From: Elusimicrobia bacterium GWB2_63_22
GTDB lineage: Bacteria > Elusimicrobiota > Elusimicrobia > Elusimicrobiales > UBA9959
Direction of reading: 5' to 3'
Length of the DNA stretch: 64,000 nucleotides
NCBI GenBank assembly: GCA_001799735.1
Contig: MGUA01000011.1
Coordinates: 1 to 64,000 of the forward strand
Each line of letters begins with the position of its first letter. The first letter of the stretch is position 1. Made by a program: the position numbers and the translations under genes. This document shows, one piece after another, positions 1 through 64,000 of this stretch. The notes beneath the pieces are model-generated. The model saw only the letters and a list, made by a program, of their open reading frames with translations, ran no database searches and was not told where the DNA came from.

Positions 1-130
1 CGGGCAGGTTGAACGGCCCGGTATAGGTGGAGAGCTCCACCGTGTCAGAGTCCGGGGTTAGAATATAGTTGGTCAGGCTGAAGCCGGAGGTTATAACGTC
101 GGGCACCTGCGGGTCGGAGGCGTTAAACAT
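1..130 (-). CDS. N-terminal part of an unknown protein, cut by the window edge
   Basis: A minus-strand frame is open from just after the stop of the preceding gene to the window edge; the other frames here have stops. The first ATG lies at 130-128 and about 43 residues are visible, with a stretch reading SGFSLTNYILTP. No clear ribosome binding site precedes it. The place, directly after kdsC and an exported protein, is where lptC or lptA often sits, but the fragment is too short to assign. It could also be a longer frame starting upstream. Confidence 0.35.
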   Translation of the reverse strand, partial: MFNASDPQVPDVITSGFSLTNYILTPDSDTVELSTYTGPFNLP

Positions 131-148
131 CGCCGCGGAATAGCGCAG

Positions 149-610
149 TTACTTGGCTGTCTTTTTGGGGGTCGGCTTGGACTTTTCCTGCGGCGCCTTG
201 AGCTCCAGCCGGAAAATATCCAGGCCGCCCCAGGGTCCGGCCTGCAGGTGGAAAAAGGCCGTGTATTTCTTGCCCGCCGCGTCCTTGAATACCGCGGCCA
301 CCTTTTTGGCGCCGTTCTCGCCGGGAGCGGCCTTGCTCTCCACGGAGACCAGGTCCAGCTTCAGCAGTTTCCTGTCCGGCTTGCTCTCCAGGAAGAAAGA
401 GCCCTTCAGCTGTATGTCCTTGCGCACGTAATCCGTGACGAAGGCCGCGAGGTCCTCGTCGTTCTCCTGTATTACCGGCTGGGCCTCTTCCTCCTCGCCG
501 GTTTTTGCGGTTTCAGTGGAGACGGCGGCTTCGGTAAGGCCGTCGTCCTCGTAGGCGCGGGCGGGCGCGGCCATGGCCAGCGAGAAAAGAGCCAGTATCA
601 GGAGTTTCAT
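149..610 (-). CDS. Exported protein of unknown function
   Basis: The 153-residue product starts with a signal peptide (MKLLILALFSLAMAAPARA, cleavage near 19), so it should act in the periplasm or outer membrane. An acidic Glu-rich linker follows (about residues 35-50), then a domain of roughly 80 residues, then a Lys/Pro-rich tail. I do not recognise the family. Its ATG overlaps the TGA of kdsC (ATGA), so it is translationally coupled to KDO synthesis. That context suggests an envelope role, but no catalytic motif is visible. Confidence 0.7.
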   Translation of the reverse strand: MKLLILALFSLAMAAPARAYEDDGLTEAAVSTETAKTGEEEEAQPVIQENDEDLAAFVTDYVRKDIQLKGSFFLESKPDRKLLKLDLVSVESKAAPGENGAKKVAAVFKDAAGKKYTAFFHLQAGPWGGLDIFRLELKAPQEKSKPTPKKTAK

Positions 611-1209
611 TTTTTCCCCTTCAGCGCGGAGAACCGCACTATCTGCATCGGGTCTTTCTTTATGGCCGGCCAGTGGGCGGTCTCGACGTAGCGCATTACT
701 GTACCCCAGTGTCCCTGGCTCTTCAGTATGAAATCGCAGACTTCGCGCACCGCGCCCAGGCCGCCGTCCTTGGCCGTCACCAGGTGCGAGGCGCGTTTTA
801 CCTCCTGCAGCGCGTTGTGCGGCGCGCAGGCGAGGCCGGCCTGTTTGAGCACCGGGATATCGGTCCAGTCGTCGCCCATGTAGGCCACGTTCTCCGGCTT
901 AAGGCCGGTGTCGGCGAGGATCCGGCGCAGCGGGTCCAGCTTGGAAAGGAAGCCCTGGTAGGCGTAGCTCATGCCCAGGCCCTTGGCCCGTTCTTCGGTG
1001 CCGGGTGATTCGCGCCCGGTTATTACCCCGGTAGCTATGCCGAACTGGTTGAGCAGGCGCAGGCCTATGCCGTCGAGAGAATGGAAGGCTTTGACCTCTA
1101 CCAGTTCCCCCCGCCCCCCGGGGAAGTAGTACATCTTGCCGTCGGTGAGCACGCCGTCAACGTCCATCAGGAAAAGCTTTATCTTTTTAGCGCGGGCGAG
1201 GTTGGTCAT
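607..1209 (-). CDS. kdsC: 3-deoxy-D-manno-octulosonate 8-phosphate phosphatase
   Basis: A HAD-family phosphatase that removes phosphate from KDO-8-phosphate, the step before CMP-KDO formation in lipopolysaccharide synthesis. HAD motif I is DVDGVLTDG with the nucleophile Asp16 and Asp18; the GDDWTD metal-binding motif lies near residue 110, and the TGRES motif between them fits KdsC. I place the start at 1209 (MTNLARAKK), where ATG overlaps the upstream TGA in an ATGA pair. This gives 200 residues, near the usual size; a longer reading would run into the epimerase gene. The C-terminus extends about 20 residues beyond most homologues. Confidence 0.9.
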   Translation of the reverse strand: MTNLARAKKIKLFLMDVDGVLTDGKMYYFPGGRGELVEVKAFHSLDGIGLRLLNQFGIATGVITGRESPGTEERAKGLGMSYAYQGFLSKLDPLRRILADTGLKPENVAYMGDDWTDIPVLKQAGLACAPHNALQEVKRASHLVTAKDGGLGAVREVCDFILKSQGHWGTVMRYVETAHWPAIKKDPMQIVRFSALKGKK

Positions 1210-2198
1210 AGTTTCATTATCCATTTCTTGGCGAGTTCGAATTCGGCTTTCCTCGAGGCGTAATTGGCGGGTGCCGGGCCTGTATAGCTGAAAAGATACC
1301 AGTTTATGCTCTCCTCCAGCCACTGCGCGGCCGGGGTGGAGGTCCAGCCCAGGTCCTTTTCGGCCTTGGAAACATCCAGCACGAAATCCCCCCCCATGGA
1401 GAACGGCGAAGCCTCAAAGTTAAAGCCGTTCTCCTTGAGCCAGGAGTAGTCGGGGTAGAGGATCTGCGCTTCGCGGTGCATGATGCGGGCGGAAACCTTG
1501 GCGAAATCGTCCAGGGAGATGCTCTGGGAATCTCCGAAGTTGTAAGCCTGCCCCTGCGGCGCCTGGGCGTAGACCAGGGTTTCAAGGGCTTTGGCCATGT
1601 CCTTGGAGAAGATGTAGCGGTTGTTGAAAGCGAAGCCTGGCAGGAACAGCGGCCCCCCGTCGGCCAGCCGCAGCCAGTAGGAGTAGGCGCGCAGGGTGGG
1701 GTCGTTGGGGCCGATCACCACCGGGGGGCGTACGATCACGGCCGGGAAGCTCTTCTCCCTGAAAGCCTTGAGGTATTCCTGCTCAGCGCCGTATTTGCCC
1801 AGGCCGTAGGCGTATTTTTCTTTAAGCTGGGTTTTCAGGGGCAGCAGTTCCGACTGCCGCTCCCGGAAAGGCGAGCCGGAGCCCTCGAGAACTGAGTAAA
1901 TGGAGGCGGAAGAGGTGAAAATGTACAGGCCTGTCCTGCCGCTGAACACCTTTATGGCTTTCTGGGCGTCCTCGGCGTTGTAGCAGATGTTGTCTATTAT
2001 GGCGTCCCAGGGTTCCAGGGCCATCCGGGAGAGGTCTATCTCTACGGTGCGGTCGCCGCGGGTCTGGCGGATGTCCAGCGGGAGGCCGTCCACGGGGGCG
2101 CGGCGGGAGAAGACGGTGACGTCGTTGCCGGCTTTGTGGAGGCGGATGGCGGTTTCCTTGCCAAAAAAGCTGGTGCCGCCCAATATCAGTATCCTCAT
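1206..2198 (-). CDS. NAD-dependent epimerase/dehydratase family protein
   Basis: An extended short-chain dehydrogenase of 330 residues. The N-terminus holds the Rossmann motif GGTSFFG (residues 7-13), a variant of GxxGxxG, followed by a catalytic YGLGK (YxxxK) near residue 133 and a preceding SSAS stretch. Members act on nucleotide sugars or on RNA; the lack of a diagnostic substrate motif prevents a finer call. It is first in a coupled operon with kdsC, so a role in sugar precursor supply for LPS is reasonable. No Shine-Dalgarno sequence precedes the ATG; a TATACT box sits 10 bases upstream. Confidence 0.8.
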   Translation of the reverse strand: MRILILGGTSFFGKETAIRLHKAGNDVTVFSRRAPVDGLPLDIRQTRGDRTVEIDLSRMALEPWDAIIDNICYNAEDAQKAIKVFSGRTGLYIFTSSASIYSVLEGSGSPFRERQSELLPLKTQLKEKYAYGLGKYGAEQEYLKAFREKSFPAVIVRPPVVIGPNDPTLRAYSYWLRLADGGPLFLPGFAFNNRYIFSKDMAKALETLVYAQAPQGQAYNFGDSQSISLDDFAKVSARIMHREAQILYPDYSWLKENGFNFEASPFSMGGDFVLDVSKAEKDLGWTSTPAAQWLEESINWYLFSYTGPAPANYASRKAEFELAKKWIMKL

Positions 2199-2207
2199 TG
2201 GATATAT

Positions 2208-2213
2208 AGTATA
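2208..2213 (-). promoter_or_regulatory. Candidate -10 box for the epimerase-kdsC operon
   Basis: TATACT on the minus strand lies 10 bases before the epimerase ATG, so the transcript would start only a few bases from the start codon and be nearly leaderless, which fits the missing ribosome binding site. No good -35 box is visible. Confidence 0.4.
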
Positions 2214-2267
2214 TAAATTTTAATTCCTTAATTAAGCCTGACGCGTAAGCCTGTCTGGCCAGGACGC

Positions 2268-2383
2268 CGCTGGGTCCGGAACGCAAAACACGCTCGGCCA
2301 CACCGTGGCCTCGCTCGGTATTCGCCCGCCGCGCTTATGCAAGCGGCGGGCTCAACGACGGTTTTGCTAACCCGGACCCAGCG
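2268..2383. repeat. Nested palindromic element, copy 1
   Basis: Outer arms CGCTGGGTCCGG and CCGGACCCAGCG close a 116-base element. Inside lie AACGCAAAAC and GTTTTGCTAA opposite each other, a CACACCGTG block, and a strong inner hairpin around CGCGCTTATGCAAGC. The reverse complement of the element at 11338-11458 has the same inner blocks in the same order but different, still complementary, outer arms. It holds no plausible coding frame. Confidence 0.75.
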
Positions 2384-2402
2384 GCATCCCTTGCCTCGCC
2401 TA

Positions 2403-2418
2403 GTTAACATATGTTAAC
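2403..2418. promoter_or_regulatory. GTTAAC palindrome upstream of the HTH gene
   Basis: GTTAACATATGTTAAC is a perfect 16-base palindrome lying 86 bases before the HTH gene. The half-site GTTAAC recurs twice right at that gene's start, so this may be an operator for the HTH protein. Confidence 0.45.
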
Positions 2419-2484
2419 TGTGCACCAGGGAGTTGTTAGTGTTGTGTTCCTTTCTTCGGGTGGCTTGCTTTTTTGGTGGATATA

Positions 2485-2501
2485 GGTTAACATAGGTTAA
2501 C
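2485..2501. promoter_or_regulatory. Tandem GGTTAACATA half-sites at the HTH start codon
   Basis: GGTTAACATA followed by GGTTAAC form two direct repeats 10 bases apart, one DNA helical turn, ending two bases before the ATG at 2504. They occupy the place of a ribosome binding site, which suits autoregulation by the encoded HTH protein. Confidence 0.45.
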
Positions 2502-2503
2502 AA

Positions 2504-2773
2504 ATGGCCAGGGAATACTATTCTATCCCGGAAGCTGCCGCTTTGCTTGGGCTTAGCCGCATCGCTGTTTTTAAGCGGGTTAAGGCCGGGCGCATGGCGG
2601 CGCTGCGTTTTGGGAGAAACTGGGCCGTGCCGGCCGCAGAGGTGGAGCGCGTCTCGGCGGCCGCGGTTAAGGCGCCCCCGCCGCTTCCCGCTGTGCCGCG
2701 CAGGGCGCCGGCGGCGGAGGAAATCAAGGGCGGCGTTTCCGACGAGGAAATGGATTCGATGGGTTGGGATTGA
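2504..2773 (+). CDS. Small helix-turn-helix (excisionase-like) DNA-binding protein
   Basis: The 89-residue protein begins with a MerR/excisionase-type HTH (residues about 4-47: YYSIPEAAALLGLSRIAVF, then RVKAGRMAALRFGRNWAVP), the fold used by AlpA/Xis-like regulators. The rest is a Pro/Ala-rich linker ending in an acidic EEMDSMGWD tail, typical of such proteins with no second domain. It is followed 21 bases later by the SPFH gene. GTTAAC repeats overlap its leader, so it may control itself. Its targets are unknown; no integrase lies nearby to make it a true excisionase. Confidence 0.75.
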   Translation: MAREYYSIPEAAALLGLSRIAVFKRVKAGRMAALRFGRNWAVPAAEVERVSAAAVKAPPPLPAVPRRAPAAEEIKGGVSDEEMDSMGWD

Positions 2774-2794
2774 CGCAGTGCAGGAGGTTAAAAA

Positions 2795-3664
2795 ATGGGT
2801 TCTTTTTTTGAGGATCTCAGTGAGATAGTGAATGAATTCGGCAAAGAAGGTAAGGGAGAAAAAATGGAAAAAGATTATTTAGGCAAGCTCTGGATACCGG
2901 TCTTGGCTGTTGCGGTGGTAATATTGGCTCTTTCGGCGTTCTTTATAGTCCCCCCCGGCGAGGTGGCCATAAAGACCCGCCTCGGTTCTATTGTGGACTC
3001 CTACAGCGAGGGCATGCATTTTAAAATGCCCCTGGTGGAGAGCATTACCAGGTTCTCCATACAGATACAGCGCGCCAACATAAAGACGCAGGCCTTCTCC
3101 AAGGACCTGCAGACCATGAACGTGCTGCTGGTGGTAAACCACCGCATACAGCGGGAGACCGCGGTAAGCATTTTCCGCAACCTCGGACCCGGTTACGTGG
3201 ATAATATCGTAAATCCGGCCGTGCAGGAGGTTTTTAAGGCTATCGCGGCCCGTTATTCCGCCGAAAAGGTCATTTCCGAGCGCAGCACGCTTGTAGAAGA
3301 GATCAACGCGGAAGTTAAGGAGCGGCTCACGAAGAAAGAGATCATCGTGACCGACATTTCAGTGGTAGACCTGGACTTCACCGACCAGTTCCTGAAGGCC
3401 GTCGAGGACAAGCAGGTGGCAGACCAGCAGGCCCAGATGGCCGGAAAGCTCGTCGAGAAAGCCAAGCGCGACGCGGAGCAGCAGATAGCCAAGTCCCGCG
3501 GCGAGGCCGAGGCCCTGCGCATGCAGCGCGAGCAGGTTACCCCCCAGCTCATAGAGCTGCGCAAGGTGGACGCCCAGCTTAAGGCTATAGAGAAGTGGAA
3601 CGGCGTTCTGCCCGGCTACGTCGGGGCGGGCGTGCCTTTTATCTCCATCGAGAAGGGGCGCTAA
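2795..3664 (+). CDS. SPFH/prohibitin-family membrane protein
   Basis: 289 residues with one N-terminal membrane segment (about residues 33-52, LWIPVLAVAVVILALSAFFI) followed by an SPFH (band 7) domain and a long charged helix rich in Glu/Lys/Gln (about 205-260), the usual layout of prohibitin/HflC proteins that form ring scaffolds around membrane proteases. The start at 2795 has an ideal AGGAGG eight bases upstream; an internal ATG at 2864 with GGGAGA is an alternative that removes 23 residues. A terminator hairpin follows at 3736. No FtsH or HflK partner is in view. Confidence 0.85.
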   Translation: MGSFFEDLSEIVNEFGKEGKGEKMEKDYLGKLWIPVLAVAVVILALSAFFIVPPGEVAIKTRLGSIVDSYSEGMHFKMPLVESITRFSIQIQRANIKTQAFSKDLQTMNVLLVVNHRIQRETAVSIFRNLGPGYVDNIVNPAVQEVFKAIAARYSAEKVISERSTLVEEINAEVKERLTKKEIIVTDISVVDLDFTDQFLKAVEDKQVADQQAQMAGKLVEKAKRDAEQQIAKSRGEAEALRMQREQVTPQLIELRKVDAQLKAIEKWNGVLPGYVGAGVPFISIEKGR

Positions 3665-3735
3665 CCTTGACAGGAAAAGGGTCTAAAGTCCCACCGGCGC
3701 AATAGGGCGAAAAACTTTCCCCCGCCGGCCCCAAG

Positions 3736-3762
3736 ATCCCCCGCCGTGGCGGGGGATTTTGT
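3736..3762 (+). terminator. Intrinsic terminator after the SPFH gene
   Basis: ATCCCCCGCC and GGCGGGGGAT form a 10-base stem with a two-base spacer, followed by TTTGTT. It lies 72 bases after the SPFH stop codon. Confidence 0.75.
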
Positions 3763-3768
3763 TATAAT
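3763..3768 (+). promoter_or_regulatory. Candidate -10 box for the Gly/Asp-rich secreted protein
   Basis: TATAAT at 3763-3768, with transcription expected near 3775 and a GGGAGG ribosome binding site at 3785-3790. The -35 region would fall inside the upstream terminator hairpin and shows no consensus. Confidence 0.5.
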
Positions 3769-3795
3769 AGTACCTGTAATTTACTGGGAGGCACG

Positions 3796-4041
3796 ATGAA
3801 AAAACTTTTTGTGATACTGATGCTGGCCTTTGCGGCCGCGGCTTATTTTTCCCACGCCAATACGGTCCTGGGGAGTGTTTGCTACGCCACGGATTGCCCC
3901 GATGGTTGCGGCGGCGGCTCTGACGATCCGGACGGTACCGGCGGCGATGGGGACGGGGACAGCGACCCTGACGGCACCGGTGACGGCGGCAGCGGCGGCG
4001 GTTCCGATCCCGACGGTTCGGGCGGCGGCGGCGATTTTTAG
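3796..4041 (+). CDS. Small secreted Gly/Asp-rich protein
   Basis: An 81-residue product with a signal peptide (MKKLFVILMLAFAAAAYFSHA) and a mature part made almost wholly of Gly, Asp, Pro and Ser. Units such as SDPDGTGDGG and DPDGSGGGG recur. The acidic spacing resembles calcium-binding loops of the thrombospondin type 3 or dockerin kind, though no exact loop is repeated enough to claim this. Two cysteines (CYATDCPDGC has three) sit at the start of the mature part. It has its own promoter, ribosome binding site and terminator, so it is a real single-gene unit. The family is unknown. Confidence 0.7.
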   Translation: MKKLFVILMLAFAAAAYFSHANTVLGSVCYATDCPDGCGGGSDDPDGTGGDGDGDSDPDGTGDGGSGGGSDPDGSGGGGDF

Positions 4042-4063
4042 TCCCGTCAAGAAACACCATGAA

Positions 4064-4098
4064 GAGGTCCGGGCTTTGGCTCGGGCCTCTTTTTTTTG
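4064..4098 (+). terminator. Intrinsic terminator after the Gly/Asp-rich gene
   Basis: GAGGTCCGGGC pairs with GCTCGGGCCTC (two G-T pairs) across a short loop, followed by a run of eight or more T. It begins within the sequence ACCATGAAGAGGT, which recurs before the terminator at 4647. Confidence 0.8.
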
Positions 4099-4201
4099 TT
4101 TTTCTCTTTGGGGTAGTGTCGGGCCTTTGCGGTAGGAAATGTGATTTATTGTTAAAATAAATTATTGCAACATTAATAATATTTATAATAGAATTGAATA
4201 T

Positions 4202-4567
4202 ATGAATATTCCTAAAAAATGTCCATCCTGTGCCGGCGAGCTGCTGGTTACCGAACTTTACTGCTCGGGGTGTAAGACAGGTGTCAGGGGAAGCTTTCAA
4301 TTTTCCCCCCTCGCCGCCCTGTCGGTCGAAGACGAAGGGTTCTTGCTGACTTTTTTGCGGGCCGGCGGGAGGATCAAGACCGTGGAGAAGGAGTTGGGTA
4401 TCTCATATCCTACAGTCAAGGCCAGGCTTCGCAATTTGCTGGCTAAGCTTGGCCCGGTTGCGGTTCCGGACCTGAGGCCCAGCCAGGAAGAAATTTTGGC
4501 GCGGTTGAAGCGCGGAGAAATATTCACGCACGAGGCGGTTGCTTTGTTGAAGAATTTGGATATTTAA
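4202..4567 (+). CDS. DUF2089 family regulator (zinc ribbon plus HTH)
   Basis: A 121-residue protein. Four cysteines in two pairs (CPSC at about 8-11 and CSGC at about 21-24) form a zinc ribbon; residues about 40-85 form a helix-turn-helix (GGRIKTVEKELGISYPTVKA) and the C-terminus a short helical SHOCT-like segment (EEILARLKRGEIFTHEAVAL). This is the DUF2089 layout, thought to act in transcription. The ATG has no Shine-Dalgarno; a TATAAT box lies at 4184-4189, so the leader is short. The first parS-like site is 29 bases past its stop. Confidence 0.85.
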   Translation: MNIPKKCPSCAGELLVTELYCSGCKTGVRGSFQFSPLAALSVEDEGFLLTFLRAGGRIKTVEKELGISYPTVKARLRNLLAKLGPVAVPDLRPSQEEILARLKRGEIFTHEAVALLKNLDI

Positions 4568-4596
4568 GTGTGCGTCGTTGGTTTTGATGTTGGCGT

Positions 4597-4614
4597 TGTT
4601 TTCACGTGAAAACA
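4597..4614. promoter_or_regulatory. parS: parS-like centromere site 1
   Basis: TGTTTTCACGTGAAAACA, a perfect 18-base palindrome. The common parS is TGTTTCACGTGAAACA; here each arm carries one extra T/A. First of four identical copies before parA. Confidence 0.85.
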
Positions 4615-4646
4615 ATACCCTCTGAAAATACCATGAAGAGGTTTTT

Positions 4647-4680
4647 GGGCCCCCGGCAGCCATGCGGGGGCCCTTTTTTG
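4647..4680 (+). terminator. Intrinsic terminator after the DUF2089 gene
   Basis: GGGCCCCCG and CGGGGGCCC form a perfect 9-base stem with a 9-base loop, followed by six T. The first parS-like site lies between the stop codon and this terminator. Confidence 0.8.
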
Positions 4681-4787
4681 CCTGGTCTGTGCTTCTGGGG
4701 CGCCAGGGCGGGGTGCCTGGCGCGCCAGGCTTTGCTTTGGGGTGTGGCGTCCGCTGGTGCAGGCGCATGGGCCACTGGCGGGGGGAT

Positions 4788-4805
4788 TGTTTTCACGTGA
4801 AAACA
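4788..4805. promoter_or_regulatory. parS: parS-like centromere site 2
   Basis: Identical 18-base palindrome TGTTTTCACGTGAAAACA, 191 bases after site 1. The stretch around it (4680-5060) has no credible gene; its plus strand is rich in G and T. Confidence 0.85.
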
Positions 4806-4927
4806 TTTGTCGGCACTGTCCCCGGCGCCGGTGGCGTGGCCTGTATCTGGTGCTGGTGGATTGCTGCCTTGTGGATTGATCCGCTGCGCGCGGCAGTTCT
4901 GCTGTAGGTGTGTGTGGCTGTTGGGTA

Positions 4928-4945
4928 TGTTTTCACGTGAAAACA
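4928..4945. promoter_or_regulatory. parS: parS-like centromere site 3
   Basis: Third identical 18-base palindrome, 140 bases after site 2, in non-coding DNA. Confidence 0.85.
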
Positions 4946-5065
4946 ATGTTTGTGATAGCCATGCTTTATTTGCCTGCGCTGCGGCGACTGGAGTTTTGTC
5001 GAGAGGTCTATTCCTTATTATATAGGCCCAGGGTGCCGCGCTTTGGTTCCAAGTGCTGCTCCTTA

Positions 5066-5094
5066 TTGACTTGCCTTCCCTAAAACTATAGAAT
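5066..5094 (+). promoter_or_regulatory. Promoter of parA-parB
   Basis: TTGACT at 5066-5071 and TAGAAT at 5089-5094 with a 17-base spacer match a housekeeping promoter. Transcription would begin near 5101, which puts parS-like site 4 in the leader of the transcript. Confidence 0.65.
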
Positions 5095-5116
5095 TAATAC
5101 ATCTTTAGCGCAGGAA

Positions 5117-5134
5117 TGTTTTCACGTGAAAACA
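5117..5134. promoter_or_regulatory. parS: parS-like centromere site 4, in the parA leader
   Basis: Fourth identical palindrome, 189 bases after site 3 and 16 bases before the parA ATG. ParB bound here would cover the start of the operon, so autoregulation is likely. Confidence 0.85.
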
Positions 5135-5150
5135 ATCTACGGGAGAGTGT

Positions 5151-5990
5151 ATGGCTGAAATAGTTGCGGTAGCTAATCAGAAGGGGGGGGTGGGTAAAAC
5201 CACAACCGCCATAAACCTGGCTGTAGCCTTGGCCGCTTTTGACAATGAGACGCTCATTATAGACTTTGACCCGCAGAGCAATACCACCTCGGGGCTCGGG
5301 GTGGACATTACCAAGAACAATAAGAATATTTACGACGTGCTCTGTGGAAAAGCTCCCGTAGAGTCCGCCATCCACCAGACTTCGGTGGAGTGGCTGGACA
5401 TAGTGCCCACCAGCCATAACCTGGCCGGCGCGGAAATAGAGCTTGTGAGCGAATTCTCCCGCGAATCCGTCCTTAAGCGGTCTCTGGACAGGGTGCGGGA
5501 TATGTATAAATTCATAATAATCGATTGCCCGCCGTCGCTGGGGCTGCTTACCGTTAACGCTCTTAACGCTTCGGATTCCGTCATTACCCCCGTGCAGTGC
5601 GAGTACTACGCCATGGAGGGGTTGGCCTACTTCATGAATACGGTAGAGAAGATAAAGCAGGCGCTTAACCCCGGCCTCAAGATAGACGGGGGGGTTATCA
5701 CCATGTACGATTCCCGAATAAACCTCGCCAACCAGGTGAGGGAGGAGATCGGCAAATATTACGGTGACAGGCTGTATAAGACCGTTATCCCGCGCAATGT
5801 TCGGTTGGCCGAAGCTCCCAGTTACGGGCAGTCCATTTTTGTCTATGACCCCAGCTCCCGCGGCGCCCTGGCGTACAAAGAATTGACGCTTGAATTCCTG
5901 GCCAGGCGCGGGGTGGATATTTCCAACTACAAGAACTCCGACCTGTATGTCAACGAAGAGGCCGAAATGGAGTATGACCTTGGCGGCTAA
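5151..5990 (+). CDS. parA: Chromosome partitioning ATPase ParA (Soj)
   Basis: A 279-residue deviant Walker ATPase that moves ParB-parS complexes along the nucleoid. Walker A is KGGVGKTT (residues 11-18) with the signature first Lys; Walker A' is IIDFDPQSNTT near residue 37 and Walker B is FIIIDCPPS near 120. It lacks the N-terminal HTH of plasmid type Ia ParA, as expected for the chromosomal kind. GGGAGAG precedes the ATG. An acidic tail of about 25 residues extends past the core. parB follows after 42 bases. Confidence 0.95.
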   Translation: MAEIVAVANQKGGVGKTTTAINLAVALAAFDNETLIIDFDPQSNTTSGLGVDITKNNKNIYDVLCGKAPVESAIHQTSVEWLDIVPTSHNLAGAEIELVSEFSRESVLKRSLDRVRDMYKFIIIDCPPSLGLLTVNALNASDSVITPVQCEYYAMEGLAYFMNTVEKIKQALNPGLKIDGGVITMYDSRINLANQVREEIGKYYGDRLYKTVIPRNVRLAEAPSYGQSIFVYDPSSRGALAYKELTLEFLARRGVDISNYKNSDLYVNEEAEMEYDLGG

Positions 5991-6032
5991 TGTTGATAAC
6001 CACAAAAAACGCTTATTTTACAAGGAGAAATT

Positions 6033-6902
6033 ATGAGAAAAGCTTTAGGCCGCGGTATCGATTCCCTGATAACCAAGGTTCAGAACAATGATATTTCCGG
6101 GGACATAGTGCAGAAGATCCCGGTAGGCAAAATACGGCCCAACCGCTACCAGCCGCGCCGCAATTTTGACGAGGCCAAGCTGGCTGAGCTGGCTGAATCC
6201 ATAAAGAAAGGCGGCCTGCTGCAGCCTATCTCCGTCTGGAAGGATCACGGGGAAGACAATTACGAGCTGATAGCCGGCGAACGCCGCCTGCGGGCCTCCA
6301 AGCTGGCCGGCCTGGAAGAGATAGACGCTATCATAAAGAAGGACCTGGATGACGAGCAGAAGCTCGGCCTGTCCCTGATAGAGAACATACAGCGCGAGGA
6401 CCTCAACGCCATAGACACGGCGTTGGCCTACCGGCGGCTGATGGATAATTTCGGGGTGTCCCAGGCCGAGATAGCCGAGCGCGTGCACAAGTCCCGCGGG
6501 GCGGTCTCCAACACCCTCCGCCTGCTCGAGCTCGACGAGGATATACGCCAGGGCATACAGGCCGGCAGTATCAGCGAGGGCCACGCCCGGGCGCTGATCT
6601 CCATCCCGGATTCCGCCAAGCGCCGCGAATTTTACCAGCGGATCATGGCGGAAAAGCTTTCCGTGCGGGATATAGAGAATTTCGCCCAGGGCTTTCACGC
6701 CCAGAAGCCGCGCGCGCCCAAGGCGGCCAGGGCGGGTTCCCGCCGCACGCCCGAAGTTGTGGAGCTGGAGTCCCTGCTGGAAAAAACGCTTGGCACCAAG
6801 GTGGAGCTGACGCCCGGCCCGGGCCCGCAGAATGGTAAAATAGTGATACATTACTTCTCGCTGGACGATCTGGACAGGGTTACACAAATTTTAAGAAAGT
6901 AA
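6033..6902 (+). CDS. parB: Chromosome partitioning protein ParB (Spo0J)
   Basis: The parS-binding CTPase clamp, 289 residues. It opens with the usual GRGIDSLI segment, then the ParB/Srx domain with ENIQRED and GERRLRASKLAGL (the CTP-binding GERR motif), then the central HTH (SQAEIAERVHKSRGAVSNTL) that reads parS, and a C-terminal dimerisation domain after an Ala/Arg-rich linker. AAGGAG precedes the ATG. Because the nearby palindromes have one extra base per arm, its parS-reading helices should differ from the standard; this cannot be judged by eye. Confidence 0.95.
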   Translation: MRKALGRGIDSLITKVQNNDISGDIVQKIPVGKIRPNRYQPRRNFDEAKLAELAESIKKGGLLQPISVWKDHGEDNYELIAGERRLRASKLAGLEEIDAIIKKDLDDEQKLGLSLIENIQREDLNAIDTALAYRRLMDNFGVSQAEIAERVHKSRGAVSNTLRLLELDEDIRQGIQAGSISEGHARALISIPDSAKRREFYQRIMAEKLSVRDIENFAQGFHAQKPRAPKAARAGSRRTPEVVELESLLEKTLGTKVELTPGPGPQNGKIVIHYFSLDDLDRVTQILRK

Positions 6903-6915
6903 CACAAGAGGAACG

Positions 6916-7974
6916 ATGCGCTATTTTCTCGCGGCGGCCCTGCTGGCCGCAGGTTTAAGCGGAGCGCGCGCGCAGGCGCCCGCCGACGCCGACAAAGGGC
7001 ATTCCTTCGCCGCAAAATCTCCGGTGCCGGCCTATTTTGCGCTGGATAAGAACCTGGGCAAGTACTATCTTTACGCCGACGGCGGGTTCCACGCGGACTG
7101 GTACGTCGGCTACAACAACTGCTGGGTGGTAAAGCTGCCGCCGGTGCCCACCGGCGGCTACGCCAAGGCTTTTATCGGGGCCAAGCTGGGCCGCGCCAAG
7201 ATCATGTCCTGGCCGCACTCCTGGAACAAGACCCCGGTGCCGGGCAAGATCTACATGGCGCTCAACCAGGCGCCTACCTTTAATTCTGACCACACTTATT
7301 TCCTGGCCGAGGCGGCCGACCTGCCGCGCGAACCGCTGCCCAACGATTCCCTCGACGGGGTGGACTCGGCCCGCTGGCTCTGGGCCGAGATCCCGCTGTC
7401 CCGCGTCTCGGCGGAGAAGCCCAATTACCTGGCGCTCTGGTCCTCTTCCCGGTTTTTCACTTCCGCGTCCAGCGCCCCTATCGTGGCCGCCGCCATGAGC
7501 GAGAACGCCGAGGAAGAAGTCTGGCTCAACCGCTCCATAAAAGGCAACGCCCCGTCGGGCGACGGCGTGCTGGAGACCCCCATCTCCGGCCTTAAGCCGG
7601 CCATCGCCATTAAGCTGGTGCCGCTCAACGAGTACAAGGTTTATATAAAAGGTTTCGCGGCCGAGCTTACCTCCGACGAGATCAGCGTCTCTTTTACCGC
7701 CATAGGCGAGGACATCCGGGCCACTTGGCTGGAGATTTCCTACGACAAGTTCGACTGGCAGCGCGTCACGCGCTACATGTTCAAGGCGCCCTATTTCTGG
7801 ACCTTCGGCCGTGAGGAGATCTCAAAGGAGATGTTCTACCTGCGGGCCGCCGCCGCTGACAACCTTGAGAACGTAGGGTATTCCATGCCTATCACCGTGC
7901 CCTCCGTGTCCCTGGCCCCTGCCCCGGCGCCGGAAGCGGCCGCTGAAAGCCCCGAAGAGGAAGGGGAGAACTGA
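6916..7974 (+). CDS. Exported protein of unknown function
   Basis: 352 residues with a signal peptide (cleavage after about residue 19, ARAQA) and a Pro/Ala/Glu-rich C-terminal tail. The body has many aromatic residues (ADWYVGYNNCWVVKLPP) and predicted beta strands, with a possible Ig-like second half from about residue 240 (YKVYIKGFAAELTSDEIS). It may bind carbohydrate or cell wall, but there is no catalytic motif I can name. It starts 13 bases after parB with AGAGGA and is followed three bases later by asd, so all lie in one transcription unit. Confidence 0.75.
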   Translation: MRYFLAAALLAAGLSGARAQAPADADKGHSFAAKSPVPAYFALDKNLGKYYLYADGGFHADWYVGYNNCWVVKLPPVPTGGYAKAFIGAKLGRAKIMSWPHSWNKTPVPGKIYMALNQAPTFNSDHTYFLAEAADLPREPLPNDSLDGVDSARWLWAEIPLSRVSAEKPNYLALWSSSRFFTSASSAPIVAAAMSENAEEEVWLNRSIKGNAPSGDGVLETPISGLKPAIAIKLVPLNEYKVYIKGFAAELTSDEISVSFTAIGEDIRATWLEISYDKFDWQRVTRYMFKAPYFWTFGREEISKEMFYLRAAAADNLENVGYSMPITVPSVSLAPAPAPEAAAESPEEEGEN

Positions 7975-7977
7975 CAT

Positions 7978-8985
7978 ATGAAAAAATTCAACGTGGCTGT
8001 GGTCGGCGCTTCCGGTATGGTCGGCGGCGAATTAATGGACCTGCTGGAGAGCAGGCGGTTCCCGGTGGGGGAGTTCTATCCTTATAATTCCGGCAGAAAA
8101 GCCGCTACGGTAACGTTCAAGGGGAAAAAATACCCCTGCGCCGCCCCGTCGCTGGAGACGCTTAAAAAAGCCGATATCGTTTTTTTCGTCTCCAACGAGG
8201 AGGTCGCGGAAGAGTTCGCGCCGCGCCTGGCCGCCGCCGGCGTCTGGTGCATAGACGACTCTTCCCGTTTCCGGCTCACGCCCGGCGTGCCGCTGGTGAT
8301 CCCGGAGGTTAACGGGGGGGAACTTAAAACTTCCCGCAGGCTGATCGCCGGGCCCAACTGCACGCTGACGGGCGCCGCCGTGGCGCTGGCGGAGATCCAC
8401 CGCCGCTTCCGCATAACCGAGCTGCGGCTCGCTACCTACCAGGCCGTTTCCGGCGCCGGTAAGGGCGCGATGGCGCAGCTGGACGGGGAACTCCGCGCCT
8501 ACGTTAAAAAAGGCGCCGTGCCGCGCCTGCCCGACGCCAAATTCCCGCGCCGCATCGCTTTCAACCTGTTCCCGCAGGTGGGGGGCTTCGACGCCGAGGG
8601 CAACTCCGTGGAAGAAAACAAGGTGGAGGCAGAACTGAAGAAGATCTGGGGCGACAAGCGTATAAAGATCAGCTCCACCGCGGTGCGGGTGCCCGTGCAG
8701 CGCGGCCATTCGCTGGCGGTCTGGGCTAAAACCGCGAAAAAATTTACCACCGGGGCGCTGAAGAAAGAACTGCTGCGCACTCCCGGGCTGGAATTCAGGG
8801 CCAGGCCCGAGGATTATCCCTCGCCGCTCGACGACGGCCAGCGCACGGAGATAGTTTACGCCGGGCGCCTGCGCCGGGCGAAGACCTCGCCCAGCGAGTT
8901 CCAGCTCTGGATAGTGTCGGACAATCTTTATAAGGGCGCGGCCCTTAACTCGGTGCAGATAGCGGAGCGCATAGCTAAACTTTAG
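7978..8985 (+). CDS. asd: Aspartate-semialdehyde dehydrogenase
   Basis: Makes L-aspartate semialdehyde from aspartyl phosphate with NADPH, the branch point to lysine/diaminopimelate, threonine and methionine. The 335-residue protein has GASGMVGG (residues 10-17) for NADP, the active-site Cys128 in GPNCTLTG, the YQAVSGAGK substrate loop and the RGHS histidine motif. Most homologues read NPNCST at the cysteine, so the loop here is slightly unusual but the residue is kept. GGGGAG precedes the ATG. No other lysine-pathway gene is adjacent. Confidence 0.93.
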   Translation: MKKFNVAVVGASGMVGGELMDLLESRRFPVGEFYPYNSGRKAATVTFKGKKYPCAAPSLETLKKADIVFFVSNEEVAEEFAPRLAAAGVWCIDDSSRFRLTPGVPLVIPEVNGGELKTSRRLIAGPNCTLTGAAVALAEIHRRFRITELRLATYQAVSGAGKGAMAQLDGELRAYVKKGAVPRLPDAKFPRRIAFNLFPQVGGFDAEGNSVEENKVEAELKKIWGDKRIKISSTAVRVPVQRGHSLAVWAKTAKKFTTGALKKELLRTPGLEFRARPEDYPSPLDDGQRTEIVYAGRLRRAKTSPSEFQLWIVSDNLYKGAALNSVQIAERIAKL

Positions 8986-8993
8986 GGGGGAGT

Positions 8994-9272
8994 ATGAAAA
9001 TAATCTTAGCCGCGGCTGCTCTGGCCCTGGCCTTTTCCGTCGGGGCTTGCAAAAAGAAAGCCCCGGAAAATATCCCTCAGCCCAAGGCTGAGCCTCAGGC
9101 CGCCGCAGTTTCCACCGCGGCCGTCACCCCCAACCTCCTTGAAGTCCCCGGCGCCTACCTGCAGTCCACCGTCGGCCAGATAGACAAGGCCAAAGCCGCC
9201 AAAGAGCTCTACGAAAAAACAGCCAGGGATAACGCTGCGGCGCTGGACCTCAACAATACCGGCGGGAACTAG
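8994..9272 (+). CDS. Small lipoprotein
   Basis: 92 residues. The N-terminus is a lipoprotein signal with lipobox VGAC and the lipidated Cys19, then KKK and a Pro/Ala-rich linker, then a short helix (residues about 55-85). A strong GGGGGAG site precedes the ATG and it starts nine bases after asd. The function is unknown; the +2 residue is Lys, which does not signal inner-membrane retention. Confidence 0.7.
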   Translation: MKIILAAAALALAFSVGACKKKAPENIPQPKAEPQAAAVSTAAVTPNLLEVPGAYLQSTVGQIDKAKAAKELYEKTARDNAAALDLNNTGGN

Positions 9273-9313
9273 GGGCCGTAAAATTTAGCGCAGAGGGGAA
9301 TAAAGGGGGGGGA

Positions 9314-9955
9314 ATGAATTACGTCATACTGGCCGCAGCTGCGGCCGCGGCGATTGCCGTACTGTTGTTGGTAAAATATGTAAAAAGCCGCCGCGCCAGG
9401 GGCATGGCCGCGGTCGCCGCCGGGGCGGCGGTCAGTCTTGAGGAGTTCGGGCCCGCTGTGGCCCTGCTGGAGGGGACCGGGCTGCCGTTCTTTGTGGACG
9501 GCCGCGCGGCCATAGGGCGGTTCCTGCTGGAGTTCCCGCAGGAGGACGGCGCCAAGGCGTACTACTTTGACTACTCCTGCCTGTTCGGCAGCGGGCAGGG
9601 GCAGCGGAGAAAGCAATGCACGGTGGCTCTTTTTGATTTTGAAAAAAGCGCTTTGCCGGACTTCCATCTCTCCGCCGGCGCGGAGAGCCTGGGGGAGGAC
9701 ACGGGCCTGGAGCCGGCCGATATGGCCGCCTTCCGGGGTTTCCCGGAGGGCGCCAGGCTCTATGGCCGCGACCAGGAGGCGCTCAAGAAGTATTTCACAC
9801 CCGAGCTCGCCGCCTGCTTTGCGGAGCACCCGGGCTGGAGCGCGCAGGGCGCCGGGCGCTGGCTGGTGATGTATAAGGAATGCAAACTTATGCCGCCTGG
9901 CGAGTATAAAGGTTTTATCGCGGAAGCTTCAAGGCTGGCTTTCAACCTGGCCTGA
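9314..9955 (+). CDS. Membrane-anchored protein, tandem paralogue 1
   Basis: 213 residues: one N-terminal membrane segment (about 3-20) followed by Arg/Lys, so the rest faces the cytoplasm. The soluble part shares with the next gene the pattern FDYxxxxGSG then TVALxxFxxxxLPDF, an ACFAEHPGW-like end and a final amphipathic helix, so the two genes are an old duplication. I know this pattern from many unannotated bacterial proteins but not its function. This copy is the more diverged. Start has AGGGGGGG upstream. Confidence 0.7.
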   Translation: MNYVILAAAAAAAIAVLLLVKYVKSRRARGMAAVAAGAAVSLEEFGPAVALLEGTGLPFFVDGRAAIGRFLLEFPQEDGAKAYYFDYSCLFGSGQGQRRKQCTVALFDFEKSALPDFHLSAGAESLGEDTGLEPADMAAFRGFPEGARLYGRDQEALKKYFTPELAACFAEHPGWSAQGAGRWLVMYKECKLMPPGEYKGFIAEASRLAFNLA

Positions 9956-9970
9956 AGACAGGGAGGAAGG

Positions 9971-10624
9971 ATGGATATTTTCACGGACAACCTTGTGGTG
10001 GTGATCATCGGGGCCTTCGCCCTGATAGTGGGGTTCGCCTTTTACCTGGACTGGCGCCGGCGCAACGCCCTGGCGGACCTGGCCGCCTCGATGGGGCTGC
10101 AGTTCGCCAAGGACGGGCCGGAGCAGTACCTGCTGGAATCCACGGGCCTGGAGCTCTTCAGGCTTGGCCGTTCCCGCAAAGCCACCAGCATGATGGAGAC
10201 CCAGGTCTCCGGGGGGCGCGTGCAGGTCTTCGACTATAAGTATGTTACCGGCAGCGGCAAACACTCCCGGACCCATAACCTGACCGTGGCCCTCATCTAT
10301 ACCTCGCTCCAGGTGCCGCACTTCGACCTGAAGCCGGAAAACTTCCTGTACAAGATAGGCGAGCTGATCGGCTTCAAGGACATAGACCTGCCGGCCTTCC
10401 CGTTGTTCTCCGACAAGTACCGCCTTACCGCGCCCGAGGAGACGGCCGTGCATATGTTCTTTACCCCGACCCGCGCCGCGTGGTTCGAGAGCAACCTCGG
10501 GCTGTGGGTGCAGGGCGCTCCCGGCCACGTGCTGCTGTTCAGGGGCGAGACCCGGCTGGCCGTGGACGCCTGGCAGGGCTTCCTGGAGGAAGCCAGGGCT
10601 TTCGCTCAGCAAGTGCTGCGCTAG
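9971..10624 (+). CDS. Membrane-anchored protein, tandem paralogue 2
   Basis: 217 residues, starting 15 bases after its paralogue with a GGAGGA site. One membrane segment (about 8-27), then DWRRRNALADLA. The conserved core has FDYKYVTGSGKHSRTHNLTV, VPHFDLKPENFLYKIG and GFKDIDLPAFPLFSDKYRL, which fits a widespread uncharacterised family closely. No catalytic site is evident. A terminator hairpin follows at 10631. Confidence 0.75.
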   Translation: MDIFTDNLVVVIIGAFALIVGFAFYLDWRRRNALADLAASMGLQFAKDGPEQYLLESTGLELFRLGRSRKATSMMETQVSGGRVQVFDYKYVTGSGKHSRTHNLTVALIYTSLQVPHFDLKPENFLYKIGELIGFKDIDLPAFPLFSDKYRLTAPEETAVHMFFTPTRAAWFESNLGLWVQGAPGHVLLFRGETRLAVDAWQGFLEEARAFAQQVLR

Positions 10625-10630
10625 CGCAGG

Positions 10631-10664
10631 GCCCCGCCGCCGTCCGGCCGCGGGGCTTTGTTCT
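10631..10664 (+). terminator. Intrinsic terminator before the sulfur cluster
   Basis: GCCCCGC and GCGGGGC close a GC-rich hairpin (10631-10656) followed by TTTGTTCTT. It separates the asd region from the arsR promoter. Confidence 0.65.
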
Positions 10665-10694
10665 TGACAAGTAGTTTAGAATATGCTAAACTAC
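10664..10694 (+). promoter_or_regulatory. arsR promoter with overlapping operator
   Basis: TTGACA (10664-10669), a 17-base spacer and TAAACT (10687-10692) form a strong promoter. A perfect inverted repeat, GTAGTTTAG (10671-10679) and CTAAACTAC (10686-10694) separated by six bases, fills the spacer and the -10 box, the classic place for an ArsR operator. Transcription would begin at about 10699-10700, on the start codon. Confidence 0.8.
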
Positions 10695-10699
10695 TATAC

Positions 10700-11002
10700 A
10701 TGAATAAAGCCATGCTCGCCAAGGCCGAAGGGATAGCCGGGATGCTGTCCTGCATCGCCCATCCCTCCCGGCTTATGATAATTTGTATGCTGTTGAAGAG
10801 GGAAATGTTCGTGCACGAGGTCATAGAGAAGCTCGGCACGACCAAGGGGAACATCTCGCAGCACCTGCGCGTCCTTGCCGACCGCGGCCTCATACAGAAG
10901 CGCCGCGACGGCAACCGCATCTTCTATAGCATCAAAGATCCCAGCCTGGCCGAACTGATTGCCAGGATAAAAAAGCTGTATTGCCCTAATTTCGAACTTT
11001 AA
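10700..11002 (+). CDS. ArsR-family repressor, probable persulfide sensor
   Basis: A 100-residue winged-helix protein with the ArsR core (residues about 8-85; recognition helix TTKGNISQHLRVLADRGLI, then the wing RRDGNRIFYSI). Cys29 in RLMIICMLL and Cys95 in LYCPNFEL sit where SqrR/BigR-type sensors keep their two reactive cysteines, so I infer that it senses persulfide or polysulfide; Cys18 is extra. It lacks the CxC metal motif of arsenic sensors. The ATG at 10700 has no leader and coincides with the predicted transcription start; an upstream frame start would lie inside the promoter. It heads the sulfur cluster. Confidence 0.85.
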   Translation: MNKAMLAKAEGIAGMLSCIAHPSRLMIICMLLKREMFVHEVIEKLGTTKGNISQHLRVLADRGLIQKRRDGNRIFYSIKDPSLAELIARIKKLYCPNFEL

Positions 11003-11024
11003 AACAGCGGTAGGAGGAACTCTC

Positions 11025-11270
11025 ATGGACCTTAGCCAGATAAAAGCAGATAAGACCGTGGATGCCCGCTCAATGGCCTGCCCCGGCCCCCTCCTGGAGG
11101 CCAAGAAAGGCATAGCCGGCGTGCCCGTGGGCGGCGTGCTGGAAATACAGTCCGGCGACAAAGGCAGCCGCGAGGACATCCCCGCCTGGTGCGGCAAAGC
11201 CGGCCACGAATACCTGGGCGTAGTCGAGCACGACGGCTATGAGTCTCTTTTCGTTACCAGAAAGAAGTAA
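11025..11270 (+). CDS. tusA: TusA-family sulfur carrier protein
   Basis: 81 residues with the family signature ARSMACPGPLLEAKK; Cys19 of the CPGP motif carries the persulfide. TusA proteins accept sulfane sulfur from desulfurases or rhodaneses and hand it to DsrE-type partners or, in sulfur oxidisers, to Hdr-like complexes. Both kinds of partner are encoded downstream here. AGGAGGAA precedes the ATG, 22 bases after arsR. A second conserved Cys (residue 58, PAWCGKAGH) fits the SirA/TusA fold. Confidence 0.9.
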   Translation: MDLSQIKADKTVDARSMACPGPLLEAKKGIAGVPVGGVLEIQSGDKGSREDIPAWCGKAGHEYLGVVEHDGYESLFVTRKK

Positions 11271-11337
11271 TTAACGATATTTTTCCGGTGTGTTCGCCGG
11301 AGTAACATTGGTGACGCTGCAGAAACTGGAGGGGAGA

Positions 11338-11458
11338 CCGCAGAGGCCAGGTTAGCAAAAGCCTGTCGGAGGCCCGAGCTTGCGTAAGCGCGAGGGCCGA
11401 GACGGGCAGCCGCGAGCACGGTGTGCGAGACGGCGGTTTTGCGTTCTGGCCTCTGCGG
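11338..11458. repeat. Nested palindromic element, copy 2
   Basis: Outer arms CCGCAGAGGCC and GGCCTCTGCGG close a 121-base element between tusA and the MvhD-like gene. Inner GTTAGCAAAA faces TTTTGCGTTC, and GCTTGCGTAAGC forms the central hairpin. In reverse complement it shares ordered blocks with 2268-2383 (GAACGCAAAAC, CACACCGTG, CGCGCTTAYGCAAGC, TTTTGCTAAC), while the outer arms differ but still pair. It could weaken or stop transcription inside the sulfur cluster. Confidence 0.75.
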
Positions 11459-11507
11459 TAGGCCCCGACTGGGCATCCCGCGGCCCCTAACTAAAAGCTG
11501 AGCGCAA

Positions 11508-11885
11508 ATGTCAAAAAAAATACTCATCATTACTACTAATCACAGCTCATATCCCGGGGCGGATGCCGTGGGGCAGGCCAGGATGGGGTACAGCGCGGAT
11601 ACTTATGTGATCCGCGTCCCCGATCCCGTCATGTTCCCCGAGGACTTCTACCTCAACGCCTTCGCTAAAGGCATAGCCGGCATCATTATCATGTCCTCCG
11701 GCTCCGACTGCCCTTACGAGGGCGCCTACGAGCGGCTCTCCAAACGGGTCGCCCGCGTCTACGAAAAGATGAAGGCCAAGGGCATAGCCGCCAACCGGCT
11801 CAAGCTCACAACCATCTGCACCGTCTGCCGCGCGGCTTTCCTCAAGGAAATATCCGAAATGGAAAAGGCGGTGGCCGCCGTATGA
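11508..11885 (+). CDS. MvhD/FlpD-like subunit with most cluster cysteines missing
   Basis: 125 residues that align by pattern with MvhD, the [2Fe-2S] protein that feeds electrons to HdrA: SSYPGADAVGQARMGY, a DPVMFPEDFYLNAFAKGIAGI stretch, SDCPYEGAYERLSKRV and a final helical part. The family normally has CxxCSYxGAD and a CSG motif; here those are NHSSYPGAD and RVPDP, so only Cys in SDCPY and the TICTVC pair remain. It may therefore be a structural subunit without its cluster. Its stop overlaps the next ATG (ATGA). The leader lacks a good ribosome binding site. Confidence 0.65.
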   Translation: MSKKILIITTNHSSYPGADAVGQARMGYSADTYVIRVPDPVMFPEDFYLNAFAKGIAGIIIMSSGSDCPYEGAYERLSKRVARVYEKMKAKGIAANRLKLTTICTVCRAAFLKEISEMEKAVAAV

Positions 11886-13171
11886 GCTATACCGAAAGAA
11901 TAGAAGCGGACGCGCTGGTGGTAGGTTCCGGCATAGCCGGCCTGCAGGCCGCGCTCGACCTGGCCGACCAGGGCTACAGCGTAGCTATAGTGGAAAAAGC
12001 GCCCAGTATCGGCGGCAAGATGATCTCGCTGAGCAAAGTGTTCCCCACCTTGGACTGCGCCAGCTGCATCACCACCCCCCGCATGGCTTCCGTTTCCCAT
12101 CACCCTCGCATCAGGACCCTCACCTACAGCACCGTGGACGCCATAAAGCGCGAAGGCGGGACCTTTACCGCAGCCGTCACCCGCAAGCCCAGGTACATAG
12201 ACGAAAAAGAATGCATCTCCTGCAAGCGCTGCGAGGAAGTCTGCCCGGTCTACCTGCCCGACGAGTACGAGCAGGGCCTGGGCGCCAAGAAAACCATCTC
12301 CATACCCTTCACCAACGCCATCCCGCAGCTGCCGGTCATGCACCCCGAGCACTGCATACGCTGCGGCGCCTGCGCCCGCACCTGTCCCAAGGACTGCATA
12401 GAATTCCTGCAGGAGCCGGCCCCGGTGGAGATCAAGGCTAAGGCGGTAATACTCGCCACCGGCTACGAGACCACCCCGATGACCGCCAAAAAGCAGTACG
12501 GCCTGGGAGAGCTGCCCAACGTAATCTCCCCGATGGCCGCCGAGCGCCTGCTGGCGCCGCACGGCCCGTACGGCCGCGTGCTGCGCCCGTCCGACGGCAA
12601 AGTGCCGGGCTCCATCGCCTACGTGCAGTGCGCCGGCTCGCGCGACAAGAGCATCGGCGTGCCGTACTGCAGCCGCGTCTGCTGCATGTACGCCATCAAG
12701 CAGGCCATCCTGCTGTCCGGCTCGCTGCCGGTAGCGGACATCACCATCTACTACATGGACATCCGCGCCTTCGGTAAAGGCTACGAACAGTTCTATAACA
12801 ACGCCCGGGCCATGGGCATAAACTTCGTTAAGGCCAAGGTCGCCCGCGTAACGGAGGACGCCGACCATAATCCTGTTGTGCGCATAGAGCGCCAGGAGGG
12901 GACCTCCGCTCCCGAAGAAGTTAAACACGACCTGGTGGTGCTCGCGCAGGGCCTGGTGCCCGGCTGCGACGTGTCCAAGTTCGGCCTGGGCGCCGGCCTT
13001 AACGACTTCGGCTTCGTGCAGCTCTCCGACGAGACCGTCTCCTCGGCCGTCACGGCCGGGGCGGGCGTGTTCGCCGCCGGCGTGGTAAAGGGCCCGCGCG
13101 ACATCCCCGACTCGGTGATGGACGCCGGCTCGGCCGCCATGGAAGCCGCCAGCTATATAAGGAAACTGTGA
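11882..13171 (+). CDS. qmoA: HdrA/QmoA-like FAD iron-sulfur oxidoreductase
   Basis: 429 residues. An N-terminal FAD-binding VVGSGIAGLQAALDLADQG, the HdrA signature FPTLDCASCITTPRM, two [4Fe-4S] ferredoxin motifs (CISCKRCEEVCP near 110 and CIRCGACARTCP near 160) and a C-terminal flavin half with VQCAGSRDKS and CSRVCC. This is the layout of HdrA and of QmoA in the quinone-interacting oxidoreductase of sulfate reducers. With the second HdrA and the QmoC-like gene it should form a membrane-associated complex moving electrons between a cytoplasmic donor and quinone. No aprAB is nearby, so the partner is not APS reductase by synteny. Confidence 0.85.
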   Translation: MSYTERIEADALVVGSGIAGLQAALDLADQGYSVAIVEKAPSIGGKMISLSKVFPTLDCASCITTPRMASVSHHPRIRTLTYSTVDAIKREGGTFTAAVTRKPRYIDEKECISCKRCEEVCPVYLPDEYEQGLGAKKTISIPFTNAIPQLPVMHPEHCIRCGACARTCPKDCIEFLQEPAPVEIKAKAVILATGYETTPMTAKKQYGLGELPNVISPMAAERLLAPHGPYGRVLRPSDGKVPGSIAYVQCAGSRDKSIGVPYCSRVCCMYAIKQAILLSGSLPVADITIYYMDIRAFGKGYEQFYNNARAMGINFVKAKVARVTEDADHNPVVRIERQEGTSAPEEVKHDLVVLAQGLVPGCDVSKFGLGAGLNDFGFVQLSDETVSSAVTAGAGVFAAGVVKGPRDIPDSVMDAGSAAMEAASYIRKL

Positions 13172-14961
13172 TGGACGAGAAAATAACCGAGGCTTCGTCT
13201 AAAGACAATTACCGGCAGGAGCCGAAGGTCGGGGTTTATATTTGCCATTGCGGCGGCAACATCTCCGATATTATTGACGTAAAAGCTGTGGCCGCGGCGC
13301 TGGCCAAGTACCCCGGTGTGGCCGTGGCCCGCGAGTACGCCTTTATGTGCTCTTCCAACGGGCAGGACCTGATAGCCGAGGACATAAAGAACCTGGGCAT
13401 CAACCGCACGGTGGTGGCCGCCTGTTCCCCCAGCCTGCATGAGCTCACCTTCCGCAACGTACTGCAGCGCGCCGGCGTGAACCCCTACCTGCACGAGCAC
13501 ATTAATATCCGCGAGCAGGCCAGCTGGGTGCACAAGGCCGACCATGCCGGCGCCACGGCCAAAGCCATAAAACTGGCGCAGGCCGGCGTGGAGAAGGTAA
13601 AACGCAAGGATCCACTTAACGCCATCCGCGTGGCCGCAGAACCCCGCGTGGCCGTGATAGGCGGCGGCGTGGCAGGTATGCGCGCGGCCCTTTCGGCCGC
13701 CGGCAAGGGCCTGGAGGCCGTCATCATAGAGAAAGCCCCGCGCCTGGGCGGCAAGTTGCTGGAGCTCGGCAAGATGTACCCGTCCGGGGAAGAAGGGACG
13801 GCGATCGCCGGTAAGCTCGAAGCCCTGGTGCGCGCGGAGAGCAAGATCTCGGTGCACACAGGAGTCGACATAGACTTCGTCGGCGGCTTCGTCGGTAATT
13901 TTAAAATAAATTTTAAAAATTCCGACGGAACTTCCTCCCAGGTGAAAGCCGGCGCTATCATAATGGCCACCGGCTACCAGCATTATAAACCGGCGCAGGG
14001 CGAGTTCGGCTACGGTGAGAGCGCCAACGTGGTCACCCTGCCGGAATTCATCTCCCTCATGAAAAATTCCCCGGCCGGCCGCCTGGAATATTCAGGCAAA
14101 GAGATAAAGAGCCTGGCACTGATACACTGCGTGGGCTCGCGCCAGGTGGAGGGGATACATAAACCCCAGGCCGACGGCAAGATCAACGATTACTGCTCCC
14201 GCGTCTGCTGCTCTTCCGCGCTTTACGCCGCTAACCAGGTAAAAGACAGGTATCCGGGCGTGCGGATCTACGACGTGTACCGCGACATCCGCACCTACGG
14301 CATGCAGCATGAGACCTACTACGATAAGGCTTCCAAAGACGGCGTGCTGTTCATGCGCCACAACGAGGCCGACCAGCCTGTAATAGTCTCGGACCGCACC
14401 GGCCACACCGTCAAAGTTAAAGACGTGCTGACCTGGGGCGAAGAGCTGGAGGTGAAGGCCGACCTGATAGTGCTGGTCACCGGCATGATGCCCTCCGACA
14501 TCTCCCTTATTAAATCCCAGATGAAAATGCCGACCGGCGCGGACCGCTTTCTGCAGGAGGTGCACCTGAAGCTGCGCCCCGTGGAACTGGCCAACTCCGG
14601 CGTCTTCATAGCCGGCACGGCCCAGTATCCGATGGACGTGCCCGAGGCCATGGCCGCCGCCGGTACCGCCGCCGCCAAAGCCGCCATATTGCTGGCCGAA
14701 CCCGATATCCCGCTGGAACCTTTCGTGGCCGTGGTGGACGAGCATAAGTGCACCGGCTGCGGCCTGTGCCCCGCCGAGTGCTCCTACGACGGCGCGCTGA
14801 TGATGGCGGAGAAGAACGGCAAGAAGGTGGCCGTAGTAAACCCCGCGCTCTGCAAGGGCTGCGGCGCCTGCGTGGCGGTCTGCCCGGTCCGCGCCATTAA
14901 CGTGGCCGGCTGGACGCTGGACCAGTTCGACGCGATGGTAGAAGCCATCGCCAAGGAATAA
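13171..14961 (+). CDS. qmoB: Second HdrA-like subunit (QmoB-like) with C-terminal ferredoxin domain
   Basis: 596 residues. It begins with the HdrA N-terminal domain (VGVYICHCGGNISDIIDV), then FAD-binding VIGGGVAGMRAALSAAGKG, the HCVGSRQ and YCSRVCC motifs, and ends with two [4Fe-4S] motifs (CTGCGLCPAECS and CKGCGACVAVCP). The start is ATG at 13171, overlapping the previous TGA; a GTG three bases earlier is possible. In sulfate reducers QmoB ends in an MvhD domain; here the MvhD-like part is a separate gene upstream. Two HdrA-type flavins in one complex would allow electron bifurcation or confurcation, which is inference. Confidence 0.85.
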   Translation: MDEKITEASSKDNYRQEPKVGVYICHCGGNISDIIDVKAVAAALAKYPGVAVAREYAFMCSSNGQDLIAEDIKNLGINRTVVAACSPSLHELTFRNVLQRAGVNPYLHEHINIREQASWVHKADHAGATAKAIKLAQAGVEKVKRKDPLNAIRVAAEPRVAVIGGGVAGMRAALSAAGKGLEAVIIEKAPRLGGKLLELGKMYPSGEEGTAIAGKLEALVRAESKISVHTGVDIDFVGGFVGNFKINFKNSDGTSSQVKAGAIIMATGYQHYKPAQGEFGYGESANVVTLPEFISLMKNSPAGRLEYSGKEIKSLALIHCVGSRQVEGIHKPQADGKINDYCSRVCCSSALYAANQVKDRYPGVRIYDVYRDIRTYGMQHETYYDKASKDGVLFMRHNEADQPVIVSDRTGHTVKVKDVLTWGEELEVKADLIVLVTGMMPSDISLIKSQMKMPTGADRFLQEVHLKLRPVELANSGVFIAGTAQYPMDVPEAMAAAGTAAAKAAILLAEPDIPLEPFVAVVDEHKCTGCGLCPAECSYDGALMMAEKNGKKVAVVNPALCKGCGACVAVCPVRAINVAGWTLDQFDAMVEAIAKE

Positions 14962-14962
14962 T

Positions 14963-15256
14963 ATGGCCGACGCTAAAAAACTCGCCGAACAACTGAAAAA
15001 ACTTAACGAGCTGCGCGGCCCGGTGCCGCAGGCTTTGCGAGACCAGGTGGCCGCGCAGAACAAGGCGCAGAAAGCTATCCTCGACGCGCTGAAGGGCGGC
15101 CCCAAGACGGCGCCGGAACTGGCCGCCGCCGCCGGCCTGCCGGCTGACAAGGCCCTCTGGTACCTGGTGGGCCTGCGCAAGTACGGCAAGATAGCCGACG
15201 TGGCCGGCCGCGGGGATTATCCCAAATACGAACTGAAAGCCGGGGAGGCCAAATAA
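14963..15256 (+). CDS. Small winged-helix-like protein inside the Qmo-like operon
   Basis: 97 residues: a charged N-terminal helix (residues 1-35) and a compact helical domain with a winged-helix look (QKAILDALKGGPKTAPELAA, then ADKALWYLVGLRKYGKIADV and a YPKYEL strand). There are no cysteines. It is tightly packed, one base after the HdrA gene and overlapping the QmoC-like start (TAATG), so it is more likely a complex accessory or stability factor than a free regulator. DNA binding is possible. I do not know a named family. Confidence 0.7.
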   Translation: MADAKKLAEQLKKLNELRGPVPQALRDQVAAQNKAQKAILDALKGGPKTAPELAAAAGLPADKALWYLVGLRKYGKIADVAGRGDYPKYELKAGEAK

Positions 15257-16356
15257 TGAAGGTCAACCCGGAACTCATCGACGAGATAAAGAAGTACGGC
15301 GCTTTCGACATTTCCGCCTGCTTTAACTGCGGCAACTGCACCGCCGTCTGTCCGCTGTCCAAAGAGGACGCCTCCTTCCCGCGCAAACTTATCCGCGCCG
15401 GCCACGTCGGTATGGAAGAGAAGATCACTTCCGCCATCGAGCCCTGGCATTGTTACTACTGCGGCGAATGCTCGGCCACCTGCCCGCGCGAGGCCCAGCC
15501 CGGCGAGTACATGATGGCGCTGCGCCGCTACCTGATAGCCAAGTACGACATCACCGGCCTGTCCTCTATCTTTTATAAGAACGGCTGGCTGCAGACCTGG
15601 CTGGCCCTGGGCCTGCTCGCGGCCTTCTACTGGCTCTATAGCTCCTACACCGGCGACTTCGGGGTCCTGGCCGGCAGGATAGAGTTGGCCTTCCCCGTCT
15701 ATGTCACGGTAGCGCTGGGCGGCTACATAATAAACATGTACCGCTACGCCATAGTAAAACCGCTCGGCGGCATAAAGGCCTCGCTCAAGCCCGCGCATAT
15801 CTACGAGACCTTCGTGCACGGCTTCACGCAGAAGAACTTTAACGGCTGCGAGGAGACGGACTGGACCCGCTGGATAGCGCATCTGCTGGTGATGAGCGGC
15901 TACGTGCTGACGCTGCTGATCTCCAACCTGCACCTGCTGTCGCCGCTGGACAAGCATTACACTCTGTTCAGCCCGGTAAGCCTGCTGGTCTGGTACGCGG
16001 GTTTGGCTATTATCGTCGGCGGCGGCTCCATGTCGCTGCGCCGCGTGTTCAAGAGCGCGGAGTCTTCCAAGTTCTCGCACCCGAGCGACTGGCTGTTCGT
16101 GGTTACGATGTTCCTCATCGGCGCGAGCCTGCTGGCCACGCATTACCTTAATGTCGTCTACGGCACGTCGCACCCGCTGCTCGACCAGGTCTACAGGTTC
16201 AATATCGCCGTGGAGACGGTGTGGATCCTGCTCATTGTGCCGTTCACCAAGTGGATACACATCTTCTTCCGCCCGCTGGCGGTCTATTTTCAGCACATTA
16301 GAAAGGAAGCGGAGGCCGGTACGGCTTTCACGCTTCAACTGGGAGACTCAAAATGA
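15256..16356 (+). CDS. qmoC: QmoC-like HdrC-HdrE fusion, membrane quinone-reactive subunit
   Basis: 366 residues. The N-terminal HdrC domain has two [4Fe-4S] motifs, CFNCGNCTAVCP and CYYCGECSATCP. The rest is a membrane domain of about five or six helices from residue 112 on, of the HdrE/NarI cytochrome b kind, with histidines available for haem. Fusion of HdrC and HdrE defines QmoC. It anchors the two HdrA-like proteins and links them to the quinone pool. The end overlaps the next ATG (ATGA). Confidence 0.85.
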   Translation: MKVNPELIDEIKKYGAFDISACFNCGNCTAVCPLSKEDASFPRKLIRAGHVGMEEKITSAIEPWHCYYCGECSATCPREAQPGEYMMALRRYLIAKYDITGLSSIFYKNGWLQTWLALGLLAAFYWLYSSYTGDFGVLAGRIELAFPVYVTVALGGYIINMYRYAIVKPLGGIKASLKPAHIYETFVHGFTQKNFNGCEETDWTRWIAHLLVMSGYVLTLLISNLHLLSPLDKHYTLFSPVSLLVWYAGLAIIVGGGSMSLRRVFKSAESSKFSHPSDWLFVVTMFLIGASLLATHYLNVVYGTSHPLLDQVYRFNIAVETVWILLIVPFTKWIHIFFRPLAVYFQHIRKEAEAGTAFTLQLGDSK

Positions 16357-16685
16357 AAAAAGCCGGAATAATACGCTGTCAGCAGACCGAAGATATCTGC
16401 CCCGGCACCACGGACTTCAAGTGCGCGGCCGCGGGTAAGGGCTCTTTCGCCGAGACCGGCCCTGTGGAAATAGTGGGTTTCGTCTCCTGCGGCGGCTGCC
16501 CCGGCAAGCGGGCGGTGGGCCGCGCCGAAGAGCTGGTGGCGCGCGGCGCCGAAGTATTGGCGCTGGCCTCCTGCATTAAGAACGGCAACCCCATCGGCTT
16601 TCCCTGCCCGCACGCCGAGGCGATGAAGGCCGCGATAGTAAAGAAGGTGGGCGACAAGGTTAAATTTTTAGATTACACGCATTGA
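16353..16685 (+). CDS. CGGC-domain protein
   Basis: 110 residues matching the CGGC domain: IIRCQQTEDICPGTTDF at the start, then VSCGGCPGKRAVGRAEEL, then ASCIKNGNPIGFPCPH. Eight or so cysteines suggest metal or Fe-S binding; the family is common in anaerobes and its function is unproven. It is coupled by ATGA to the QmoC-like gene with GGGAGA upstream, so it probably serves that complex as an electron-transfer or assembly protein. Confidence 0.85.
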   Translation: MKKAGIIRCQQTEDICPGTTDFKCAAAGKGSFAETGPVEIVGFVSCGGCPGKRAVGRAEELVARGAEVLALASCIKNGNPIGFPCPHAEAMKAAIVKKVGDKVKFLDYTH

Positions 16686-16690
16686 ATTAT

Positions 16691-16734
16691 GGGGACACAA
16701 TACTTAATTCAGCCGAATTAAGTATTGTGTCCCC
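16691..16734. repeat. REP-like perfect palindrome (GGGGACACAATACTTAATTC type)
   Basis: Arms GGGGACACAATACTTAATTC (16691-16710) and their exact complement (16715-16734) around AGCC. I recall this sequence class as scattered REP-type palindromes tied to REP-associated (RAYT) transposases. It lies between the CGGC and DsrE-like genes; no T run follows, so it is not a normal terminator, but it could damp or stabilise the transcript. Confidence 0.75.
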
Positions 16735-16766
16735 GGATTTAGGATTACACTCACTAAGGAGACAAT

Positions 16767-17318
16767 ATGGCTGATATTAAAGAACTGGAAGCGCAGATAG
16801 CGGCCCTTAAAGCCGACGTGGACACCCTCAAGGCCAACGCGCCGGAGGACAAGCTCTCCATGGTGGTAATGAGCGGCGATATGGATAAACTCCTCGCCTC
16901 TTTCATCATCGCCACAGGCGCGGCCGCGATGTTCGAGAAGGTGGTGATGTTCTTTACCTTCTGGTCCATCCCGGCCCTGAAGGACCCCAAGAAGACCGTC
17001 TCCAAGGACACGGTCTCCAAGATGTTCGAGCTGATGCTGCCCAACGGGGCGGCCGGCACCAAGCTCAGCCAGATGAACATGGGAGGCATGGGCAAGGCCA
17101 TGATCAAGTCCATCATGAAGAAGCACAACGTGATGACGCTCGGGCAGCTGATGAAGACCGCCGCCGACTCCGGCGTGCAGATCTACGTCTGCCAGATGAG
17201 CATGGACCTGATGGGCTACAAGATGGAGGAGATGATAGATTACCCGAACCTCAAGAGCGCCGGCGTGGGCAAGTTCCTGGCCGAGGCCGGCAGCAGCAAG
17301 TCTTCGCTGTTTATATAA
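16767..17318 (+). CDS. DsrE/DsrF-like (DsrE2-type) sulfur-transfer protein
   Basis: 183 residues: a coiled N-terminal helix (IKELEAQIAALKADVDTLK, about 4-24), then a DsrE-like alpha/beta domain (LSMVVMSGDMDKLLASFIIA onward), a Met/Gly-rich middle, and the conserved cysteine in IYVCQMSMDLMGY near residue 144, the place of the persulfide-carrying Cys in DsrE2 proteins. Such proteins exchange sulfane sulfur with TusA, encoded upstream. AAGGAGA precedes the ATG. The N-terminal coil is an extension typical of the DsrE2 subgroup. Confidence 0.85.
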   Translation: MADIKELEAQIAALKADVDTLKANAPEDKLSMVVMSGDMDKLLASFIIATGAAAMFEKVVMFFTFWSIPALKDPKKTVSKDTVSKMFELMLPNGAAGTKLSQMNMGGMGKAMIKSIMKKHNVMTLGQLMKTAADSGVQIYVCQMSMDLMGYKMEEMIDYPNLKSAGVGKFLAEAGSSKSSLFI

Positions 17319-17342
17319 TTTCGGAAAATTAACGGAGGAAAA

Positions 17343-18539
17343 ATGAAAAAATCGGTTAACGTGTTTGCTGCGGCGTTCGTTATAACCGGCCTCGCGGTCA
17401 ACGTTTTCGCCACCAACGGCGACAACATGATCGGCGTGGGGCCCACTTCCCGCGCCATGGGCGGTACCGGCATAGCCGCCCCCCAGGACGCCATCAGCGC
17501 CATCTTCTCCAACCCGGCGGCGATGTCGCAGATGGAGGGTTCGCAGTTCAATTTCGCCGGCACCTATTTCGCCCCGACTGTGAAGGCTAAAGTCGTGTCG
17601 CCCCCGCCAGCCGCCGGCGTGGGTAACTGGAGCGACGAGAGCCAGGACGCGGCTTACGCCATTCCCGCCATCGGCCTCTCTACCCCGATGAACGACAGGA
17701 TGATGTTCGGCATAGCCGCCTACGGCGTCTCCGGCATGGGCGTGGATTACCGCGACCAGGACCCGATGGACACCAACACCAAGGTGTCCGTTATGAAGTT
17801 CGTCCCGGCCGTCTCTTATAAGAACGGGAACTTTTCCTACGGCGCCGGCCTCGACATAGACTACCAGGCTGCCGACTTCGGCCAGGGGATGTCCCATAAT
17901 TACGCCGTCGGCGTGCGCCTGGGCGCGGCTTACGCGTATGAGAAATGGGCTTTCGGCCTTACCTGCGTTACTCCGCAGAACGTAAAGCACGAGCGCATCT
18001 ACGACTTCGACTCCAACGGCACTTACGATACCCTGAAGCTGGAGAACCCGGCGCAGTTCGGTTTCGGCGCCGCCTATAAGGGGATGGATAAGTGGTTATT
18101 CTCCGCGGACGTAAAATACATAGACTGGGCTAACGCCGACGGCTATAGCGACTTCGACTGGGAGAGCCAGACCGTGGTCGGCCTGGGCGTACAGAACAAG
18201 ACCACCGACAAGCTGACCATGCGCGCCGGCTGGAACTACGGCAAGAGCCCCCTAAAGAAGCATAACGGCTTCAATGCCGCTACCACTACCGCCGTGCAGG
18301 GCACCGCGATGAGCACCTTCGGCTACGAGTATTTCCGCGTGATCGGCTTCCCCGGCGTAGTGGAGCATCACCTGACGCTGGGCGCGGGCTACGAGTTCTC
18401 GCCCAAGTTCACGCTCAACCTGGGTTTCAAGAAGGCCCTGGCCAAGAAGATAACCGAGCGGGACAGCTCCGGCGCCATCACCCTGGAGTCCGAGCTCTCC
18501 GAAGTTGCCTACGACCTCGGCCTCACCTTCAAGTTCTAA
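17343..18539 (+). CDS. FadL/OmpP1-family outer-membrane porin
   Basis: 398 residues with a signal peptide (cleavage near FATNG) and the FadL-type N-terminal plug: GPTSRAMGGTGIAAPQDAIS followed by the SNPAAM motif. The rest alternates as a beta-barrel and ends in LGLTFKF, a C-terminal aromatic as outer-membrane proteins require. FadL proteins let hydrophobic substrates cross the outer membrane. As last gene of the sulfur unit, 24 bases after the DsrE-like gene with GGAGGAAAA, it may import a hydrophobic sulfur compound; that is inference. A terminator follows. Confidence 0.85.
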   Translation: MKKSVNVFAAAFVITGLAVNVFATNGDNMIGVGPTSRAMGGTGIAAPQDAISAIFSNPAAMSQMEGSQFNFAGTYFAPTVKAKVVSPPPAAGVGNWSDESQDAAYAIPAIGLSTPMNDRMMFGIAAYGVSGMGVDYRDQDPMDTNTKVSVMKFVPAVSYKNGNFSYGAGLDIDYQAADFGQGMSHNYAVGVRLGAAYAYEKWAFGLTCVTPQNVKHERIYDFDSNGTYDTLKLENPAQFGFGAAYKGMDKWLFSADVKYIDWANADGYSDFDWESQTVVGLGVQNKTTDKLTMRAGWNYGKSPLKKHNGFNAATTTAVQGTAMSTFGYEYFRVIGFPGVVEHHLTLGAGYEFSPKFTLNLGFKKALAKKITERDSSGAITLESELSEVAYDLGLTFKF

Positions 18540-18557
18540 AAGAAGGCTATGAATGCG

Positions 18558-18583
18558 AAAAGGGCGGCCCAGGCCGCCCTTTT
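18558..18583. terminator. Bidirectional terminator between the porin and the receiver gene
   Basis: AAAAGGGCGGCC and GGCCGCCCTTTT form a 12-base stem with a two-base centre, giving T-rich tails on both strands. It serves the plus-strand porin and the minus-strand receiver gene. Confidence 0.85.
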
Positions 18584-18597
18584 CTATGCGCCAGGGC

Positions 18598-18960
18598 TCA
18601 GGCCAGCAGGGCTGAGACGGTGCTGATAAGCTCTTCTGAATTAAAAGGCTTTCCAAAGCAGGCCTGTATGCCGTGCCGAGCCGCTGTTTCCAGCAGCTCT
18701 TCGCTGGTCAGAGAACCGCTTATCAGCACCGCTTTCGTATGCTTGTCGCTTCTTTTTAGTTTCCTGATAAGCTCCGTCCCTTCTCCATCCCCCAGGTTGA
18801 AATCGGTGATGATCAGGTCAAAAGCGTTGGCGGCAGTCAGCTCCAGGGCCTCGGTCAGCGAAGCGGCCATGGAAACGGCGTAGCCCCCCGAGGAGAAGAC
18901 ACGGGAGTACAGCTTCCTCATGGAGGCTTCGTCATCTACGATAAGCAGCGTCTTGGCCAT
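18598..18960 (-). CDS. Stand-alone response-regulator receiver protein
   Basis: 120 residues, one CheY-like receiver domain: acidic Asp9/Asp10, phospho-acceptor Asp53 in ITDFNLGDGEG, Ser81 and Lys104 in GKPF. There is no output domain, so it must act by protein contact. GGAGGA precedes the ATG. Its upstream region carries a copy of the sigma-type promoter motif shared with the divergent ECF sigma gene, so the two are probably co-regulated. No kinase is adjacent. Confidence 0.9.
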   Translation of the reverse strand: MAKTLLIVDDEASMRKLYSRVFSSGGYAVSMAASLTEALELTAANAFDLIITDFNLGDGEGTELIRKLKRSDKHTKAVLISGSLTSEELLETAARHGIQACFGKPFNSEELISTVSALLA

Positions 18961-18971
18961 ATGTCCTCCAA

Positions 18972-19006
18972 GGTTAAGACGCGCGGCGGGGCAAAAAGGT
19001 TTAGCC
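18972..19006 (-). promoter_or_regulatory. Candidate ECF promoter of the receiver gene
   Basis: Minus strand GGCTAAACC (19006-18998), a 17-base spacer, then GTCTTAACC (18980-18972). The first block differs by one base from GACTAAACC at 19033 and 20654 and the GTC falls at the same spacing. Confidence 0.6.
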
Positions 19007-19032
19007 GCTTTGTTTAATATAATTTAGCGGGG

Positions 19033-19067
19033 GACTAAACCAAACCCCGCACTTGGGCGTCAGTATA
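19033..19067 (+). promoter_or_regulatory. Candidate autoregulated promoter of the ECF sigma gene
   Basis: GACTAAACC (19033-19041), a 17-base spacer, GTCAGTATA (19059-19067). The promoter at 20654-20688 is the same in both blocks except for one base, at the same spacing. Confidence 0.7.
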
Positions 19068-19079
19068 CTTGTGGAAACA

Positions 19080-19649
19080 ATGACCAGAACGGAAAAACCA
19101 GCGGAGAGCCCGGCCGGGCAGGAAGAAGACGTGCTGAACCGGCTGGTGGCGGAGCACCAGCGGCAGGTGTATTCCCTGGCGCTGCGCCTCACCGGCAATG
19201 CCGCCGCGGCGGACGATATAACGCAGGAAACTTTTATTTCCGCCTGGCGTCACTTAAAAGGCTTCCGCGGCGAAAGTTCTTTAAAAACCTGGCTGCTGCG
19301 CATTGCGGCCAACAAGGTCCGCTCCTACTGGCGCTGGAAAAAGCTGCGCTCCTGGGTGGGGCTGGGAACCAGGGACGAGGACGGGGAGGGCGCCGCGTTG
19401 GAAGACCTGCTGCCGGACGATCCGGCAGGGCGCCCCGAGCAGGCCGCGCTGGCAGCCGATCTTGAACGCCGCGTGCAGAAGGCCATAAACCTGCTGCCGA
19501 CGCGACAGAGGGAAGTGGCGGTGCTGAGGGCTCAGGGTTTGGCGCTGGCCGAAATAGGCGCAGCGCTGGGAATGGCCGAAGGTACGGTAAAAGCACATTG
19601 GTTCGAAGCCAGGCGCAAACTTGAGGTTTCCCTGGGGGAATATTTATGA
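19080..19649 (+). CDS. ECF (sigma-70 region 2/4) RNA polymerase sigma factor
   Basis: 189 residues. Region 2 (about 22-90) includes HQRQVYSLALRLTGN and DDITQETFISAWRHLKGF; region 4 (about 130-180) includes LPTRQREVAVLRAQGLALAE and the recognition helix AEGTVKAHWFEARRKL. The linker between them is acidic. I chose ATG 19080; GTG 19071 and TTG 19053 in frame would be inside or next to the promoter. Its stop overlaps the next gene (ATGA), as usual for a sigma with its anti-sigma. Confidence 0.9.
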   Translation: MTRTEKPAESPAGQEEDVLNRLVAEHQRQVYSLALRLTGNAAAADDITQETFISAWRHLKGFRGESSLKTWLLRIAANKVRSYWRWKKLRSWVGLGTRDEDGEGAALEDLLPDDPAGRPEQAALAADLERRVQKAINLLPTRQREVAVLRAQGLALAEIGAALGMAEGTVKAHWFEARRKLEVSLGEYL

Positions 19650-19945
19650 AAGACGAAGAGAAAGAGGAAAGGCTGGTCTCGCTGCTGGCCGCCCGCCGGA
19701 GCGAAGCTTTCTGGGCGGCCCAGCGGGCGCGCATAACCGCCGGCGCCCTGCAAAAGAGCGGACCGGCGCGCGCCTGGCTGCTGGCCCCGGCGGCCGCCGC
19801 GGCCGCGTTGCTTATCGTACTGCTGGCCAAACCCCGCTTGCCCGTCCCTGCCCCGGAAACCGTTGTCAGTACCGCGTTCCTGGAGCATCTGGACCTGCTG
19901 GATGATATGGACGTGCTTGAGGCCGTCTCAGAGGAAGAGTTATGA
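19646..19945 (+). CDS. Putative anti-sigma factor, single membrane span
   Basis: 99 residues with a charged cytoplasmic N-terminus (MKDEEKEERLVSLLAARRSE), one membrane segment (about 45-61, WLLAPAAAAAALLIVLLA) and a periplasmic tail with acidic LEHLDLLDDMDVLEAVSEEE. Position, translational coupling to the sigma gene and topology argue for the anti-sigma role, although there is no zinc-binding HxxxCxxC motif. The periplasmic tail resembles a segment of the next protein (LDFFSDFELLSNLEILEN). Confidence 0.65.
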   Translation: MKDEEKEERLVSLLAARRSEAFWAAQRARITAGALQKSGPARAWLLAPAAAAAALLIVLLAKPRLPVPAPETVVSTAFLEHLDLLDDMDVLEAVSEEEL

Positions 19946-20244
19946 GGAAAAGATACCTGACTTCGCTGCTTGGCGTGGCGCTGGCCGCGGCGGCCATGGC
20001 CGCCGCCGTTAACGCCCCCGCGGAGGTGATCGACAACCTGGATTTTTTCAGCGACTTCGAGCTGCTGTCCAACCTGGAGATCCTGGAGAATGACGGTCCG
20101 GACGGCGAGCTGGCCGTCCCGGCGGGCGGGGCTGTCCTCTCGACCGCAACTTTTACCGCGCTGGTTTCCACGCGCACCGTAGCCATCTCGTCCGGAACCG
20201 TCGCACTGTCAACTTCTACGCGGAGGCCTTATGAAAAGCGCTAA
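19942..20244 (+). CDS. Small exported protein of the ECF operon
   Basis: 100 residues with a signal peptide (residues 1-23 or so, ALAAAAMAAAVNAPA), then an acidic hydrophobic segment VIDNLDFFSDFELLSNLEIL and a Thr/Ser/Val-rich tail. It is coupled to the anti-sigma by ATGA. The LDFF/LEIL pattern echoes the anti-sigma periplasmic tail, so the two may interact; that is inference. The family is unknown to me. Confidence 0.6.
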   Translation: MRKRYLTSLLGVALAAAAMAAAVNAPAEVIDNLDFFSDFELLSNLEILENDGPDGELAVPAGGAVLSTATFTALVSTRTVAISSGTVALSTSTRRPYEKR

Positions 20245-20650
20245 CTATATCTTAATGATCGCGTTCCTTATATCCGCCGGAGCTCCCGTCTCCGCCGGCG
20301 AGGAACCGCCGCAGACCCCGAAACAGGCGGCCTGGGAAAAACTCCCGGAAACGGAAAAGGCCAGGGTGCTGGCCAACTATGAAAAATGGAAAGGCCTGGA
20401 CGAAGAGAAAAAGGCCGAGATAAAAGAGAAATTCGTTAAATTCAGTTCACTGCCTAAAGAGCGGCAGGCCGAGCTCCGTTCGCGCTGGGCCCGGTTTCAG
20501 ACCATGCCGGAGGGCGAGCGCCAGAAGCTGCTTAAAAAATTTAAAAAATGGAAACAGCTCTCCAAAACGCGCCGCGACGAGCTGCGCCGCGAGTACCGGC
20601 AGCAGAAAAAATCCGAAAGGCGTTCGGGCGGCGGCCGGGGGCGGCGCTAA
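20231..20650 (+). CDS. DUF3106-type exported repeat protein
   Basis: 139 residues with a signal peptide (cleavage near VSAGE). The mature part has four helical units of about 22 residues with the pattern W/F-x-x-L-(6)-L-x-x-x-F/W (for example KWKGLDEEKKAEIKEKF and KFSSLPKERQAELRSRW), then a basic RRSGGGRGRR tail. This matches DUF3106, found beside ECF sigma factors and related to Spy/CpxP-like periplasmic helices. It overlaps the previous gene by 14 bases. Probable role: periplasmic stress chaperone or metal binder. Confidence 0.75.
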   Translation: MKSANYILMIAFLISAGAPVSAGEEPPQTPKQAAWEKLPETEKARVLANYEKWKGLDEEKKAEIKEKFVKFSSLPKERQAELRSRWARFQTMPEGERQKLLKKFKKWKQLSKTRRDELRREYRQQKKSERRSGGGRGRR

Positions 20651-20653
20651 GGC

Positions 20654-20688
20654 GACTAAACCTTTTGCCTGCCAGCGGGGTCAGTGTA
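20654..20688 (+). promoter_or_regulatory. Candidate ECF promoter of the charged-protein gene
   Basis: GACTAAACC (20654-20662), a 17-base spacer, GTCAGTGTA (20680-20688). Both blocks repeat the sigma gene's own promoter. It lies 37 bases before the ATG at 20726. Confidence 0.75.
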
Positions 20689-20725
20689 TAGAGCGGCATG
20701 GGCCGCAGTAACTTAAGGAGGACTT

Positions 20726-21277
20726 ATGAAGACCAGGATAATGAGCATAGCGGCCCTCAGCCTTGTTTCTGTTTTTTTCGCGGCGGCGGCAGTAAGCGCC
20801 GAGGATGCGGTTAAAGAGCAGGACAAGCTGCAGGTGCAGGACAAGCTGCAGACCCAGGAGCAGGCGCGCGAGAAGGTCATGCTGAAAGATGGTTCCGGGG
20901 ACGGCCTGGAGACGAAAACCAGGACGCGCGCCCGCAAAGGCGGGGAGAACGCCAATGGCGAGGCCGCCCGCGAGCGGGCCGAGAACGCCGGCGAAGAGAA
21001 ATCTCTTAAGACCGGCCTGGACCGCGCCGATGAGGCCGCGGGCGAGAACGGGCAGCAGGGGCGCGATACGGCGCGCGAAAAGCAGGGTAATGCCGGCGAG
21101 GAGAAGGCGCTGAAGAAGGCCGAAAAAGCCGGGGCGAAGGGCGAAAAAGCGCTGAAGAAACAGGAGCGCAAGCAGGAGAAGAAGGCCGTGAAGGAACAGC
21201 GGCGCGAAAGGAAGCAGGAACGCAATGAGATCCGTTCAGAGAAGCGCCAGGGTCGCCGCGGTGGCGGCAAGCGTTAA
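20726..21277 (+). CDS. Exported highly charged low-complexity protein
   Basis: 183 residues: a signal peptide (cleavage near AVSAED) and a mature chain dominated by Lys, Glu, Arg, Gln and Ala. A tandem QDKLQVQDKLQTQEQ opens it, Gly/Asn spacers such as GENANGEAARERAENAGEEK follow, and the end is nearly all Lys/Arg/Glu/Gln (KKQERKQEKKAVKEQRRERK). It should be a long helix or disordered polyampholyte in the periplasm. An ECF promoter and an AAGGAGGA site precede it, so it is probably a stress-induced output of the sigma factor. The family is unknown. Confidence 0.7.
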   Translation: MKTRIMSIAALSLVSVFFAAAAVSAEDAVKEQDKLQVQDKLQTQEQAREKVMLKDGSGDGLETKTRTRARKGGENANGEAARERAENAGEEKSLKTGLDRADEAAGENGQQGRDTAREKQGNAGEEKALKKAEKAGAKGEKALKKQERKQEKKAVKEQRRERKQERNEIRSEKRQGRRGGGKR

Positions 21278-21334
21278 CCAGAGTCCGGCCAAGCCGCCGT
21301 TCCCGGGAGGGAGCGGCGGCCAAAAGGGGAAAAT

Positions 21335-22204
21335 ATGAAGAGACGGCTTGTTACCGCCTTGTTTTTTTTGTTCTCGGTTTCACCGGCGCTGGCCTATACC
21401 GACGCCGGCGGCAAGTACACCGCAGGGCCGGACGGCTACTCCGGCATCAACATCTTCGCCGAATGGGGCGACGACGACTATTATCTGCGGCCCTCGCTGA
21501 ACACCTACAGCAGTGACCTGTCCGACAGGAATTCCACTTATTCCCTGGGCGGCGGCCTGGACCGCGGCCGCTGGAGCGCCGGGGCCGAGCTGTCTTTCGC
21601 TCCCGAGAAGGACGGCTATACCAACACGGCCCTTTACGGCGACCTCTCCTGCAGGCTTCTGCCGGAGCCGGAGGAGGACGCGGCCCTGGAGGACGTTTCT
21701 CTCGGCGTCTTCGCTGGGTTCACCGCGCATGAAGACAGCTACGCGCTTTCCACCACTACCGTGTCCGACGGCGGCGGGCGGCGGCAGCCCGGCTCGGCGC
21801 TGAGTTCCGCCTTCGAGCTGGGGCAGACCGATTACGGCCTTACCGCGGCGGTAAAGCTCTACGGTATCCGGGCCAGCGGGCGTTTCTCCAAGACCAGCTA
21901 CGACAAGGATGTTACCGCTGACTCCCGCCAGCTGCCTGTGGACATCGGCAGCATAGGCACCAGCGGCTTTCCCGACACCGCGGTCTCCGGCCGCATCCGG
22001 CTGCCCGGCCTGCCCCTGGCCCCGGAAGCCGGCTACACTAAAACCACCTACCTGCTGGACCAGCCAGATTCCGAGTCCTTCACCGCCGGCTTGTCGCTGA
22101 AGGTAGGCGCCGCCGAGCTCTCGGCCGGCTGGGAAGGCTTTAACCCCGGCGGCGGCGACGGCAGGAGCAATTATTATTCGGTCGGGCTGACGCTGTCGTT
22201 CTAG
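21335..22204 (+). CDS. Outer-membrane beta-barrel protein
   Basis: 289 residues with a signal peptide (cleavage after SPALA) and about twelve alternating amphipathic strands (YYLRPSLNTYSSDLS, STYSLGGGLDRGRWSAGAEL and so on), ending in YYSVGLTLSF, a terminal Phe typical of BAM substrates. It follows the charged-protein gene by 57 bases with AGGGGAAA and no terminator between, so it probably shares the ECF promoter. The substrate is unknown. A terminator follows. Confidence 0.7.
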   Translation: MKRRLVTALFFLFSVSPALAYTDAGGKYTAGPDGYSGINIFAEWGDDDYYLRPSLNTYSSDLSDRNSTYSLGGGLDRGRWSAGAELSFAPEKDGYTNTALYGDLSCRLLPEPEEDAALEDVSLGVFAGFTAHEDSYALSTTTVSDGGGRRQPGSALSSAFELGQTDYGLTAAVKLYGIRASGRFSKTSYDKDVTADSRQLPVDIGSIGTSGFPDTAVSGRIRLPGLPLAPEAGYTKTTYLLDQPDSESFTAGLSLKVGAAELSAGWEGFNPGGGDGRSNYYSVGLTLSF

Positions 22205-22220
22205 GACGGGCAGCCCGGTA

Positions 22221-22245
22221 AAAGGCCGCCCCGGGCGGCCTTTTT
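22221..22245 (+). terminator. Intrinsic terminator after the beta-barrel gene
   Basis: AAAGGCCGC and GCGGCCTTT form a 9-base stem with a CCCCGG-type loop followed by TT. Confidence 0.75.
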
Positions 22246-22256
22246 GGCGTCATGCG

Positions 22257-22290
22257 TTCATATTAATATGTAAAATAGTATGAATATGAA
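22257..22290 (+). promoter_or_regulatory. Operator region at the NikR-like gene start
   Basis: CATATTAATATG (22259-22270) is a perfect palindrome, and TTCATATT (22257-22264) pairs with AATATGAA (22283-22290) as a wider inverted repeat with an 18-base gap. TAAAAT at 22271-22276 could be a -10 box, so the transcript would start at the first codons. Long-gap inverted repeats of this sort are typical of NikR operators. Confidence 0.5.
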
Positions 22291-22696
22291 AAACGCCGCC
22301 CTTGACCGGTTCACCGTCTGCCTGGAGAAAGGCCTGCTCGCCCGCCTGGACGAGGTCTCCGCCGAGCGCGGCTACCCCAGCCGCTCGCAGGCCATGGCCG
22401 ATTTCATCCGTAGGGCCATAGTCAGGAAAGACTGGCGCGGCGGCCGCGACTGCGCCGGCACCGTTTCCGTGGTCTACGATCCCGCCGACAGCCGCCCCGG
22501 CCGCGGCCTCGAGGCGCTGCTGCGGACTAACGCCAAAAGCGTGCTTTCCCTGCAGACCAACCTGCTGCCCGGGGGGAAGATCCTCGTTACGGCGTCTGTG
22601 GTCGGGCGGCCGGCCGCGCTGGAACGCCTGGCCGACGCCCTGCGCTCCATAAAAGGCGTTACGCACGGGGCCTTTTGCGTGGTCGCTCCTGTGTAA
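22280..22696 (+). CDS. NikR-like ribbon-helix-helix regulator without nickel ligands
   Basis: 138 residues: an N-terminal RHH domain (RFTVCLEKGLLARLDEVSAE, then RGYPSRSQAMADFIRRAIV) and a C-terminal ACT-like domain (GTVSVVYDP, SVLSLQTNLLPGGKILVTAS, LRSIKGVTHGAFCVVAP) exactly as in NikR. Yet the nickel-binding HxH and Cys positions (HVHL...NCLE in NikR) read QTNLLPGGKILV, so no ligands remain. It probably senses something else or is ligand-free. Start choice between ATG 22280 and 22286 is open; neither has a ribosome binding site. The next gene follows with no gap. Confidence 0.8.
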   Translation: MNMKNAALDRFTVCLEKGLLARLDEVSAERGYPSRSQAMADFIRRAIVRKDWRGGRDCAGTVSVVYDPADSRPGRGLEALLRTNAKSVLSLQTNLLPGGKILVTASVVGRPAALERLADALRSIKGVTHGAFCVVAPV

Positions 22697-24349
22697 ATGA
22701 AGGCCAAAACTCTTCTCTGGCGCAAGGCCGCTGTTATTGGCAGCCTGTGGGCCGCCTCCGAGATCGTGCTCGGCAGTTTTCTTAAAAACGCGCATATCCC
22801 GTTCGCCGGGCTGCTGCTCAGCGGCATCGGTATCGCCATACTTGTCGCCGGGCACAGGCTCTGGCCGGAGAAAGGGCTCTTGTGGCGCGCCGGCCTTGTC
22901 TGCGCGGCCATGAAGGCGATCTCTCCCAGCGCGGTGCTGCTCAGCCCCATGGTGGCTATTTTCGCGGAAGGCCTGCTGGCCGAAACGGCGGTCCGGCTGC
23001 TGGGCGGAAATGCGGCCGGGTACCTTTTCGCCGGCGGCCTGGCCATGAGCTGGGGCCTTATCCACAAGATAGGAAAGCTTTACATCTTTTACGGCCCGGA
23101 TTCCCTGGCGCTGTACGTTAAAGGCCTTGAAAAACTGAGGTCGTGGCTGGGCCAGCCCGGCGGGGTCTGGGGCCCCTTGCTGATAGTGCTGGCGGCTTAT
23201 TTTCTGGCAGGCACCGCCGCCTCCCTTGTGGGCATGCGGGCGGCGGCCGGGGGACAGACGGTGGCGTTGGGGCGGGGGAGCGCGAACCTCCTCAAGCCTC
23301 GCCCCGGCGGACCGGCCGCCGGCCATTACTCCGCGCTTTTCCTTTTTATGCATTTGGTCGCAGTGTCCGGGCTGATGGTTTCCGGCCGGCTGCCGCTGGC
23401 CCCGGTTTGCGGCCTGTCGCTGGTTTACGGTTTTGCCTGCGCCCTGTCCTACCGCCGCGCGGCGGCCCTGCTGGGCAAAGGCGGCCTCTGGCTCGGCGTA
23501 GGAGCGGTTTCGCTGCTGGCCGGCTGGCTGCTGGGCGACTGGGGCTCGGGTTTGCGGATGGCGGCGCGGGCTTTTGCGCTTACGCTGGGCTTTGCCGCGA
23601 TAGCGCAGGAATTGATGAACCCGCGGGTGCGCCGCGCGCTGGAGCGTTTTGCCGGGCCAGCCTTCTTTGAAACCCTGGAATACGCTTTTGCCACCCTGCC
23701 GCTGGTATTGGGTTCGCTTCCCTCGGGGCGCGACCTGGCGCTGCGCCCCGCCGCCTCGCTGCGCACCATAATTTCCCGGGCGCCCTGCCTGCTGGAAAGG
23801 CCGCGCCGGCAGGTTTTCATAATAACGGGCGGGCACGGCTCTGGAAAGACCACCCTGGCCGCAGCTCTGGCAGGGTTGTTGAGAGACAGCGGCCGGAAGC
23901 CAGCCGGCATAATAGCCGAAGGCTCCTGGAAGAACGGAGTGCGCGCCGGGTTCGACCTGAAGGATCTGTCTTCCGGGGCCAGTACCCCGTTTTGCCGCCG
24001 GGAACCTGGCGGGGAGATCCGTGCCGGCGAGTTCCGGTTCTTCGGGGCTGGCCTCGCGGCGGGCCAGGCCGCATTTTCCGCGGACAAGACCTCCTCTTCC
24101 GCCGCCGTCTTTCTGGACGAGGCCGGGTTCCTGGAGCTGGAGGGGGGCGGGTGGGCGCCGCAGCTGGAGAGCATGCTGGCGGAGAACGGCGCGCCCCTGG
24201 TGCTGGTGGTAAGGGACTACCTGCTGGAGAAGATCATCGCCCGCTGGCGCATAAAACCAGCCGCGGTCTGGAGGGCGGGGGAGACCGCGCCGGCGGCAGC
24301 GCTGGCAGGGCTGCTTTGTTCTGTTGACTCGCCAGAGCCAACTTGTTAG
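22697..24349 (+). CDS. Membrane protein fused to a P-loop NTPase (THEP1-like)
   Basis: 550 residues. The first 330 or so contain about nine membrane segments (for example PFAGLLLSGIGIAILVAG, VWGPLLIVLAAYFLAGTAA) resembling ECF/CbiM-type transport components. The C-terminal 175 residues carry a Walker A ITGGHGSGKTTLAAALAG and a Walker B VFLDEAGFLEL, matching the NTPase family of THEP1 with its GIIAEG strand. I read it as a transporter-linked NTPase; the substrate is unknown, though regulator and NifX neighbours suggest metal or molybdate. It begins right after the stop of the NikR-like gene. Confidence 0.7.
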   Translation: MKAKTLLWRKAAVIGSLWAASEIVLGSFLKNAHIPFAGLLLSGIGIAILVAGHRLWPEKGLLWRAGLVCAAMKAISPSAVLLSPMVAIFAEGLLAETAVRLLGGNAAGYLFAGGLAMSWGLIHKIGKLYIFYGPDSLALYVKGLEKLRSWLGQPGGVWGPLLIVLAAYFLAGTAASLVGMRAAAGGQTVALGRGSANLLKPRPGGPAAGHYSALFLFMHLVAVSGLMVSGRLPLAPVCGLSLVYGFACALSYRRAAALLGKGGLWLGVGAVSLLAGWLLGDWGSGLRMAARAFALTLGFAAIAQELMNPRVRRALERFAGPAFFETLEYAFATLPLVLGSLPSGRDLALRPAASLRTIISRAPCLLERPRRQVFIITGGHGSGKTTLAAALAGLLRDSGRKPAGIIAEGSWKNGVRAGFDLKDLSSGASTPFCRREPGGEIRAGEFRFFGAGLAAGQAAFSADKTSSSAAVFLDEAGFLELEGGGWAPQLESMLAENGAPLVLVVRDYLLEKIIARWRIKPAAVWRAGETAPAAALAGLLCSVDSPEPTC

Positions 24350-24377
24350 TATATAGTTATTGGCGTATGCCAATAAC
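24324..24377 (+). promoter_or_regulatory. Promoter and operator of the DUF134 gene
   Basis: TTGACT (24324-24329), a 17-base spacer, TAGTAT (24347-24352) lie in the 3' end of the NTPase gene. The inverted repeat GTTATTGGC (24356-24364) and GCCAATAAC (24369-24377) begins at the expected transcription start and ends two bases before the ATG, so a bound repressor would block it; autoregulation by the DUF134 protein is likely. Confidence 0.65.
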
Positions 24378-24379
24378 CT

Positions 24380-24700
24380 ATGACGCGACCTTTTAAATGC
24401 AGAAAAGTCACCGCCGAGCCCCGCGCTTATTATTTTAAGCCGCGGGCCGTGCCTCTTTGCGAGCTAAAAGAAACGACGCTGCACCTGGACGAGTTCCAGG
24501 CCCTTAAATACGCGGAGCTGGACAAAAAAGACCAGCGCGCCGCCGCGGCCGCCATGAAGATCTCGAGGCAGACTTTCGGCACCATACTCGCTTCCGCCAG
24601 GCGGAAGCTGGCCGACGCCGTCGTCAACGGCAAGGCCCTTAAGATAGAGGGAGGCCCGGTGGAGCTCCGCCGCCCGACCTGCGGAGGAGAACATAAATGA
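24380..24700 (+). CDS. DUF134 family HTH protein
   Basis: 106 residues of the DUF134 family: RKVTAEPRAYYFKPRAVPL at the start and a sigma-4-like HTH (LDEFQALKYAELDKKDQRAA, then KISRQTFGTILASARRKLAD). Such proteins usually neighbour NifX/NafY-like genes, as here. The leader has an inverted repeat rather than a ribosome binding site. Its stop overlaps the next ATG. Likely a DNA-binding regulator of the downstream genes. Confidence 0.88.
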   Translation: MTRPFKCRKVTAEPRAYYFKPRAVPLCELKETTLHLDEFQALKYAELDKKDQRAAAAAMKISRQTFGTILASARRKLADAVVNGKALKIEGGPVELRRPTCGGEHK

Positions 24701-25062
24701 ATATCTGTGTCCCTGTTGAGAATAACGACGGTCTGAAGTCCGTGGTTTACGGCCATTTCGGCAGCGCGCCTTTCTTCGCCATCTGCGACGTGACCACCGG
24801 GAAAGTGGAATTTGTCGACAACGGCAACCAGCACCACGAGCACGGCCAGTGCAACCCGCTGGGCGCCCTAGCGGACAAAGCCGTGAGCGGCATCCTGGTG
24901 GGCGGCATAGGCGCCCGCGCCCTCGAGCGCCTGAACGCCGGCGGCATAAAAGTTTATCGCGCGCCCCAGGGGCCGCTGTCCCAGGCCCTCGAGATGTTTA
25001 AAAAGCAGGAGCTGCCCGAGATCCTGCCCACAGATTGCTGCCAGGGGCATGACTGTCATTGA
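24697..25062 (+). CDS. NifX/NafY-family dinitrogenase iron-molybdenum cofactor-type protein
   Basis: 121 residues: MNICVPVENNDGLKSVVYGHFGSAPFF opens the domain and VGGIGARALERLNAGGIKVY closes it, as in the NifX/NifB-C family that binds metal clusters. His/Cys-rich spots (NQHHEHGQCNP and the C-terminal CCQGHDCH) look like metal ligands. No nif structural genes are in the window, so this is the widespread non-nitrogenase type, probably an Fe-S or heteromетal carrier. GGAGGAG precedes the ATG. Confidence 0.88.
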   Translation: MNICVPVENNDGLKSVVYGHFGSAPFFAICDVTTGKVEFVDNGNQHHEHGQCNPLGALADKAVSGILVGGIGARALERLNAGGIKVYRAPQGPLSQALEMFKKQELPEILPTDCCQGHDCH

Positions 25063-25453
25063 CCACCGGCTGCATGGGCATTGCGTGGCCTGCGGGCCGG
25101 AGAATCCTTCCGGCCTGCGGCTTAAATTCGAGAAGCAGTCCGACGGTTCGGTAAAAGCCGCCGCTTTCTGCGTGAAGGACCTTTCCGGCTACGACGGGCT
25201 GCTGCACGGCGGCGTGGCGGCCCTGATGCTGGACAGCGCCATGACCAACTGCCTTTTTTCCGCGGGGATCACGGCTCTTACCGCGGAGATGAACGTTAAA
25301 TACAGGGCGCCGGTGCAGATAGGGCGCGCGGTTATATTGAGAGCAAGCGTTAAGGCTGATCACGACCCGCTGTTTACAGTGAGTTCCGAGCTGAGGCAGG
25401 ACGGCCGGCAGAAAGTGTCGGCTGAGGCCAAGTTCATGAGGACGGTAGGTTAA
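25049..25453 (+). CDS. PaaI-type hotdog thioesterase
   Basis: 134 residues of the hotdog fold: CVACGPENPSGLRLKF near the start, the catalytic-loop YDGLLHGGVAALMLDSAM, and the NVKYRAPVQIGR strand. The HGG with following Asp/Asn is the usual 4HBT active-site pattern, so it should hydrolyse an acyl-CoA. It overlaps the NifX-like gene by 14 bases in another frame, so the operon is tight. The substrate cannot be read from sequence. Confidence 0.82.
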   Translation: MTVIDHRLHGHCVACGPENPSGLRLKFEKQSDGSVKAAAFCVKDLSGYDGLLHGGVAALMLDSAMTNCLFSAGITALTAEMNVKYRAPVQIGRAVILRASVKADHDPLFTVSSELRQDGRQKVSAEAKFMRTVG

Positions 25454-25816
25454 ATGGAAGACAAGGCCATGCCTTTTGGCGAGGCGATAAAAAAATATTC
25501 CGGCCGCCTCAACGACGCCGACGCCTCGGCGTCGGTGACCGGAGCCTGCGGCGACACCATGGAGTTCTACCTCAACATAAAGGACAACAGGGTGAACGAA
25601 GTGTTCTTTCATGCCGACGGCTGCGGCTACACCTCCGTCTGCGGCGCGGTGGCCGCCTTTTATGCCGACGGGCGCGTGCTGGAGGAGGCCATGTTCGTCT
25701 CTCCGGGGCTTATTCTTAAAACGCTCGCCAACGTCCCGGAAGACCACCGCCACTGCGCCATCCTGGCCGCCACTACCTTATACAAGGCCATGGCGGACTA
25801 CCTGTTGAAAGACTGA
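25454..25816 (+). CDS. IscU/NifU-like iron-sulfur scaffold protein
   Basis: 120 residues with the IscU/NifU N-domain pattern: GACGDTMEFYLNI (first ligand Cys in ACGD), ADGCGYTSVCG (second), and HRHCAILAATTLYKAM (third). This scaffold fold assembles [2Fe-2S] or [4Fe-4S] clusters for transfer. An extra Cys in TSVCG is unusual. The ATG directly follows the thioesterase stop. With the NifX-like gene it suggests a metallocluster unit; no cysteine desulfurase lies nearby. Confidence 0.8.
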   Translation: MEDKAMPFGEAIKKYSGRLNDADASASVTGACGDTMEFYLNIKDNRVNEVFFHADGCGYTSVCGAVAAFYADGRVLEEAMFVSPGLILKTLANVPEDHRHCAILAATTLYKAMADYLLKD

Positions 25817-25834
25817 TTTTCTAAAATTCAACAA

Positions 25835-26113
25835 ATGAAACTGCGTGCGCTGGCAAAAATCATTATCAGCCTCGCGCTAACGGCGGTGGCCGCGGGCGCC
25901 TGGGATTTCCACGTCCTTGGCGCGAGCCACGAAGCCGGCGAGAATTGCCAGTTCTGCGCCGTGGCGTCCGCCCCGGAGCTGAACGCCGACTGCGGCAGCG
26001 CGCTGCTAGCCAGACCTGACAACTTTGTTTTAGTCCAGGCCGCCCTCCCCGGGCTGCCTGCCGGAGCTTCCGCCCCCGCGGCCTTCCGCGGCCGGGCCCC
26101 TCCCAGACCTTAA
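25835..26113 (+). CDS. Small exported Cys/His protein before the metal transporter
   Basis: 92 residues with a signal peptide (cleavage near AAGAW) and a short mature part with His and Cys spaced as FHVLGASHEAGENCQFCAV and a later CGSALL, then a Pro/Ala-rich tail. Similar small proteins with H..H...CxxC are common in operons for metal uptake, so it may be a periplasmic metal binder. No ribosome binding site is visible. The frame overlaps a hairpin at 26112. Confidence 0.5.
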   Translation: MKLRALAKIIISLALTAVAAGAWDFHVLGASHEAGENCQFCAVASAPELNADCGSALLARPDNFVLVQAALPGLPAGASAPAAFRGRAPPRP

Positions 26114-26181
26114 AAGGCGCCAGTCGCCTTTTCCGCCTAAAAACCAGTCCCAAGCCCCAAAAGGAGCCAGTTTCCTTTTGG
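26112..26181 (+). promoter_or_regulatory. Tandem hairpins in the metal-uptake leader
   Basis: AAAAGGCG and CGCCTTTT (26112-26132) form one hairpin; CCAAAAGGA and TCCTTTTGG (26157-26181) form another. Both loops contain CCAGT and both end in T-rich arms. They could be a terminator pair or an attenuator before the porin gene at 26207. Confidence 0.5.
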
Positions 26182-26206
26182 CCGCGTCGATATAAAAAAG
26201 GAATTT

Positions 26207-27346
26207 ATGAAGAAAAAACTGTTTTTCCCGCTATTGCTGTCCCTGGGCGTTTCGGCTTACGCCCAGGAAGGCCCTACCCCGCCGCAGGGGATGCGCGGCA
26301 CCCCGGCCAACCTGCCGGACATAAGCCTGGTGGGCGTCATCGACGGGCACACAAGTTCCGGCAAGTCGGACGAGACCCGCAATACGCTGGAGTTCAGGGA
26401 AGTGGAGACAGCTTTTCAGGGCTATATTTACCCCGAGATGAAGGCGGACGTATTCCTGGCCCTGCATAAGCATGGCGGCGAATACGCCAGCGAGATCTGC
26501 GAGGCCAAGGTTTCCTTCCTGCGCCTGGCCGAGGGGCTCTCCGCAGAGGTCGGCAAGGTCAATACGGAGTTCGGCAAGCTAAATAAAGCGCACAGCCATA
26601 CCCGTGCCATGGCCGACCAGCCCGCGGCGCTGACCAACTTTCTCGGCGACCACGCGCTGAACCCGCAGGGCGGCGTGTTGAAGTACCTGCTGCCGCTGCC
26701 TTTCTACGCGCAGGCGCAGGTGGGCGCCTGGCAGGGCAGCCCGCACGAGCATCACGTGGAGGCAGACAATATGGCCGACGTCCTGGACATAGACCAGAGC
26801 ACCGTTACAGTGGTGCTGGCGCCCGAAGAGACGGAAGACTTCTCCCCGGCCGGCAAAATATATACCGGTCGCCTGAACATGTCTTTTCCGCTGTCGGCCG
26901 GAGCGGAACTGGAGCTGGGGACCAGTTTCCTGAAGGGCAAGGGCAGTCACTGGGAACATCACCAGGACAATATAAAGCTCTCGGGGGCGGACTTCACGCT
27001 GAAGTTCTGGCCCACCGCCTACAAGCGTCTGACGCTGCAGGGCGAGTATCTGCGCCTGGTGCGCGAAGTGCCGGCAGGCAAGCTGAAGCGCGACGGCCTG
27101 TACCTGTTCGCCAATTACAGGGCAGGCAAGTACTGGGATTTCGGCGCGCGCTTCGACTATGCCGAGAACGCCTTTCCCGGCCTTACCCGTGAACGGGATT
27201 ATTCTCTCATAGCCACGCGCCGCCTGACGGAAACCACCACGCTGCGCGCGCAGTACAAGCATATCAACCTCGACGGCGAAAAGACCGACGAGGGCTGGTT
27301 CCAGCTGAGCTTCGGCTTGGGCCCGCACAGTCACGAGCTGGAATAA
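26207..27346 (+). CDS. Outer-membrane porin-like protein of the metal-uptake operon
   Basis: 379 residues with a signal peptide (cleavage after SAYA) and a predicted beta-barrel. It has His-rich loops (NKAHSHTRAMAD, SPHEHHVEADNM, SHWEHHQDN, GPHSHELE at the C-terminus) that could gather zinc or another transition metal at the cell surface. It lies 11 bases before a ZnuA-like gene. It ends in SHELE rather than an aromatic residue, which is atypical of BAM substrates. AAGGAA precedes the ATG. Confidence 0.7.
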   Translation: MKKKLFFPLLLSLGVSAYAQEGPTPPQGMRGTPANLPDISLVGVIDGHTSSGKSDETRNTLEFREVETAFQGYIYPEMKADVFLALHKHGGEYASEICEAKVSFLRLAEGLSAEVGKVNTEFGKLNKAHSHTRAMADQPAALTNFLGDHALNPQGGVLKYLLPLPFYAQAQVGAWQGSPHEHHVEADNMADVLDIDQSTVTVVLAPEETEDFSPAGKIYTGRLNMSFPLSAGAELELGTSFLKGKGSHWEHHQDNIKLSGADFTLKFWPTAYKRLTLQGEYLRLVREVPAGKLKRDGLYLFANYRAGKYWDFGARFDYAENAFPGLTRERDYSLIATRRLTETTTLRAQYKHINLDGEKTDEGWFQLSFGLGPHSHELE

Positions 27347-27357
27347 AAGGAAAAAAC

Positions 27358-28296
27358 ATGAAAAAAATATTTATTGCCGCCGCCGTTGTCACCCTGTGGG
27401 CCGGGCCTGCGAGCGCCGCCCTGAAAGTTATCACGGCCTCCACTGACCTGAAGTATATCTGCGAGCGCATAGGCGGAGCGGAGGTGAAAGTTGAAAGCCT
27501 GGCCGCCGGGGACCAGGACCTGCATATGGTGGAGCCGCGCCCCAGCATGGTCTTCAAGCTGAAGAAGGCCGACCTGGTGGTGCGCGTGGGCCTGGACCTG
27601 GATATGTGGCTGGACAGCCTGGTGAACGCGGCCAAGAATAAAAAATTATTCTACGGGGCCCAGGGTTACGTGGACGCCTCCGCCGGCGTGCCGCTGCTGG
27701 AGAAGCCGGCGGGCAAGGTGGACGCCTCCATGGGCGACATCCACATCTACGGCAACCCGCATTACTGGCTGGATCCGGCCAATGCCAGGATAATGGCCAG
27801 GAACATATTGGCGGGGCTTAAGCGCCTGGCGCCGGAAAAAGGAGCCTTGTTCGACGCCAATTACGCTGGGTTCGTTAAAGAGGCGGATGAGCGGCTGGCA
27901 GGCTGGAGCGCCCGGGCGGAAAAGCTGAAGGGGCTGAAGATAGTAACCTATCACGGTTCCTGGCCCTACTTCGCCGCCCGCTTCGGCCTGGACGTGGCCG
28001 GGCACGTGGAGCCGAAGCCCGGGATCCCGCCTTCGGCCGCCCACCTGGACGGGCTGGTAAAAAAAATGAACGCGGAGAAGGTTAAAGTGATCCTGGCCGA
28101 GAGCTATTATCCACGCAAAGGTCCCGACTTTCTGGCCGCCAGGACCGGGGCGCGGGTGGTGACCGCTCCGGTCAGCGCCGGCGGGGCGGAGGGAGTGGAG
28201 ACGTATTTCGACGTCTTCGAGAGGGTGCTGGGAGAGCTGGAGCGGGCCTCCTCGGCCGGCTGTGCCAGCTCGGCCGAAGTTTGCGGAGGGAGGTAA
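27358..28296 (+). CDS. znuA: Metal ABC transporter substrate-binding protein (ZnuA-like)
   Basis: 312 residues of the cluster A-1 (TroA/ZnuA) family: signal peptide, STDLKYICERIGGAEV, then metal-ligand candidates His in DQDLHMVEPRPS, His in NPHYWLDP, His in TYHGSWPYF and Glu in LAESYYP. It captures Zn2+ or Mn2+ in the periplasm for the permease encoded next. It lacks the long His-rich loop of E. coli ZnuA. A C-terminal Cys pair (CASSAEVC) is unusual. The permease begins seven bases later. Confidence 0.88.
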   Translation: MKKIFIAAAVVTLWAGPASAALKVITASTDLKYICERIGGAEVKVESLAAGDQDLHMVEPRPSMVFKLKKADLVVRVGLDLDMWLDSLVNAAKNKKLFYGAQGYVDASAGVPLLEKPAGKVDASMGDIHIYGNPHYWLDPANARIMARNILAGLKRLAPEKGALFDANYAGFVKEADERLAGWSARAEKLKGLKIVTYHGSWPYFAARFGLDVAGHVEPKPGIPPSAAHLDGLVKKMNAEKVKVILAESYYPRKGPDFLAARTGARVVTAPVSAGGAEGVETYFDVFERVLGELERASSAGCASSAEVCGGR

Positions 28297-28302
28297 GAAA
28301 TT

Positions 28303-29121
28303 ATGATGGAAATAATGCTGCCGGCCATGGCCGCGGCCGTGATACTTGTGGGGATACACGCCTATCTGGGTATACATATACTGGCGCGCGGCGTGATCTT
28401 TGTGGACCTGGCCCTGGCGCAGATAGCCGCGCTGGGCGCCATAACCGGGGTGCTGTTCGGGCTGCAGCTGCACACCACCGGCTCCTACCTGGCGTCGCTG
28501 GCCGCCACCTTTATAGGCGCCGGGGTGTTCGCCCTGACGCGCGGCAAGGATACCAGCGGGGCCATACAGGAGGCGGCCATCGGCATAGTCTATGTGGTCT
28601 CGGCGGCGCTGGCCGTGATGGTGCTGGACCGCCTGCCGGGAGAGGCCGAGCACCTTAAAGGTATGCTGGTCGGGAATATCCTGTTCGTAACCTGGCCGCA
28701 GGTGGGCAGGACGGCGCTGCTCTACGCGGCGGTAGGCCTGGCGCATTACGTGTTCAGGGAGCGCTTCCTGGCCATCTCTCACAGCCGCGGCGGCGCGACG
28801 GTGCGCGGTTGGGACTTCCTGTTCTACGCCCTGTTCGGTTTTGTCGTTACAAGCTCGGTGGAACTGGCCGGCGTACTGCTGGTATTCACCTTCCTGATAA
28901 TCCCGGCGGTGGCGGCGGCCCATTTTGCCGCCACGCTGCGCGGGCGCATCTGGCTGGGGTGGGGCCTGGGCGTGGTTACCAGCCTGGCTGGCATTGCCGC
29001 CTCGGCCGCCTATGACCTGCCCACCGGCCCCGCCATAGTCTGCGCCTTCGGCCTGCTGGCGCTGCTGTCGTTCGCTGCCGGCAGGATGTTTAAACTTGCC
29101 GGCTCCGTCAGGATTCTTTGA
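28303..29121 (+). CDS. znuB: Metal ABC transporter permease (ZnuB-like)
   Basis: 272 residues with about eight membrane segments, beginning VGIHAYLGIHILARGVIFVD and including the conserved ALAQIAALGA and VFTFLIIPAVAA segments of the ABC-3 (ZnuB/MntB) family. AGGGAGGTAAG precedes the ATG. No ATP-binding subunit (ZnuC) is encoded beside it, so the ATPase must lie elsewhere. The 3' end overlaps the opposite-strand DUF2892 gene by 14 bases. Confidence 0.88.
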   Translation: MMEIMLPAMAAAVILVGIHAYLGIHILARGVIFVDLALAQIAALGAITGVLFGLQLHTTGSYLASLAATFIGAGVFALTRGKDTSGAIQEAAIGIVYVVSAALAVMVLDRLPGEAEHLKGMLVGNILFVTWPQVGRTALLYAAVGLAHYVFRERFLAISHSRGGATVRGWDFLFYALFGFVVTSSVELAGVLLVFTFLIIPAVAAAHFAATLRGRIWLGWGLGVVTSLAGIAASAAYDLPTGPAIVCAFGLLALLSFAAGRMFKLAGSVRIL

Positions 29122-29299
29122 GCCCCAGCTTCCTGAAGGCCCAGATGGCCGGGCACCAGCGGGTGAAGGCGGACTGCAGCAGGTTCGCCCCGACGAAAGC
29201 CGTCAGCCATAGGAAGTTCTTGTCCACGTAAACCGCCAGCCCTACGCTGAGCAATATCATAAATCCCGCCAGCAGCCGCAGCGCGTCGTTAATGGTCAT
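29108..29299 (-). CDS. DUF2892 small membrane protein
   Basis: 63 residues with two membrane segments (LLAGFMILLSVGLAVYV and FLWLTAFVGANLLQSA) and the CPAIWAFRKLGL end typical of DUF2892 proteins, related to the membrane tail of YgaP-type rhodaneses. The Cys in RWCPAIW is conserved in the family. It faces znuB tail to tail. AAGGAGAAAA precedes the ATG. Function unknown; sulfur or cyanide handling is sometimes inferred for relatives. Confidence 0.75.
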   Translation of the reverse strand: MTINDALRLLAGFMILLSVGLAVYVDKNFLWLTAFVGANLLQSAFTRWCPAIWAFRKLGLKES

Positions 29300-29324
29300 G
29301 TTTTCTCCTTCAGCTATTCCGTCG

Positions 29325-29380
29325 CACCGGCGAAAGCCGGTGCCCAGTCAGGTTAACTGGATTCCGGCTTCCGCCGGAAT
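29325..29380. repeat. REP-like double-hairpin repeat, copy A
   Basis: CACCGGC-GAAA-GCCGGTG, a CCAGT...ACTGG inner stem, then ATTCCGGC-TTCC-GCCGGAAT. It ends five bases before the RND stop codon. Same architecture as 32668-32721 and 58848-58896. Confidence 0.8.
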
Positions 29381-29385
29381 GACGC

Positions 29386-32300
29386 TCATTCTCCCGTAGC
29401 CCCGAGCAGGTCCTCGCGCACTTCCGGCGCCGGCCGCGCGGGCTTTAATTTATATTCCTTGTCCTTGAAGGCCAGGTAGTACAGCACCGGCACCGCCACG
29501 CGGGAAAGCAGCGTGGCCGCTATCTGCCCGGCGATGAGCGAGATGGCCAGCCCCTGGAAGATCGGGTCGAACAGGATCACCCCGGCCCCGACGATAACGG
29601 CCAGGGCCGTCAGCAGCATGGGGCGGAAGCGCACCACGCCCGCCTCTATCACCGCCTCCTTGAGTTCCATGCCCTCGCGCACCTTCAGGTTGATAAAGTC
29701 CACCAGGATAATGGAGTTGCGCACCACTATGCCGGCCGACGCGATGAAGCCTATCATCGACGTGGCCGTGAAGAAGGCGTTCATCCCCCAGTGGGCGGGG
29801 ATGATGCCGATGAGCGCCAGCGGTATGGCCGCCATGATGACGAACGGCGTGACGAAGTCCTCGAACCAGGCCACGACTAGGATGTAGATGAGCACCAGCA
29901 CCATGGCGAAGGCCAGGCCCAGGTCGCGGAACACCTCGTAGGTGATATGCCACTCGCCGTCCCACTTTATGGCGGTCTCCGCCGTGCTGACCGGCTGGCG
30001 GGTGAAATACTGGTTTATCTTGCTGCCGCGCGCCTTCGAGAGGGCGTCTATCTTCTTTTTGAGGTCCAGCACCGCGTAGACCGGGCTTTCGGTGCCGCCG
30101 GCGATGTCGGCCGTTACGTAGGCCACCCGCTGCAGGTTCTTGCGGTAGATCGGCCGGTTCTCCAGGCCGCCCTCGGCCTTGACGAAGCTGGCCATGGGGA
30201 TGGCCGTGCCGTTGGGGGAGAAGAATTTTATCTCTTTAAGCGTGGACAGCTCCCTGCGCTTCTCCGGCGACAGGCGCAGGCGTATGTCCACAGCCTCGTT
30301 CTCCTCTTCTACGTGGGCGGAATCTATGTCGGCCCCGTTCAGGGACATGGCCGCGGTCTGCACTATGTCGGCGGCCGCCACGCCGTTGAGGGTGGCTTTC
30401 TGCCGGTCCACCAGCAGGCGGGTGATGGGCTGGTCTTCGGGGATATAAGAATCCACGTCGACAATGCCTTCTGTGCCCTTGAGGATATTCTTTATCTCTT
30501 CGGCCAGGGCGCGCTGGTTGGCCGGGTTAGGGTCGAAGACCTCCACCAGCATGGTGGCCATGACCGGCGGGCCGGGCGGCACTTCGGCCACCTGTATGCG
30601 GGCGCCGTAGCTGTCGGCTATCTGCTTGAGAGGGGCGCGCACCGCCACCGCTATGTCGTGGCTCTGGCGCTTGCGGTCGTGCTTGTCGGAGAGGTTCACC
30701 TGGATGTCGGCCTGGTAGGGCTCGCGGCGCAGGAAGTAATGCCGCACCAGCCCGTTGAAGTTGTAGGGCGCGGAGGCGCCGGCGTAGACCTGCAGGTCGC
30801 GCACTTCGGGCACGGTGGCCAGGAAGGCCGCCATCTCGCCGGCCGCGCGCTCGGTGCGGGCCAGCGACGAGCTCTCGGGCATGTTGATCACTACCTGGAA
30901 TTCGTTCTTGTTGTCGAAAGGCAGGGTCTTGAAGATGACCATCCTGAACGCCACCATGGCCAGCGCGGCGGCCAGCAGGCCGGCCGTGACGTACAGGAAC
31001 TTCCTGCCGTTGGCCGGGGTGTAGATCAGTTTCTTCATCAGGGCGCGGTAGGTGCGGTCGAGCAGACCCTCCCGGTCATGCGCGCAATGCTTTACCGGCC
31101 ACTTTTCCACTACCTTGGCGTAGAGCCACGGCGCAAAGGCGAAAGCCACGCCGAGCGAGAACACCATGGCCACGGAGGCGCCTATCGGTATGGGCCGCAT
31201 GTACGGCCCCATCATGCCGCTGACGAAAGCCATGGGCAGGATGGAGGCTATCACGGTCCAGGTGGCGAGTATCGTCGGGTTGCCGACCTCGTCCACGGCG
31301 TTGAGGATGTTGCGGTACAGGGAGTTGTTCCTGTTGAGCATGCAGTGGCGGTTGATGTTCTCCACCACCACTATGGCGTCGTCTACGAGGATGCCGATGG
31401 AGAAGATGAGCGCGAACAGCGTGATGCGGTTGAGGGTGTAGCCGTAGAGATAATACACCAGCATGGTCAGCGCCAGCGTGACCGGGATGGCCACCAGCAC
31501 CACGGCCGCCTCGCGCAGGCCCAGGGTCAGGGCGATGAGCAGGGTGACCGACAGGGTGGCCAGCAGCATGTGGTAGATCAGCTCGTCGGATTTGGCCTTG
31601 GCCGTCTCGCCGTAGTTGCGGGTGACGGTGATGTTTATGCCGTCGGGGATCTCGCGGCCTTTCATGGCGTCCACCTTGGCCAGGATCTCGCGGGAGACTT
31701 CGGTGGCGTTGGCGCCGCGGCGCTTGGCCACGGACAGGGTGACGGCCGGGGAGGCCGCGGCGGCCTGCACCGCCGAGGCGGGGCCCTGCAGCATGGTGAC
31801 GGAACGTTCCTCTTCGTCGGGGCCGTCGGTGATCTTGGCTACTTCTGAAAGCCTTACGGGCCGCCCGTCGTAAACGCCCACTATGATGTTCTTGAGGTCG
31901 TCGGAGCTGCGGATGAAGGCGTCGGTCTGCGCCAGCAGTACGTTGTCGCCCCGGTTGTAATGGCCGGCGGGCAGGCTGGCGTTGGACATTTTAATGATGC
32001 CCGCCAGCATGGGCGGGGTGAGGCGGTGCCGGGCGATGGCGGCCGGGTCGAAATGCACTATGAACTGCCGCTTGTGGCCGCCGATAATGCGGGTCTCGGA
32101 GACGTTGGCTACGGAATTTATCTCGGTCTGGATCCTGGCCGCCGCGCGCCGCAGGGCGTAGCCGTCCCGGCCCTCGCCCCAGAGGGTGAGCGCGAGCACC
32201 GGCACGTCGTCGATGGCGCGGTACTTGATGAGCGGCTCGCCGGAGCCGCGGGGAAAGATATCCTTGTTGTCGAGGGTCTTGGTGTAGACCAGGTTGGCCG

Positions 32301-32640
32301 CCGTTTCGGGGGCCGTGCCCACCTTAAAGCGCACGGTGAACATGGCGAAGTTGGGCTGGGCGATGGAATAGATATATTCCACGCCGGGGATCTCCCAGAG
32401 CTTGCGCTCGCCCACTTCCACCAGGTGCTGCTCTATCTCCCGCGGCGAGGCGCCGTAGAACGGCACCATGATGTCGAACATGGGCACGTTGATCTGCGGC
32501 TCCTCCTCGCGCGGCAGCTTCAGGGTGGAGAAGACGCCGAGCAGGATGAAGGTGATGATAAGTATGGGGGTGAGGCGCGAGCCGATGAACCCTTCGGCCA
32601 TCCGCCCCGCCATCCCGTATTTGTGTTCTGTGTTCTGCAT
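29386..32640 (-). CDS. RND-family efflux transporter (inner-membrane pump)
   Basis: 1084 residues, full length for AcrB/MdtC-type pumps. The first membrane helix and the periplasmic start read RLTPILIITFILLGVF then LPREEEPQINVP; the transmembrane proton-relay pair is in GILVDDAIVVVEN; a second set of helices begins near residue 880. It should export small molecules through a TolC channel, encoded just upstream on the same strand. No periplasmic adaptor (MFP) lies in the operon. REP-like repeats lie on both sides of the gene. Confidence 0.92.
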   Translation of the reverse strand: MQNTEHKYGMAGRMAEGFIGSRLTPILIITFILLGVFSTLKLPREEEPQINVPMFDIMVPFYGASPREIEQHLVEVGERKLWEIPGVEYIYSIAQPNFAMFTVRFKVGTAPETAANLVYTKTLDNKDIFPRGSGEPLIKYRAIDDVPVLALTLWGEGRDGYALRRAAARIQTEINSVANVSETRIIGGHKRQFIVHFDPAAIARHRLTPPMLAGIIKMSNASLPAGHYNRGDNVLLAQTDAFIRSSDDLKNIIVGVYDGRPVRLSEVAKITDGPDEEERSVTMLQGPASAVQAAAASPAVTLSVAKRRGANATEVSREILAKVDAMKGREIPDGINITVTRNYGETAKAKSDELIYHMLLATLSVTLLIALTLGLREAAVVLVAIPVTLALTMLVYYLYGYTLNRITLFALIFSIGILVDDAIVVVENINRHCMLNRNNSLYRNILNAVDEVGNPTILATWTVIASILPMAFVSGMMGPYMRPIPIGASVAMVFSLGVAFAFAPWLYAKVVEKWPVKHCAHDREGLLDRTYRALMKKLIYTPANGRKFLYVTAGLLAAALAMVAFRMVIFKTLPFDNKNEFQVVINMPESSSLARTERAAGEMAAFLATVPEVRDLQVYAGASAPYNFNGLVRHYFLRREPYQADIQVNLSDKHDRKRQSHDIAVAVRAPLKQIADSYGARIQVAEVPPGPPVMATMLVEVFDPNPANQRALAEEIKNILKGTEGIVDVDSYIPEDQPITRLLVDRQKATLNGVAAADIVQTAAMSLNGADIDSAHVEEENEAVDIRLRLSPEKRRELSTLKEIKFFSPNGTAIPMASFVKAEGGLENRPIYRKNLQRVAYVTADIAGGTESPVYAVLDLKKKIDALSKARGSKINQYFTRQPVSTAETAIKWDGEWHITYEVFRDLGLAFAMVLVLIYILVVAWFEDFVTPFVIMAAIPLALIGIIPAHWGMNAFFTATSMIGFIASAGIVVRNSIILVDFINLKVREGMELKEAVIEAGVVRFRPMLLTALAVIVGAGVILFDPIFQGLAISLIAGQIAATLLSRVAVPVLYYLAFKDKEYKLKPARPAPEVREDLLGATGE

Positions 32641-32667
32641 GGTGTGCTCCTGCTCTCAGTTTTGTCT

Positions 32668-32721
32668 CCCCGGCGAAAGCCGGGGTCCAGGGCAAGACTG
32701 GATTCCGGCTTTCGCCGGAAT
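32668..32721. repeat. REP-like double-hairpin repeat, copy B
   Basis: CCCCGGC-GAAA-GCCGGGG, a CCAG...CTGG inner stem, then ATTCCGGCTTTCGCCGGAAT. It fills most of the 89-base gap between the TolC-like gene and the RND gene on the minus strand. Confidence 0.85.
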
Positions 32722-32729
32722 GACGGGAT

Positions 32730-34070
32730 CTAATTGCCCAGTTTGGCCGACATGTCTTTTACCGCGGCGGCGTCCAGCGTTTCCGAGGCCAGCAGCGCCT
32801 GGGCGTGGAAGAGGTTAAGTTTGTAGAGGGTTTCCTGGTAGGCGGCTTCGGCCTGCAGCACCGAGGCCTGCGCACGCAGCACCTCCAGCACGCTCTGGCG
32901 GCCCTGCCTGTAGAGGGGGCGGAACAGCTCCAGCGACTTGCTGGCTTTTTCCAGTGTCTCCCTGGCTACCGGCAGGCTTTCCCTGGCCGCCCTGTAGTTA
33001 TTGAGGGCCTCTACCAGTTCTATGGAGGCCTGGCGGCGCGCCTCGTCCAGGCGGCTCCTGGCCATGGACGCCTCCGCCCGGGAGGTTTCTTTTCTGGCAA
33101 AGTAGGCCGGGTCGCCTATGGGCAGGGAGAAACGTACCCCCAGCAGGCGGTTATCCCTGAACTCCGACAGGCTTTCAGAGTTGACCTCCCAGGTGCCGAA
33201 GGCTTCTACGACAGGGAGAACCGAGTTTTTCTGCTGCTGAGCCGAAATTTCAGAAATCTCCGCCATCTTTTCCAGGGCCCTTATATCGCGCCTGCCGGCC
33301 GCGGAGGCGGCCAGGGGGCCGCGCTCGTCCTCATAGGCCGGGTCGGCCAGGCGGCCCAGGGCGGAAACGCCGCCGGGCAGGCCTACGGCTATGCCGAGCT
33401 TCTCCTGCTCCAGCTCCAGCGCCCGCTCCCAGTTAAGCCGGTAGCCCTTAAGGGTGGAGAGGATGGCCTCGGCGCCGTAATAGTCGGAGCCCAGCACCAT
33501 TCCCTTGTCTTTGAGCATCTGGGCGGTCTTAAGCTCTTCTTCAGCCGCGCGCACGCTCTCCGCGGCCAGGGCGGCCAATTTTGAACGCAGCAGCACGGTC
33601 AGCCACTGGTAGGTAAGCTTAAAGGTTATGCCGGACCGGGCCCTTTCGTAGCCGTTCTGGGCTGCCTCTACGCCCAATTCGCCCATCCTGGCGGCATTGG
33701 AGAGCGCAAAACCGGTGAAAAGGGGGATACCGGCCTCTATACCGCCCATATAGTTGCGGGCGGGGGAGGGGTCGTTGATGGTGGCCATGGAGGCCATGCT
33801 GAAGGTGCCCTGGCGCATGGCCGTGGCGAAAGCGTATACGGGGTCGTTGCCATCGGTATACATGCCTTTGAGCTTAAGGCCTCCCAGGCGGCTTAATTTA
33901 GCCTGTCTAAGGGAGGCTTTGGCCCCGCCTACGCGGGAAGCCTCTGTTTTAACTATATTGTCTTCCTTTAAGCCCATCCCCACCGCCTGCTCCAGGGTTA
34001 GCTCCGCTGCCTGGCCCATGCTTAAGGAAGAAATCGTTAATATAAAGGATAATACAAGCGTCTTGTTCAT
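32730..34070 (-). CDS. TolC-family outer-membrane efflux protein
   Basis: 446 residues with a signal peptide (MNKTLVLSFILTISSLSMG, cleavage near QAAEL) and the two OEP repeats of alternating long helices and short strands (LTLEQAVGMGLKEDNIVKTE; AARRDIRALEKMAEISEIS; RQGRQSVLEVLRAQASVLQAE). I choose ATG 34070 because it opens the signal peptide and has AGGAGA upstream; an earlier in-frame ATG would add an arginine-rich stretch. It supplies the outer-membrane duct for the RND pump downstream. Confidence 0.9.
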   Translation of the reverse strand: MNKTLVLSFILTISSLSMGQAAELTLEQAVGMGLKEDNIVKTEASRVGGAKASLRQAKLSRLGGLKLKGMYTDGNDPVYAFATAMRQGTFSMASMATINDPSPARNYMGGIEAGIPLFTGFALSNAARMGELGVEAAQNGYERARSGITFKLTYQWLTVLLRSKLAALAAESVRAAEEELKTAQMLKDKGMVLGSDYYGAEAILSTLKGYRLNWERALELEQEKLGIAVGLPGGVSALGRLADPAYEDERGPLAASAAGRRDIRALEKMAEISEISAQQQKNSVLPVVEAFGTWEVNSESLSEFRDNRLLGVRFSLPIGDPAYFARKETSRAEASMARSRLDEARRQASIELVEALNNYRAARESLPVARETLEKASKSLELFRPLYRQGRQSVLEVLRAQASVLQAEAAYQETLYKLNLFHAQALLASETLDAAAVKDMSAKLGN

Positions 34071-34091
34071 TAGTGGTCTCCTGTCCCTGCT

Positions 34092-34126
34092 ATAAGTAGA
34101 TGCAGAAAGGGGCAAAAGGTTTCAGG
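34092..34126 (-). promoter_or_regulatory. Possible ECF-type promoter of the TolC-RND operon
   Basis: Minus strand CCTGAAACCTTTTGCC (from 34126) repeats the AAACCTTTTGCC seen at 20658-20669, with ATCTACTTA following after a 16-base spacer. It resembles, less exactly, the sigma promoters at 19033 and 20654. Confidence 0.4.
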
Positions 34127-34158
34127 CTGTTTTGGCCCTTCTTTTTGGCGCCGCCCCC

Positions 34159-34186
34159 TTGACAAGTCAATATATTCACTTATACT
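34159..34186 (+). promoter_or_regulatory. Promoter of the secreted peptidase operon
   Basis: TTGACA (34159-34164), a 16-base spacer, TATACT (34181-34186). Transcription would start near 34193, giving a leader of about 120 bases before the ATG at 34313. Confidence 0.7.
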
Positions 34187-34312
34187 ATTAGAGCGGAGCC
34201 GTCGATATTAATTTAAGAGTTATATGTGTAGGTCTAAAGGCCCAGGCGCGTGTAGGGCCAAAGACCTTTGATTAAAGTCAAACAATAAGCGAGAATATCC
34301 TTGGTGAACGTT

Positions 34313-35725
34313 ATGAAAAAGGTACTGGGTTTAACTTTAGCGGCTCTGACCGCGCTCTCCATGGGCTTGATGGCCCAGGGCGCCGGCTTTGACGAACTGT
34401 ACAAGAGCCTGCCCCAGCCCGCCGCCTCCCCCGTCGCCTCGGCCCCCGCCCCCGTAGCGGCCGCAACCCAGGCCGCCCCCGCCGCAGCCGTAGAGCGCGA
34501 GTGGCTGGTAATGGTTTTCCTCAACGGCCGCAACAATCTTTGGAGCTCCGGCATAGCCGACATAAACGAGATGGAGACCGTGGGCTCCACCGACAAGATG
34601 GCCGTCACCGTGCAGCTGGGCCTGCTGCAGGACCGCGGCACCGCGGCCCGCTTCCTGATACAGAAGGACACCCAGTTCCCCGTGGCCGACCTGGTCTCCG
34701 GCGACCGGAACGTGGCGCACATAGTTTCTCCCGGCGTCAGGGTCCCCAACGCCGACATGGGCAGCTGGAAGCACCTGGTGGATTTCGCCAAGTGGTCCAT
34801 ACGCCGCTACCCGGCCAAGAAGATAATGGTGGTGCTGTGGAACCACGGCTCCGGCCGCATAGACATAGGCGGCGCGGACAACAGCGGCTCGGAGCTCGGC
34901 ATAGCCTACGACGACCTGACCCGCAATTTCATCCGCAACCGGCAGATAAAGCTGGCCGTGGACGCCATACGCTCCGAGACCGGCCGCAAGGTCAACATCC
35001 TCGACACCGACGCCTGCCTGATGCAGATGGCCAGCGTGACCTACGAACTTAAAGACAGCGTGGATTTTGTGGTGGGCGCCGAGGAGATAGTTCCCGGCCC
35101 CGGCCTGCCCTACGACACCGTGCTCGGCGCGCTGGCGGCCGATCCCGGCATGTCCCCGGAGCAGCTCAGCCGCACGCTGGTGGAGAAGTTCCACACCTTC
35201 TACGATTCCAATATGGCGGCCCTGGTGGCGATGAAGGCCCTGAAGTCCAACGCCGGCACCACCCTCTCCGCGGTGCGCAGCTCCGCCTCCTCGGGTTTCG
35301 TCTCCGTGCTCAACGCCTGGGCCGCCGAGGCCAAAAAGCCGGCCAATTTCCCGGTGCTTAAAGCCGCCATGGCTAAAACGCTGGCCTTCGAGTACGGCAA
35401 CAACAATGGCAACGGCAACGACACCTCCACCAGCGCCCGCTCGCGCGACCTGTACGATTTCGTCAAGAACGTGAACGCCGAGGCCGCGGCCACGCCCGCG
35501 CTGAAGGCCCTCGGGGCGGACCTGCTGGACTTCATAGACAGCGGCAGCTACGTGATAGCCAATGTCACCACCGGCCCCAACGCCGCCTACGTGCGCGCCA
35601 AAGGCATGGCGGTCTACTTCCCCAAAATGGTCTACGACCCCAGCTACGACGAGACCCTGTTCGCCCGCGATTCCCTCTGGGACGAACTGATAAAAATGAT
35701 GGTGACCAAAGAACACAATTTCTGA
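34313..35725 (+). CDS. Secreted clostripain-family (C11) cysteine peptidase
   Basis: 470 residues with a signal peptide (MKKVLGLTLAALTALSMG) and a Pro/Ala-rich linker, then the C11 domain: catalytic His in LWNHGSG and catalytic Cys in DTDACLMQMASV, the two-residue dyad of clostripain and PmC11. A long Asn/Gly-rich loop (GNNNGNGNDTS) lies near residue 370. C11 enzymes cleave after Arg or Lys and are often self-activated. It heads an operon with a metallopeptidase and a lipoprotein. An earlier GTG/TTG start is possible but would lengthen the N-region. Confidence 0.88.
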   Translation: MKKVLGLTLAALTALSMGLMAQGAGFDELYKSLPQPAASPVASAPAPVAAATQAAPAAAVEREWLVMVFLNGRNNLWSSGIADINEMETVGSTDKMAVTVQLGLLQDRGTAARFLIQKDTQFPVADLVSGDRNVAHIVSPGVRVPNADMGSWKHLVDFAKWSIRRYPAKKIMVVLWNHGSGRIDIGGADNSGSELGIAYDDLTRNFIRNRQIKLAVDAIRSETGRKVNILDTDACLMQMASVTYELKDSVDFVVGAEEIVPGPGLPYDTVLGALAADPGMSPEQLSRTLVEKFHTFYDSNMAALVAMKALKSNAGTTLSAVRSSASSGFVSVLNAWAAEAKKPANFPVLKAAMAKTLAFEYGNNNGNGNDTSTSARSRDLYDFVKNVNAEAAATPALKALGADLLDFIDSGSYVIANVTTGPNAAYVRAKGMAVYFPKMVYDPSYDETLFARDSLWDELIKMMVTKEHNF

Positions 35726-35732
35726 GACTATT

Positions 35733-37601
35733 ATGAAACGGCTGACTCTTCTCTCCTTCCTCTTCTCCCTGGCCCTGGCCGGGAGCGCCGCCGCGCAGGG
35801 CCTGACCCCGCAGGAGACCGCTCGCATTGCCGCTTTCGAAGCCGGCCTCAGCTCCGCCAGCCCCGCCGCCGCGCGCGCCATGGCCGCCGACAGGGAGCTG
35901 ATGGACAAGCTGATGCTGCTGGAGCCGGAGCGCGCCGCCGACCTGAAGGCCAAGGCCGCCGCCCTCGCCAATTTCGAACGCCAACTGGACAAAGAGTGGG
36001 AGGCCGACCAGGCCCGCAACCTCAGCACCACGCTTGCCCTGCTGCTTACCAAGGAAGGCCCGCTGGCCAAGATGGGCCTGGCCCCGCAGCCGGAAAAGAC
36101 CCTGGCCTGGGCCGCGAAGAATAAGACCTACAGCGCCGAGAAGACCCGCCTGATCGGCAAGGCCCTGAAGAACTGGGAAGCCATCTTCGACGGTTTCTCC
36201 TTCAATCCCAAAATGCAGAACGCGGGCGGCACCAGCTACCTGACGGCCTGGACCGTAAAGACTTCCACCGGCGCCTATTTCCTGGAGATAGGCCGCAGCG
36301 ACTTCATCTTCCGCAACACCCCGGCCGCCATGCGGACCTTCTGGCTGGACCTGACGCTGAGGGAGCGCAACGATTACCTGGCCAGCAAGGCGGCCAGCCT
36401 GCTCTCCGGCGCCTTCATAGACGGCTCCACCCGCACCGACGCCAACTTCCAGGGTTTCGTCTCCGGGTTCCCCACTTTCGAATATCTGGACGCCGCCGGC
36501 AAAGGCCGTCTGGACCGGTATATCTCGCAGATGAAGGCCGCCGAGGACGTGAAGGCCAAGCTTTCCGCCACCCAGCTGGCTAACCTTAAGACCCAGACCG
36601 TGGAACAGCAGATGCTGCAGCTGGGCAGCCTGTTCGACAAGAGCGAGGCCAGGACCGGGGTAGTGGCCGAGCGCACGCTGGACGCCAACCGGCCCTCCCG
36701 CCCCGACGAGAACATCTCGGCCCAGAACAACGACCTGATCACCGGCATGCTGCGCAGCTCGCTGACCAGGGAGATCAAGGGGTCGGCGCCGGGCGACAGG
36801 GTGGCCGCTTTCTACGCCGCCGGCAACAAGCTCGACATCGCCATAGAGAGCTGCCAGGGCTGCCACGCCAAGTACGAGCCCTCCAGCGGCCGCATCATCA
36901 TAGATTCCGAGCTGGTGCAGCAGTACCTGCGCGCCAACAATATCACCCCCGACGCCCTGGTTAAGGACAAGTTCGCCATGGCCGGCCTGACCAAGTATAT
37001 CTCGCCGATCTTCGTGCACGAGGCCACCCACCAGATGCAGCACAAGTGGGCCGCCGACGCCGGCGTCTACAAGCCCTACACGCAGGAGGACGAGATGGAG
37101 GCCCTCTCCATGGAGGCGCTGCACACGTCGCAGAAAAAGACTTCCGACCTCAGGTACCGCTTCATCTTCGTCAAGATGGGCAAGTCCTCTACCTACGCCC
37201 AGCAGCGCGTAGAGGTGTCAAAGCGCTTCGAGGGCAACCAGGAGGAATTCGGGGAATTCGTCCGCAAGCAGTACTATTACGGGGTGCCTTCTTTCGACGC
37301 CGCCTCTTCGCAGGTACTCTCGGCCGTCTCCGGGGAACTGGAGCGCCGCCGCGGCCTGAGCGCCGCCGAGATAAAAGATGTGGAGGACTTCGGCAAAGAC
37401 CTCAACGAGGCGCGCAAAATGTCCGCCCAGGAGATAGCCGATTCGGTGGGCGATATAAAGGCCTCCGCCCTGACCCAGCTGCAGAAAGACCTGATGAACA
37501 GCGGCGTTTACACGCAGCATTACGCCGGGGCCGAAGACTGGGCGGCCTCCATGAGCAAAGCCGGCGCCTCCAGCAAGAGGACGGTCGTGCCCGCGGTCTG
37601 A
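35733..37601 (+). CDS. Exported HEATH-type zinc metallopeptidase with a CxxCH motif
   Basis: 622 residues with a signal peptide (cleavage after AGSAAA). The zinc-binding HEATH (residues 429-433) followed by QMQH, and EMEALSMEALH about 25 residues later as a likely third ligand, mark a gluzincin-like peptidase. CQGCH (374-378) lies about 50 residues before it, which could bind haem c or zinc; a metal site is more likely than a cytochrome given a single motif. The N-terminal 350 residues are helical and unlike any family I know. It starts seven bases after the C11 gene. Confidence 0.72.
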   Translation: MKRLTLLSFLFSLALAGSAAAQGLTPQETARIAAFEAGLSSASPAAARAMAADRELMDKLMLLEPERAADLKAKAAALANFERQLDKEWEADQARNLSTTLALLLTKEGPLAKMGLAPQPEKTLAWAAKNKTYSAEKTRLIGKALKNWEAIFDGFSFNPKMQNAGGTSYLTAWTVKTSTGAYFLEIGRSDFIFRNTPAAMRTFWLDLTLRERNDYLASKAASLLSGAFIDGSTRTDANFQGFVSGFPTFEYLDAAGKGRLDRYISQMKAAEDVKAKLSATQLANLKTQTVEQQMLQLGSLFDKSEARTGVVAERTLDANRPSRPDENISAQNNDLITGMLRSSLTREIKGSAPGDRVAAFYAAGNKLDIAIESCQGCHAKYEPSSGRIIIDSELVQQYLRANNITPDALVKDKFAMAGLTKYISPIFVHEATHQMQHKWAADAGVYKPYTQEDEMEALSMEALHTSQKKTSDLRYRFIFVKMGKSSTYAQQRVEVSKRFEGNQEEFGEFVRKQYYYGVPSFDAASSQVLSAVSGELERRRGLSAAEIKDVEDFGKDLNEARKMSAQEIADSVGDIKASALTQLQKDLMNSGVYTQHYAGAEDWAASMSKAGASSKRTVVPAV

Positions 37602-37608
37602 GGATTTT

Positions 37609-38190
37609 ATGTTCAAGACGCTTACCCTTATGCTGGTCTTCTGCCTGCCGGCCTGCGCCGGCCCGGCCAAGAAGACCGCTCCCGCGCAGCCCGCGGCTTT
37701 CAAGGCTTTTGCCATGGAGGACAAGCTGTTCAGTTGCGACGTGCCGGCGGATTGGAAGCAGGAGCGGGACCTGGAGCGGGAGAAGCGCAATAAGACCCCC
37801 AAGCTGGAACTGGTCGGGCCGCGGGCGGAAAAGTCCCCGGTACTAATCTACGCCGCTTTCTATGCCAAAGACGGCAAGTATTTCGACGGGTTCCAGGATT
37901 TCATAGACCGCAACTCCAAGGATTCCTGGGGCGAGACCGAGGATAAGTACGGGCCGGTAAAAGAGACCGCGCTCGGCGGGCGCAAAGCCTTTGCCTTCGA
38001 CCGCGAGGTGAAGACCTCCATCAACCCGGAAAGCCCCTCGGGCGGGACCGTGCAGATCTACGAGAAGTTCTACGTGATCCCCGCGGCCGACGGCTTCTTC
38101 TCGCTGCATTTCTACGCGCCTAAGTCTGTCTCCGGAAAGCATCTTCCGGTTTTCGAGAGGCTGGCTAAAACCTTTAAAGGCAAAAACTGA
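37609..38190 (+). CDS. Lipoprotein of the peptidase operon
   Basis: 193 residues with a lipobox LPAC and the lipidated Cys16, then a Lys/Pro-rich linker and a domain of about 150 residues of mixed strands (FKAFAMEDKLFSCDVPADWK; GGRKAFAFDREVKT) that resembles PsbP/DUF1795-like folds with an N-terminal ...VPADWK motif. It follows the metallopeptidase by seven bases with GAGGA. It may anchor or regulate the peptidases. A terminator follows. Confidence 0.72.
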   Translation: MFKTLTLMLVFCLPACAGPAKKTAPAQPAAFKAFAMEDKLFSCDVPADWKQERDLEREKRNKTPKLELVGPRAEKSPVLIYAAFYAKDGKYFDGFQDFIDRNSKDSWGETEDKYGPVKETALGGRKAFAFDREVKTSINPESPSGGTVQIYEKFYVIPAADGFFSLHFYAPKSVSGKHLPVFERLAKTFKGKN

Positions 38191-38212
38191 GCTGCGGACG
38201 GAGTAAAAAAAT

Positions 38213-38241
38213 AACCGCGCCGTGATCCGGCGCGGTTTTTC
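38213..38241 (+). terminator. Intrinsic terminator of the peptidase operon
   Basis: AACCGCGCCG and CGGCGCGGTT form a perfect 10-base stem with a 5-base loop, followed by TTTCTTT. It also faces the 3' end of the minus-strand GDPD gene. Confidence 0.85.
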
Positions 38242-38259
38242 TTTGCCCTGGGAAACTTT

Positions 38260-39141
38260 TTAGCGGAGCTTCTTTGTCTTGAGGTGGGCTATCAGGTCGG
38301 CGGGATAGTCGGTAATGATGGCATCCACGCCGGCGGCAATGGCCAGGTCCCATTCTTTGGGCGTATTGATGGTCCAGGGCGCCACCGGTATGCCGGCCTT
38401 CTGCGCCGCCTTAACCGACTCCGCGGTGATCCACTTATAGTTGGGGCTCCAGATGTCGGTGAGAGCCGCCTGCAGGGCCGGCACAATGTCGAGCAGCTCC
38501 TCGTAGGTGAGCTGGGAGGTGCGTATCTCCGGGGCCAGGGCTTTTACTTCCTTCAAGGTGCGCACGTCGAAGGACTGCACCATCACGCGCGGGCCCATGG
38601 CGTTGCGCTTGACGGCCCGGACCACCAGCGCGGCGAATTCCGCCGGGGCGGGGGAGAGCTCCGGATCGTAGGGGAAGATCTTGGTCTCGATGTTGAACTC
38701 AACCTTGGCTGCGGCGGGGAGTTTGGAGGCCCTTACGAGCGCAAAAACTTCCTCCAGCGTGGGCATGGGCGTGCCGGGCACGGCGGCCTGCCGGGGAAAT
38801 TTGGGGTTGGTCAGGGTGCCGCAGTCGAATTTTTTCAGCTCCTCCAGCGTGAGCGAGCGCAGGGGTATAGGTTTCTCCAGCTTTGCGCCGTTCGGTCCAA
38901 GGCAGCGCTCGGGGGTGACGTTGGGTTCGTGGGAAACCACCACCACGCCGTCCTTGGTAATTCCCAGGTCCAGTTCCAGCACGTCCACTCCGGCCTTGAG
39001 GGCCTCGGCGAAGGCGGGCAGGGTGTTCTCCGGCATGACGCCGCGGCAGCCGCGGTGGCCGTGCACCAGCGGGGCTTTAGGCCCGGCGGCCACGGCAGCG
39101 GCGGGGATAGCGATGAGGGCCAGCAGTAATAGTTTTTTCAT
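38260..39141 (-). CDS. Exported glycerophosphodiester phosphodiesterase
   Basis: 293 residues of the GDPD family: signal peptide MKKLLLLALIAIPAAAVAAG, then the catalytic VHGHRGCRGVMPENTLPAF (His-Arg and Glu-Asn), the metal-binding ELDLGITKDGVVVVSHEP with the second catalytic His, and the C-terminal WTINTPKEWDLAIAAGVDAI. It hydrolyses deacylated phospholipids to glycerol-3-phosphate and alcohol. I start it at 39141, where AGGAGAAAA lies upstream; an earlier ATG would add 103 residues without family support. Glycerol-3-phosphate uptake is encoded at 58996. Confidence 0.9.
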   Translation of the reverse strand: MKKLLLLALIAIPAAAVAAGPKAPLVHGHRGCRGVMPENTLPAFAEALKAGVDVLELDLGITKDGVVVVSHEPNVTPERCLGPNGAKLEKPIPLRSLTLEELKKFDCGTLTNPKFPRQAAVPGTPMPTLEEVFALVRASKLPAAAKVEFNIETKIFPYDPELSPAPAEFAALVVRAVKRNAMGPRVMVQSFDVRTLKEVKALAPEIRTSQLTYEELLDIVPALQAALTDIWSPNYKWITAESVKAAQKAGIPVAPWTINTPKEWDLAIAAGVDAIITDYPADLIAHLKTKKLR

Positions 39142-39182
39142 GGTTTTCTCCTGAATTGATGATATAAAATTAAAGCCCGGTA

Positions 39183-40103
39183 CTACAGGTGCGCGGCCTT
39201 GAGCAGGCGCACCTTGCGCGCCACTTCGCCCGGGGCGCGGCGGGAGGCCTTCAGCTCGCCGTCTCCGTGTATGTGAAAATAATCCTCGCGCAGGCCGGGG
39301 CAGAGCGTGTTGAGAGAGCAGGTGCCGCAAACGGCATGATGCGCCTTGGCGGGCGCGCCGGCGCGGCCTGAAAGCAGAGCCTGCCTGGCGTCGAAAGAGG
39401 CGTGCTCGAAACCGGGCATCAGGCAGAGCGGGACGTTCTCCACCAGGCATTTCACCCGGCCCTTCAGCAGCGCTCCCTGCGCCTTGGCCAGGTAGGGTCT
39501 TACCTTGGATAACTTCGGCACCAGGGTCCGGTCCTTGCGCACGCGGCCCATTACGCAGGCCGTGGTGAAGAGCACGTGCACCAGCCCGGGAAAATTTTTA
39601 ACGATGTAGGCCGCGCAGGCCGGCAGGGTGCGGTAGTTTAATGAATTCATCACGAAAACCAGGGAGACGTATTTCTTCCCCGGCGCTCCCAGCACGTTCC
39701 TGATGCCGGCTACCCGGCGCTCGTGGGAGCCCGGCGTGCCGGTGAGGCGGTCCGCCAGCCCGCTCCGGTGCGAGGGGAAATTTATATGGAAGGTGGTCAC
39801 GCCGGCGGAAACAAGCCGGCGCGCGTACTCCGCGTCGTCGAGCAATATGGCATTGGTGAATAGCGTGATATTCTTTACGCCGCGCGCGCGGGCCCTGGCT
39901 ACTATTTCCGGCAGGCGCGGGTGCAGCGTCGGCTCCCAGCCGCTTATGGTCAGGTGGCGGCCGGCGCGCTTTATGGCGGCGGCTATGCCCGCCGGCCCAT
40001 GGGGCCGGATGAGGCCTTCCGCTGCGCAAAAAACGCAGCGCTGGTTGCACTTGCTGTTAAGATTCACCAGTTCGGTGAAAGAAGGTTCGGTATCTCCTGC
40101 CAT
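39183..40103 (-). CDS. Radical SAM protein with C-terminal cysteine motif
   Basis: 306 residues. CNQRCVFC (CxxxCxxC, near residue 20) binds the SAM [4Fe-4S] cluster; TISGWEPTLHPRL is the GGEP-like SAM-binding motif. C-terminal cysteines (AVCGTCSLNTLCPG) suggest a SPASM-like auxiliary cluster. Such proteins modify peptides or cofactors, but no peptide substrate gene is adjacent. A TATAAT box at 40130-40125 lies upstream, and the left copy of a 25-bp direct repeat covers its -35 region. Confidence 0.82.
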   Translation of the reverse strand: MAGDTEPSFTELVNLNSKCNQRCVFCAAEGLIRPHGPAGIAAAIKRAGRHLTISGWEPTLHPRLPEIVARARARGVKNITLFTNAILLDDAEYARRLVSAGVTTFHINFPSHRSGLADRLTGTPGSHERRVAGIRNVLGAPGKKYVSLVFVMNSLNYRTLPACAAYIVKNFPGLVHVLFTTACVMGRVRKDRTLVPKLSKVRPYLAKAQGALLKGRVKCLVENVPLCLMPGFEHASFDARQALLSGRAGAPAKAHHAVCGTCSLNTLCPGLREDYFHIHGDGELKASRRAPGEVARKVRLLKAAHL

Positions 40104-40134
40104 AGTGTTAACCCCGCGAGTTATATTATAGTTA

Positions 40135-40159
40135 GTTGCCCGCTCCCGCCGCTATGGTG
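40135..40159 (+). repeat. 25-bp direct repeat, left copy
   Basis: The 25 bases GTTGCC-CGCTCCCGCC-GCTATGGTG recur exactly at 53305-53329, just before tatD. The two copies bound the AT-rich surface-protein region. Flanking bases differ. Confidence 0.8.
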
Positions 40160-40314
40160 GGGCACTTTACTGTCGTTGCGTTTAATTCTTTCTAAAGATT
40201 TTCAAAAAGCCTTGCGCATGGGCAACATCTCTGCTATAAACTACGTGGGGACCGGTTTGGGTTTCTAGTGCTCAACCTAAAACTATACTTTTGCCCTCAA
40301 GAAAGGGAGACCGT

Positions 40315-41310
40315 ATGAAGATGCCTGCTTGTCTGTTTTCGGTTTTCAGTTTTTTATTTGGCGTAACTGCGGCCTGGGCTATCCCGGCCGGCTTCAACGT
40401 GCAAGGCCGCCTTACCGACGCCAACGGCGTAAATAAGGACGGAACCTTTAGTGTAAAATTTTCGGTATTTGAAACTAATAGCGGCGGCTCTCCTAAATGG
40501 GAGAAGTCCATGACGTCGGTTGTGGTGAAGAACGGTAATTTCCAGGTTGTGCTGGCTGGGGCCGATGATAGTTCAAATCAGTTGGAAGAAAAAGTGAAAG
40601 ACCTTGGGGAGGCATATGTGGAGTTAAAGGTCGGCAATGATCCTCCTTTAGTCCCAAGGCAAATGCTTCTGCGTTCCCCGTTCTCTGCGCCAGCCGTGGT
40701 TTCCGGCCAGAATGATGTTCTTATAGAAGCGGTCACCGGCCGTATAGCAATGCGTACGGGCAACGCCGAGAGAGTAACTGTTAGCAACGACGGGAATGTG
40801 GGGGTTGGTTCCAGCAATCCTGATAAAAAACTGGTCGTGGCGGGTGACGCGGCAATAACAGGAAGCATATCTGCCGGTAATCTGGTGGGGGCTGTTGTGT
40901 ATTTTGCGGGACCAGGCTGTCCCAGCGGGTGGTTATTGCTGGACGGCTCTACGCTTCCGGCTTCTGGCATCTATAAGCCTTTGTCTGACCAAATTGCTTA
41001 CATATATGGCGGGAGCGGCGCTAATTTTGTCCTGCCGAATCTGTCAGATGGCGCGTTTATCCGGTCCACCGGTGGGAAAGCTTTGCCTCTTGGCAAGAAA
41101 CAAGACGATGCTTTCCAGGGACACCGGCATGGGATGGAGACATATCAGCGTACTGGCGCAGGCTTTAACTTGGCTTCAGGTAATTTTCCCGAGGGAAAAG
41201 ACACAAAATACACCAATTCAACTTTAACGGACGGCGCCTATGGCCCCGTCAAAGTTGATTCTGAAACGCGTCCCCGCAACTATGCCATGCTGCCATGTAT
41301 AAAGTATTAG
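40315..41310 (+). CDS. Secreted protein with phage tail-collar domain
   Basis: 331 residues with a signal peptide (MKMPACLFSVFSFLFGVTAAWA) and a region similar to the N-terminal part of tail-fibre-like surface proteins (FNVQGRLTDANGVNKDGTFS). The last 110 residues form a tail-collar domain (GCPSGWLLLDGSTLPASGI, then FVLPNLSDGAFIRSTGG) ending in a DSETRPRNYAMLPCIKY tail that is shared with phage tail fibres. The start has AAGGGAGA upstream; the TATACT at 40284 may be its -10 box. It is secreted, so probably an adopted adhesin rather than a prophage gene; no phage genes are adjacent. Confidence 0.8.
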   Translation: MKMPACLFSVFSFLFGVTAAWAIPAGFNVQGRLTDANGVNKDGTFSVKFSVFETNSGGSPKWEKSMTSVVVKNGNFQVVLAGADDSSNQLEEKVKDLGEAYVELKVGNDPPLVPRQMLLRSPFSAPAVVSGQNDVLIEAVTGRIAMRTGNAERVTVSNDGNVGVGSSNPDKKLVVAGDAAITGSISAGNLVGAVVYFAGPGCPSGWLLLDGSTLPASGIYKPLSDQIAYIYGGSGANFVLPNLSDGAFIRSTGGKALPLGKKQDDAFQGHRHGMETYQRTGAGFNLASGNFPEGKDTKYTNSTLTDGAYGPVKVDSETRPRNYAMLPCIKY

Positions 41311-41358
41311 GTGTGGCCACGATAATTTATGTGTTTTTTATCAGCAAGGAGCAGGTAT

Positions 41359-41826
41359 ATGAAAAATCTCTATAGAATCATGTTCAGCATAGGTCTTGTT
41401 TTGCTGGCAGTACAGGGCTACAGCCAGGAAAGCCAACCCGCATTCCGACCCTGGGTATACTGGGAAAGGAATATGGACTTTGGTGCCGTACTTAGCGGGC
41501 CCAAAGAACTGCAGATTGTTGATTCTTTGGGGACTAAGCGAGGCCGCGTGGTTTCAAGCGAGAACATTATTGGAGCATATGTGTCGCCGAATGGGAAAAA
41601 AGTGGGGTATGTCACCGCAACAGAGGTATGGGTGGTGCAGATAGAAACCGGGCAAAAGGAACTGGTTGCCAGTGGGTACTGCGAGCATTTTAACTGGGCC
41701 GGCAACAGCCAGAGTTTTACCTTTGCTTTGAGTGAATATAAGAAAGACAGTTCACCTGCCGTATACAATCTTAAACTCTTCTGGGCCGACGGCGACGGAA
41801 AAAATCTGAAGCAAGTGTATCCATAA
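41359..41826 (+). CDS. Secreted beta-propeller-like protein, probably truncated
   Basis: 155 residues: signal peptide (cleavage near GYSQE) followed by strands of TolB/WD-like type (VVSSENIIGAYVSPNGKKVG, WVVQIETGQKELVASGY, FALSEYKKD, LKLFWADGDGKNLKQVYP). A propeller needs more blades, so this looks like the first part of a longer protein such as the 450-residue one at 43831. AAGGAG precedes the ATG. The stop is followed by a scar region. Confidence 0.6.
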   Translation: MKNLYRIMFSIGLVLLAVQGYSQESQPAFRPWVYWERNMDFGAVLSGPKELQIVDSLGTKRGRVVSSENIIGAYVSPNGKKVGYVTATEVWVVQIETGQKELVASGYCEHFNWAGNSQSFTFALSEYKKDSSPAVYNLKLFWADGDGKNLKQVYP

Positions 41827-41846
41827 CGCCTAATTCGACACTAAAC

Positions 41847-42044
41847 GTGCCGGCACAGCTAGGTATTGTGAAAGAACCGAAATCAGGAAGCGCAGTAATA
41901 TCTGCAGGTCCAATTGTGAATTGTAGCCCTAAGTATGCCTCGGCATTCGGGACCGCGCCCGGCGACGACACCTACGCCGGCACGGCGATGAGATACGATA
42001 TAAGATGTAGCCTGAAACACACATGGGTCGTGAGCATTATATGA
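41847..42044 (+). pseudogene. Remnant with an FN3-domain fragment
   Basis: A 65-codon frame whose middle encodes TAPGDDTYAGTAMRYDIR. Bases 41950-42007 match 47622-47679 in the giant gene with three mismatches in 58. It has no ribosome binding site and no family-like start or end, and the high-GC piece is embedded in AT-rich DNA. I read it as a scar of a lost or recombined giant-gene copy. Confidence 0.65.
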
Positions 42045-43825
42045 GGAGAGGCAAAGTAGCAACAATTATGTCGGTCGTGGGAGGCGGCTTGCTTTTATGC
42101 GCCGTTGCTGCCACGGCCAGGGCGCAGGAGGAGGTCCGCCTGCAAACTGTCAGCGCATATATCGGGTTGGAAGAAAAACAGCCGGTTTATCCACGAATTA
42201 CATACATAAGCAGTCAGGCGTGCATAACCGCGGATTGTGCTGTGTCGGCAACTTTTCCCGCACACATAAATCATACCGCTACCCTTTCGGCGTCACGCTT
42301 TTCTGTTTCCGGGAGTCACTACTGCACGTATACGCCGAACAAGTTTTGGGGGACATCCATCGCGAAATATGTCATGAAAGTGTACTCCAAGGTTGTGCCG
42401 GGTGGAAAGTTGCGCGTTAAAGTACGCGGTTCTTTAGCGTTAAGCTGGAGCAATTTGCATGCGGATAATAGTGCCTATGCCAGAGTTTACTTTGCCGATC
42501 CGGCCGGCAGCGGCCCTGCTGCGGTGGGGTATAATTCAAGTGGCGTTGCCGGACAGGCCAGTGGTGAGAAAATGATGGAAGGCGACACATACGCCACTAC
42601 AGAAAGTTTGCAGCCGGACTACTATTATATAGGAAGTGTAACCCTGGAAAGCAGGAGTTATCAGCCTGATGTATTGGATGGCGGGGCGAACGTGACTTTT
42701 AACTCGAGTGTGAATGAGAATATCGAGGTGTTTTATCGTGGTAACGCCTTAAAAATATACGATGCAGCCAGCAACAACCAGACATGGTTTGTGGATAAAG
42801 AGCTGCCAAAGGCGTTGAGTGTAATAGTTGCCGATGGCGAGACTGGTACGCCCGTCCCTGGGGGCATCCCGATAACTTTCACCATAGTGGAGCCTTCCAA
42901 CGGTGCGAAGTTCTCAAACGGCCAGACAACCATGGGCGTGAATACCGTTAACGGCATAGCGGGAGCGAGTCTTACGCTGGGGAACTCTCCCGGCACATAC
43001 ACTGTCAAGGCAACCTGTCCGGCTGACGTGTGCATCTCGGGGGCGAAAGAGGTCGTGCTCACTGCCTCGGCTATCCAAAATCATACCGATGTGACAGGAA
43101 TGGTGCCTGAAGGGTGCTCACAGGTGACTATTGGGAATATAACTGCTCTGGTGGATCCAGTAACGAATACTTTTCGCCTACCCAACGTTCCTCTGACAAT
43201 AAGTCCTCAAGTTGGAATATTGTTGTCAGAACTAGAAATTAAATGCAATAACGATGCGGAGTGTCCAGTCGCTAATGTGCAGCGGATGCCTGCTTCATGC
43301 GCAGGGGGCGCTTTTGGGGCATCAAGAAGCAGGGGGAGATCGCATGCTGGCGTCGATTTGCTGACCGTGAACGATGCAACACCGGTTTTGTCTGCCACTA
43401 CTGGCAGAGTGATTCATGTTGGCTTATTTAATGACGACAGAACGCCGAACGAGAGTTGGGGGTGGATAGTTGTGATTCAAAGTGCTCGCAGGATTTTAAA
43501 TTTCTACGAAGTATTGCTCTATGGCCATTTAGATCCTGATCTTGTGTCAGTTAGCGCAGGTGATAATGTTTCTGCAGGTCAGCAGATTGCTGTGACAGGT
43601 CGCTATACTGGAAATTTAACAAATCCGCTTCGGTGCCCGCACGTTCATGTCGAGCGACGGCTATTGAGTTCCCCATTAGCTATTGTTAGAGTTCCAATCC
43701 CTTGCGCTGGGGCAAGCCTACAATGCAATGGCGGCGATATGAACTCTAATGAGAACGGGAGCTTGTTTGGGAGCACTCGCCCCACAAATCCAGACACAGA
43801 GATTGGGTGTAACATCTACAGGTGA
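42041..43825 (+). CDS. Secreted Ig-like protein with C-terminal M23 metallopeptidase domain
   Basis: 594 residues: signal peptide (MRRGKVATIMSVVGGG..., cleavage near ARAQE), a beta-rich middle part, a Big-1/Ig-like domain (LSVIVADGETGTPVPGGIPI, then GVNTVNGIAGASLTL) and a C-terminal M23/LytM domain with zinc ligands in SHAGVD, a YGHLD motif, and PHVHVE. M23 enzymes cut peptidoglycan cross-links or elastin-like peptides. The start could be 42041, 42023 or 42068; 42041 best opens the signal peptide. Fourteen or so cysteines are scattered, unlike most bacterial surface proteins here. Confidence 0.82.
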   Translation: MRRGKVATIMSVVGGGLLLCAVAATARAQEEVRLQTVSAYIGLEEKQPVYPRITYISSQACITADCAVSATFPAHINHTATLSASRFSVSGSHYCTYTPNKFWGTSIAKYVMKVYSKVVPGGKLRVKVRGSLALSWSNLHADNSAYARVYFADPAGSGPAAVGYNSSGVAGQASGEKMMEGDTYATTESLQPDYYYIGSVTLESRSYQPDVLDGGANVTFNSSVNENIEVFYRGNALKIYDAASNNQTWFVDKELPKALSVIVADGETGTPVPGGIPITFTIVEPSNGAKFSNGQTTMGVNTVNGIAGASLTLGNSPGTYTVKATCPADVCISGAKEVVLTASAIQNHTDVTGMVPEGCSQVTIGNITALVDPVTNTFRLPNVPLTISPQVGILLSELEIKCNNDAECPVANVQRMPASCAGGAFGASRSRGRSHAGVDLLTVNDATPVLSATTGRVIHVGLFNDDRTPNESWGWIVVIQSARRILNFYEVLLYGHLDPDLVSVSAGDNVSAGQQIAVTGRYTGNLTNPLRCPHVHVERRLLSSPLAIVRVPIPCAGASLQCNGGDMNSNENGSLFGSTRPTNPDTEIGCNIYR

Positions 43826-43830
43826 GGTTT

Positions 43831-45183
43831 ATGAAAAACATTATAGTGCTCATGACTTTCTTTGTACCCTTGGTGCTCTTCCCACAGGCGCTCATGGGCG
43901 GTGAATACAGTCTGCTGTATCGTTCCCCACAAGTCCCTCAATCGATACGGGCGTATTCCATGTATCCTAAGAGCAATCTGTTTACTGTGACATTTCATAT
44001 TGTGGGTTCCACAGGTGCCCCAACTTTTCCAATGGAGGGATTTGATTTTGATGGGGAAAAAGTCTGGGAACTGGATATCTCTCGTTGGCATGTCTGGAGA
44101 GAAACAGTAGTTCCCAATAAAAAATTAGCAGCATTTACTGAACTGTCGGCGTGCCCTAAGCCACTTGCAGTGGAGAATTGCGAGTCAGAGCCGGAAGGTT
44201 ATATGTTTAATGTGGCAAGCGGTGCGGTTCTGTATCATAGCACAAGGTTTGCCAGATTCCATCCAGAATTTACATTCGATGGCAAGTATATGCTGGGACA
44301 ATTCGGGGTTGGGTATTCCGATGAAGGCGGAGGCGAATATTCGCCTTCAACCGGCACCTGTCTTATGGAAATAGATACGGGGAGAGAGATCTGGTGCAGG
44401 GAAGAGGTCGTAAGGGAGCACAACGCCTTATTATCTGAGGCAAGCGGCATTATTGTCGGAGACAAGGGGATATACGAGTTTTATTCCGGAAGGCGAATTA
44501 TAACTTTCCCCCAATTTGCCAAAAAGGGTGACAACACATTTAAGCCACAAACGCCTGGCAACGCAGTAGTCATACGCGCTATGTCACTTGATGGGCGTTA
44601 CTTTGTTGCTACTGAGGGCAAGTGTGACAAGAGGACGGTTGAAGACGGATGTCATCTCATTGCGCTGAAGGATCCAGAAACATATCTTGGAGAATGGGAC
44701 AAGGGAATAGTTAGAAAAAAACTGCTGGCCTTTGAAGAAGGTGTTCAGGATGTGAATTTTCATCCATTTTCTTTTCTGCCCAGCGGCCTATTAGTCGTAT
44801 TAAACCCCTATCGCCAACAACTGCGATTGTTAACCATGAAAGGGGAGATCCTTAGCACTATATCGCACGAAAAAGTCAGTGACCTTCCGTACTATTCGCT
44901 CTGGTTTCTGCAGCCGGATATCGATTTTGACAATAAAGTCATAATTTGGCCGTCCAGGAATAAAGGTGAATGGAGTGTGTATGGGTTTAATGGAAAATTA
45001 ATCGGTAGATTCGCATGGAAAGAGCCACATGGTCATAAATTTACAATCCGTGACTTTAAAATGATAAGTGATAGGGAGTATGTTTTTGTGGTCGATGTGC
45101 AAATGAAAGCGGAACGTAAAGCTCAAGAGTGGGTGCTGGAAGTTTACCGGGGGAAGTTTGCACTCTTGGAAAACGGGAAATAA
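43831..45183 (+). CDS. Secreted beta-propeller-like protein
   Basis: 450 residues with a signal peptide (MKNIIVLMTFFVPLVLFPQA) and repeated short strands of quinoprotein/WD type (AFTELSACPKPLAVENC, YMLGQFGVGYSDEGGG, NAVVIRAMSLDGRYFVA, LRLLTMKGEILSTISHE). No PQQ or catalytic motif is apparent. Base composition is the AT-richest of the window and codon use differs from the neighbours, so it was probably acquired. It starts five bases after the M23 gene's stop. The family is uncertain. Confidence 0.65.
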   Translation: MKNIIVLMTFFVPLVLFPQALMGGEYSLLYRSPQVPQSIRAYSMYPKSNLFTVTFHIVGSTGAPTFPMEGFDFDGEKVWELDISRWHVWRETVVPNKKLAAFTELSACPKPLAVENCESEPEGYMFNVASGAVLYHSTRFARFHPEFTFDGKYMLGQFGVGYSDEGGGEYSPSTGTCLMEIDTGREIWCREEVVREHNALLSEASGIIVGDKGIYEFYSGRRIITFPQFAKKGDNTFKPQTPGNAVVIRAMSLDGRYFVATEGKCDKRTVEDGCHLIALKDPETYLGEWDKGIVRKKLLAFEEGVQDVNFHPFSFLPSGLLVVLNPYRQQLRLLTMKGEILSTISHEKVSDLPYYSLWFLQPDIDFDNKVIIWPSRNKGEWSVYGFNGKLIGRFAWKEPHGHKFTIRDFKMISDREYVFVVDVQMKAERKAQEWVLEVYRGKFALLENGK

Positions 45184-45184
45184 T

Positions 45185-48100
45185 ATGCAACGCGTGTTGG
45201 GTGGTGAAAAAATATGGATTGCCGGGCTACTGGTCCTGGCGGCCACTGTATATATCGCTGTTTATCCCCGCTTTGCCGTAGCATCCGAAATACGGATTAA
45301 AGTTCCGCTTACCAGCGTTAATATTAATCCGGGCGGAGAGACCTCGCTCGGGAATCTGTCATTCTCTAGCAGGCCGATAAGTCTAAGGATTTTTCCAAAC
45401 TCTTCCTGTATCATCGTTCCTGAAGATAAAGTTCAGTTACAGGTAAAAGCGTTGTTGGAAAACGGAACCGAAATCGATGTCACAACCAGTCCTTACACCA
45501 CATATTCCTCGTCGGACGCCGCGATTGTCTCTGTTTCTTCCTCCGGACAGGTTAGTTCTTTAGGGAGTGGTAAAGGATATATCAGGGCAGAATACCTGTT
45601 GGCGGTGGCTTACACTGAGATAACCACAAATCCATCCCTATCCATTGTTGAAATCCAGCCGCTTTTCGGTCTCGAAAATTCGGACGAAATGTTGCCGGAG
45701 GAAACCGCTCCGACAGCCACAGCATCAATACCCCCCGGAGAATCGGCGCAGTTGAGCATATTAGCCACGCTGTCAAACGGAGAAGCCTGTAATCTTTCCG
45801 GCAACCTCAACACCACGTATACATCTCTGAACCCGCAGATAGCGAATGCCGATGGGGTGGGACAAGCTGTAGCTGGCAGCCTAGGAAGAGCGCAGATAAA
45901 TATATCTGCGGCTGGGAAATCCACGTATACGTATGTGGATGTGCAGTTTAGGGACGAAACCGCTCCGGCAACAGACATAACTTTTGGGGCCCCGGTTTAT
46001 CTATCCAATTCGGGTTTAGTACATCTTTCAACAAACACGTATGTGCAGCTGACCCCTTCTGATCCGCAAATTGCAAATACTCATACCAGCGGAGTAAGTT
46101 TTACCGGTGTATCCATAGATGATATCCCGTCAACGTTTAGCGCGTTTTGGAGATATCTGCCTTTTACAATTTTTGAGGGAACGCACACCGTCTATTTCCT
46201 TAGCCGGGATTATGCCGGGAATACCGAGGTTATAAAGTCTACTGTTGTAGTGGTTGACGGTACTGCGCCTAGCCCATTGACTGGAATTGTTGTGGCCGGG
46301 GCAGCGCAGAGTGTGTGGCGTAACACTAACGTTTTCAACATCACCTGGACCAACCCGGAGGACGTTGCCGGGATAGGGGGGGTGCGGGTGAAGTATGGGG
46401 AAGTGGCGCCGCTTTCCAACGAAGATGGCGTGTTCTACCCCGCCGACGGTTCCCTTGTGTATTCCTCCACCGAGGTAGTTAGCGGCGTGAACGTTATCTG
46501 GCTGTGGCTTGAAGACAATGTGGGCAATGCAGACCCGGCCATGGCCGCCAGCGTGGAGCTGCGCTATGACGCCGGGCTGCCCGCGTCCACGGCCTCCGCG
46601 CCGGCTTTCTCTGGCGTTGGGGTGGTGCCGGTGGTCTTTGTCGCCAACGACGCGGTCAGCGGCGTTGACAGGACAGCCCTTTGGGCGCGCAATAACGGGG
46701 CGGCGTGGTCTGCCAGCACGTATACGCTTGCCGGTACCGGCGGCAAATTCGGGTTCGACACGGCAGGCGCAGGCGGCAGCTGGGAATTCTACACCCAGGC
46801 CTTCGATAAAGCCGGCAACGGCGAGCCGGTGCCTGTCTCCACCACGCCGGCCAAGGCGCAAACCGCAGTGGACGTTACGCCGCCGGTTATTTCCAATGTG
46901 CGCGTGACAGAGATAACCTACGACACCGCCCGCGTCACCTGGGAGACCGACGACGAAGCCTCCGCCGTTCTGGAGTACACCCTGCCAGGCGCGTCCGCGG
47001 TTAAAACCTACGCCTCCTCCTACTATACCAGCCAGAGCCTGTTCTTAAGCGGCCTGGTCTACCCGGCCAATTACACCTTCAAGATCACCGCCGCCAACCG
47101 GGCCGGTCTTAGCGCCGTGTATACGGGCGGCGCTTTCTACGTGCCGCCCAAGATGACCACCAACGTCAACGACCTCGGCGTGATGAACACCGGCCAGCCC
47201 ATAATCATAGAGGTCACTAACCCGTACGTCTCCTCGCTGACGTATACACTTAACGGGCAGACGGTGACGCAGAACGTTACCCTTAATACGCCGCTGGAGA
47301 TCTACGTGAACTCCGGGCAGGGGCCGGCCAGCCTGTCCCTTAACCTGGACGGCTACGTTTATTCCAACAACTTCGTGGTGGACACGGCCACGCGCACGGT
47401 ATACCTTGCCCGGTTCGTGGTAGCTGCGGGCGGCCTGGACGCGGCGCAGGGCGGCTATGCCGCGCTGGCGGCGGTGGGCCAGCCGGTGGCGGCCGAGGTG
47501 TCAAATATAGGCGGTAAGACATATCTGGGTTATTACGCCGGCATAGACCCTGTAGCCCCCGGGAGCATAACCGATGTGGCGGCGGCTGCCGGCCCGGCCA
47601 GGGACCAGGCCGCGCTGTCCTGGACCGCGCCCGGCGACGACGCCTACGCCGGCACGGCGATGAGATACGACATCAGATGGGCGACCTCGCCTATAGACGC
47701 GTCCAATTTCAGCGCGGCGGCCAGGGCCGCCGAGGTGCCTTTCCCGGCGGTCGCCGGCACCGCGCAGACCGCCTATTTGTCCGGCCTTAACCTGCTTGCC
47801 ACCTATTACTTCTCGGTCAGGACCGAAGATGAGCTGGGTAATTTTTCCGGGCTTTCCAACGCGGCTTCGGTATTCAAGGGCTATGTGCTGGCGGGCACGG
47901 TAACGGTGAACGGGGTGTCAGAGATCTCATTCATGTCTCCGGTAGAGCCGCAAGTGGCTCTTATCAGCACAATTTCAGCCGTCGGTGCGGTAGCCATAGG
48001 CTCGGCTGCGGCGGGCGGCCTTACCCTGGCCGGCAACATGTACGAGATAGGCCCCGAGGGCACTTACGACCCGCCGGCCGTTCTGACTTTCTATTATTCC

Positions 48101-51100
48101 ACGTCCACCTTGGCCGCGCTCGGTCTGCAGGAACAGGACGTAGCCGTTTATGAGCATTTCCCCGAAACCGGCTGGGTGAAACTGCCCGGGCAGGTTTTGG
48201 ATACGCAGGCCCATAAGCTGACCGTGCCGATAACCCGCATAGCTTCGCTGTTCGCTATTTTCGGCATTGTGCGCGACCGCGCCGCCCCGGTTTCCGCTGT
48301 TTCCTACGCCGGGGTCAGCTACCAGGCCGACGGGAAAACTTTTATCGGCGCAGGTTCCAGCGTTACGTTGGCGGCCTACGACCCGGTGGTGTACGGCACC
48401 TCCACCGGAGTGGCCTTCACTGAATACCGGGTGGATCCGGGCACCACGCCGGCCTTTGCGGCGTATACTGGGCCTTTCCCGCTTACTGAAGGCTTTCATG
48501 CCATAGAGTACCGCAGCCGGGACTATGCCGACAATCTGGAACCCCTGCGCTACGGTGAGGTTTATGCCGACGCCACAGCGCCGGCCACCGACGTTCTGAT
48601 AGAGGGCACAACGGGCCAGGCTGGGTGGTACGTCTCCGCGGCCACGGTCACAATGGTCTCCACCGACAGCCTTAGCGGCCTGGCGGCGGTGTATTACCGC
48701 GCCGGCGCCTCCACTGAACCCGTAAAGTACGCGATCCCTCTGGTTATAAGTTCAGAGGGCGTGACCACGCTGCACTATTTCGCCGCCGACAATGTAGCCA
48801 ACGCAGAGGCGGAGAAGACCATCCTCCTGAAAATAGACAGGACCCCGCCTGCCATTGTTATCTCTTCACCGGCGGCCGGCGCGGTCTTTATAGCGGCTAA
48901 GGATAAGATAGGTGTATATTACTCGGTCAACGACAACCTGGACCCCGCCTTTACGGCCACGGCCATGCTTACGCAAATTGAGGACAGGGGCAGCCCGCGC
49001 GGCGTCAGGCCGTCCACTATAGCCGTAACGGCCGGGCAGCTTATAGAACCTTTGTCTATCGACGACGGCGTGTGGGTGTTAAGCGTGCTGGCGCAAGACG
49101 CGGCGGGCAACATCAGCACGGCAGCCGCCGGCGGCTTTGAGGTGGTGCATGATATCCTGCCCCCCAGGAGCGTTCTGAACGCCGAAACGGCTAAGACCTA
49201 CCTCTTCGGCGGGGTTTCGTATGTGCGGGGCGACACCGGCTTCAGTTTGTCCAGCATTGACGACCTTACCACGCCGGCCGACGGGGCGGGCCTGGGCGTA
49301 AAGCGGCAGCTGTTGAGGATAACTGGCGCGCCGGCCGCGGCGGTGGAGCTGGTCTTTGAAAACCCCGTCCCGACCCCGGGCGGCATATTCTTGTCTACGT
49401 TCACGCTGGCGGGCGCGGACGGCGCTTACCTGCTGGCTTATAATGCTGAAGACATGCTGGTTAATACCGAAGAAGTGAATACCAGCACTTTCGTGGTGGA
49501 TAACACAGCGCCGCGTACGGCATTCGTGCGGGTGTCCGGGTCGGCCTTCCTTAATTACGCGGCGGCCTCGGCTGTATTCGCCCTTCAGGCTGAAGATCCG
49601 GGCCTGCTGCCCAGCGGCGTAAGCAGCGTCACCTGGAGCGATAACGGCGGAGAAGGTTCTAATCTCACTAGCGGCCTTGCCTTTGGCGAGGGCCGGCATG
49701 CGTTGGCGTACCGCGCGGTAGACAATCTCGGGAATCTGGAGGTAACCGGAAGCAGTACCGTGTTTGTAGACAACACCGCGCCTGAGGCCGCAACTCATAT
49801 CGGGCTCCCTTATTTCGCTTCGGGTGTTCTGAACTATATCACGCCAGCCACGCCTATAACTTTTACCGCGGCTGATCCCGTGGCCGCCGAAGTGGCTTCA
49901 GGGGTAGAGCGCATAGAGGTTTCCATAGACGGGTCCTCCTTTACCGTCTATGCCGCTGCGCTGAAATTCGGCGAGGGCAGGTATGTTGTAAAGTACCGTG
50001 CCGTGGACAATGTGGGCAATACCGAAACGGCGCGCACGCTTGAGCTGCAAAGCGATAACACCTCGCCGGTCAGCGCCTGGCAGGCCGACGGTGAGCAACT
50101 GGAACTCGCCGGAAAATTCTATCTTAGCGCCATTGGCAGGATAGCGCTTGAAAGCTACGACCCCGTAGTTTCCGAAGTCGCTTCCGGGGTGGAAGGCATT
50201 TATTACGGCATAGATGCCGCTCCCTCGGGCAAGTATGCGGCGCCGTTCGGCCTGGCCGAGGGTGTAAGAACGTTGAATTTCAGCGCCAGGGACAATGTGG
50301 CCAACGTCGAAGTGGCTAAGTCCACTGTTATCTATGTGGACGGGACCAAACCTGTGACCGAACTGTCGGTTGCCGGCGACCAGTACCGGAGCGACAAGGT
50401 TTATATCAGCACCCGCTCGGGGCTAATGCTCGCCTCAATGGACCCCTTGGTTAACGAAGTAGCCTCGGGCGTTCGGGAAACCAGCTACGCCGTGGACGGC
50501 GGAACCTTTGCCGCCTATTCACTGTTCAATCTGTCGGCTGAAGGTAAACGTGTAGTGTCGTTCTATTCGGTGGACCAGGTGGGCAATGTGGAGGCGGTGA
50601 AGACCTCGGAGTTGTGGGTGGACGCTACCGCGCCCGCGACAGCGCTGGCCATAACAGGCGCCCGGCACGACGCCGACGGCTTTATTTATATCACCAGGGA
50701 TTCCGGCATAGTGCTGGCCGCCGCTGACCCCATAAACAGCGAAACGGCTTCCGGCGTGCTGCTGACCAAATACAGGGTGGACGGCGGCAACTGGCAGGTA
50801 TATGCGGGCAGCTTCACCATAACCGCCGAAGGCCGGCACACGCTGGAATATCAAAGCCTGGACCGCGTGTTGAACACGGAAACCATAAGAACGGCCGCGT
50901 TTGCCGTTGATAATACGCCGCCGGCTGCAAGTATAACCCTGGGCGAGCCCAAGTACGAAGCCTTCGGGCTGCCGCTTATAACACCGGAAACGTCGGTCAG
51001 CCTTGCCGCGGCAGACATTGTGTCGGGCGAAGTTGCCTCCGGGCTGGCGCGTATATCCTACGAGCTTATCGCCGTGGCGGACGGAAGTTCCGAAGTCAGG

Positions 51101-52258
51101 GATTATACTGAACCATTCAAGCTGGCGCAGGGCACCTACGATATCAGGTTTTGGTCGGTGGATAAAGTAGGTAATATTGAAGCCTACAAGCAGCTGCGCC
51201 TAGCGGTAAGCACGCTGCGCGACGGGGCCCTGGCCGCGGTCGCTGGCCTTGACCTGTCCGGCACGGCAGATATCGCGGGGGCAGTTAGATCCAACGCCGT
51301 GGTTTCGGTAAGCGGCAGCGCGCGGATATTCGGGGACGTGACGGCAAGCACTATAACCCTGTCTGGGACCAAGGCGCAGATAACCGGCCAGCAATTGAGC
51401 GGCGCAACGCCCCTGGCCGCGGAGCCTATACTTCTCGCGGTCATAAGCACGGCTATAACCGGGGTAGTGGCTGCCGAATATCTTATGGACGGAAAGCTTA
51501 CCGTTGCCGCTCAGGCCGTGCTGACCCTATCCACCGGGACGTACTACGTTAAGGGCATCGAACTGTCCGGTGGCAGCGAGATTCGCGTCAACGGGAAGGT
51601 GGATATCTATGTCGATGGGGATATCACCATCAGCGGCGGCAGTGCGCTTAACGCCTCGGGCACGGCTTCCGGCCTGAATATATTTGTCGGCAAAATATCC
51701 AGCATTACGTTCACCGGCGGCGGTAACTTTGTTGGCGTGGTGTACGCGCCGTACTCGCATCTGAAGCTGGCGGGCAACGCGCTGCTGGGCGGCCATTACT
51801 TCGTGCGCAGCGCGGCTGTAAGCGGCACAGGGAACTTGGTGCAGGCCGGCGAAACGCTGCCCGCGGCGGTTCCCGTAGCCGGCGGCGGCAAAAAAGTCAG
51901 CGCTTTGTCGTCTGGCAGTTCCTATTCCGTGCTGGCCGGCCCCGACCCCGAGTTCAAGCTGGGCGAGGTTTATGTCTATCCCAACCCTGCCAAGAACGGC
52001 CAGGCCCCCACCATCCACCTGGAATGCGGCATAGCCGACAGCGTGAATATCAAGATCTACACCGTCAGCGGCCGCGAAGCGCATGAATATACCATAACCA
52101 GCGCCCCGGTGGTGCTGGACGACGGCAACGGCCTCAGCTACGCCTATGAATACGCCTGGAACGGGCGCATCCCCAGCGGCGTCTATTACTACTTCATTGA
52201 GGCCGAGCGGGCAGGCCGCAAGATAAAAAAGACCGGCAAGTTCGCGGTGGTCAGGTAA
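45185..52258 (+). CDS. Giant surface protein with Ig-like, FN3 and C-terminal secretion-type domains
   Basis: 2357 residues. In order: N-terminal signal/membrane segment (IAGLLVLAATVYIAVYPRFA), two Big2-like domains (45.39-45.95 kb), an Ig-like OmpL47-type module (45.96-46.27 kb), two irregular domains, FN3 (46.88-47.14 kb), an unknown domain, FN3 (47.56-47.88 kb), then ten OmpL47-type modules of about 95 residues (48.29-51.20 kb) with the pattern ASGV...YxxDG...S-x-D-x-V-G-N-x-E, a DUF7305-like polymer/right-handed helix region (51.2-51.86 kb), and a C-terminal FlgD/T9SS-like domain (VYVYPNPAKNG ... SGVYYYFIEA ... KFAVVR). The 5' part is AT-richer than the rest. It probably is an adhesin or sheath protein. 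Confidence 0.85.
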   Translation: MQRVLGGEKIWIAGLLVLAATVYIAVYPRFAVASEIRIKVPLTSVNINPGGETSLGNLSFSSRPISLRIFPNSSCIIVPEDKVQLQVKALLENGTEIDVTTSPYTTYSSSDAAIVSVSSSGQVSSLGSGKGYIRAEYLLAVAYTEITTNPSLSIVEIQPLFGLENSDEMLPEETAPTATASIPPGESAQLSILATLSNGEACNLSGNLNTTYTSLNPQIANADGVGQAVAGSLGRAQINISAAGKSTYTYVDVQFRDETAPATDITFGAPVYLSNSGLVHLSTNTYVQLTPSDPQIANTHTSGVSFTGVSIDDIPSTFSAFWRYLPFTIFEGTHTVYFLSRDYAGNTEVIKSTVVVVDGTAPSPLTGIVVAGAAQSVWRNTNVFNITWTNPEDVAGIGGVRVKYGEVAPLSNEDGVFYPADGSLVYSSTEVVSGVNVIWLWLEDNVGNADPAMAASVELRYDAGLPASTASAPAFSGVGVVPVVFVANDAVSGVDRTALWARNNGAAWSASTYTLAGTGGKFGFDTAGAGGSWEFYTQAFDKAGNGEPVPVSTTPAKAQTAVDVTPPVISNVRVTEITYDTARVTWETDDEASAVLEYTLPGASAVKTYASSYYTSQSLFLSGLVYPANYTFKITAANRAGLSAVYTGGAFYVPPKMTTNVNDLGVMNTGQPIIIEVTNPYVSSLTYTLNGQTVTQNVTLNTPLEIYVNSGQGPASLSLNLDGYVYSNNFVVDTATRTVYLARFVVAAGGLDAAQGGYAALAAVGQPVAAEVSNIGGKTYLGYYAGIDPVAPGSITDVAAAAGPARDQAALSWTAPGDDAYAGTAMRYDIRWATSPIDASNFSAAARAAEVPFPAVAGTAQTAYLSGLNLLATYYFSVRTEDELGNFSGLSNAASVFKGYVLAGTVTVNGVSEISFMSPVEPQVALISTISAVGAVAIGSAAAGGLTLAGNMYEIGPEGTYDPPAVLTFYYSTSTLAALGLQEQDVAVYEHFPETGWVKLPGQVLDTQAHKLTVPITRIASLFAIFGIVRDRAAPVSAVSYAGVSYQADGKTFIGAGSSVTLAAYDPVVYGTSTGVAFTEYRVDPGTTPAFAAYTGPFPLTEGFHAIEYRSRDYADNLEPLRYGEVYADATAPATDVLIEGTTGQAGWYVSAATVTMVSTDSLSGLAAVYYRAGASTEPVKYAIPLVISSEGVTTLHYFAADNVANAEAEKTILLKIDRTPPAIVISSPAAGAVFIAAKDKIGVYYSVNDNLDPAFTATAMLTQIEDRGSPRGVRPSTIAVTAGQLIEPLSIDDGVWVLSVLAQDAAGNISTAAAGGFEVVHDILPPRSVLNAETAKTYLFGGVSYVRGDTGFSLSSIDDLTTPADGAGLGVKRQLLRITGAPAAAVELVFENPVPTPGGIFLSTFTLAGADGAYLLAYNAEDMLVNTEEVNTSTFVVDNTAPRTAFVRVSGSAFLNYAAASAVFALQAEDPGLLPSGVSSVTWSDNGGEGSNLTSGLAFGEGRHALAYRAVDNLGNLEVTGSSTVFVDNTAPEAATHIGLPYFASGVLNYITPATPITFTAADPVAAEVASGVERIEVSIDGSSFTVYAAALKFGEGRYVVKYRAVDNVGNTETARTLELQSDNTSPVSAWQADGEQLELAGKFYLSAIGRIALESYDPVVSEVASGVEGIYYGIDAAPSGKYAAPFGLAEGVRTLNFSARDNVANVEVAKSTVIYVDGTKPVTELSVAGDQYRSDKVYISTRSGLMLASMDPLVNEVASGVRETSYAVDGGTFAAYSLFNLSAEGKRVVSFYSVDQVGNVEAVKTSELWVDATAPATALAITGARHDADGFIYITRDSGIVLAAADPINSETASGVLLTKYRVDGGNWQVYAGSFTITAEGRHTLEYQSLDRVLNTETIRTAAFAVDNTPPAASITLGEPKYEAFGLPLITPETSVSLAAADIVSGEVASGLARISYELIAVADGSSEVRDYTEPFKLAQGTYDIRFWSVDKVGNIEAYKQLRLAVSTLRDGALAAVAGLDLSGTADIAGAVRSNAVVSVSGSARIFGDVTASTITLSGTKAQITGQQLSGATPLAAEPILLAVISTAITGVVAAEYLMDGKLTVAAQAVLTLSTGTYYVKGIELSGGSEIRVNGKVDIYVDGDITISGGSALNASGTASGLNIFVGKISSITFTGGGNFVGVVYAPYSHLKLAGNALLGGHYFVRSAAVSGTGNLVQAGETLPAAVPVAGGGKKVSALSSGSSYSVLAGPDPEFKLGEVYVYPNPAKNGQAPTIHLECGIADSVNIKIYTVSGREAHEYTITSAPVVLDDGNGLSYAYEYAWNGRIPSGVYYYFIEAERAGRKIKKTGKFAVVR

Positions 52259-52269
52259 GGGGGGGAGAT

Positions 52270-53241
52270 ATGAAAAACACAAACACCCCTGATATGCTCA
52301 ATCGCGTGGTCTACCTGCTTTCAAGGCCTTGGGCCTTTGGTGCGGCGCTGCTGTTCCTGCTTATCCCTTCAACAACTATCAGCTCTGCCCTTGAAAGCGG
52401 CGCTGAGTTCCTGCGCATAGACACTGACGCGCGGGCCGGGGCCATGGCCTCGGCGGGCGCGGCTTCGGTCTCCGGGATAAGCGCCATGGCTTACAACCCG
52501 GCTGGCATGGTTTCCATAGGTAAAGGCGAAGGCACCATAAGCCACAGCGCCTGGTACCTGGGCTCGGCGCACGACTTTGTGGGCGCGGGGTTCACCGTGC
52601 CGGGGTCAGGCGGCTGGCGGGCAGGTGTAAGTTTTAACCGGCTGTCGAGCGGCTCCATGGAAGGCCGCGGCGCTAACCGTACACGTACCGGCGGCTACAG
52701 CGCTTACGACCAGGCGGTGGGCCTAGCGCTGGCCCGGCAGTACGGGGCGTACAGCGTGGGCGGCACGGTGAAATATATTGAAAGCTCTATAGCCGGGGTT
52801 AAGGGAACAGGCTATGCGGTTGACCTGGGCATGAAGCGCGCACTAAAAGGGCTGCCCGCCAGCGTCGGTCTGTCGGTGCAGAACCTCGGCCCCGGGATAA
52901 AGTATATTTCACAGCGGGACCAATTGCCTTTAAGCGTAAGCGCCGGTATAATGTTCATGCCGGTAGCCGGATTCATGCTTAACTTGGACGCCCGGCGTTA
53001 CGTGTACGACAAGTATACTGCCTACAGCCTTGGCACGGAGTACGCGCTGTTTGGCGGGCCGGGGACAATGTCCGGGCTGGCGTTGCGAGGCGGTCTGCTG
53101 GGCGGCAATGGGGAAAGCGCTGCTGGCGCGTTCACGGCGGGTGCGGGCATAAAAGTGATGAACGCGGACCTGGACTATGCCATGTCGCCTGAGGGCAAGC
53201 TGGGTAGTGTGCAGCGGATAACCTTAAAAAAGAAATTCTAA
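52270..53241 (+). CDS. PorV/UPF0164-family outer-membrane protein
   Basis: 323 residues: signal peptide in a long N-region (LLSRPWAFGAALLFLLIPST), the PorV/PorQ signature DTDARAGAMASAGAASVSGI then YNPAGM, and a beta-barrel ending in ITLKKKF with terminal Phe. PorV shuttles type IX substrates and holds their C-terminal domain at the surface. It follows the giant gene by 11 bases with GGGGGAGAT, so the two form an effector-and-exporter-type pair. No PorL/M/K/N or SprA-like gene is in view. Confidence 0.82.
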   Translation: MKNTNTPDMLNRVVYLLSRPWAFGAALLFLLIPSTTISSALESGAEFLRIDTDARAGAMASAGAASVSGISAMAYNPAGMVSIGKGEGTISHSAWYLGSAHDFVGAGFTVPGSGGWRAGVSFNRLSSGSMEGRGANRTRTGGYSAYDQAVGLALARQYGAYSVGGTVKYIESSIAGVKGTGYAVDLGMKRALKGLPASVGLSVQNLGPGIKYISQRDQLPLSVSAGIMFMPVAGFMLNLDARRYVYDKYTAYSLGTEYALFGGPGTMSGLALRGGLLGGNGESAAGAFTAGAGIKVMNADLDYAMSPEGKLGSVQRITLKKKF

Positions 53242-53255
53242 CGACGGTCTGTGCT

Positions 53256-53300
53256 GCGCGGCGGGAGAGTGTTTTCACTCTTTCGCCGCGCTTCGTTTTT
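53256..53300 (+). terminator. Intrinsic terminator of the giant-protein operon
   Basis: GCGCGGCG pairs with CGCCGCGC, and inside AGAGTG pairs with CACTCT over TTTT; TTCGTTTTT follows. It is immediately before the right copy of the 25-bp repeat. Confidence 0.85.
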
Positions 53301-53304
53301 ACCG

Positions 53305-53329
53305 GTTGCCCGCTCCCGCCGCTATGGTG
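53305..53329 (+). repeat. 25-bp direct repeat, right copy
   Basis: Exact copy of 40135-40159. Its TTGCCC (53306-53311) could be the -35 box of tatD with TAAACT (53330-53335) as -10, so the repeat may be part of tatD's promoter. Confidence 0.8.
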
Positions 53330-53341
53330 TAAACTCTAGCT

Positions 53342-54091
53342 ATGCCGCAGGCTTATTTTGATGCCCACGACCATCTGCAGAACTTCGGTTCCGACGCCGA
53401 GCTGGACGCCGCGCTGCGCGCGGCCGAGGCCGCGGGCGTGCAGGGCCTGCTCTGCTGCGGCACCGCCCCCGACGACTGGGCCAGGGTGCTGGAGCTGGCC
53501 GGCCGGTATCCGTCGGTGCGGCCGGCCTTCGGCCTGCACCCCTGGTTTTCCGCCGAGGAGGGTTGGCTGGAGAAGCTGGAAGAGTTCCTGCGGCGCATGC
53601 CTTCCGCCTGCGTGGGAGAGATAGGCTTGGACGCCGCCAAAGGGCTGCCCGGCCAGGAAGAAAATTTTGCGCTGCAGCTGGCGCTGGCCGGGCGGTTCCG
53701 CCGCCCCGCCGTCATACACTGCGTGGGGAGCTGGGGCCGGCTGCTTGAACTCCTGAAGAAAGCGGACCTGCCCGCCTTCATGCTGCACGGTTACGGCGGT
53801 TCGCCGGAGCTGGTCAGGGAGCTGGCGGCGCTGGGCGGCTACTTTTCTTTCGGGGGAGAGCTGGCGGACCCGAAGCGGGAGAAGCTCAGGGCCGCGCTGG
53901 CCGCCGTGCCGCGGGACCGGCTGCTGTTCGAGACCGAGGCGCCGGAGCCGGGGCCCGACGGCCGGAGCGCCGGACCGGCTGACGTGGCGGCCGTGGTGGC
54001 CGCGGCCGCGGGGCTGCTGGGCCTGCCGGAGCAGAGCCTGGCGGACCTTTCATTCGAGAACGCTAAAAAATTCACCGGGGAGACAACATGA
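53342..54091 (+). CDS. tatD: TatD-family metal-dependent hydrolase
   Basis: 249 residues of the TatD amidohydrolase family (3'-5' DNA exonuclease/DNase). Metal ligands are in DAHDHL (residues 7-12), GEIGLD, VIHC and LHGYGG; the last ligand, normally ETDxP, reads ETEAP, an Asp to Glu change. It starts at 53342 with a weak ribosome binding site. The overlap with the next gene (ATGA) is typical of coupled expression. Other TatD members include D-aminoacyl-tRNA deacylase-like proteins. Confidence 0.85.
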   Translation: MPQAYFDAHDHLQNFGSDAELDAALRAAEAAGVQGLLCCGTAPDDWARVLELAGRYPSVRPAFGLHPWFSAEEGWLEKLEEFLRRMPSACVGEIGLDAAKGLPGQEENFALQLALAGRFRRPAVIHCVGSWGRLLELLKKADLPAFMLHGYGGSPELVRELAALGGYFSFGGELADPKREKLRAALAAVPRDRLLFETEAPEPGPDGRSAGPADVAAVVAAAAGLLGLPEQSLADLSFENAKKFTGETT

Positions 54092-54831
54092 ACGAAGACA
54101 GGCTGGCGCGCATACGCCTTATGCTCGGCGAAGAAAAACTGGAGCGGCTCAAGAACTCTTTTGTTACGGTGGTGGGCCTGGGCGCCGTGGGCAGCTACGC
54201 CGTGGAAGGCCTCGCGCGCTCCGGAGTGGGCCGGTTCAAGCTGGTGGACTTCGACGTGACGCGGGCCAGCAATATCAACCGCCAGCTCTACGCGCTGGGC
54301 TCCACGCTGGGCCGCCACAAGGCCGACATAGCCGGCGAGCGCGTGGTGGATATAAACCCGCGCTGCAAAGTAGAGGTGCTCAACCGTTTCGCCAACGAAG
54401 ACACTTTCGAAGAGATCCTGGACGGGAACCCGGACCTGGTGATAGACGCCATAGATTCGCTCGGCCCCAAGGCCGGGCTGATAGCCGCGACTATAAAGCG
54501 CGGCCTGCCGCTGATCTCTTCCATGGGCGCCGCCCTGCGCACGGACCCGGCCGCGGTGCGCGTGGGGCCGATAAAGGAAGTTAAAGGCTGCCCGCTGGCC
54601 GCCAAGGTGCGCAACCTGCTCCGCAAAAGCGGCACCCACCTGGATTTTACCTGCGTTTATTCTCTGGAGCCGGTAGGGGAACTTAAAAAGCGCCGGCAGG
54701 TGGACCCCGAGACCCAGTATTTCGAACAGGGCCGCCGCCGGGCCGCGCTGGGGAGCCTCCCTACCCTCACCGGGATCTTCGGCCTCATCATAGCCAACGC
54801 CGCCATCCTGCAGCTCTCCGCCGATAAATAA
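54088..54831 (+). CDS. tcdA: tRNA threonylcarbamoyladenosine dehydratase (TcdA)
   Basis: 247 residues of the ThiF/E1 superfamily that closes t6A to cyclic t6A in tRNA. ATP-binding GLGAVGSYAVEGLARSGVG (about residues 30-49) and the DFDVTRASNINRQ and IDAIDSLGPK motifs are typical of CsdL/TcdA. It is coupled to tatD by ATGA. The active-site cysteine region has CPLAAKVRNLLRK. Other ThiF-type enzymes are less likely because of length and context. Confidence 0.87.
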   Translation: MNEDRLARIRLMLGEEKLERLKNSFVTVVGLGAVGSYAVEGLARSGVGRFKLVDFDVTRASNINRQLYALGSTLGRHKADIAGERVVDINPRCKVEVLNRFANEDTFEEILDGNPDLVIDAIDSLGPKAGLIAATIKRGLPLISSMGAALRTDPAAVRVGPIKEVKGCPLAAKVRNLLRKSGTHLDFTCVYSLEPVGELKKRRQVDPETQYFEQGRRRAALGSLPTLTGIFGLIIANAAILQLSADK

Positions 54832-54855
54832 AAAACGCCCCGTCTTGGACGGGGC
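54829..54855 (-). terminator. Terminator of the histidine kinase operon (minus strand)
   Basis: GCCCCGTC and GACGGGGC form a perfect 8-base stem with a TTG loop; on the minus strand it is followed by GTTTTTT. Downstream of the kinase gene ending at 54884. Confidence 0.75.
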
Positions 54856-54883
54856 GGAGAGGCCGGCTTCCTGGCGGGCCGGC

Positions 54884-56179
54884 CTATTCCTTTATTTCGG
54901 AAACGGGCAGGGAGAAATAGAAAGAGACATATTTGCCCGGTTCGCTTTTTATCTCCAGCTCGCTGTTGTGCAGCAGCAGCATGTCGTTGCAGACCTTGAG
55001 GCCCAGCCCGAAGCCTTCGGAGGCGGCCTCGCCTTCCCCGGTCCTGAAAAACTCGTTCTTCAACTTCTTGAGATCCTCGGCGGCTATGCCGCGCCCGGAA
55101 TTCTCTATATAAAAAGTAACCTTGCCGGTTTTTCCGCCTGACCTCTGCAGCCGGACCGACATCCTGCCGCCCTCGGGGGTGTATTTTACGGCGTTGCCGA
55201 CCAGGTTGGAGACCACCAGCGCCAGCGCCTCTGGATCCGCGTCCACCAGCGTCCTATCCCTGGGCAGGTCCAGCGAAAAAGAGAGGCCCTTGCGCTTCAT
55301 CAGGCCTTCCATGGCCGAGATCGAGCCGCGGACCAGGTCGCGCAGCGCCAGCGGCTTTTTCTCTATCTTGAATTTTCCGGCCTCCATCCGCGCCTCGTTG
55401 AGGACGTTCTTGACGAAGCGCCTGAGTGAGGTCCGTTCGTAGGCCAGGGCCTCGTAAAGGCCGGCCCGCGAAGCGTCGCCCTTTTGGGGCTCGGTCTCCT
55501 CCAGCATGAAGATAGCGGCGTCTATGACGGTGAGCGCGTTGTTGAATTCATGGCTGACGGTATGCACCATCGCCGATTTAACCGCGGCGGTCCTGCGTTC
55601 CTTGCGCACCAGGGAGCGCATCTCCAGCAGCAGGCCCAGCGCCGCCAGCGCCGCCAGGAAGATGAGCAGGAGCTTATGTTTGGTGGCGGCCAGGCGGGGG
55701 GCCATGGTCTCCGTGTTTATGGCCACGGCCACGGTGGCTATGCGCCGGTTGCCCACGGTAACCGGTTCTGAAAAGTAAAAGTAGTTCAGGCCGTCGGCGC
55801 CTTTGAAGGTCTGCGTCAGGGGGATCTTGGACCCCCGGGCGGCGGTCCCCTCGCGGCTGTCGTCCTGGTCCCCTATCCTTTCCGGGTCCGAATGGGAACG
55901 CACCCTGCCGGCCTGGTCCAGGACCACGGAATATTTCACGGTGTCGTCGATGGACAGCGTGTTGACGAGGAAATGCAGGGAGAACGGGTCGGTCTTCGGG
56001 AACATGGCCGCGCCGGCCCTTTTGGCGAAGATCCCGGTGCGTACGCGCATAACCTCGAAGACGGAATCGCGCGCGTCGCCGAGAATGAGGCCGGCGGTCC
56101 CGAGTATCAGCAGGATCACCAGCACGGAAAATATCAGGGAAACGTTGATGGCTATTTCCCTGAGCTTGGCGGCTTTCAT
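54884..56179 (-). CDS. Membrane sensor histidine kinase
   Basis: 431 residues. Two membrane segments (about 10-33 and 170-190) bracket a periplasmic sensor domain of about 135 residues. A HisKA domain has the phospho-His in HTVSHEFNNALTVI (near 212) and a HATPase domain has NLVGNAVKYTPEGG (N box) and GFGLGLKVCND (G box). There is no receiver or HAMP domain. Its ATG overlaps the stop of the lipoprotein gene. The cognate regulator is not adjacent; an orphan receiver lies at 62298 and another at 18598. Confidence 0.9.
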   Translation of the reverse strand: MKAAKLREIAINVSLIFSVLVILLILGTAGLILGDARDSVFEVMRVRTGIFAKRAGAAMFPKTDPFSLHFLVNTLSIDDTVKYSVVLDQAGRVRSHSDPERIGDQDDSREGTAARGSKIPLTQTFKGADGLNYFYFSEPVTVGNRRIATVAVAINTETMAPRLAATKHKLLLIFLAALAALGLLLEMRSLVRKERRTAAVKSAMVHTVSHEFNNALTVIDAAIFMLEETEPQKGDASRAGLYEALAYERTSLRRFVKNVLNEARMEAGKFKIEKKPLALRDLVRGSISAMEGLMKRKGLSFSLDLPRDRTLVDADPEALALVVSNLVGNAVKYTPEGGRMSVRLQRSGGKTGKVTFYIENSGRGIAAEDLKKLKNEFFRTGEGEAASEGFGLGLKVCNDMLLLHNSELEIKSEPGKYVSFYFSLPVSEIKE

Positions 56180-56496
56180 GGGGTTTTAGGCCGGGGCGCT
56201 GTTTTGACGCCGATGCTCTTTATCTTTTCCCGCAGTTCGGCGGCGGGCGCATAGGAGGTGGTTATTCTGTCAATCTCGTCCAGGTGGCTCAGCGCGGCCG
56301 GCATGTCGTTGTTGCTGTAGGCGCCGACCGCCTTGTAGTACAGGCGTTCCACTGTTTTCTCGTCTTCGGCGGAGAGCCTGGCGGGCGCGGCTCTTTTGGC
56401 CGGGGCCGGCGCCGGGGCGTTGAACCAGTTCGGCGGCAGGCAAGCGCAGAGAAAAGCCGCCGCCGCTGCCGCGAGTAAATGTTTGAAAAAACGCAT
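56176..56496 (-). CDS. Lipoprotein preceding the histidine kinase
   Basis: 106 residues with a lipobox LCAC and the lipidated Cys19, then a Pro/Ala-rich linker and a compact helical domain (ERLYYKAVGAYSNNDMPAALS, TPR-like, about 50-90) that could hold protein contacts. It is coupled by ATGA to the kinase gene, so it may tune the kinase's sensor domain. Family unknown. Confidence 0.72.
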   Translation of the reverse strand: MRFFKHLLAAAAAAFLCACLPPNWFNAPAPAPAKRAAPARLSAEDEKTVERLYYKAVGAYSNNDMPAALSHLDEIDRITTSYAPAAELREKIKSIGVKTAPRPKTP

Positions 56497-56589
56497 AATT
56501 ATTAAAATCCCCAGTGCCTATATTCTACCTAACTTTTGGCGCCAAGCAGCGGTTAGTCGGCCGCGGGGGGGATGCTGAAATAATAATTT

Positions 56590-58059
56590 TCAGGGCAGCA
56601 GCTGGAAGAGTACCCAGTCCCTGTCGGACGCGAATTCGAAGATCCGCTTCGCGGGGAGGGTTTTCTTTATCTCCTCGTAGTCGCGCGGCACCGCGATCAC
56701 CAGCGTCCGCGCGCCGCCGGCGGGCGCCTCCGCGGCCAGTTCTTCCGGGGTCATTACCTGTTTGGCCAGCTCCCTGGCGCTGTAGAAAACCAGGCCCTGG
56801 TTAAAAATGTAGATGCGCTCCTTGTAGAGCACCAGCCTGTCGGCGGGACGGGCCACCGTATTGACGGTGCGGTACAGCGAGATGAACTCGCTGGCCGCCT
56901 TGGCCGGCGGCACCGGCAGCAGCGCGGCCAGCAGCACTGCCAGGCCGAAGACGAGGGTCGCCCAGTGCTGGAAGTAGCGGAACCTGGCTTCGCTGATGAG
57001 CCTGTCCAGCGCGAGGGCCGCGAAAATAGCCGCCGGCACCAGCGCCGGCACCAGGTAGCGCACCCCGAAAACGCTGCTGACGGAGATAGCCGCCAGGATG
57101 GTCCAGAACCAGGGGAACAGGGCGGAGGCCGCCTCCCGGCCGCCCGGGCCGCGCAGCCCCTTTACGGCCAGCCACATGCCGTAGAAAGAAAAAGCGCTCC
57201 AGTAGAACATCCGGAACAGGTTCTGCGTGGGCCGGTAGAAAGGGTTCTCGTAGCCGGGCAGGCCGCCCTGCACCAGGGGCCCTATGCCGCACTGGGAGTT
57301 CAGGAATTCCAGGCCATGGGTAAAGTACTGCGGCACGGTCCAGGCGGCCACCAGGCCCAGGCCGGCCAGCAGCGAGCCGATGAACCAAGGGCCCAAAAGT
57401 TCTCTCCACCGCCCGGCCAGGACCAGGTAGAGTGGAACGATAGCCAGGGCGTACATGCCCTGCAGACCTTTGAAATAGTAGCCCAGGGCCACGGCCGGCC
57501 CGTAGAGCAGGTGGTACCGGGGGCCGCCGCGCGCGGCCTTCACCGCGCCGTAGACGCTCAGCGTCACCGCGAAGGTGACGGGCATGTCCAGCATGCAGCG
57601 CTGGGTGTAGCGCAGGAAGAAGAGGCTGGTGGAGAGCACGAACAGCGTCAGGAAGGCGACCTTGGCGTTATACAGTTCTTTCGCCGTCTTCCAGGCGAAG
57701 AGGAAGGTGAGGAAGCCGGTGAGGGCCGCCGGGAACTTGGCCCAGTACTCGTTCACCGAGAAAAGTTTAAAAAAAACGGCCTCGAGCCAGAAGTAGAGCG
57801 GCGGCTTCAGCCAGTTCACGGCGGTGCCCTCGTGCATGGTAAACCAGTCGCCGGTCTGCAGGATGGAGGCGCCTATGGCCGCGTGGGTCATGTCGTCGAG
57901 CTGCGGCAGCACGTAGGGCTGCAGCTTTACGAAACAGAGGATGAAGAGAAAAAAAAGATAGACCCGGGATAGCAGTCCGCTGCGCTCCTCCGGAGGGAAA
58001 GACAGCCGTTCGTCCGGAGCAGCGGTCAGTTTTTTGAAGAGTTCTTTAAGCGCGTCCAC
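56590..58059 (-). CDS. GT39/ArnT-like glycosyltransferase (PMT family)
   Basis: 489 residues with about twelve membrane segments. The N-terminal QLDDMTHAAIGASILQTGDW carries the acidic pair of the GT-C catalytic loop (DD here where ArnT/PMT has DE or RDE), followed by NWLKPPLYFWLEA. The C-terminal 100 residues are a soluble domain. PMT enzymes use lipid-linked sugars to modify lipid A, proteins or wall glycans. A neighbour alpha/beta hydrolase starts 13 bases away on the same strand. Confidence 0.85.
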   Translation of the reverse strand: MDALKELFKKLTAAPDERLSFPPEERSGLLSRVYLFFLFILCFVKLQPYVLPQLDDMTHAAIGASILQTGDWFTMHEGTAVNWLKPPLYFWLEAVFFKLFSVNEYWAKFPAALTGFLTFLFAWKTAKELYNAKVAFLTLFVLSTSLFFLRYTQRCMLDMPVTFAVTLSVYGAVKAARGGPRYHLLYGPAVALGYYFKGLQGMYALAIVPLYLVLAGRWRELLGPWFIGSLLAGLGLVAAWTVPQYFTHGLEFLNSQCGIGPLVQGGLPGYENPFYRPTQNLFRMFYWSAFSFYGMWLAVKGLRGPGGREAASALFPWFWTILAAISVSSVFGVRYLVPALVPAAIFAALALDRLISEARFRYFQHWATLVFGLAVLLAALLPVPPAKAASEFISLYRTVNTVARPADRLVLYKERIYIFNQGLVFYSARELAKQVMTPEELAAEAPAGGARTLVIAVPRDYEEIKKTLPAKRIFEFASDRDWVLFQLLP

Positions 58060-58071
58060 GCGGCTATTCTA

Positions 58072-58806
58072 TCATTTTTTCCCGGCGGGAGCGGGCTGCG
58101 CGGCCCAGGAGATTATGGCCGGTATTACGGAAGGGGTCTTGAACATCTCTACGCCGTGGCCGCCTACGGTCTCAAGGGCGTAGGCCGGCAGCCCTTTGCC
58201 CATGGCGGCCCGGTTCAGCGCGGTGGCGCTCTCCCAGGCATAGCCGTCTCTCCTGGCGGCGACGGTGAGCACCCGGAAAGACCGCGGCGCCGCAAAATAA
58301 TCAGGCGTCCTGACGCCGGCGTAGCTGAGGCCGGGGGAGAGCAGCACCAGGGCCGCGGGTTTGAGCGCGCCCTCTGCCGCCGCCTTAAGGACCAGGTTGG
58401 CCCCTACACTGGCCCCGCAGAAGACCTGGCGCTCCGGCCCGACGCCCCGCCGCTTAAGCCAGGCCGCCGCCGCTTCTATATCCTTCGACGCGGCGTTCCA
58501 GCCGGCCTCGTTGAGCGAAGTGTAGCTCAATTTCTTTTCGTTACAGAGCGCGCTGTTGCCGTGCCCGCGCAGGTCCAGCGACAGGTAGCCGTAGCCGCCC
58601 GCCTTCAACTGTTTCTGAAAGGTCCCCCACTCGTTCTTATCCGACCCCAGCCCGTGCACATTAACAAAAACGATAGCTCCGGACGACGGCGCCAGATAAA
58701 ACGCCTCGATCCTGCACCCATCCTCAGTATTGAATTTGACGGTCTTCTGCTGCGCAAAGCCCGGAAGTGTAACTGAAAGTAACGCAAGAAAAATGATAAT
58801 ACGCAT
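58072..58806 (-). CDS. Exported alpha/beta hydrolase
   Basis: 244 residues with a signal peptide (MRIIIFLALLSVTLPGFA) and the alpha/beta hydrolase fold: VNVHGLGSDKNEW oxyanion region, LDLRGHGNS, catalytic Ser in GASVGANL (GxSxG), an Asp region near VAARRDGYAW and the catalytic His in GGHGVEMF. It likely hydrolyses an ester or amide in the periplasm. The genes to the right on the same strand are separated by two repeat elements. Confidence 0.85.
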   Translation of the reverse strand: MRIIIFLALLSVTLPGFAQQKTVKFNTEDGCRIEAFYLAPSSGAIVFVNVHGLGSDKNEWGTFQKQLKAGGYGYLSLDLRGHGNSALCNEKKLSYTSLNEAGWNAASKDIEAAAAWLKRRGVGPERQVFCGASVGANLVLKAAAEGALKPAALVLLSPGLSYAGVRTPDYFAAPRSFRVLTVAARRDGYAWESATALNRAAMGKGLPAYALETVGGHGVEMFKTPSVIPAIISWAAQPAPAGKK

Positions 58807-58847
58807 AATATCTGGCGGGGTGGCTCATGAGTCACTTTGCATTTGTC

Positions 58848-58896
58848 ATCCCCGCGAAAGCGGGGATCCAGTCTGGATTCCCGCTTTCGCGGGAAT
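58848..58896. repeat. REP-like double-hairpin repeat, copy C
   Basis: ATCCCCGC-GAAA-GCGGGGAT, a CCAG-CTGG link, then ATTCCCGC-TTTC-GCGGGAAT. The stem bases differ from copies A and B but pair correctly (compensatory changes). ATTCCC(N8)GGGAAT fits the dRS3 repeat known from Neisseria. Confidence 0.85.
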
Positions 58897-58933
58897 GCCG
58901 GATATGAATGGGTGTCCGGAATCACGTTCTGCT

Positions 58934-58963
58934 CGGATTGGCAAAACCGTGTTTTGCGTTCCG
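58934..58963. repeat. Short derivative of the nested palindrome
   Basis: CGGATTGGCAAAAC and GTTTTGCGTTCCG around CGT. In reverse complement it shares CGGAACGCAAAACACG with the element at 2268-2383, without the inner hairpin. It sits between the hydrolase and GlpT-like genes. Confidence 0.7.
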
Positions 58964-58995
58964 ACCTGGCCGGGTCCCCGTTGAGGGAATTTTAA

Positions 58996-60369
58996 TTAAT
59001 CTTTCTCGTGGTGCTTCTTCCAGGTCAGGGCCAGCAGGATAATGGCCAGCACGCACGAGACCAGCAGCAGCTTAAAGCCGCCGTCCCAGCCCCACCGGTC
59101 CACCACCCGCCCTATCCCCACCTCCGCAATAACCGCCCCGAACATATAACCGAAGAAACCAGTAAAGCCGGCAGCCGTACCCGCCGCCTTCTTGGGCACC
59201 ATGTCCACCGCGCTCACGCCGATAAGCATCACCGGGCCGTAGATCAGGAAGCCGATCACGAACAGCGACAGCGAGTCCACCCAGAAGCGCCCCGCCGGGT
59301 TCTGCCAGTAGACGTACACCGCCACCGTGACGAACAGCATGTAGATCACCGACACCGGCCCGCGGCGGCCGTGGAAGAACTTGTCCGACGCCCAGCCCGC
59401 CAGCAGCGTGCCGGGGATGCCGGCCCACTCGTAGACGAAATACTGCCAGCGCGCCATGTCCTGCGGGCAGCCCTTCACCGCCGTCAGGTAGGTAGGCGCC
59501 CAGTCCAGCACGCCGTAGCGGATGACATAGACGAAAATATTGGCGATGGCGATGATCCACAGCGGCTTGTTGTTGAGCACGTGCTCCAACAAGATCTCCT
59601 TCGCCGTCATCTCGCGCTCCGGGTCGGCCACGCCGGTATCGGGGTTGTCGCCGGTATGTTCCTCGATGGACGGCAGGCCGCAGCTCTGCGGTGTGTCGCG
59701 CAGGAAAGTCGCTATCAGCACGCCCATGCCTATGGCCATCAGGGCCGGCACGTAGAAGATCAGGTGGAACGGCAGCCGGCCCTCGCCGGCGATGGCCAGC
59801 AGGCCGAGCACGCCGGCCAGCGCCAGCGCGCCGTTGATGATGGGGCCCACTATGCCGCCGCCCACATTATGGGCTAAATTCCAGATAGCGAACTTGGTGC
59901 CGCGCTCGTCGTCCGAGAACCAATGCGTCAGCGTGCGCGCGCAGGGCGCCCAGCCCATGCCCTGCGCCCAGCCGTTGACGAACCACAGCGCGACCATGGC
60001 CCACAATGAACTTGCCAGCGAAGGGAACAGCAGGCAGACCGCGCCGGACAGGATGAGGCCGGTGGCCATGAAATAGCGCGGGTTGGAACGGTCTGAGACG
60101 TTGCCCATGACGAACTTGCTCAGGCCGTAGGAGACGGCCAGGCCCGTGGCGATGAGGCCCACGTCGCCCTTGGAGAAACCGTAGTCGTTTATCAGGTAGG
60201 GCTTGGCGAGGGAGAAATTCTTGCGGACCAGGTAGAAGCCGGCGTAGCCGAAGAAGATGGACAGCATCATCTGCCAGCGCAGCGCCTTGTAGCGGGCGCT
60301 CTGTTGTTCTTTAGGCAGACGGGGGATGTGGGCCGCGGGGCGGTAGAGGGAGAGGAATCTATCCAGCAT
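58996..60369 (-). CDS. glpT: GlpT-type organophosphate:phosphate antiporter (MFS)
   Basis: 457 residues, twelve-helix MFS of the OPA family. Key motifs are FFGYAGFYLVRKNFSLAKPY, GLSKFVMGNVSDRSNPRYFM and WFVNGWAQGMGWAPCARTLTHWF, as in GlpT and UhpT. It should exchange glycerol-3-phosphate or a sugar phosphate for phosphate. The upstream gene in the operon is a uracil permease; the gap is nine bases with AAAGGACAAC. GDPD at 38260 could feed the same substrate. Confidence 0.85.
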   Translation of the reverse strand: MLDRFLSLYRPAAHIPRLPKEQQSARYKALRWQMMLSIFFGYAGFYLVRKNFSLAKPYLINDYGFSKGDVGLIATGLAVSYGLSKFVMGNVSDRSNPRYFMATGLILSGAVCLLFPSLASSLWAMVALWFVNGWAQGMGWAPCARTLTHWFSDDERGTKFAIWNLAHNVGGGIVGPIINGALALAGVLGLLAIAGEGRLPFHLIFYVPALMAIGMGVLIATFLRDTPQSCGLPSIEEHTGDNPDTGVADPEREMTAKEILLEHVLNNKPLWIIAIANIFVYVIRYGVLDWAPTYLTAVKGCPQDMARWQYFVYEWAGIPGTLLAGWASDKFFHGRRGPVSVIYMLFVTVAVYVYWQNPAGRFWVDSLSLFVIGFLIYGPVMLIGVSAVDMVPKKAAGTAAGFTGFFGYMFGAVIAEVGIGRVVDRWGWDGGFKLLLVSCVLAIILLALTWKKHHEKD

Positions 60370-60378
60370 GTTGTCCTT

Positions 60379-61671
60379 TTAGGCGCACTCGGCGCGGTCC
60401 TGGCCGTCTGCCGCCCTGTCCTCCCTGCCGAAGGACAGGGCCAGGTTCATCAGCACGGCCAGCACGGTGCCGAAGGCGATGCCGGCTATATTTATGCCGC
60501 CGGCGGTAAAACCTTTGACGCCCAAACCGGTGGCGACTATTATGGAGGAGCCGGCGATGATGAGGTTCTTGTGCGAGCAGAAATCCACTTTGGCGTCCAG
60601 CCAGATCTTTATGCCCATCATCGCTATCAGGCCGTAAAGGATTATGGTCACGCCGCCCAGCACGGGCGCGGGAATGGACAGGATGACGGCGCCGAACTTG
60701 GGGCAGAGGCCCAGCAGCAGCGCGATGCAGGCCGCCGCTATGAAGTTGTACACGCTGAAGACGCGGGTGATGGCCATCACGCCCATGTTCTCTGCGTAGG
60801 TGGTCTGCGGCGTGCCGCCGCCCATGGCCGAGACGAAAGAGGCGGCCGCGTCGCCCAGGTAGGCCCGGCCCAGGTGGGGGTTGAGGTCGCGCTGCATGTA
60901 GCCGCCGATGGCTTCGATATGACCTTTGTTTTCTGCCACCAGCACCACGAAGACCGGGGCTATTACCAGCACGGCTGACCAGTCTAAAGCGGGCGTGACG
61001 AAAGGCGGCAGGCCGACCCAGGGGGCGGCCACTATGGCGTCGATCTGCTCCGGGCCTATGACGCCGAGGACCAGCGACAGCGCGTAGCCCACCACGACGC
61101 CGGTGAGGATGGGCAGCAGGCGGAGGAAGCCCTTCAGGTAGATGGATACCGAGGCCGCCACAGTGAAGGTGGCCACGGCTACGGCCAGCCGCACGGCCTC
61201 CCCGCTGTTGGCCAGGCGGAAATCGGCGTTGAAGAAATTGCCCACGGCCGAAGAGGAAAGGTTGAGGCCTATGATGGCCACCACGGCCCCGGTCACCACC
61301 GGCGGCATCAGCCGGTCTATCCACCGGGAGCCGTATTTAATGGTGGCGGCCCCCGCGAGCGCGTAGAGCACCGCGGCCGCTGCTATGCCCGAGAGGGCAA
61401 AGGGAACTTTCTCGGCCATGCCGCCGGTAACGGCCAGCACCGGGCCGATAAAAGCAAAGGAGGAACCGAGGTAGCTGGGGACCTTCGCGCGGGTTATGGC
61501 GATGAAGATCAGGGTGCCTATGCCGGAAAAAAAGATGGCCGTCTGCGGGTTGAACCCCATCAGGATGGGGGCCAGCACGGTGGCGCCGAACATGGCCACC
61601 ACGTGCTGCATGCCCATCGGCACCAGGCGCGCGAAGGGGATCTTGTCCTCGGGATAATACATCTTCTGCAT
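60379..61671 (-). CDS. uraA: Uracil/xanthine permease (NCS2 family)
   Basis: 430 residues, about 14 membrane segments, beginning RLVPMGMQHVVAMFGATVL as in UraA. The conserved AENKGHIEAIGGYMQ and GGTPQTTYAENMGVMAITRV correspond to the binding-site Glu/His region and the GGxPxTTY motif of uracil permeases. It imports a pyrimidine or purine base by proton symport. It starts five bases after the CheC-like gene's stop and shares its operon. Confidence 0.88.
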   Translation of the reverse strand: MQKMYYPEDKIPFARLVPMGMQHVVAMFGATVLAPILMGFNPQTAIFFSGIGTLIFIAITRAKVPSYLGSSFAFIGPVLAVTGGMAEKVPFALSGIAAAAVLYALAGAATIKYGSRWIDRLMPPVVTGAVVAIIGLNLSSSAVGNFFNADFRLANSGEAVRLAVAVATFTVAASVSIYLKGFLRLLPILTGVVVGYALSLVLGVIGPEQIDAIVAAPWVGLPPFVTPALDWSAVLVIAPVFVVLVAENKGHIEAIGGYMQRDLNPHLGRAYLGDAAASFVSAMGGGTPQTTYAENMGVMAITRVFSVYNFIAAACIALLLGLCPKFGAVILSIPAPVLGGVTIILYGLIAMMGIKIWLDAKVDFCSHKNLIIAGSSIIVATGLGVKGFTAGGINIAGIAFGTVLAVLMNLALSFGREDRAADGQDRAECA

Positions 61672-61675
61672 AAAT

Positions 61676-62293
61676 TCAGGCGATGCCGTCGTGGGAACCG
61701 GCGGGCGGGCGGGTGTTCTCCAGCTCCATCGCCAGCTCCTCGGGGATCAGCGCGAACACCTCGCTCCTGGCGGCGTCGCCGTTCCGGCGCATGCCGATAA
61801 GCACGGTGACGATGCGGAAATTCTGTTTAAGCCGGGGGATGGCGGTGAACTCGGCCACCAGGCGGTCTATGTCGCCCTCCACGAAGCGGGGCAGGGCGGG
61901 CACGAGGCTTTTTTTCAGCGCGTTGAGGATGGTGTTGGTGAGGGCGTTGAGGATGATGTTGGCCAGCTCGGTCAGCATCACCTCTTCCGCCGGGGTAATG
62001 GCCCTGCCGCTGGGGAAAGAATGGCCGGTGAAGCACTTGGAGACGTAGCCGATGTTGGCCGGGTCGAAGATCATGGCCGAGGTTATCGTCGCCGGGCCTT
62101 CCAGGGAAATGTAGACGGCGGAGGCCGGGTTTTTAAAGTCGTGCGCGGACAGGGCGTCTTTGATGGAGCCGTACGAGACCTTAACGCCCTCCACCTGCCA
62201 GGTGCCGGCGGAGACGCGGGAGATGCGCTGCAGGCACTTGGCCACGCTCAGCGAGGCCAGGCTTTCAAGGGCTATGCTCGGATGTTGTTCCAT
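61676..62293 (-). CDS. CheC/CheX-like phosphatase-type protein
   Basis: 205 residues with TELANIILNALTNTILNAL matching the CheC/CheX helix ELxNIxxNA that carries the acid/amide dephosphorylating residues for CheY-P (Glu/Asn). A second copy of the helix seems absent. Start at 62293 (MEQHPSIALES) is four bases after the response regulator's stop, so it pairs with the receiver encoded upstream. Alternative: a chemotaxis-unrelated relative. No chemoreceptor or flagellar gene is in the window. Confidence 0.72.
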   Translation of the reverse strand: MEQHPSIALESLASLSVAKCLQRISRVSAGTWQVEGVKVSYGSIKDALSAHDFKNPASAVYISLEGPATITSAMIFDPANIGYVSKCFTGHSFPSGRAITPAEEVMLTELANIILNALTNTILNALKKSLVPALPRFVEGDIDRLVAEFTAIPRLKQNFRIVTVLIGMRRNGDAARSEVFALIPEELAMELENTRPPAGSHDGIA

Positions 62294-62297
62294 CTTC

Positions 62298-62651
62298 TCA
62301 GGGCAGGTTTTTGAGCAGCGTTTCAAGTTCTTCGTACATGAAGGGCTTATGCAGCACGCCGGCCGCGCCCTTTTCCTTAAGCTCGCGGCTTATGATGTCC
62401 TGCTGCACCGCCGTAACCATGACGATCTGGGGGGAGGGGTCTATAGCCTTCAGGTCTTCAAGCACCTGCAGGCCGTTCTTGCCGGGCATGATGAGGTCGA
62501 GGAGCACCAGTTCGGGGCGGTGCGCGGTGAATTCCCTGACCGCCTCGTCGCCGTCGCCGGCTTCCCCGGTCACCTCGTGGCCCATCTCGGTCAGGAGGTC
62601 TTTTATCATGCTCCTGGTCATTACATTGTCGTCTACGATAAGTACTTTCAT
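62298..62651 (-). CDS. CheY-like stand-alone response regulator
   Basis: 117 residues: Asp7/Asp8, phospho-acceptor Asp52 in LLDLIMPGKNG, Thr80 and Lys102 in HKPF. I start it at 62651, where GGGAGAT is upstream; an earlier frame start is longer but has no receiver-like sequence. It heads an operon with the CheC-like protein and two transporters. Confidence 0.88.
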   Translation of the reverse strand: MKVLIVDDNVMTRSMIKDLLTEMGHEVTGEAGDGDEAVREFTAHRPELVLLDLIMPGKNGLQVLEDLKAIDPSPQIVMVTAVQQDIISRELKEKGAAGVLHKPFMYEELETLLKNLP

Positions 62652-62716
62652 ATGGATCTCCCTGAGGCCTCTCCCTAACGCTTCATTTATGATATAAAAA
62701 AAACGCGCCCGGCCGC

Positions 62717-63007
62717 TTACCGGAAGTAATGCTTCAGCGCCAGCAGCGGCCGGCGCAGCAGCATCCGCGGCCCGGCGTAGCGCATCACCGCGCGTATCTG
62801 CGCCCGCCGTTCCGGCGAGTAGCAGTGAACGGGGCAGGCCCTGCAGGCCGGTTTGGGGTCGCGCGGGCAGCGCTGCAGCCGCTCGCGCGAGTAGGCCAGC
62901 AGCTCCCCGCAAGCCCGGCAAAGCCCCCGGCCTCCGTGCCTGCCGCGGCAGTAGAGGCCGATCATCAGTTCCAGGGTCTGCAGTTCCCCTTCCAGGTCTT
63001 TGCGCAC
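62717..63007 (-). CDS. YgbA-like nitrous-oxide-stimulated promoter family protein
   Basis: 96 residues (or 98 if the GTG at 63013 is used) with cysteine pairs typical of the YgbA family: MIGLYCRGRHGG, LCRACGELLAYSRERLQRCP, PACRACPVHCYSPERR and VMRYAGPRM near the C-terminus. Family members respond to nitrosative stress. TATAAT lies at 63019-63014, directly before the GTG codons, so the transcript may be leaderless. It shares the same intergenic region, divergently, with the PilZ gene. Confidence 0.8.
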   Translation of the reverse strand: MRKDLEGELQTLELMIGLYCRGRHGGRGLCRACGELLAYSRERLQRCPRDPKPACRACPVHCYSPERRAQIRAVMRYAGPRMLLRRPLLALKHYFR

Positions 63008-63013
63008 AACCAC

Positions 63014-63019
63014 ATTATA
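63014..63019 (-). promoter_or_regulatory. -10 box of the YgbA-like gene
   Basis: Minus-strand TATAAT ends at 63014; the next bases are GTG GTT GTG, the possible start codons at 63013 and 63007. With the usual seven-base gap transcription would begin at the second GTG. Confidence 0.5.
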
Positions 63020-63068
63020 TTTAAAATAGCCCGCGGTTCTTTTAGTAGAATTTAAGCGGGGAAGAAAA

Positions 63069-63371
63069 ATGCCGGTCAACTACAGACGCTCAAAGAGGAA
63101 CAACCATAACGCGACCATAGAAATATTCGGCCCGGAAGGCCGGCTGCTGGGTTTTGGCCGGCTGGCGGAGTATTCTAAAACCGGCGCCTCCTTTCAGGCC
63201 GAGGCGCACCTGCTGGAGGGGGAACTGGTGCGGTTGCGCATCAGGATCTTCGAGCAGGGCATCCTGGACGTTACCGCCAGGATAATCTGGCGCCGCCCGG
63301 AAAAGAACGGAATTCTGGTAGGTGTAAAATTCGAAACCGTCACCCGCAACACCTCCACGGGTTCACTGTAA
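63069..63371 (+). CDS. PilZ-domain protein
   Basis: 100 residues: RRSKRNNHNATIEIFGPEG (RxxxR region) then YSKTGASFQ (DxSxxG-like), then LLEGELVRLRIRI and ARIIWRRPEKNG. It matches the c-di-GMP-binding PilZ fold, although the Asp of DxSxxG is Tyr here, which may weaken c-di-GMP binding. GGGGAAG precedes the ATG. No diguanylate cyclase is in the window. The gene ends before a large palindrome. Confidence 0.75.
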   Translation: MPVNYRRSKRNNHNATIEIFGPEGRLLGFGRLAEYSKTGASFQAEAHLLEGELVRLRIRIFEQGILDVTARIIWRRPEKNGILVGVKFETVTRNTSTGSL

Positions 63372-63388
63372 ACGTGGATTCAGCGGCG

Positions 63389-63513
63389 CCGGGGGCAGTT
63401 CCTTCCCCGAGCCCCTTGGGGAAGAGGGGGCCCCGCTTAATTTCCCGCGGGGGGGAAACCGCGCAACGGTTTCCCTGCGGCAAGCCGGGGCTCGGGGAAG
63501 GAACTGCCCCCGG
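63389..63513. repeat. Large cruciform-type inverted repeat
   Basis: Arms 63389-63415 and 63487-63513 are 27 bases and exactly complementary; inside is GGAAACCG-CGCAA-CGGTTTCC. It is a second class of nested palindrome, 125 bases in all, with different inner sequence from 2268-2383. It lies between the PilZ gene and a nucleotidyltransferase and could act as a terminator or as a DNA cruciform. Confidence 0.8.
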
Positions 63514-63535
63514 TGTCGACTAGAGTGGTGCGTGT

Positions 63536-64000
63536 ATGGATAAAAATATAGCCGCGAGGGAGATAATGCTGCTGGCCGCCGTGGGCGAGGCCAGGGAGGC
63601 CGCGGCGCGCGCCGGCATAGAGCTGGTCCCCCTCAAAGGCGCCGCCCTGCTGGAGCTCGGCGTCTACCAGCCCGGCGAGCGCGGCATGAGCGACGCCGAC
63701 CTGCTGCTGCGCCCCGGCGACCTGGACGCTTTCGAGGGGATACTGGCGGGGCTCGGCTACAGTCCCATGCCCAATAGCGCCGACGCCTGGGTGCGCCCCT
63801 CCCCCGGAGAGGCCCCGCCCGTCCTGCTGGACCTGCACACCGGCCTCTGGCACATAAAGAACACCGGCGAACTTTTTGACTGGGGCCTGGAGCCGGGCCC
63901 CTGCGGCCTCGCCCTTAACCTCGCCGACCTCTTCCTGCACGCCGCCGCCCACCCGCTGCTGCACCACGGCGAGCTCACCCCGCGCGCCCTGGAGGATTGC
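63536..64000 (+). CDS. Nucleotidyltransferase-family protein, partial at the window edge
   Basis: 155 residues are visible and the frame is open to the edge. IELVPLKGAALLELGVY then MSDADLLLRPGDLDAFEGIL and GLGYSP match the NTP_transf_5 type: LKG, then the DxD-like SDAD, then the LxxxGY step. LLDLHTGLWHI is also typical. The family acts in nucleotide transfer to sugars or peptides, often with radical SAM or wall genes; the substrate is unknown. The start is ATG 63536 with no good ribosome binding site. Confidence 0.8.
   Translation, partial: MDKNIAAREIMLLAAVGEAREAAARAGIELVPLKGAALLELGVYQPGERGMSDADLLLRPGDLDAFEGILAGLGYSPMPNSADAWVRPSPGEAPPVLLDLHTGLWHIKNTGELFDWGLEPGPCGLALNLADLFLHAAAHPLLHHGELTPRALEDC

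Follow-up and report, generated by a model that had tools for sequence, protein, structure and literature searches.

Autoregulation is usual among ECF sigma factors, and both the definition of an autoregulated ECF sigma factor and the promoter criterion used here were taken from an earlier study (PMC8103513). Well-known operons of this kind are those of the E. coli RpoE-RseA and B. subtilis SigW-RsiW type, in which a two-domain sigma factor with a self-directed promoter of the AAC/CGTC type is followed directly by the gene of a small membrane protein. The same layout is found at a locus of Elusimicrobia bacterium GWB2_63_22, situated in the 64,000-nucleotide stretch of DNA that was analysed (the window). 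The features of this locus are as follows:

18598..18960, minus strand: stand-alone response-regulator receiver domain protein (PF00072, E 2.2e-22)
18972..19006, minus strand: predicted ECF promoter of the divergent receiver gene, GGCTAAACC-N17-GTCTTAACC (blocks 19006-18998 and 18980-18972; 9/9 loci with an intact receiver)
19018..19023, plus strand: TATAAT, possible housekeeping -10 for basal sigma expression
19033..19067, plus strand: predicted ECF promoter of the sigma operon, GACTAAACC-N17-GTCAGTATA (blocks 19033-19041 and 19059-19067; 24/24 loci)
19071..19649, plus strand: ECF sigma factor gene (Pfam Sigma70_r2, Sigma70_r4_2; TIGR02937), start re-assigned to GTG
19646..19945, plus strand: P2, candidate membrane anti-sigma factor, role from position and layout
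19942..20244, plus strand: P3, small protein that seems to carry a signal sequence; one acidic-leucine segment in it resembles the tail of P2
20231..20650, plus strand: P4, DUF3106 protein (PF11304, E 3.4e-15), apparently secreted, all-helical
20654..20688, plus strand: predicted ECF promoter of the charged-protein/barrel operon, GACTAAACC-N17-GTCAGTGTA (blocks 20654-20662 and 20680-20688; 23/23 loci)
20693..20706, plus strand: hairpin GCGGC-AUGG-GCCGC, one base after the predicted +1 (20692)
20726..21277, plus strand: P5, charged protein, apparently with a signal sequence, containing EQDKLQTQDKLQ-type repeats
21335..22204, plus strand: P6, outer-membrane beta-barrel with a predicted OmpG-like porin fold (AlphaFold2 model)

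We consider it very probable that these features form one autoregulated switch, in which an ECF sigma factor reads three promoters of its own locus, P2 is its anti-sigma factor and the positive feedback acts through a leaderless sigma transcript. The sigma factor (19071-19649) would recognise RCTAAACC-N17-GTC(A/T)GTA in front of its own operon (sigma, P2, P3 and DUF3106), of the charged-protein/barrel operon and of the receiver gene. P2, most likely a membrane anti-sigma factor, would keep sigma inactive as long as no envelope signal arrives at the conserved extracytoplasmic tail of P2; the released sigma would then increase its own expression and that of secreted and outer-membrane proteins. 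Its transcript would begin at the GTG codon, the upstream TATAAT would probably supply a basal sigma level, and through the receiver the switch may be linked to a phosphorylation pathway. Of this model, the motif with its positions and conservation, its restriction to the locus, the gene content and the fixed GTG are read from the sequences, whereas recognition by this sigma, the transcription starts, the role of P2 and the nature of the signal are inferences.

The sigma protein (189 residues) belongs to the ECF group (group 4) by its domains, as it consists of the sigma2 and sigma4 regions only (Sigma70_r2 at 22-86 and Sigma70_r4_2 at 130-181 according to Pfam, with a linker of <50 residues) and has no sigma3 domain. 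Its TIGR02937 match exceeds the cut-off, and its sequence matches structures of the ECF class (P. aeruginosa-type SigH, SigW, CnrH, RpoE). The P2 gene overlaps the sigma stop codon and is kept in 22 of the related loci described below as well as in the more distant genome G006. P2 comprises a short N-terminal part, a single hydrophobic segment and a C-terminal tail, FLEHLDLLDDMDVLEAV, which is the best-conserved part of the protein. Because P2 has no Pfam or NCBIfam match, and hence none to an anti-sigma family in these collections, its proposed anti-sigma role rests on position and layout. The C-terminal tail (19880-19942, plus strand, HLDLLDDMDVLEAV) looks like a segment of P3 (20030-20090, plus strand, NLDFFSDFELLSNLEILE), with which it perhaps shares a binding partner; since a profile comparison gives this weak similarity a probability of only about 11%, a decoy role of P3 remains an idea.

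P4 matches PF11304 (DUF3106) with 56.8 bits against a cut-off of 24.3, and 24 homologues could be aligned. Its AlphaFold2 model (pLDDT 78) has six helices following the signal helix and finds neither a PDB fold match at E < 0.001 nor a meaningful sequence match. P3 and the DUF3106 protein presumably act outside the cytoplasm. P5 has no Pfam match. For P6 the model (14 strands, pLDDT 80) predicts a porin-like barrel with OmpG as the best PDB match (E 2.1e-8, TM 0.59/0.64). The first-pass annotation had spoken of periplasmic repair proteins at this locus; this label is a guess, as among them only DUF3106 has a family name.

The promoter motif and its conservation in Elusimicrobia

Read directly from the sequence, the three strong motif copies which the first-pass annotation had reported before the sigma, charged-protein and receiver genes are present at the positions listed above, each with a spacer of 17. 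The pattern CTAAACCN{15,19}GTC (CTAAACC-N15-19-GTC) matches 3 times in the window, where 0.41 matches are expected; as many as 3 occur in 2 of 100 shuffles. In the 3.06 Mb genome, spacers of 16-18 give 7 matches versus 5 for a reversed-pattern control, and with one mismatch allowed there is no excess (76 versus 97 in the control). These scans were pattern searches, which weak promoters with several mismatches would escape. Apart from the clustering, the single-genome statistics are weak and only modestly beyond chance. A genome scan had been suggested as a check of the motif; by its own-genome counts it gave little, and the motif stands instead on its clustering at the locus and its conservation across relatives. 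Because a one-genome count proves little beyond clustering, the test must be comparative, and the comparison proves decisive. The contexts of the exact sites elsewhere in the genome were also read: the match at C37:5536 overlaps the start region of a gene that resembles cytochrome bd subunit I and is encoded on the opposite strand, C39:143607 is situated where an outer-membrane-like ORF ends, and two sites on C22 are identical copies with a spacer of 16. All of these were taken as chance matches.

Orthologues of the sigma factor with 67-83% identity were collected from about 21 Elusimicrobia genomes, together with a relative of 51% identity (L059); the locus L104, where only the first 53 sigma residues matched, was included. 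Six genes travel together in this group, encoding sigma, P2, P3, the DUF3106 protein, the charged P5 and the barrel P6. One motif recurs ahead of the sigma gene and of its neighbours: allowing at most one mismatch in CTAAACC, CTAAACC-N17-GTC is found upstream of sigma in all 24 loci (the window included) and upstream of the P5 operon in 23 of 23. At these two promoters the mean pairwise identity is 0.95-0.96 for the -35 box and 0.94-1.0 for CGTC, compared with 0.37-0.45 for the spacer and about 0.35 for the upstream flank. CTAAACC and CGTC are kept in the 24 sigma promoters, while the P5 site of the window reads GGTC, not CGTC. The divergent receiver is intact in 9 loci, and all nine have the motif on the minus strand. 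With a scoring matrix trained on the relatives only, the window being left out, the three sites score 31.4, 31.3 and 27.7; the next best site in the window reaches 9.4 and the best one in 8 randomised windows 12.1.

Three loci represent stages of decay. In L040 the receiver is truncated but its promoter is kept, in L053 just 61 residues of the receiver are left and the minus-strand site is not intact, and in L104 an intact promoter is followed by the first 53 sigma residues only, the downstream cassette genes being absent. G006, a genome of a different genus with just 29% sigma identity, shares the gene order and carries related promoters. The cassette would be an old-established one of the autoregulated ECF sigma type, here with DUF3106.

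Predicted transcription starts and the start codon of the sigma gene

In ECF promoters the G of GTC is placed at -12, which was used to set +1. The predicted starts are 19071 for sigma, 20692 for P5 and 18968 for the receiver, within 1-3 bases of those forecast by the first-pass annotation (19070, 20695 and 18966).

The predicted sigma start 19071 is the G of a GTG codon. This GTG lies 12 nt after the G of GTC in 21 of the 24 loci, with the frame kept and no Shine-Dalgarno sequence; the exceptions are L104 (13 nt), L059 (ATG at 11 nt) and L051 (GCG). The 29%-identical sigma of G006 has an ATG at exactly 12 nt. In G139 (L162, sigma 34%) an ATG follows 11 nt after GTC, but as it is out of frame this genome does not support leaderlessness. 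This geometry predicts a leaderless sigma mRNA. Leaderless genes also seem to be ordinary in this organism, as is suggested by a survey of 464 kb of its genome (the window and L241-L260), where TATAAT-like hexamers peak at -12/-13 of candidate starts without Shine-Dalgarno sequence (15 and 14 versus about 5), which points to such genes being common.

It is unlikely, although conceivable, that the GTG is not the start and that a downstream ATG is used after a very short leader, with GTGGAAAC being kept, for example, for promoter melting or as early transcribed sequence. In most loci an ATG does occur at codons 3-6 downstream of the GTG, and in L051 the GTG position is taken by GCG. However, the position of the ATG varies whereas the GTG is fixed and in frame, with 193-195 codons from GTG in most loci; L056 offers no alternative start upstream of codon 27, in L059 and G006 an ATG is found close to the GTG position or exactly there, and the short leader has no Shine-Dalgarno sequence before the downstream ATGs. 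We therefore keep the GTG as start.

An exact TATAAT is found upstream of the sigma -35 in 15 of 24 loci versus 0.3 in shuffles, at a distance to the ECF -35 that varies among loci. This suggests a second, housekeeping promoter for basal expression of the sigma gene. A tentative extension, for which we would claim only a small chance, is a switch gated by translation: the TATAAT promoter would give a sigma mRNA that has a leader but no ribosome-binding site and is translated poorly, and sigma's own promoter a leaderless, GTG-starting mRNA that is translated well. If true, autoregulation would act on RNA amount and on translatability, giving a sharp response at a single locus.

The hairpin in the P5 leader recurs as well. 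Since MAFFT misaligned the hairpin leaders, stems were scored sequence by sequence; L043, cut by the split rule, counts as 0. A strong stem (score 13 or more) is present in 14 of 23 P5 leaders versus 0.9 in shuffles, and in L045 and L047 GCGGC/GCCGC is replaced by the paired changes GCGGT/ACCGC. The hairpin may serve as a 5' stabilising stem.

Extent of the predicted regulon and the TolC-RND promoter

The pattern CTAAACC-N16-CGTC was searched in 59 genomes of the family. The 22 genomes with a sigma orthologue have 49 matches, 44 at the locus and 5 elsewhere, and the 36 genomes without one have 9; the single match in the remaining genome, G012, is the fragment locus L104. For comparison, a control with the spacer one base longer gives 13 matches in the 59 genomes. 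Because the off-locus rate is equal with and without sigma (0.23 versus 0.25 per genome), the regulon detectable with the CTAAACC motif is confined to its own locus and comprises three promoters, while weaker or divergent targets are possible. The system therefore looks like a small stress switch running only its own gene cluster.

These counts also bear on the question of which sigma factor reads the motif. The genome encodes 9 sequences matching this sigma at E <= 0.001, thus about eight paralogues, and recognition by the sigma of the locus is a prediction, so that a real motif could belong to another ECF sigma factor. We regard this as very improbable: the motif matches track the presence of this sigma gene across genomes, genomes lacking it keep other ECF paralogues yet show only background matches, and autoregulation is the usual ECF arrangement (PMC8103513). 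The sigma encoded at the locus is thus kept as the putative reader.

The regulon predicted by the first-pass annotation comprised the sigma/DUF3106 operon, the charged-protein/barrel operon, the receiver and perhaps an efflux pump. The first three carry the conserved motif; the pump has to be removed, because its promoter is of another class. The looser site before TolC consists of CCTGAAACC (34126-34118) and ATCTACTTA (34101-34093) on the minus strand with a spacer of 16 and without GTC, and on the relatives-trained matrix it scores about 6, which is background. A conserved CTAAACC-N17-GTC tied to the presence of sigma was not found there. The promoter is nevertheless real: TolC orthologues in the genus share an upstream TGAAACTTT-N12/13-GCATCTCATTAG, including those of genomes lacking sigma. 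The relaxed class pattern TGAAACTTT-N12/13-GCATCTNA has 52 matches in 32 genomes and none in the control. Genes behind it encode TolC, a YgaP-like rhodanese, a second rhodanese, a glutaredoxin/thioredoxin-like protein, thioredoxin and OsmC, and in the own genome also NuoA. Sites of this class were seen at 34093-34126 (minus strand) and in L199, L212, L214, L217, L219 and L237. They probably represent a second conserved ECF-like promoter class with a thiol/redox regulon. That sigma heads a wider envelope-stress regulon including the TolC-RND efflux operon is hardly credible, for although TolC has a conserved ECF-like promoter and its gene is located in the same region in several genomes, its -35 (TGAAAC) and -10 (GCATCT) differ and persist without this sigma, its motif is common to redox genes elsewhere, and the motif of this sigma shows no excess outside the locus.

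Comparison with known systems

In the literature collection that was searched there was no paper on DUF3106 and none clearly describing an ECF regulon in Elusimicrobia. As far as we found, the targets P5, P6 and receiver, the footprinted motif and the leaderless geometry are undescribed. The locus pairs a sigma factor with a footprinted promoter motif and three predicted start sites, and leaderless expression of a sigma gene could be tested cleanly on it. It also links DUF3106, a protein not yet studied, to a putative ECF envelope switch, and the neighbouring efflux pump is set apart into a distinct, apparently thiol/redox promoter class.

An ECF-type sigma gene followed by the gene of a small protein that apparently has one hydrophobic segment, and then by DUF3106, is also found in Comamonadaceae (L261); Elusimicrobia are therefore not alone in having this core arrangement. 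There, however, the small protein is unlike P2 in sequence, the operon continues with an RDD-like membrane protein, and P3, P5, P6 and the receiver have no counterpart. We know of no characterised member of this gene order.

In leaderless genes of Deinococcus-Thermus a -10 TANNNT adjoins the ORF and acts as a classical -10 region (PMC12340547). Here, too, the -10 stands directly before the start codon without a ribosome-binding site, and the genome has TATAAT at -12/-13 of Shine-Dalgarno-less starts; unlike in those genes, the sigma gene uses a predicted ECF promoter with GTC at -12.

Compared with operons of the RpoE-RseA and SigW-RsiW type, P2 stands without a match to a known anti-sigma family and no site-protease genes are seen in the operon. 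The sigma mRNA, further, is predicted to be leaderless, and in contrast to these systems the regulon appears to be confined to one locus.
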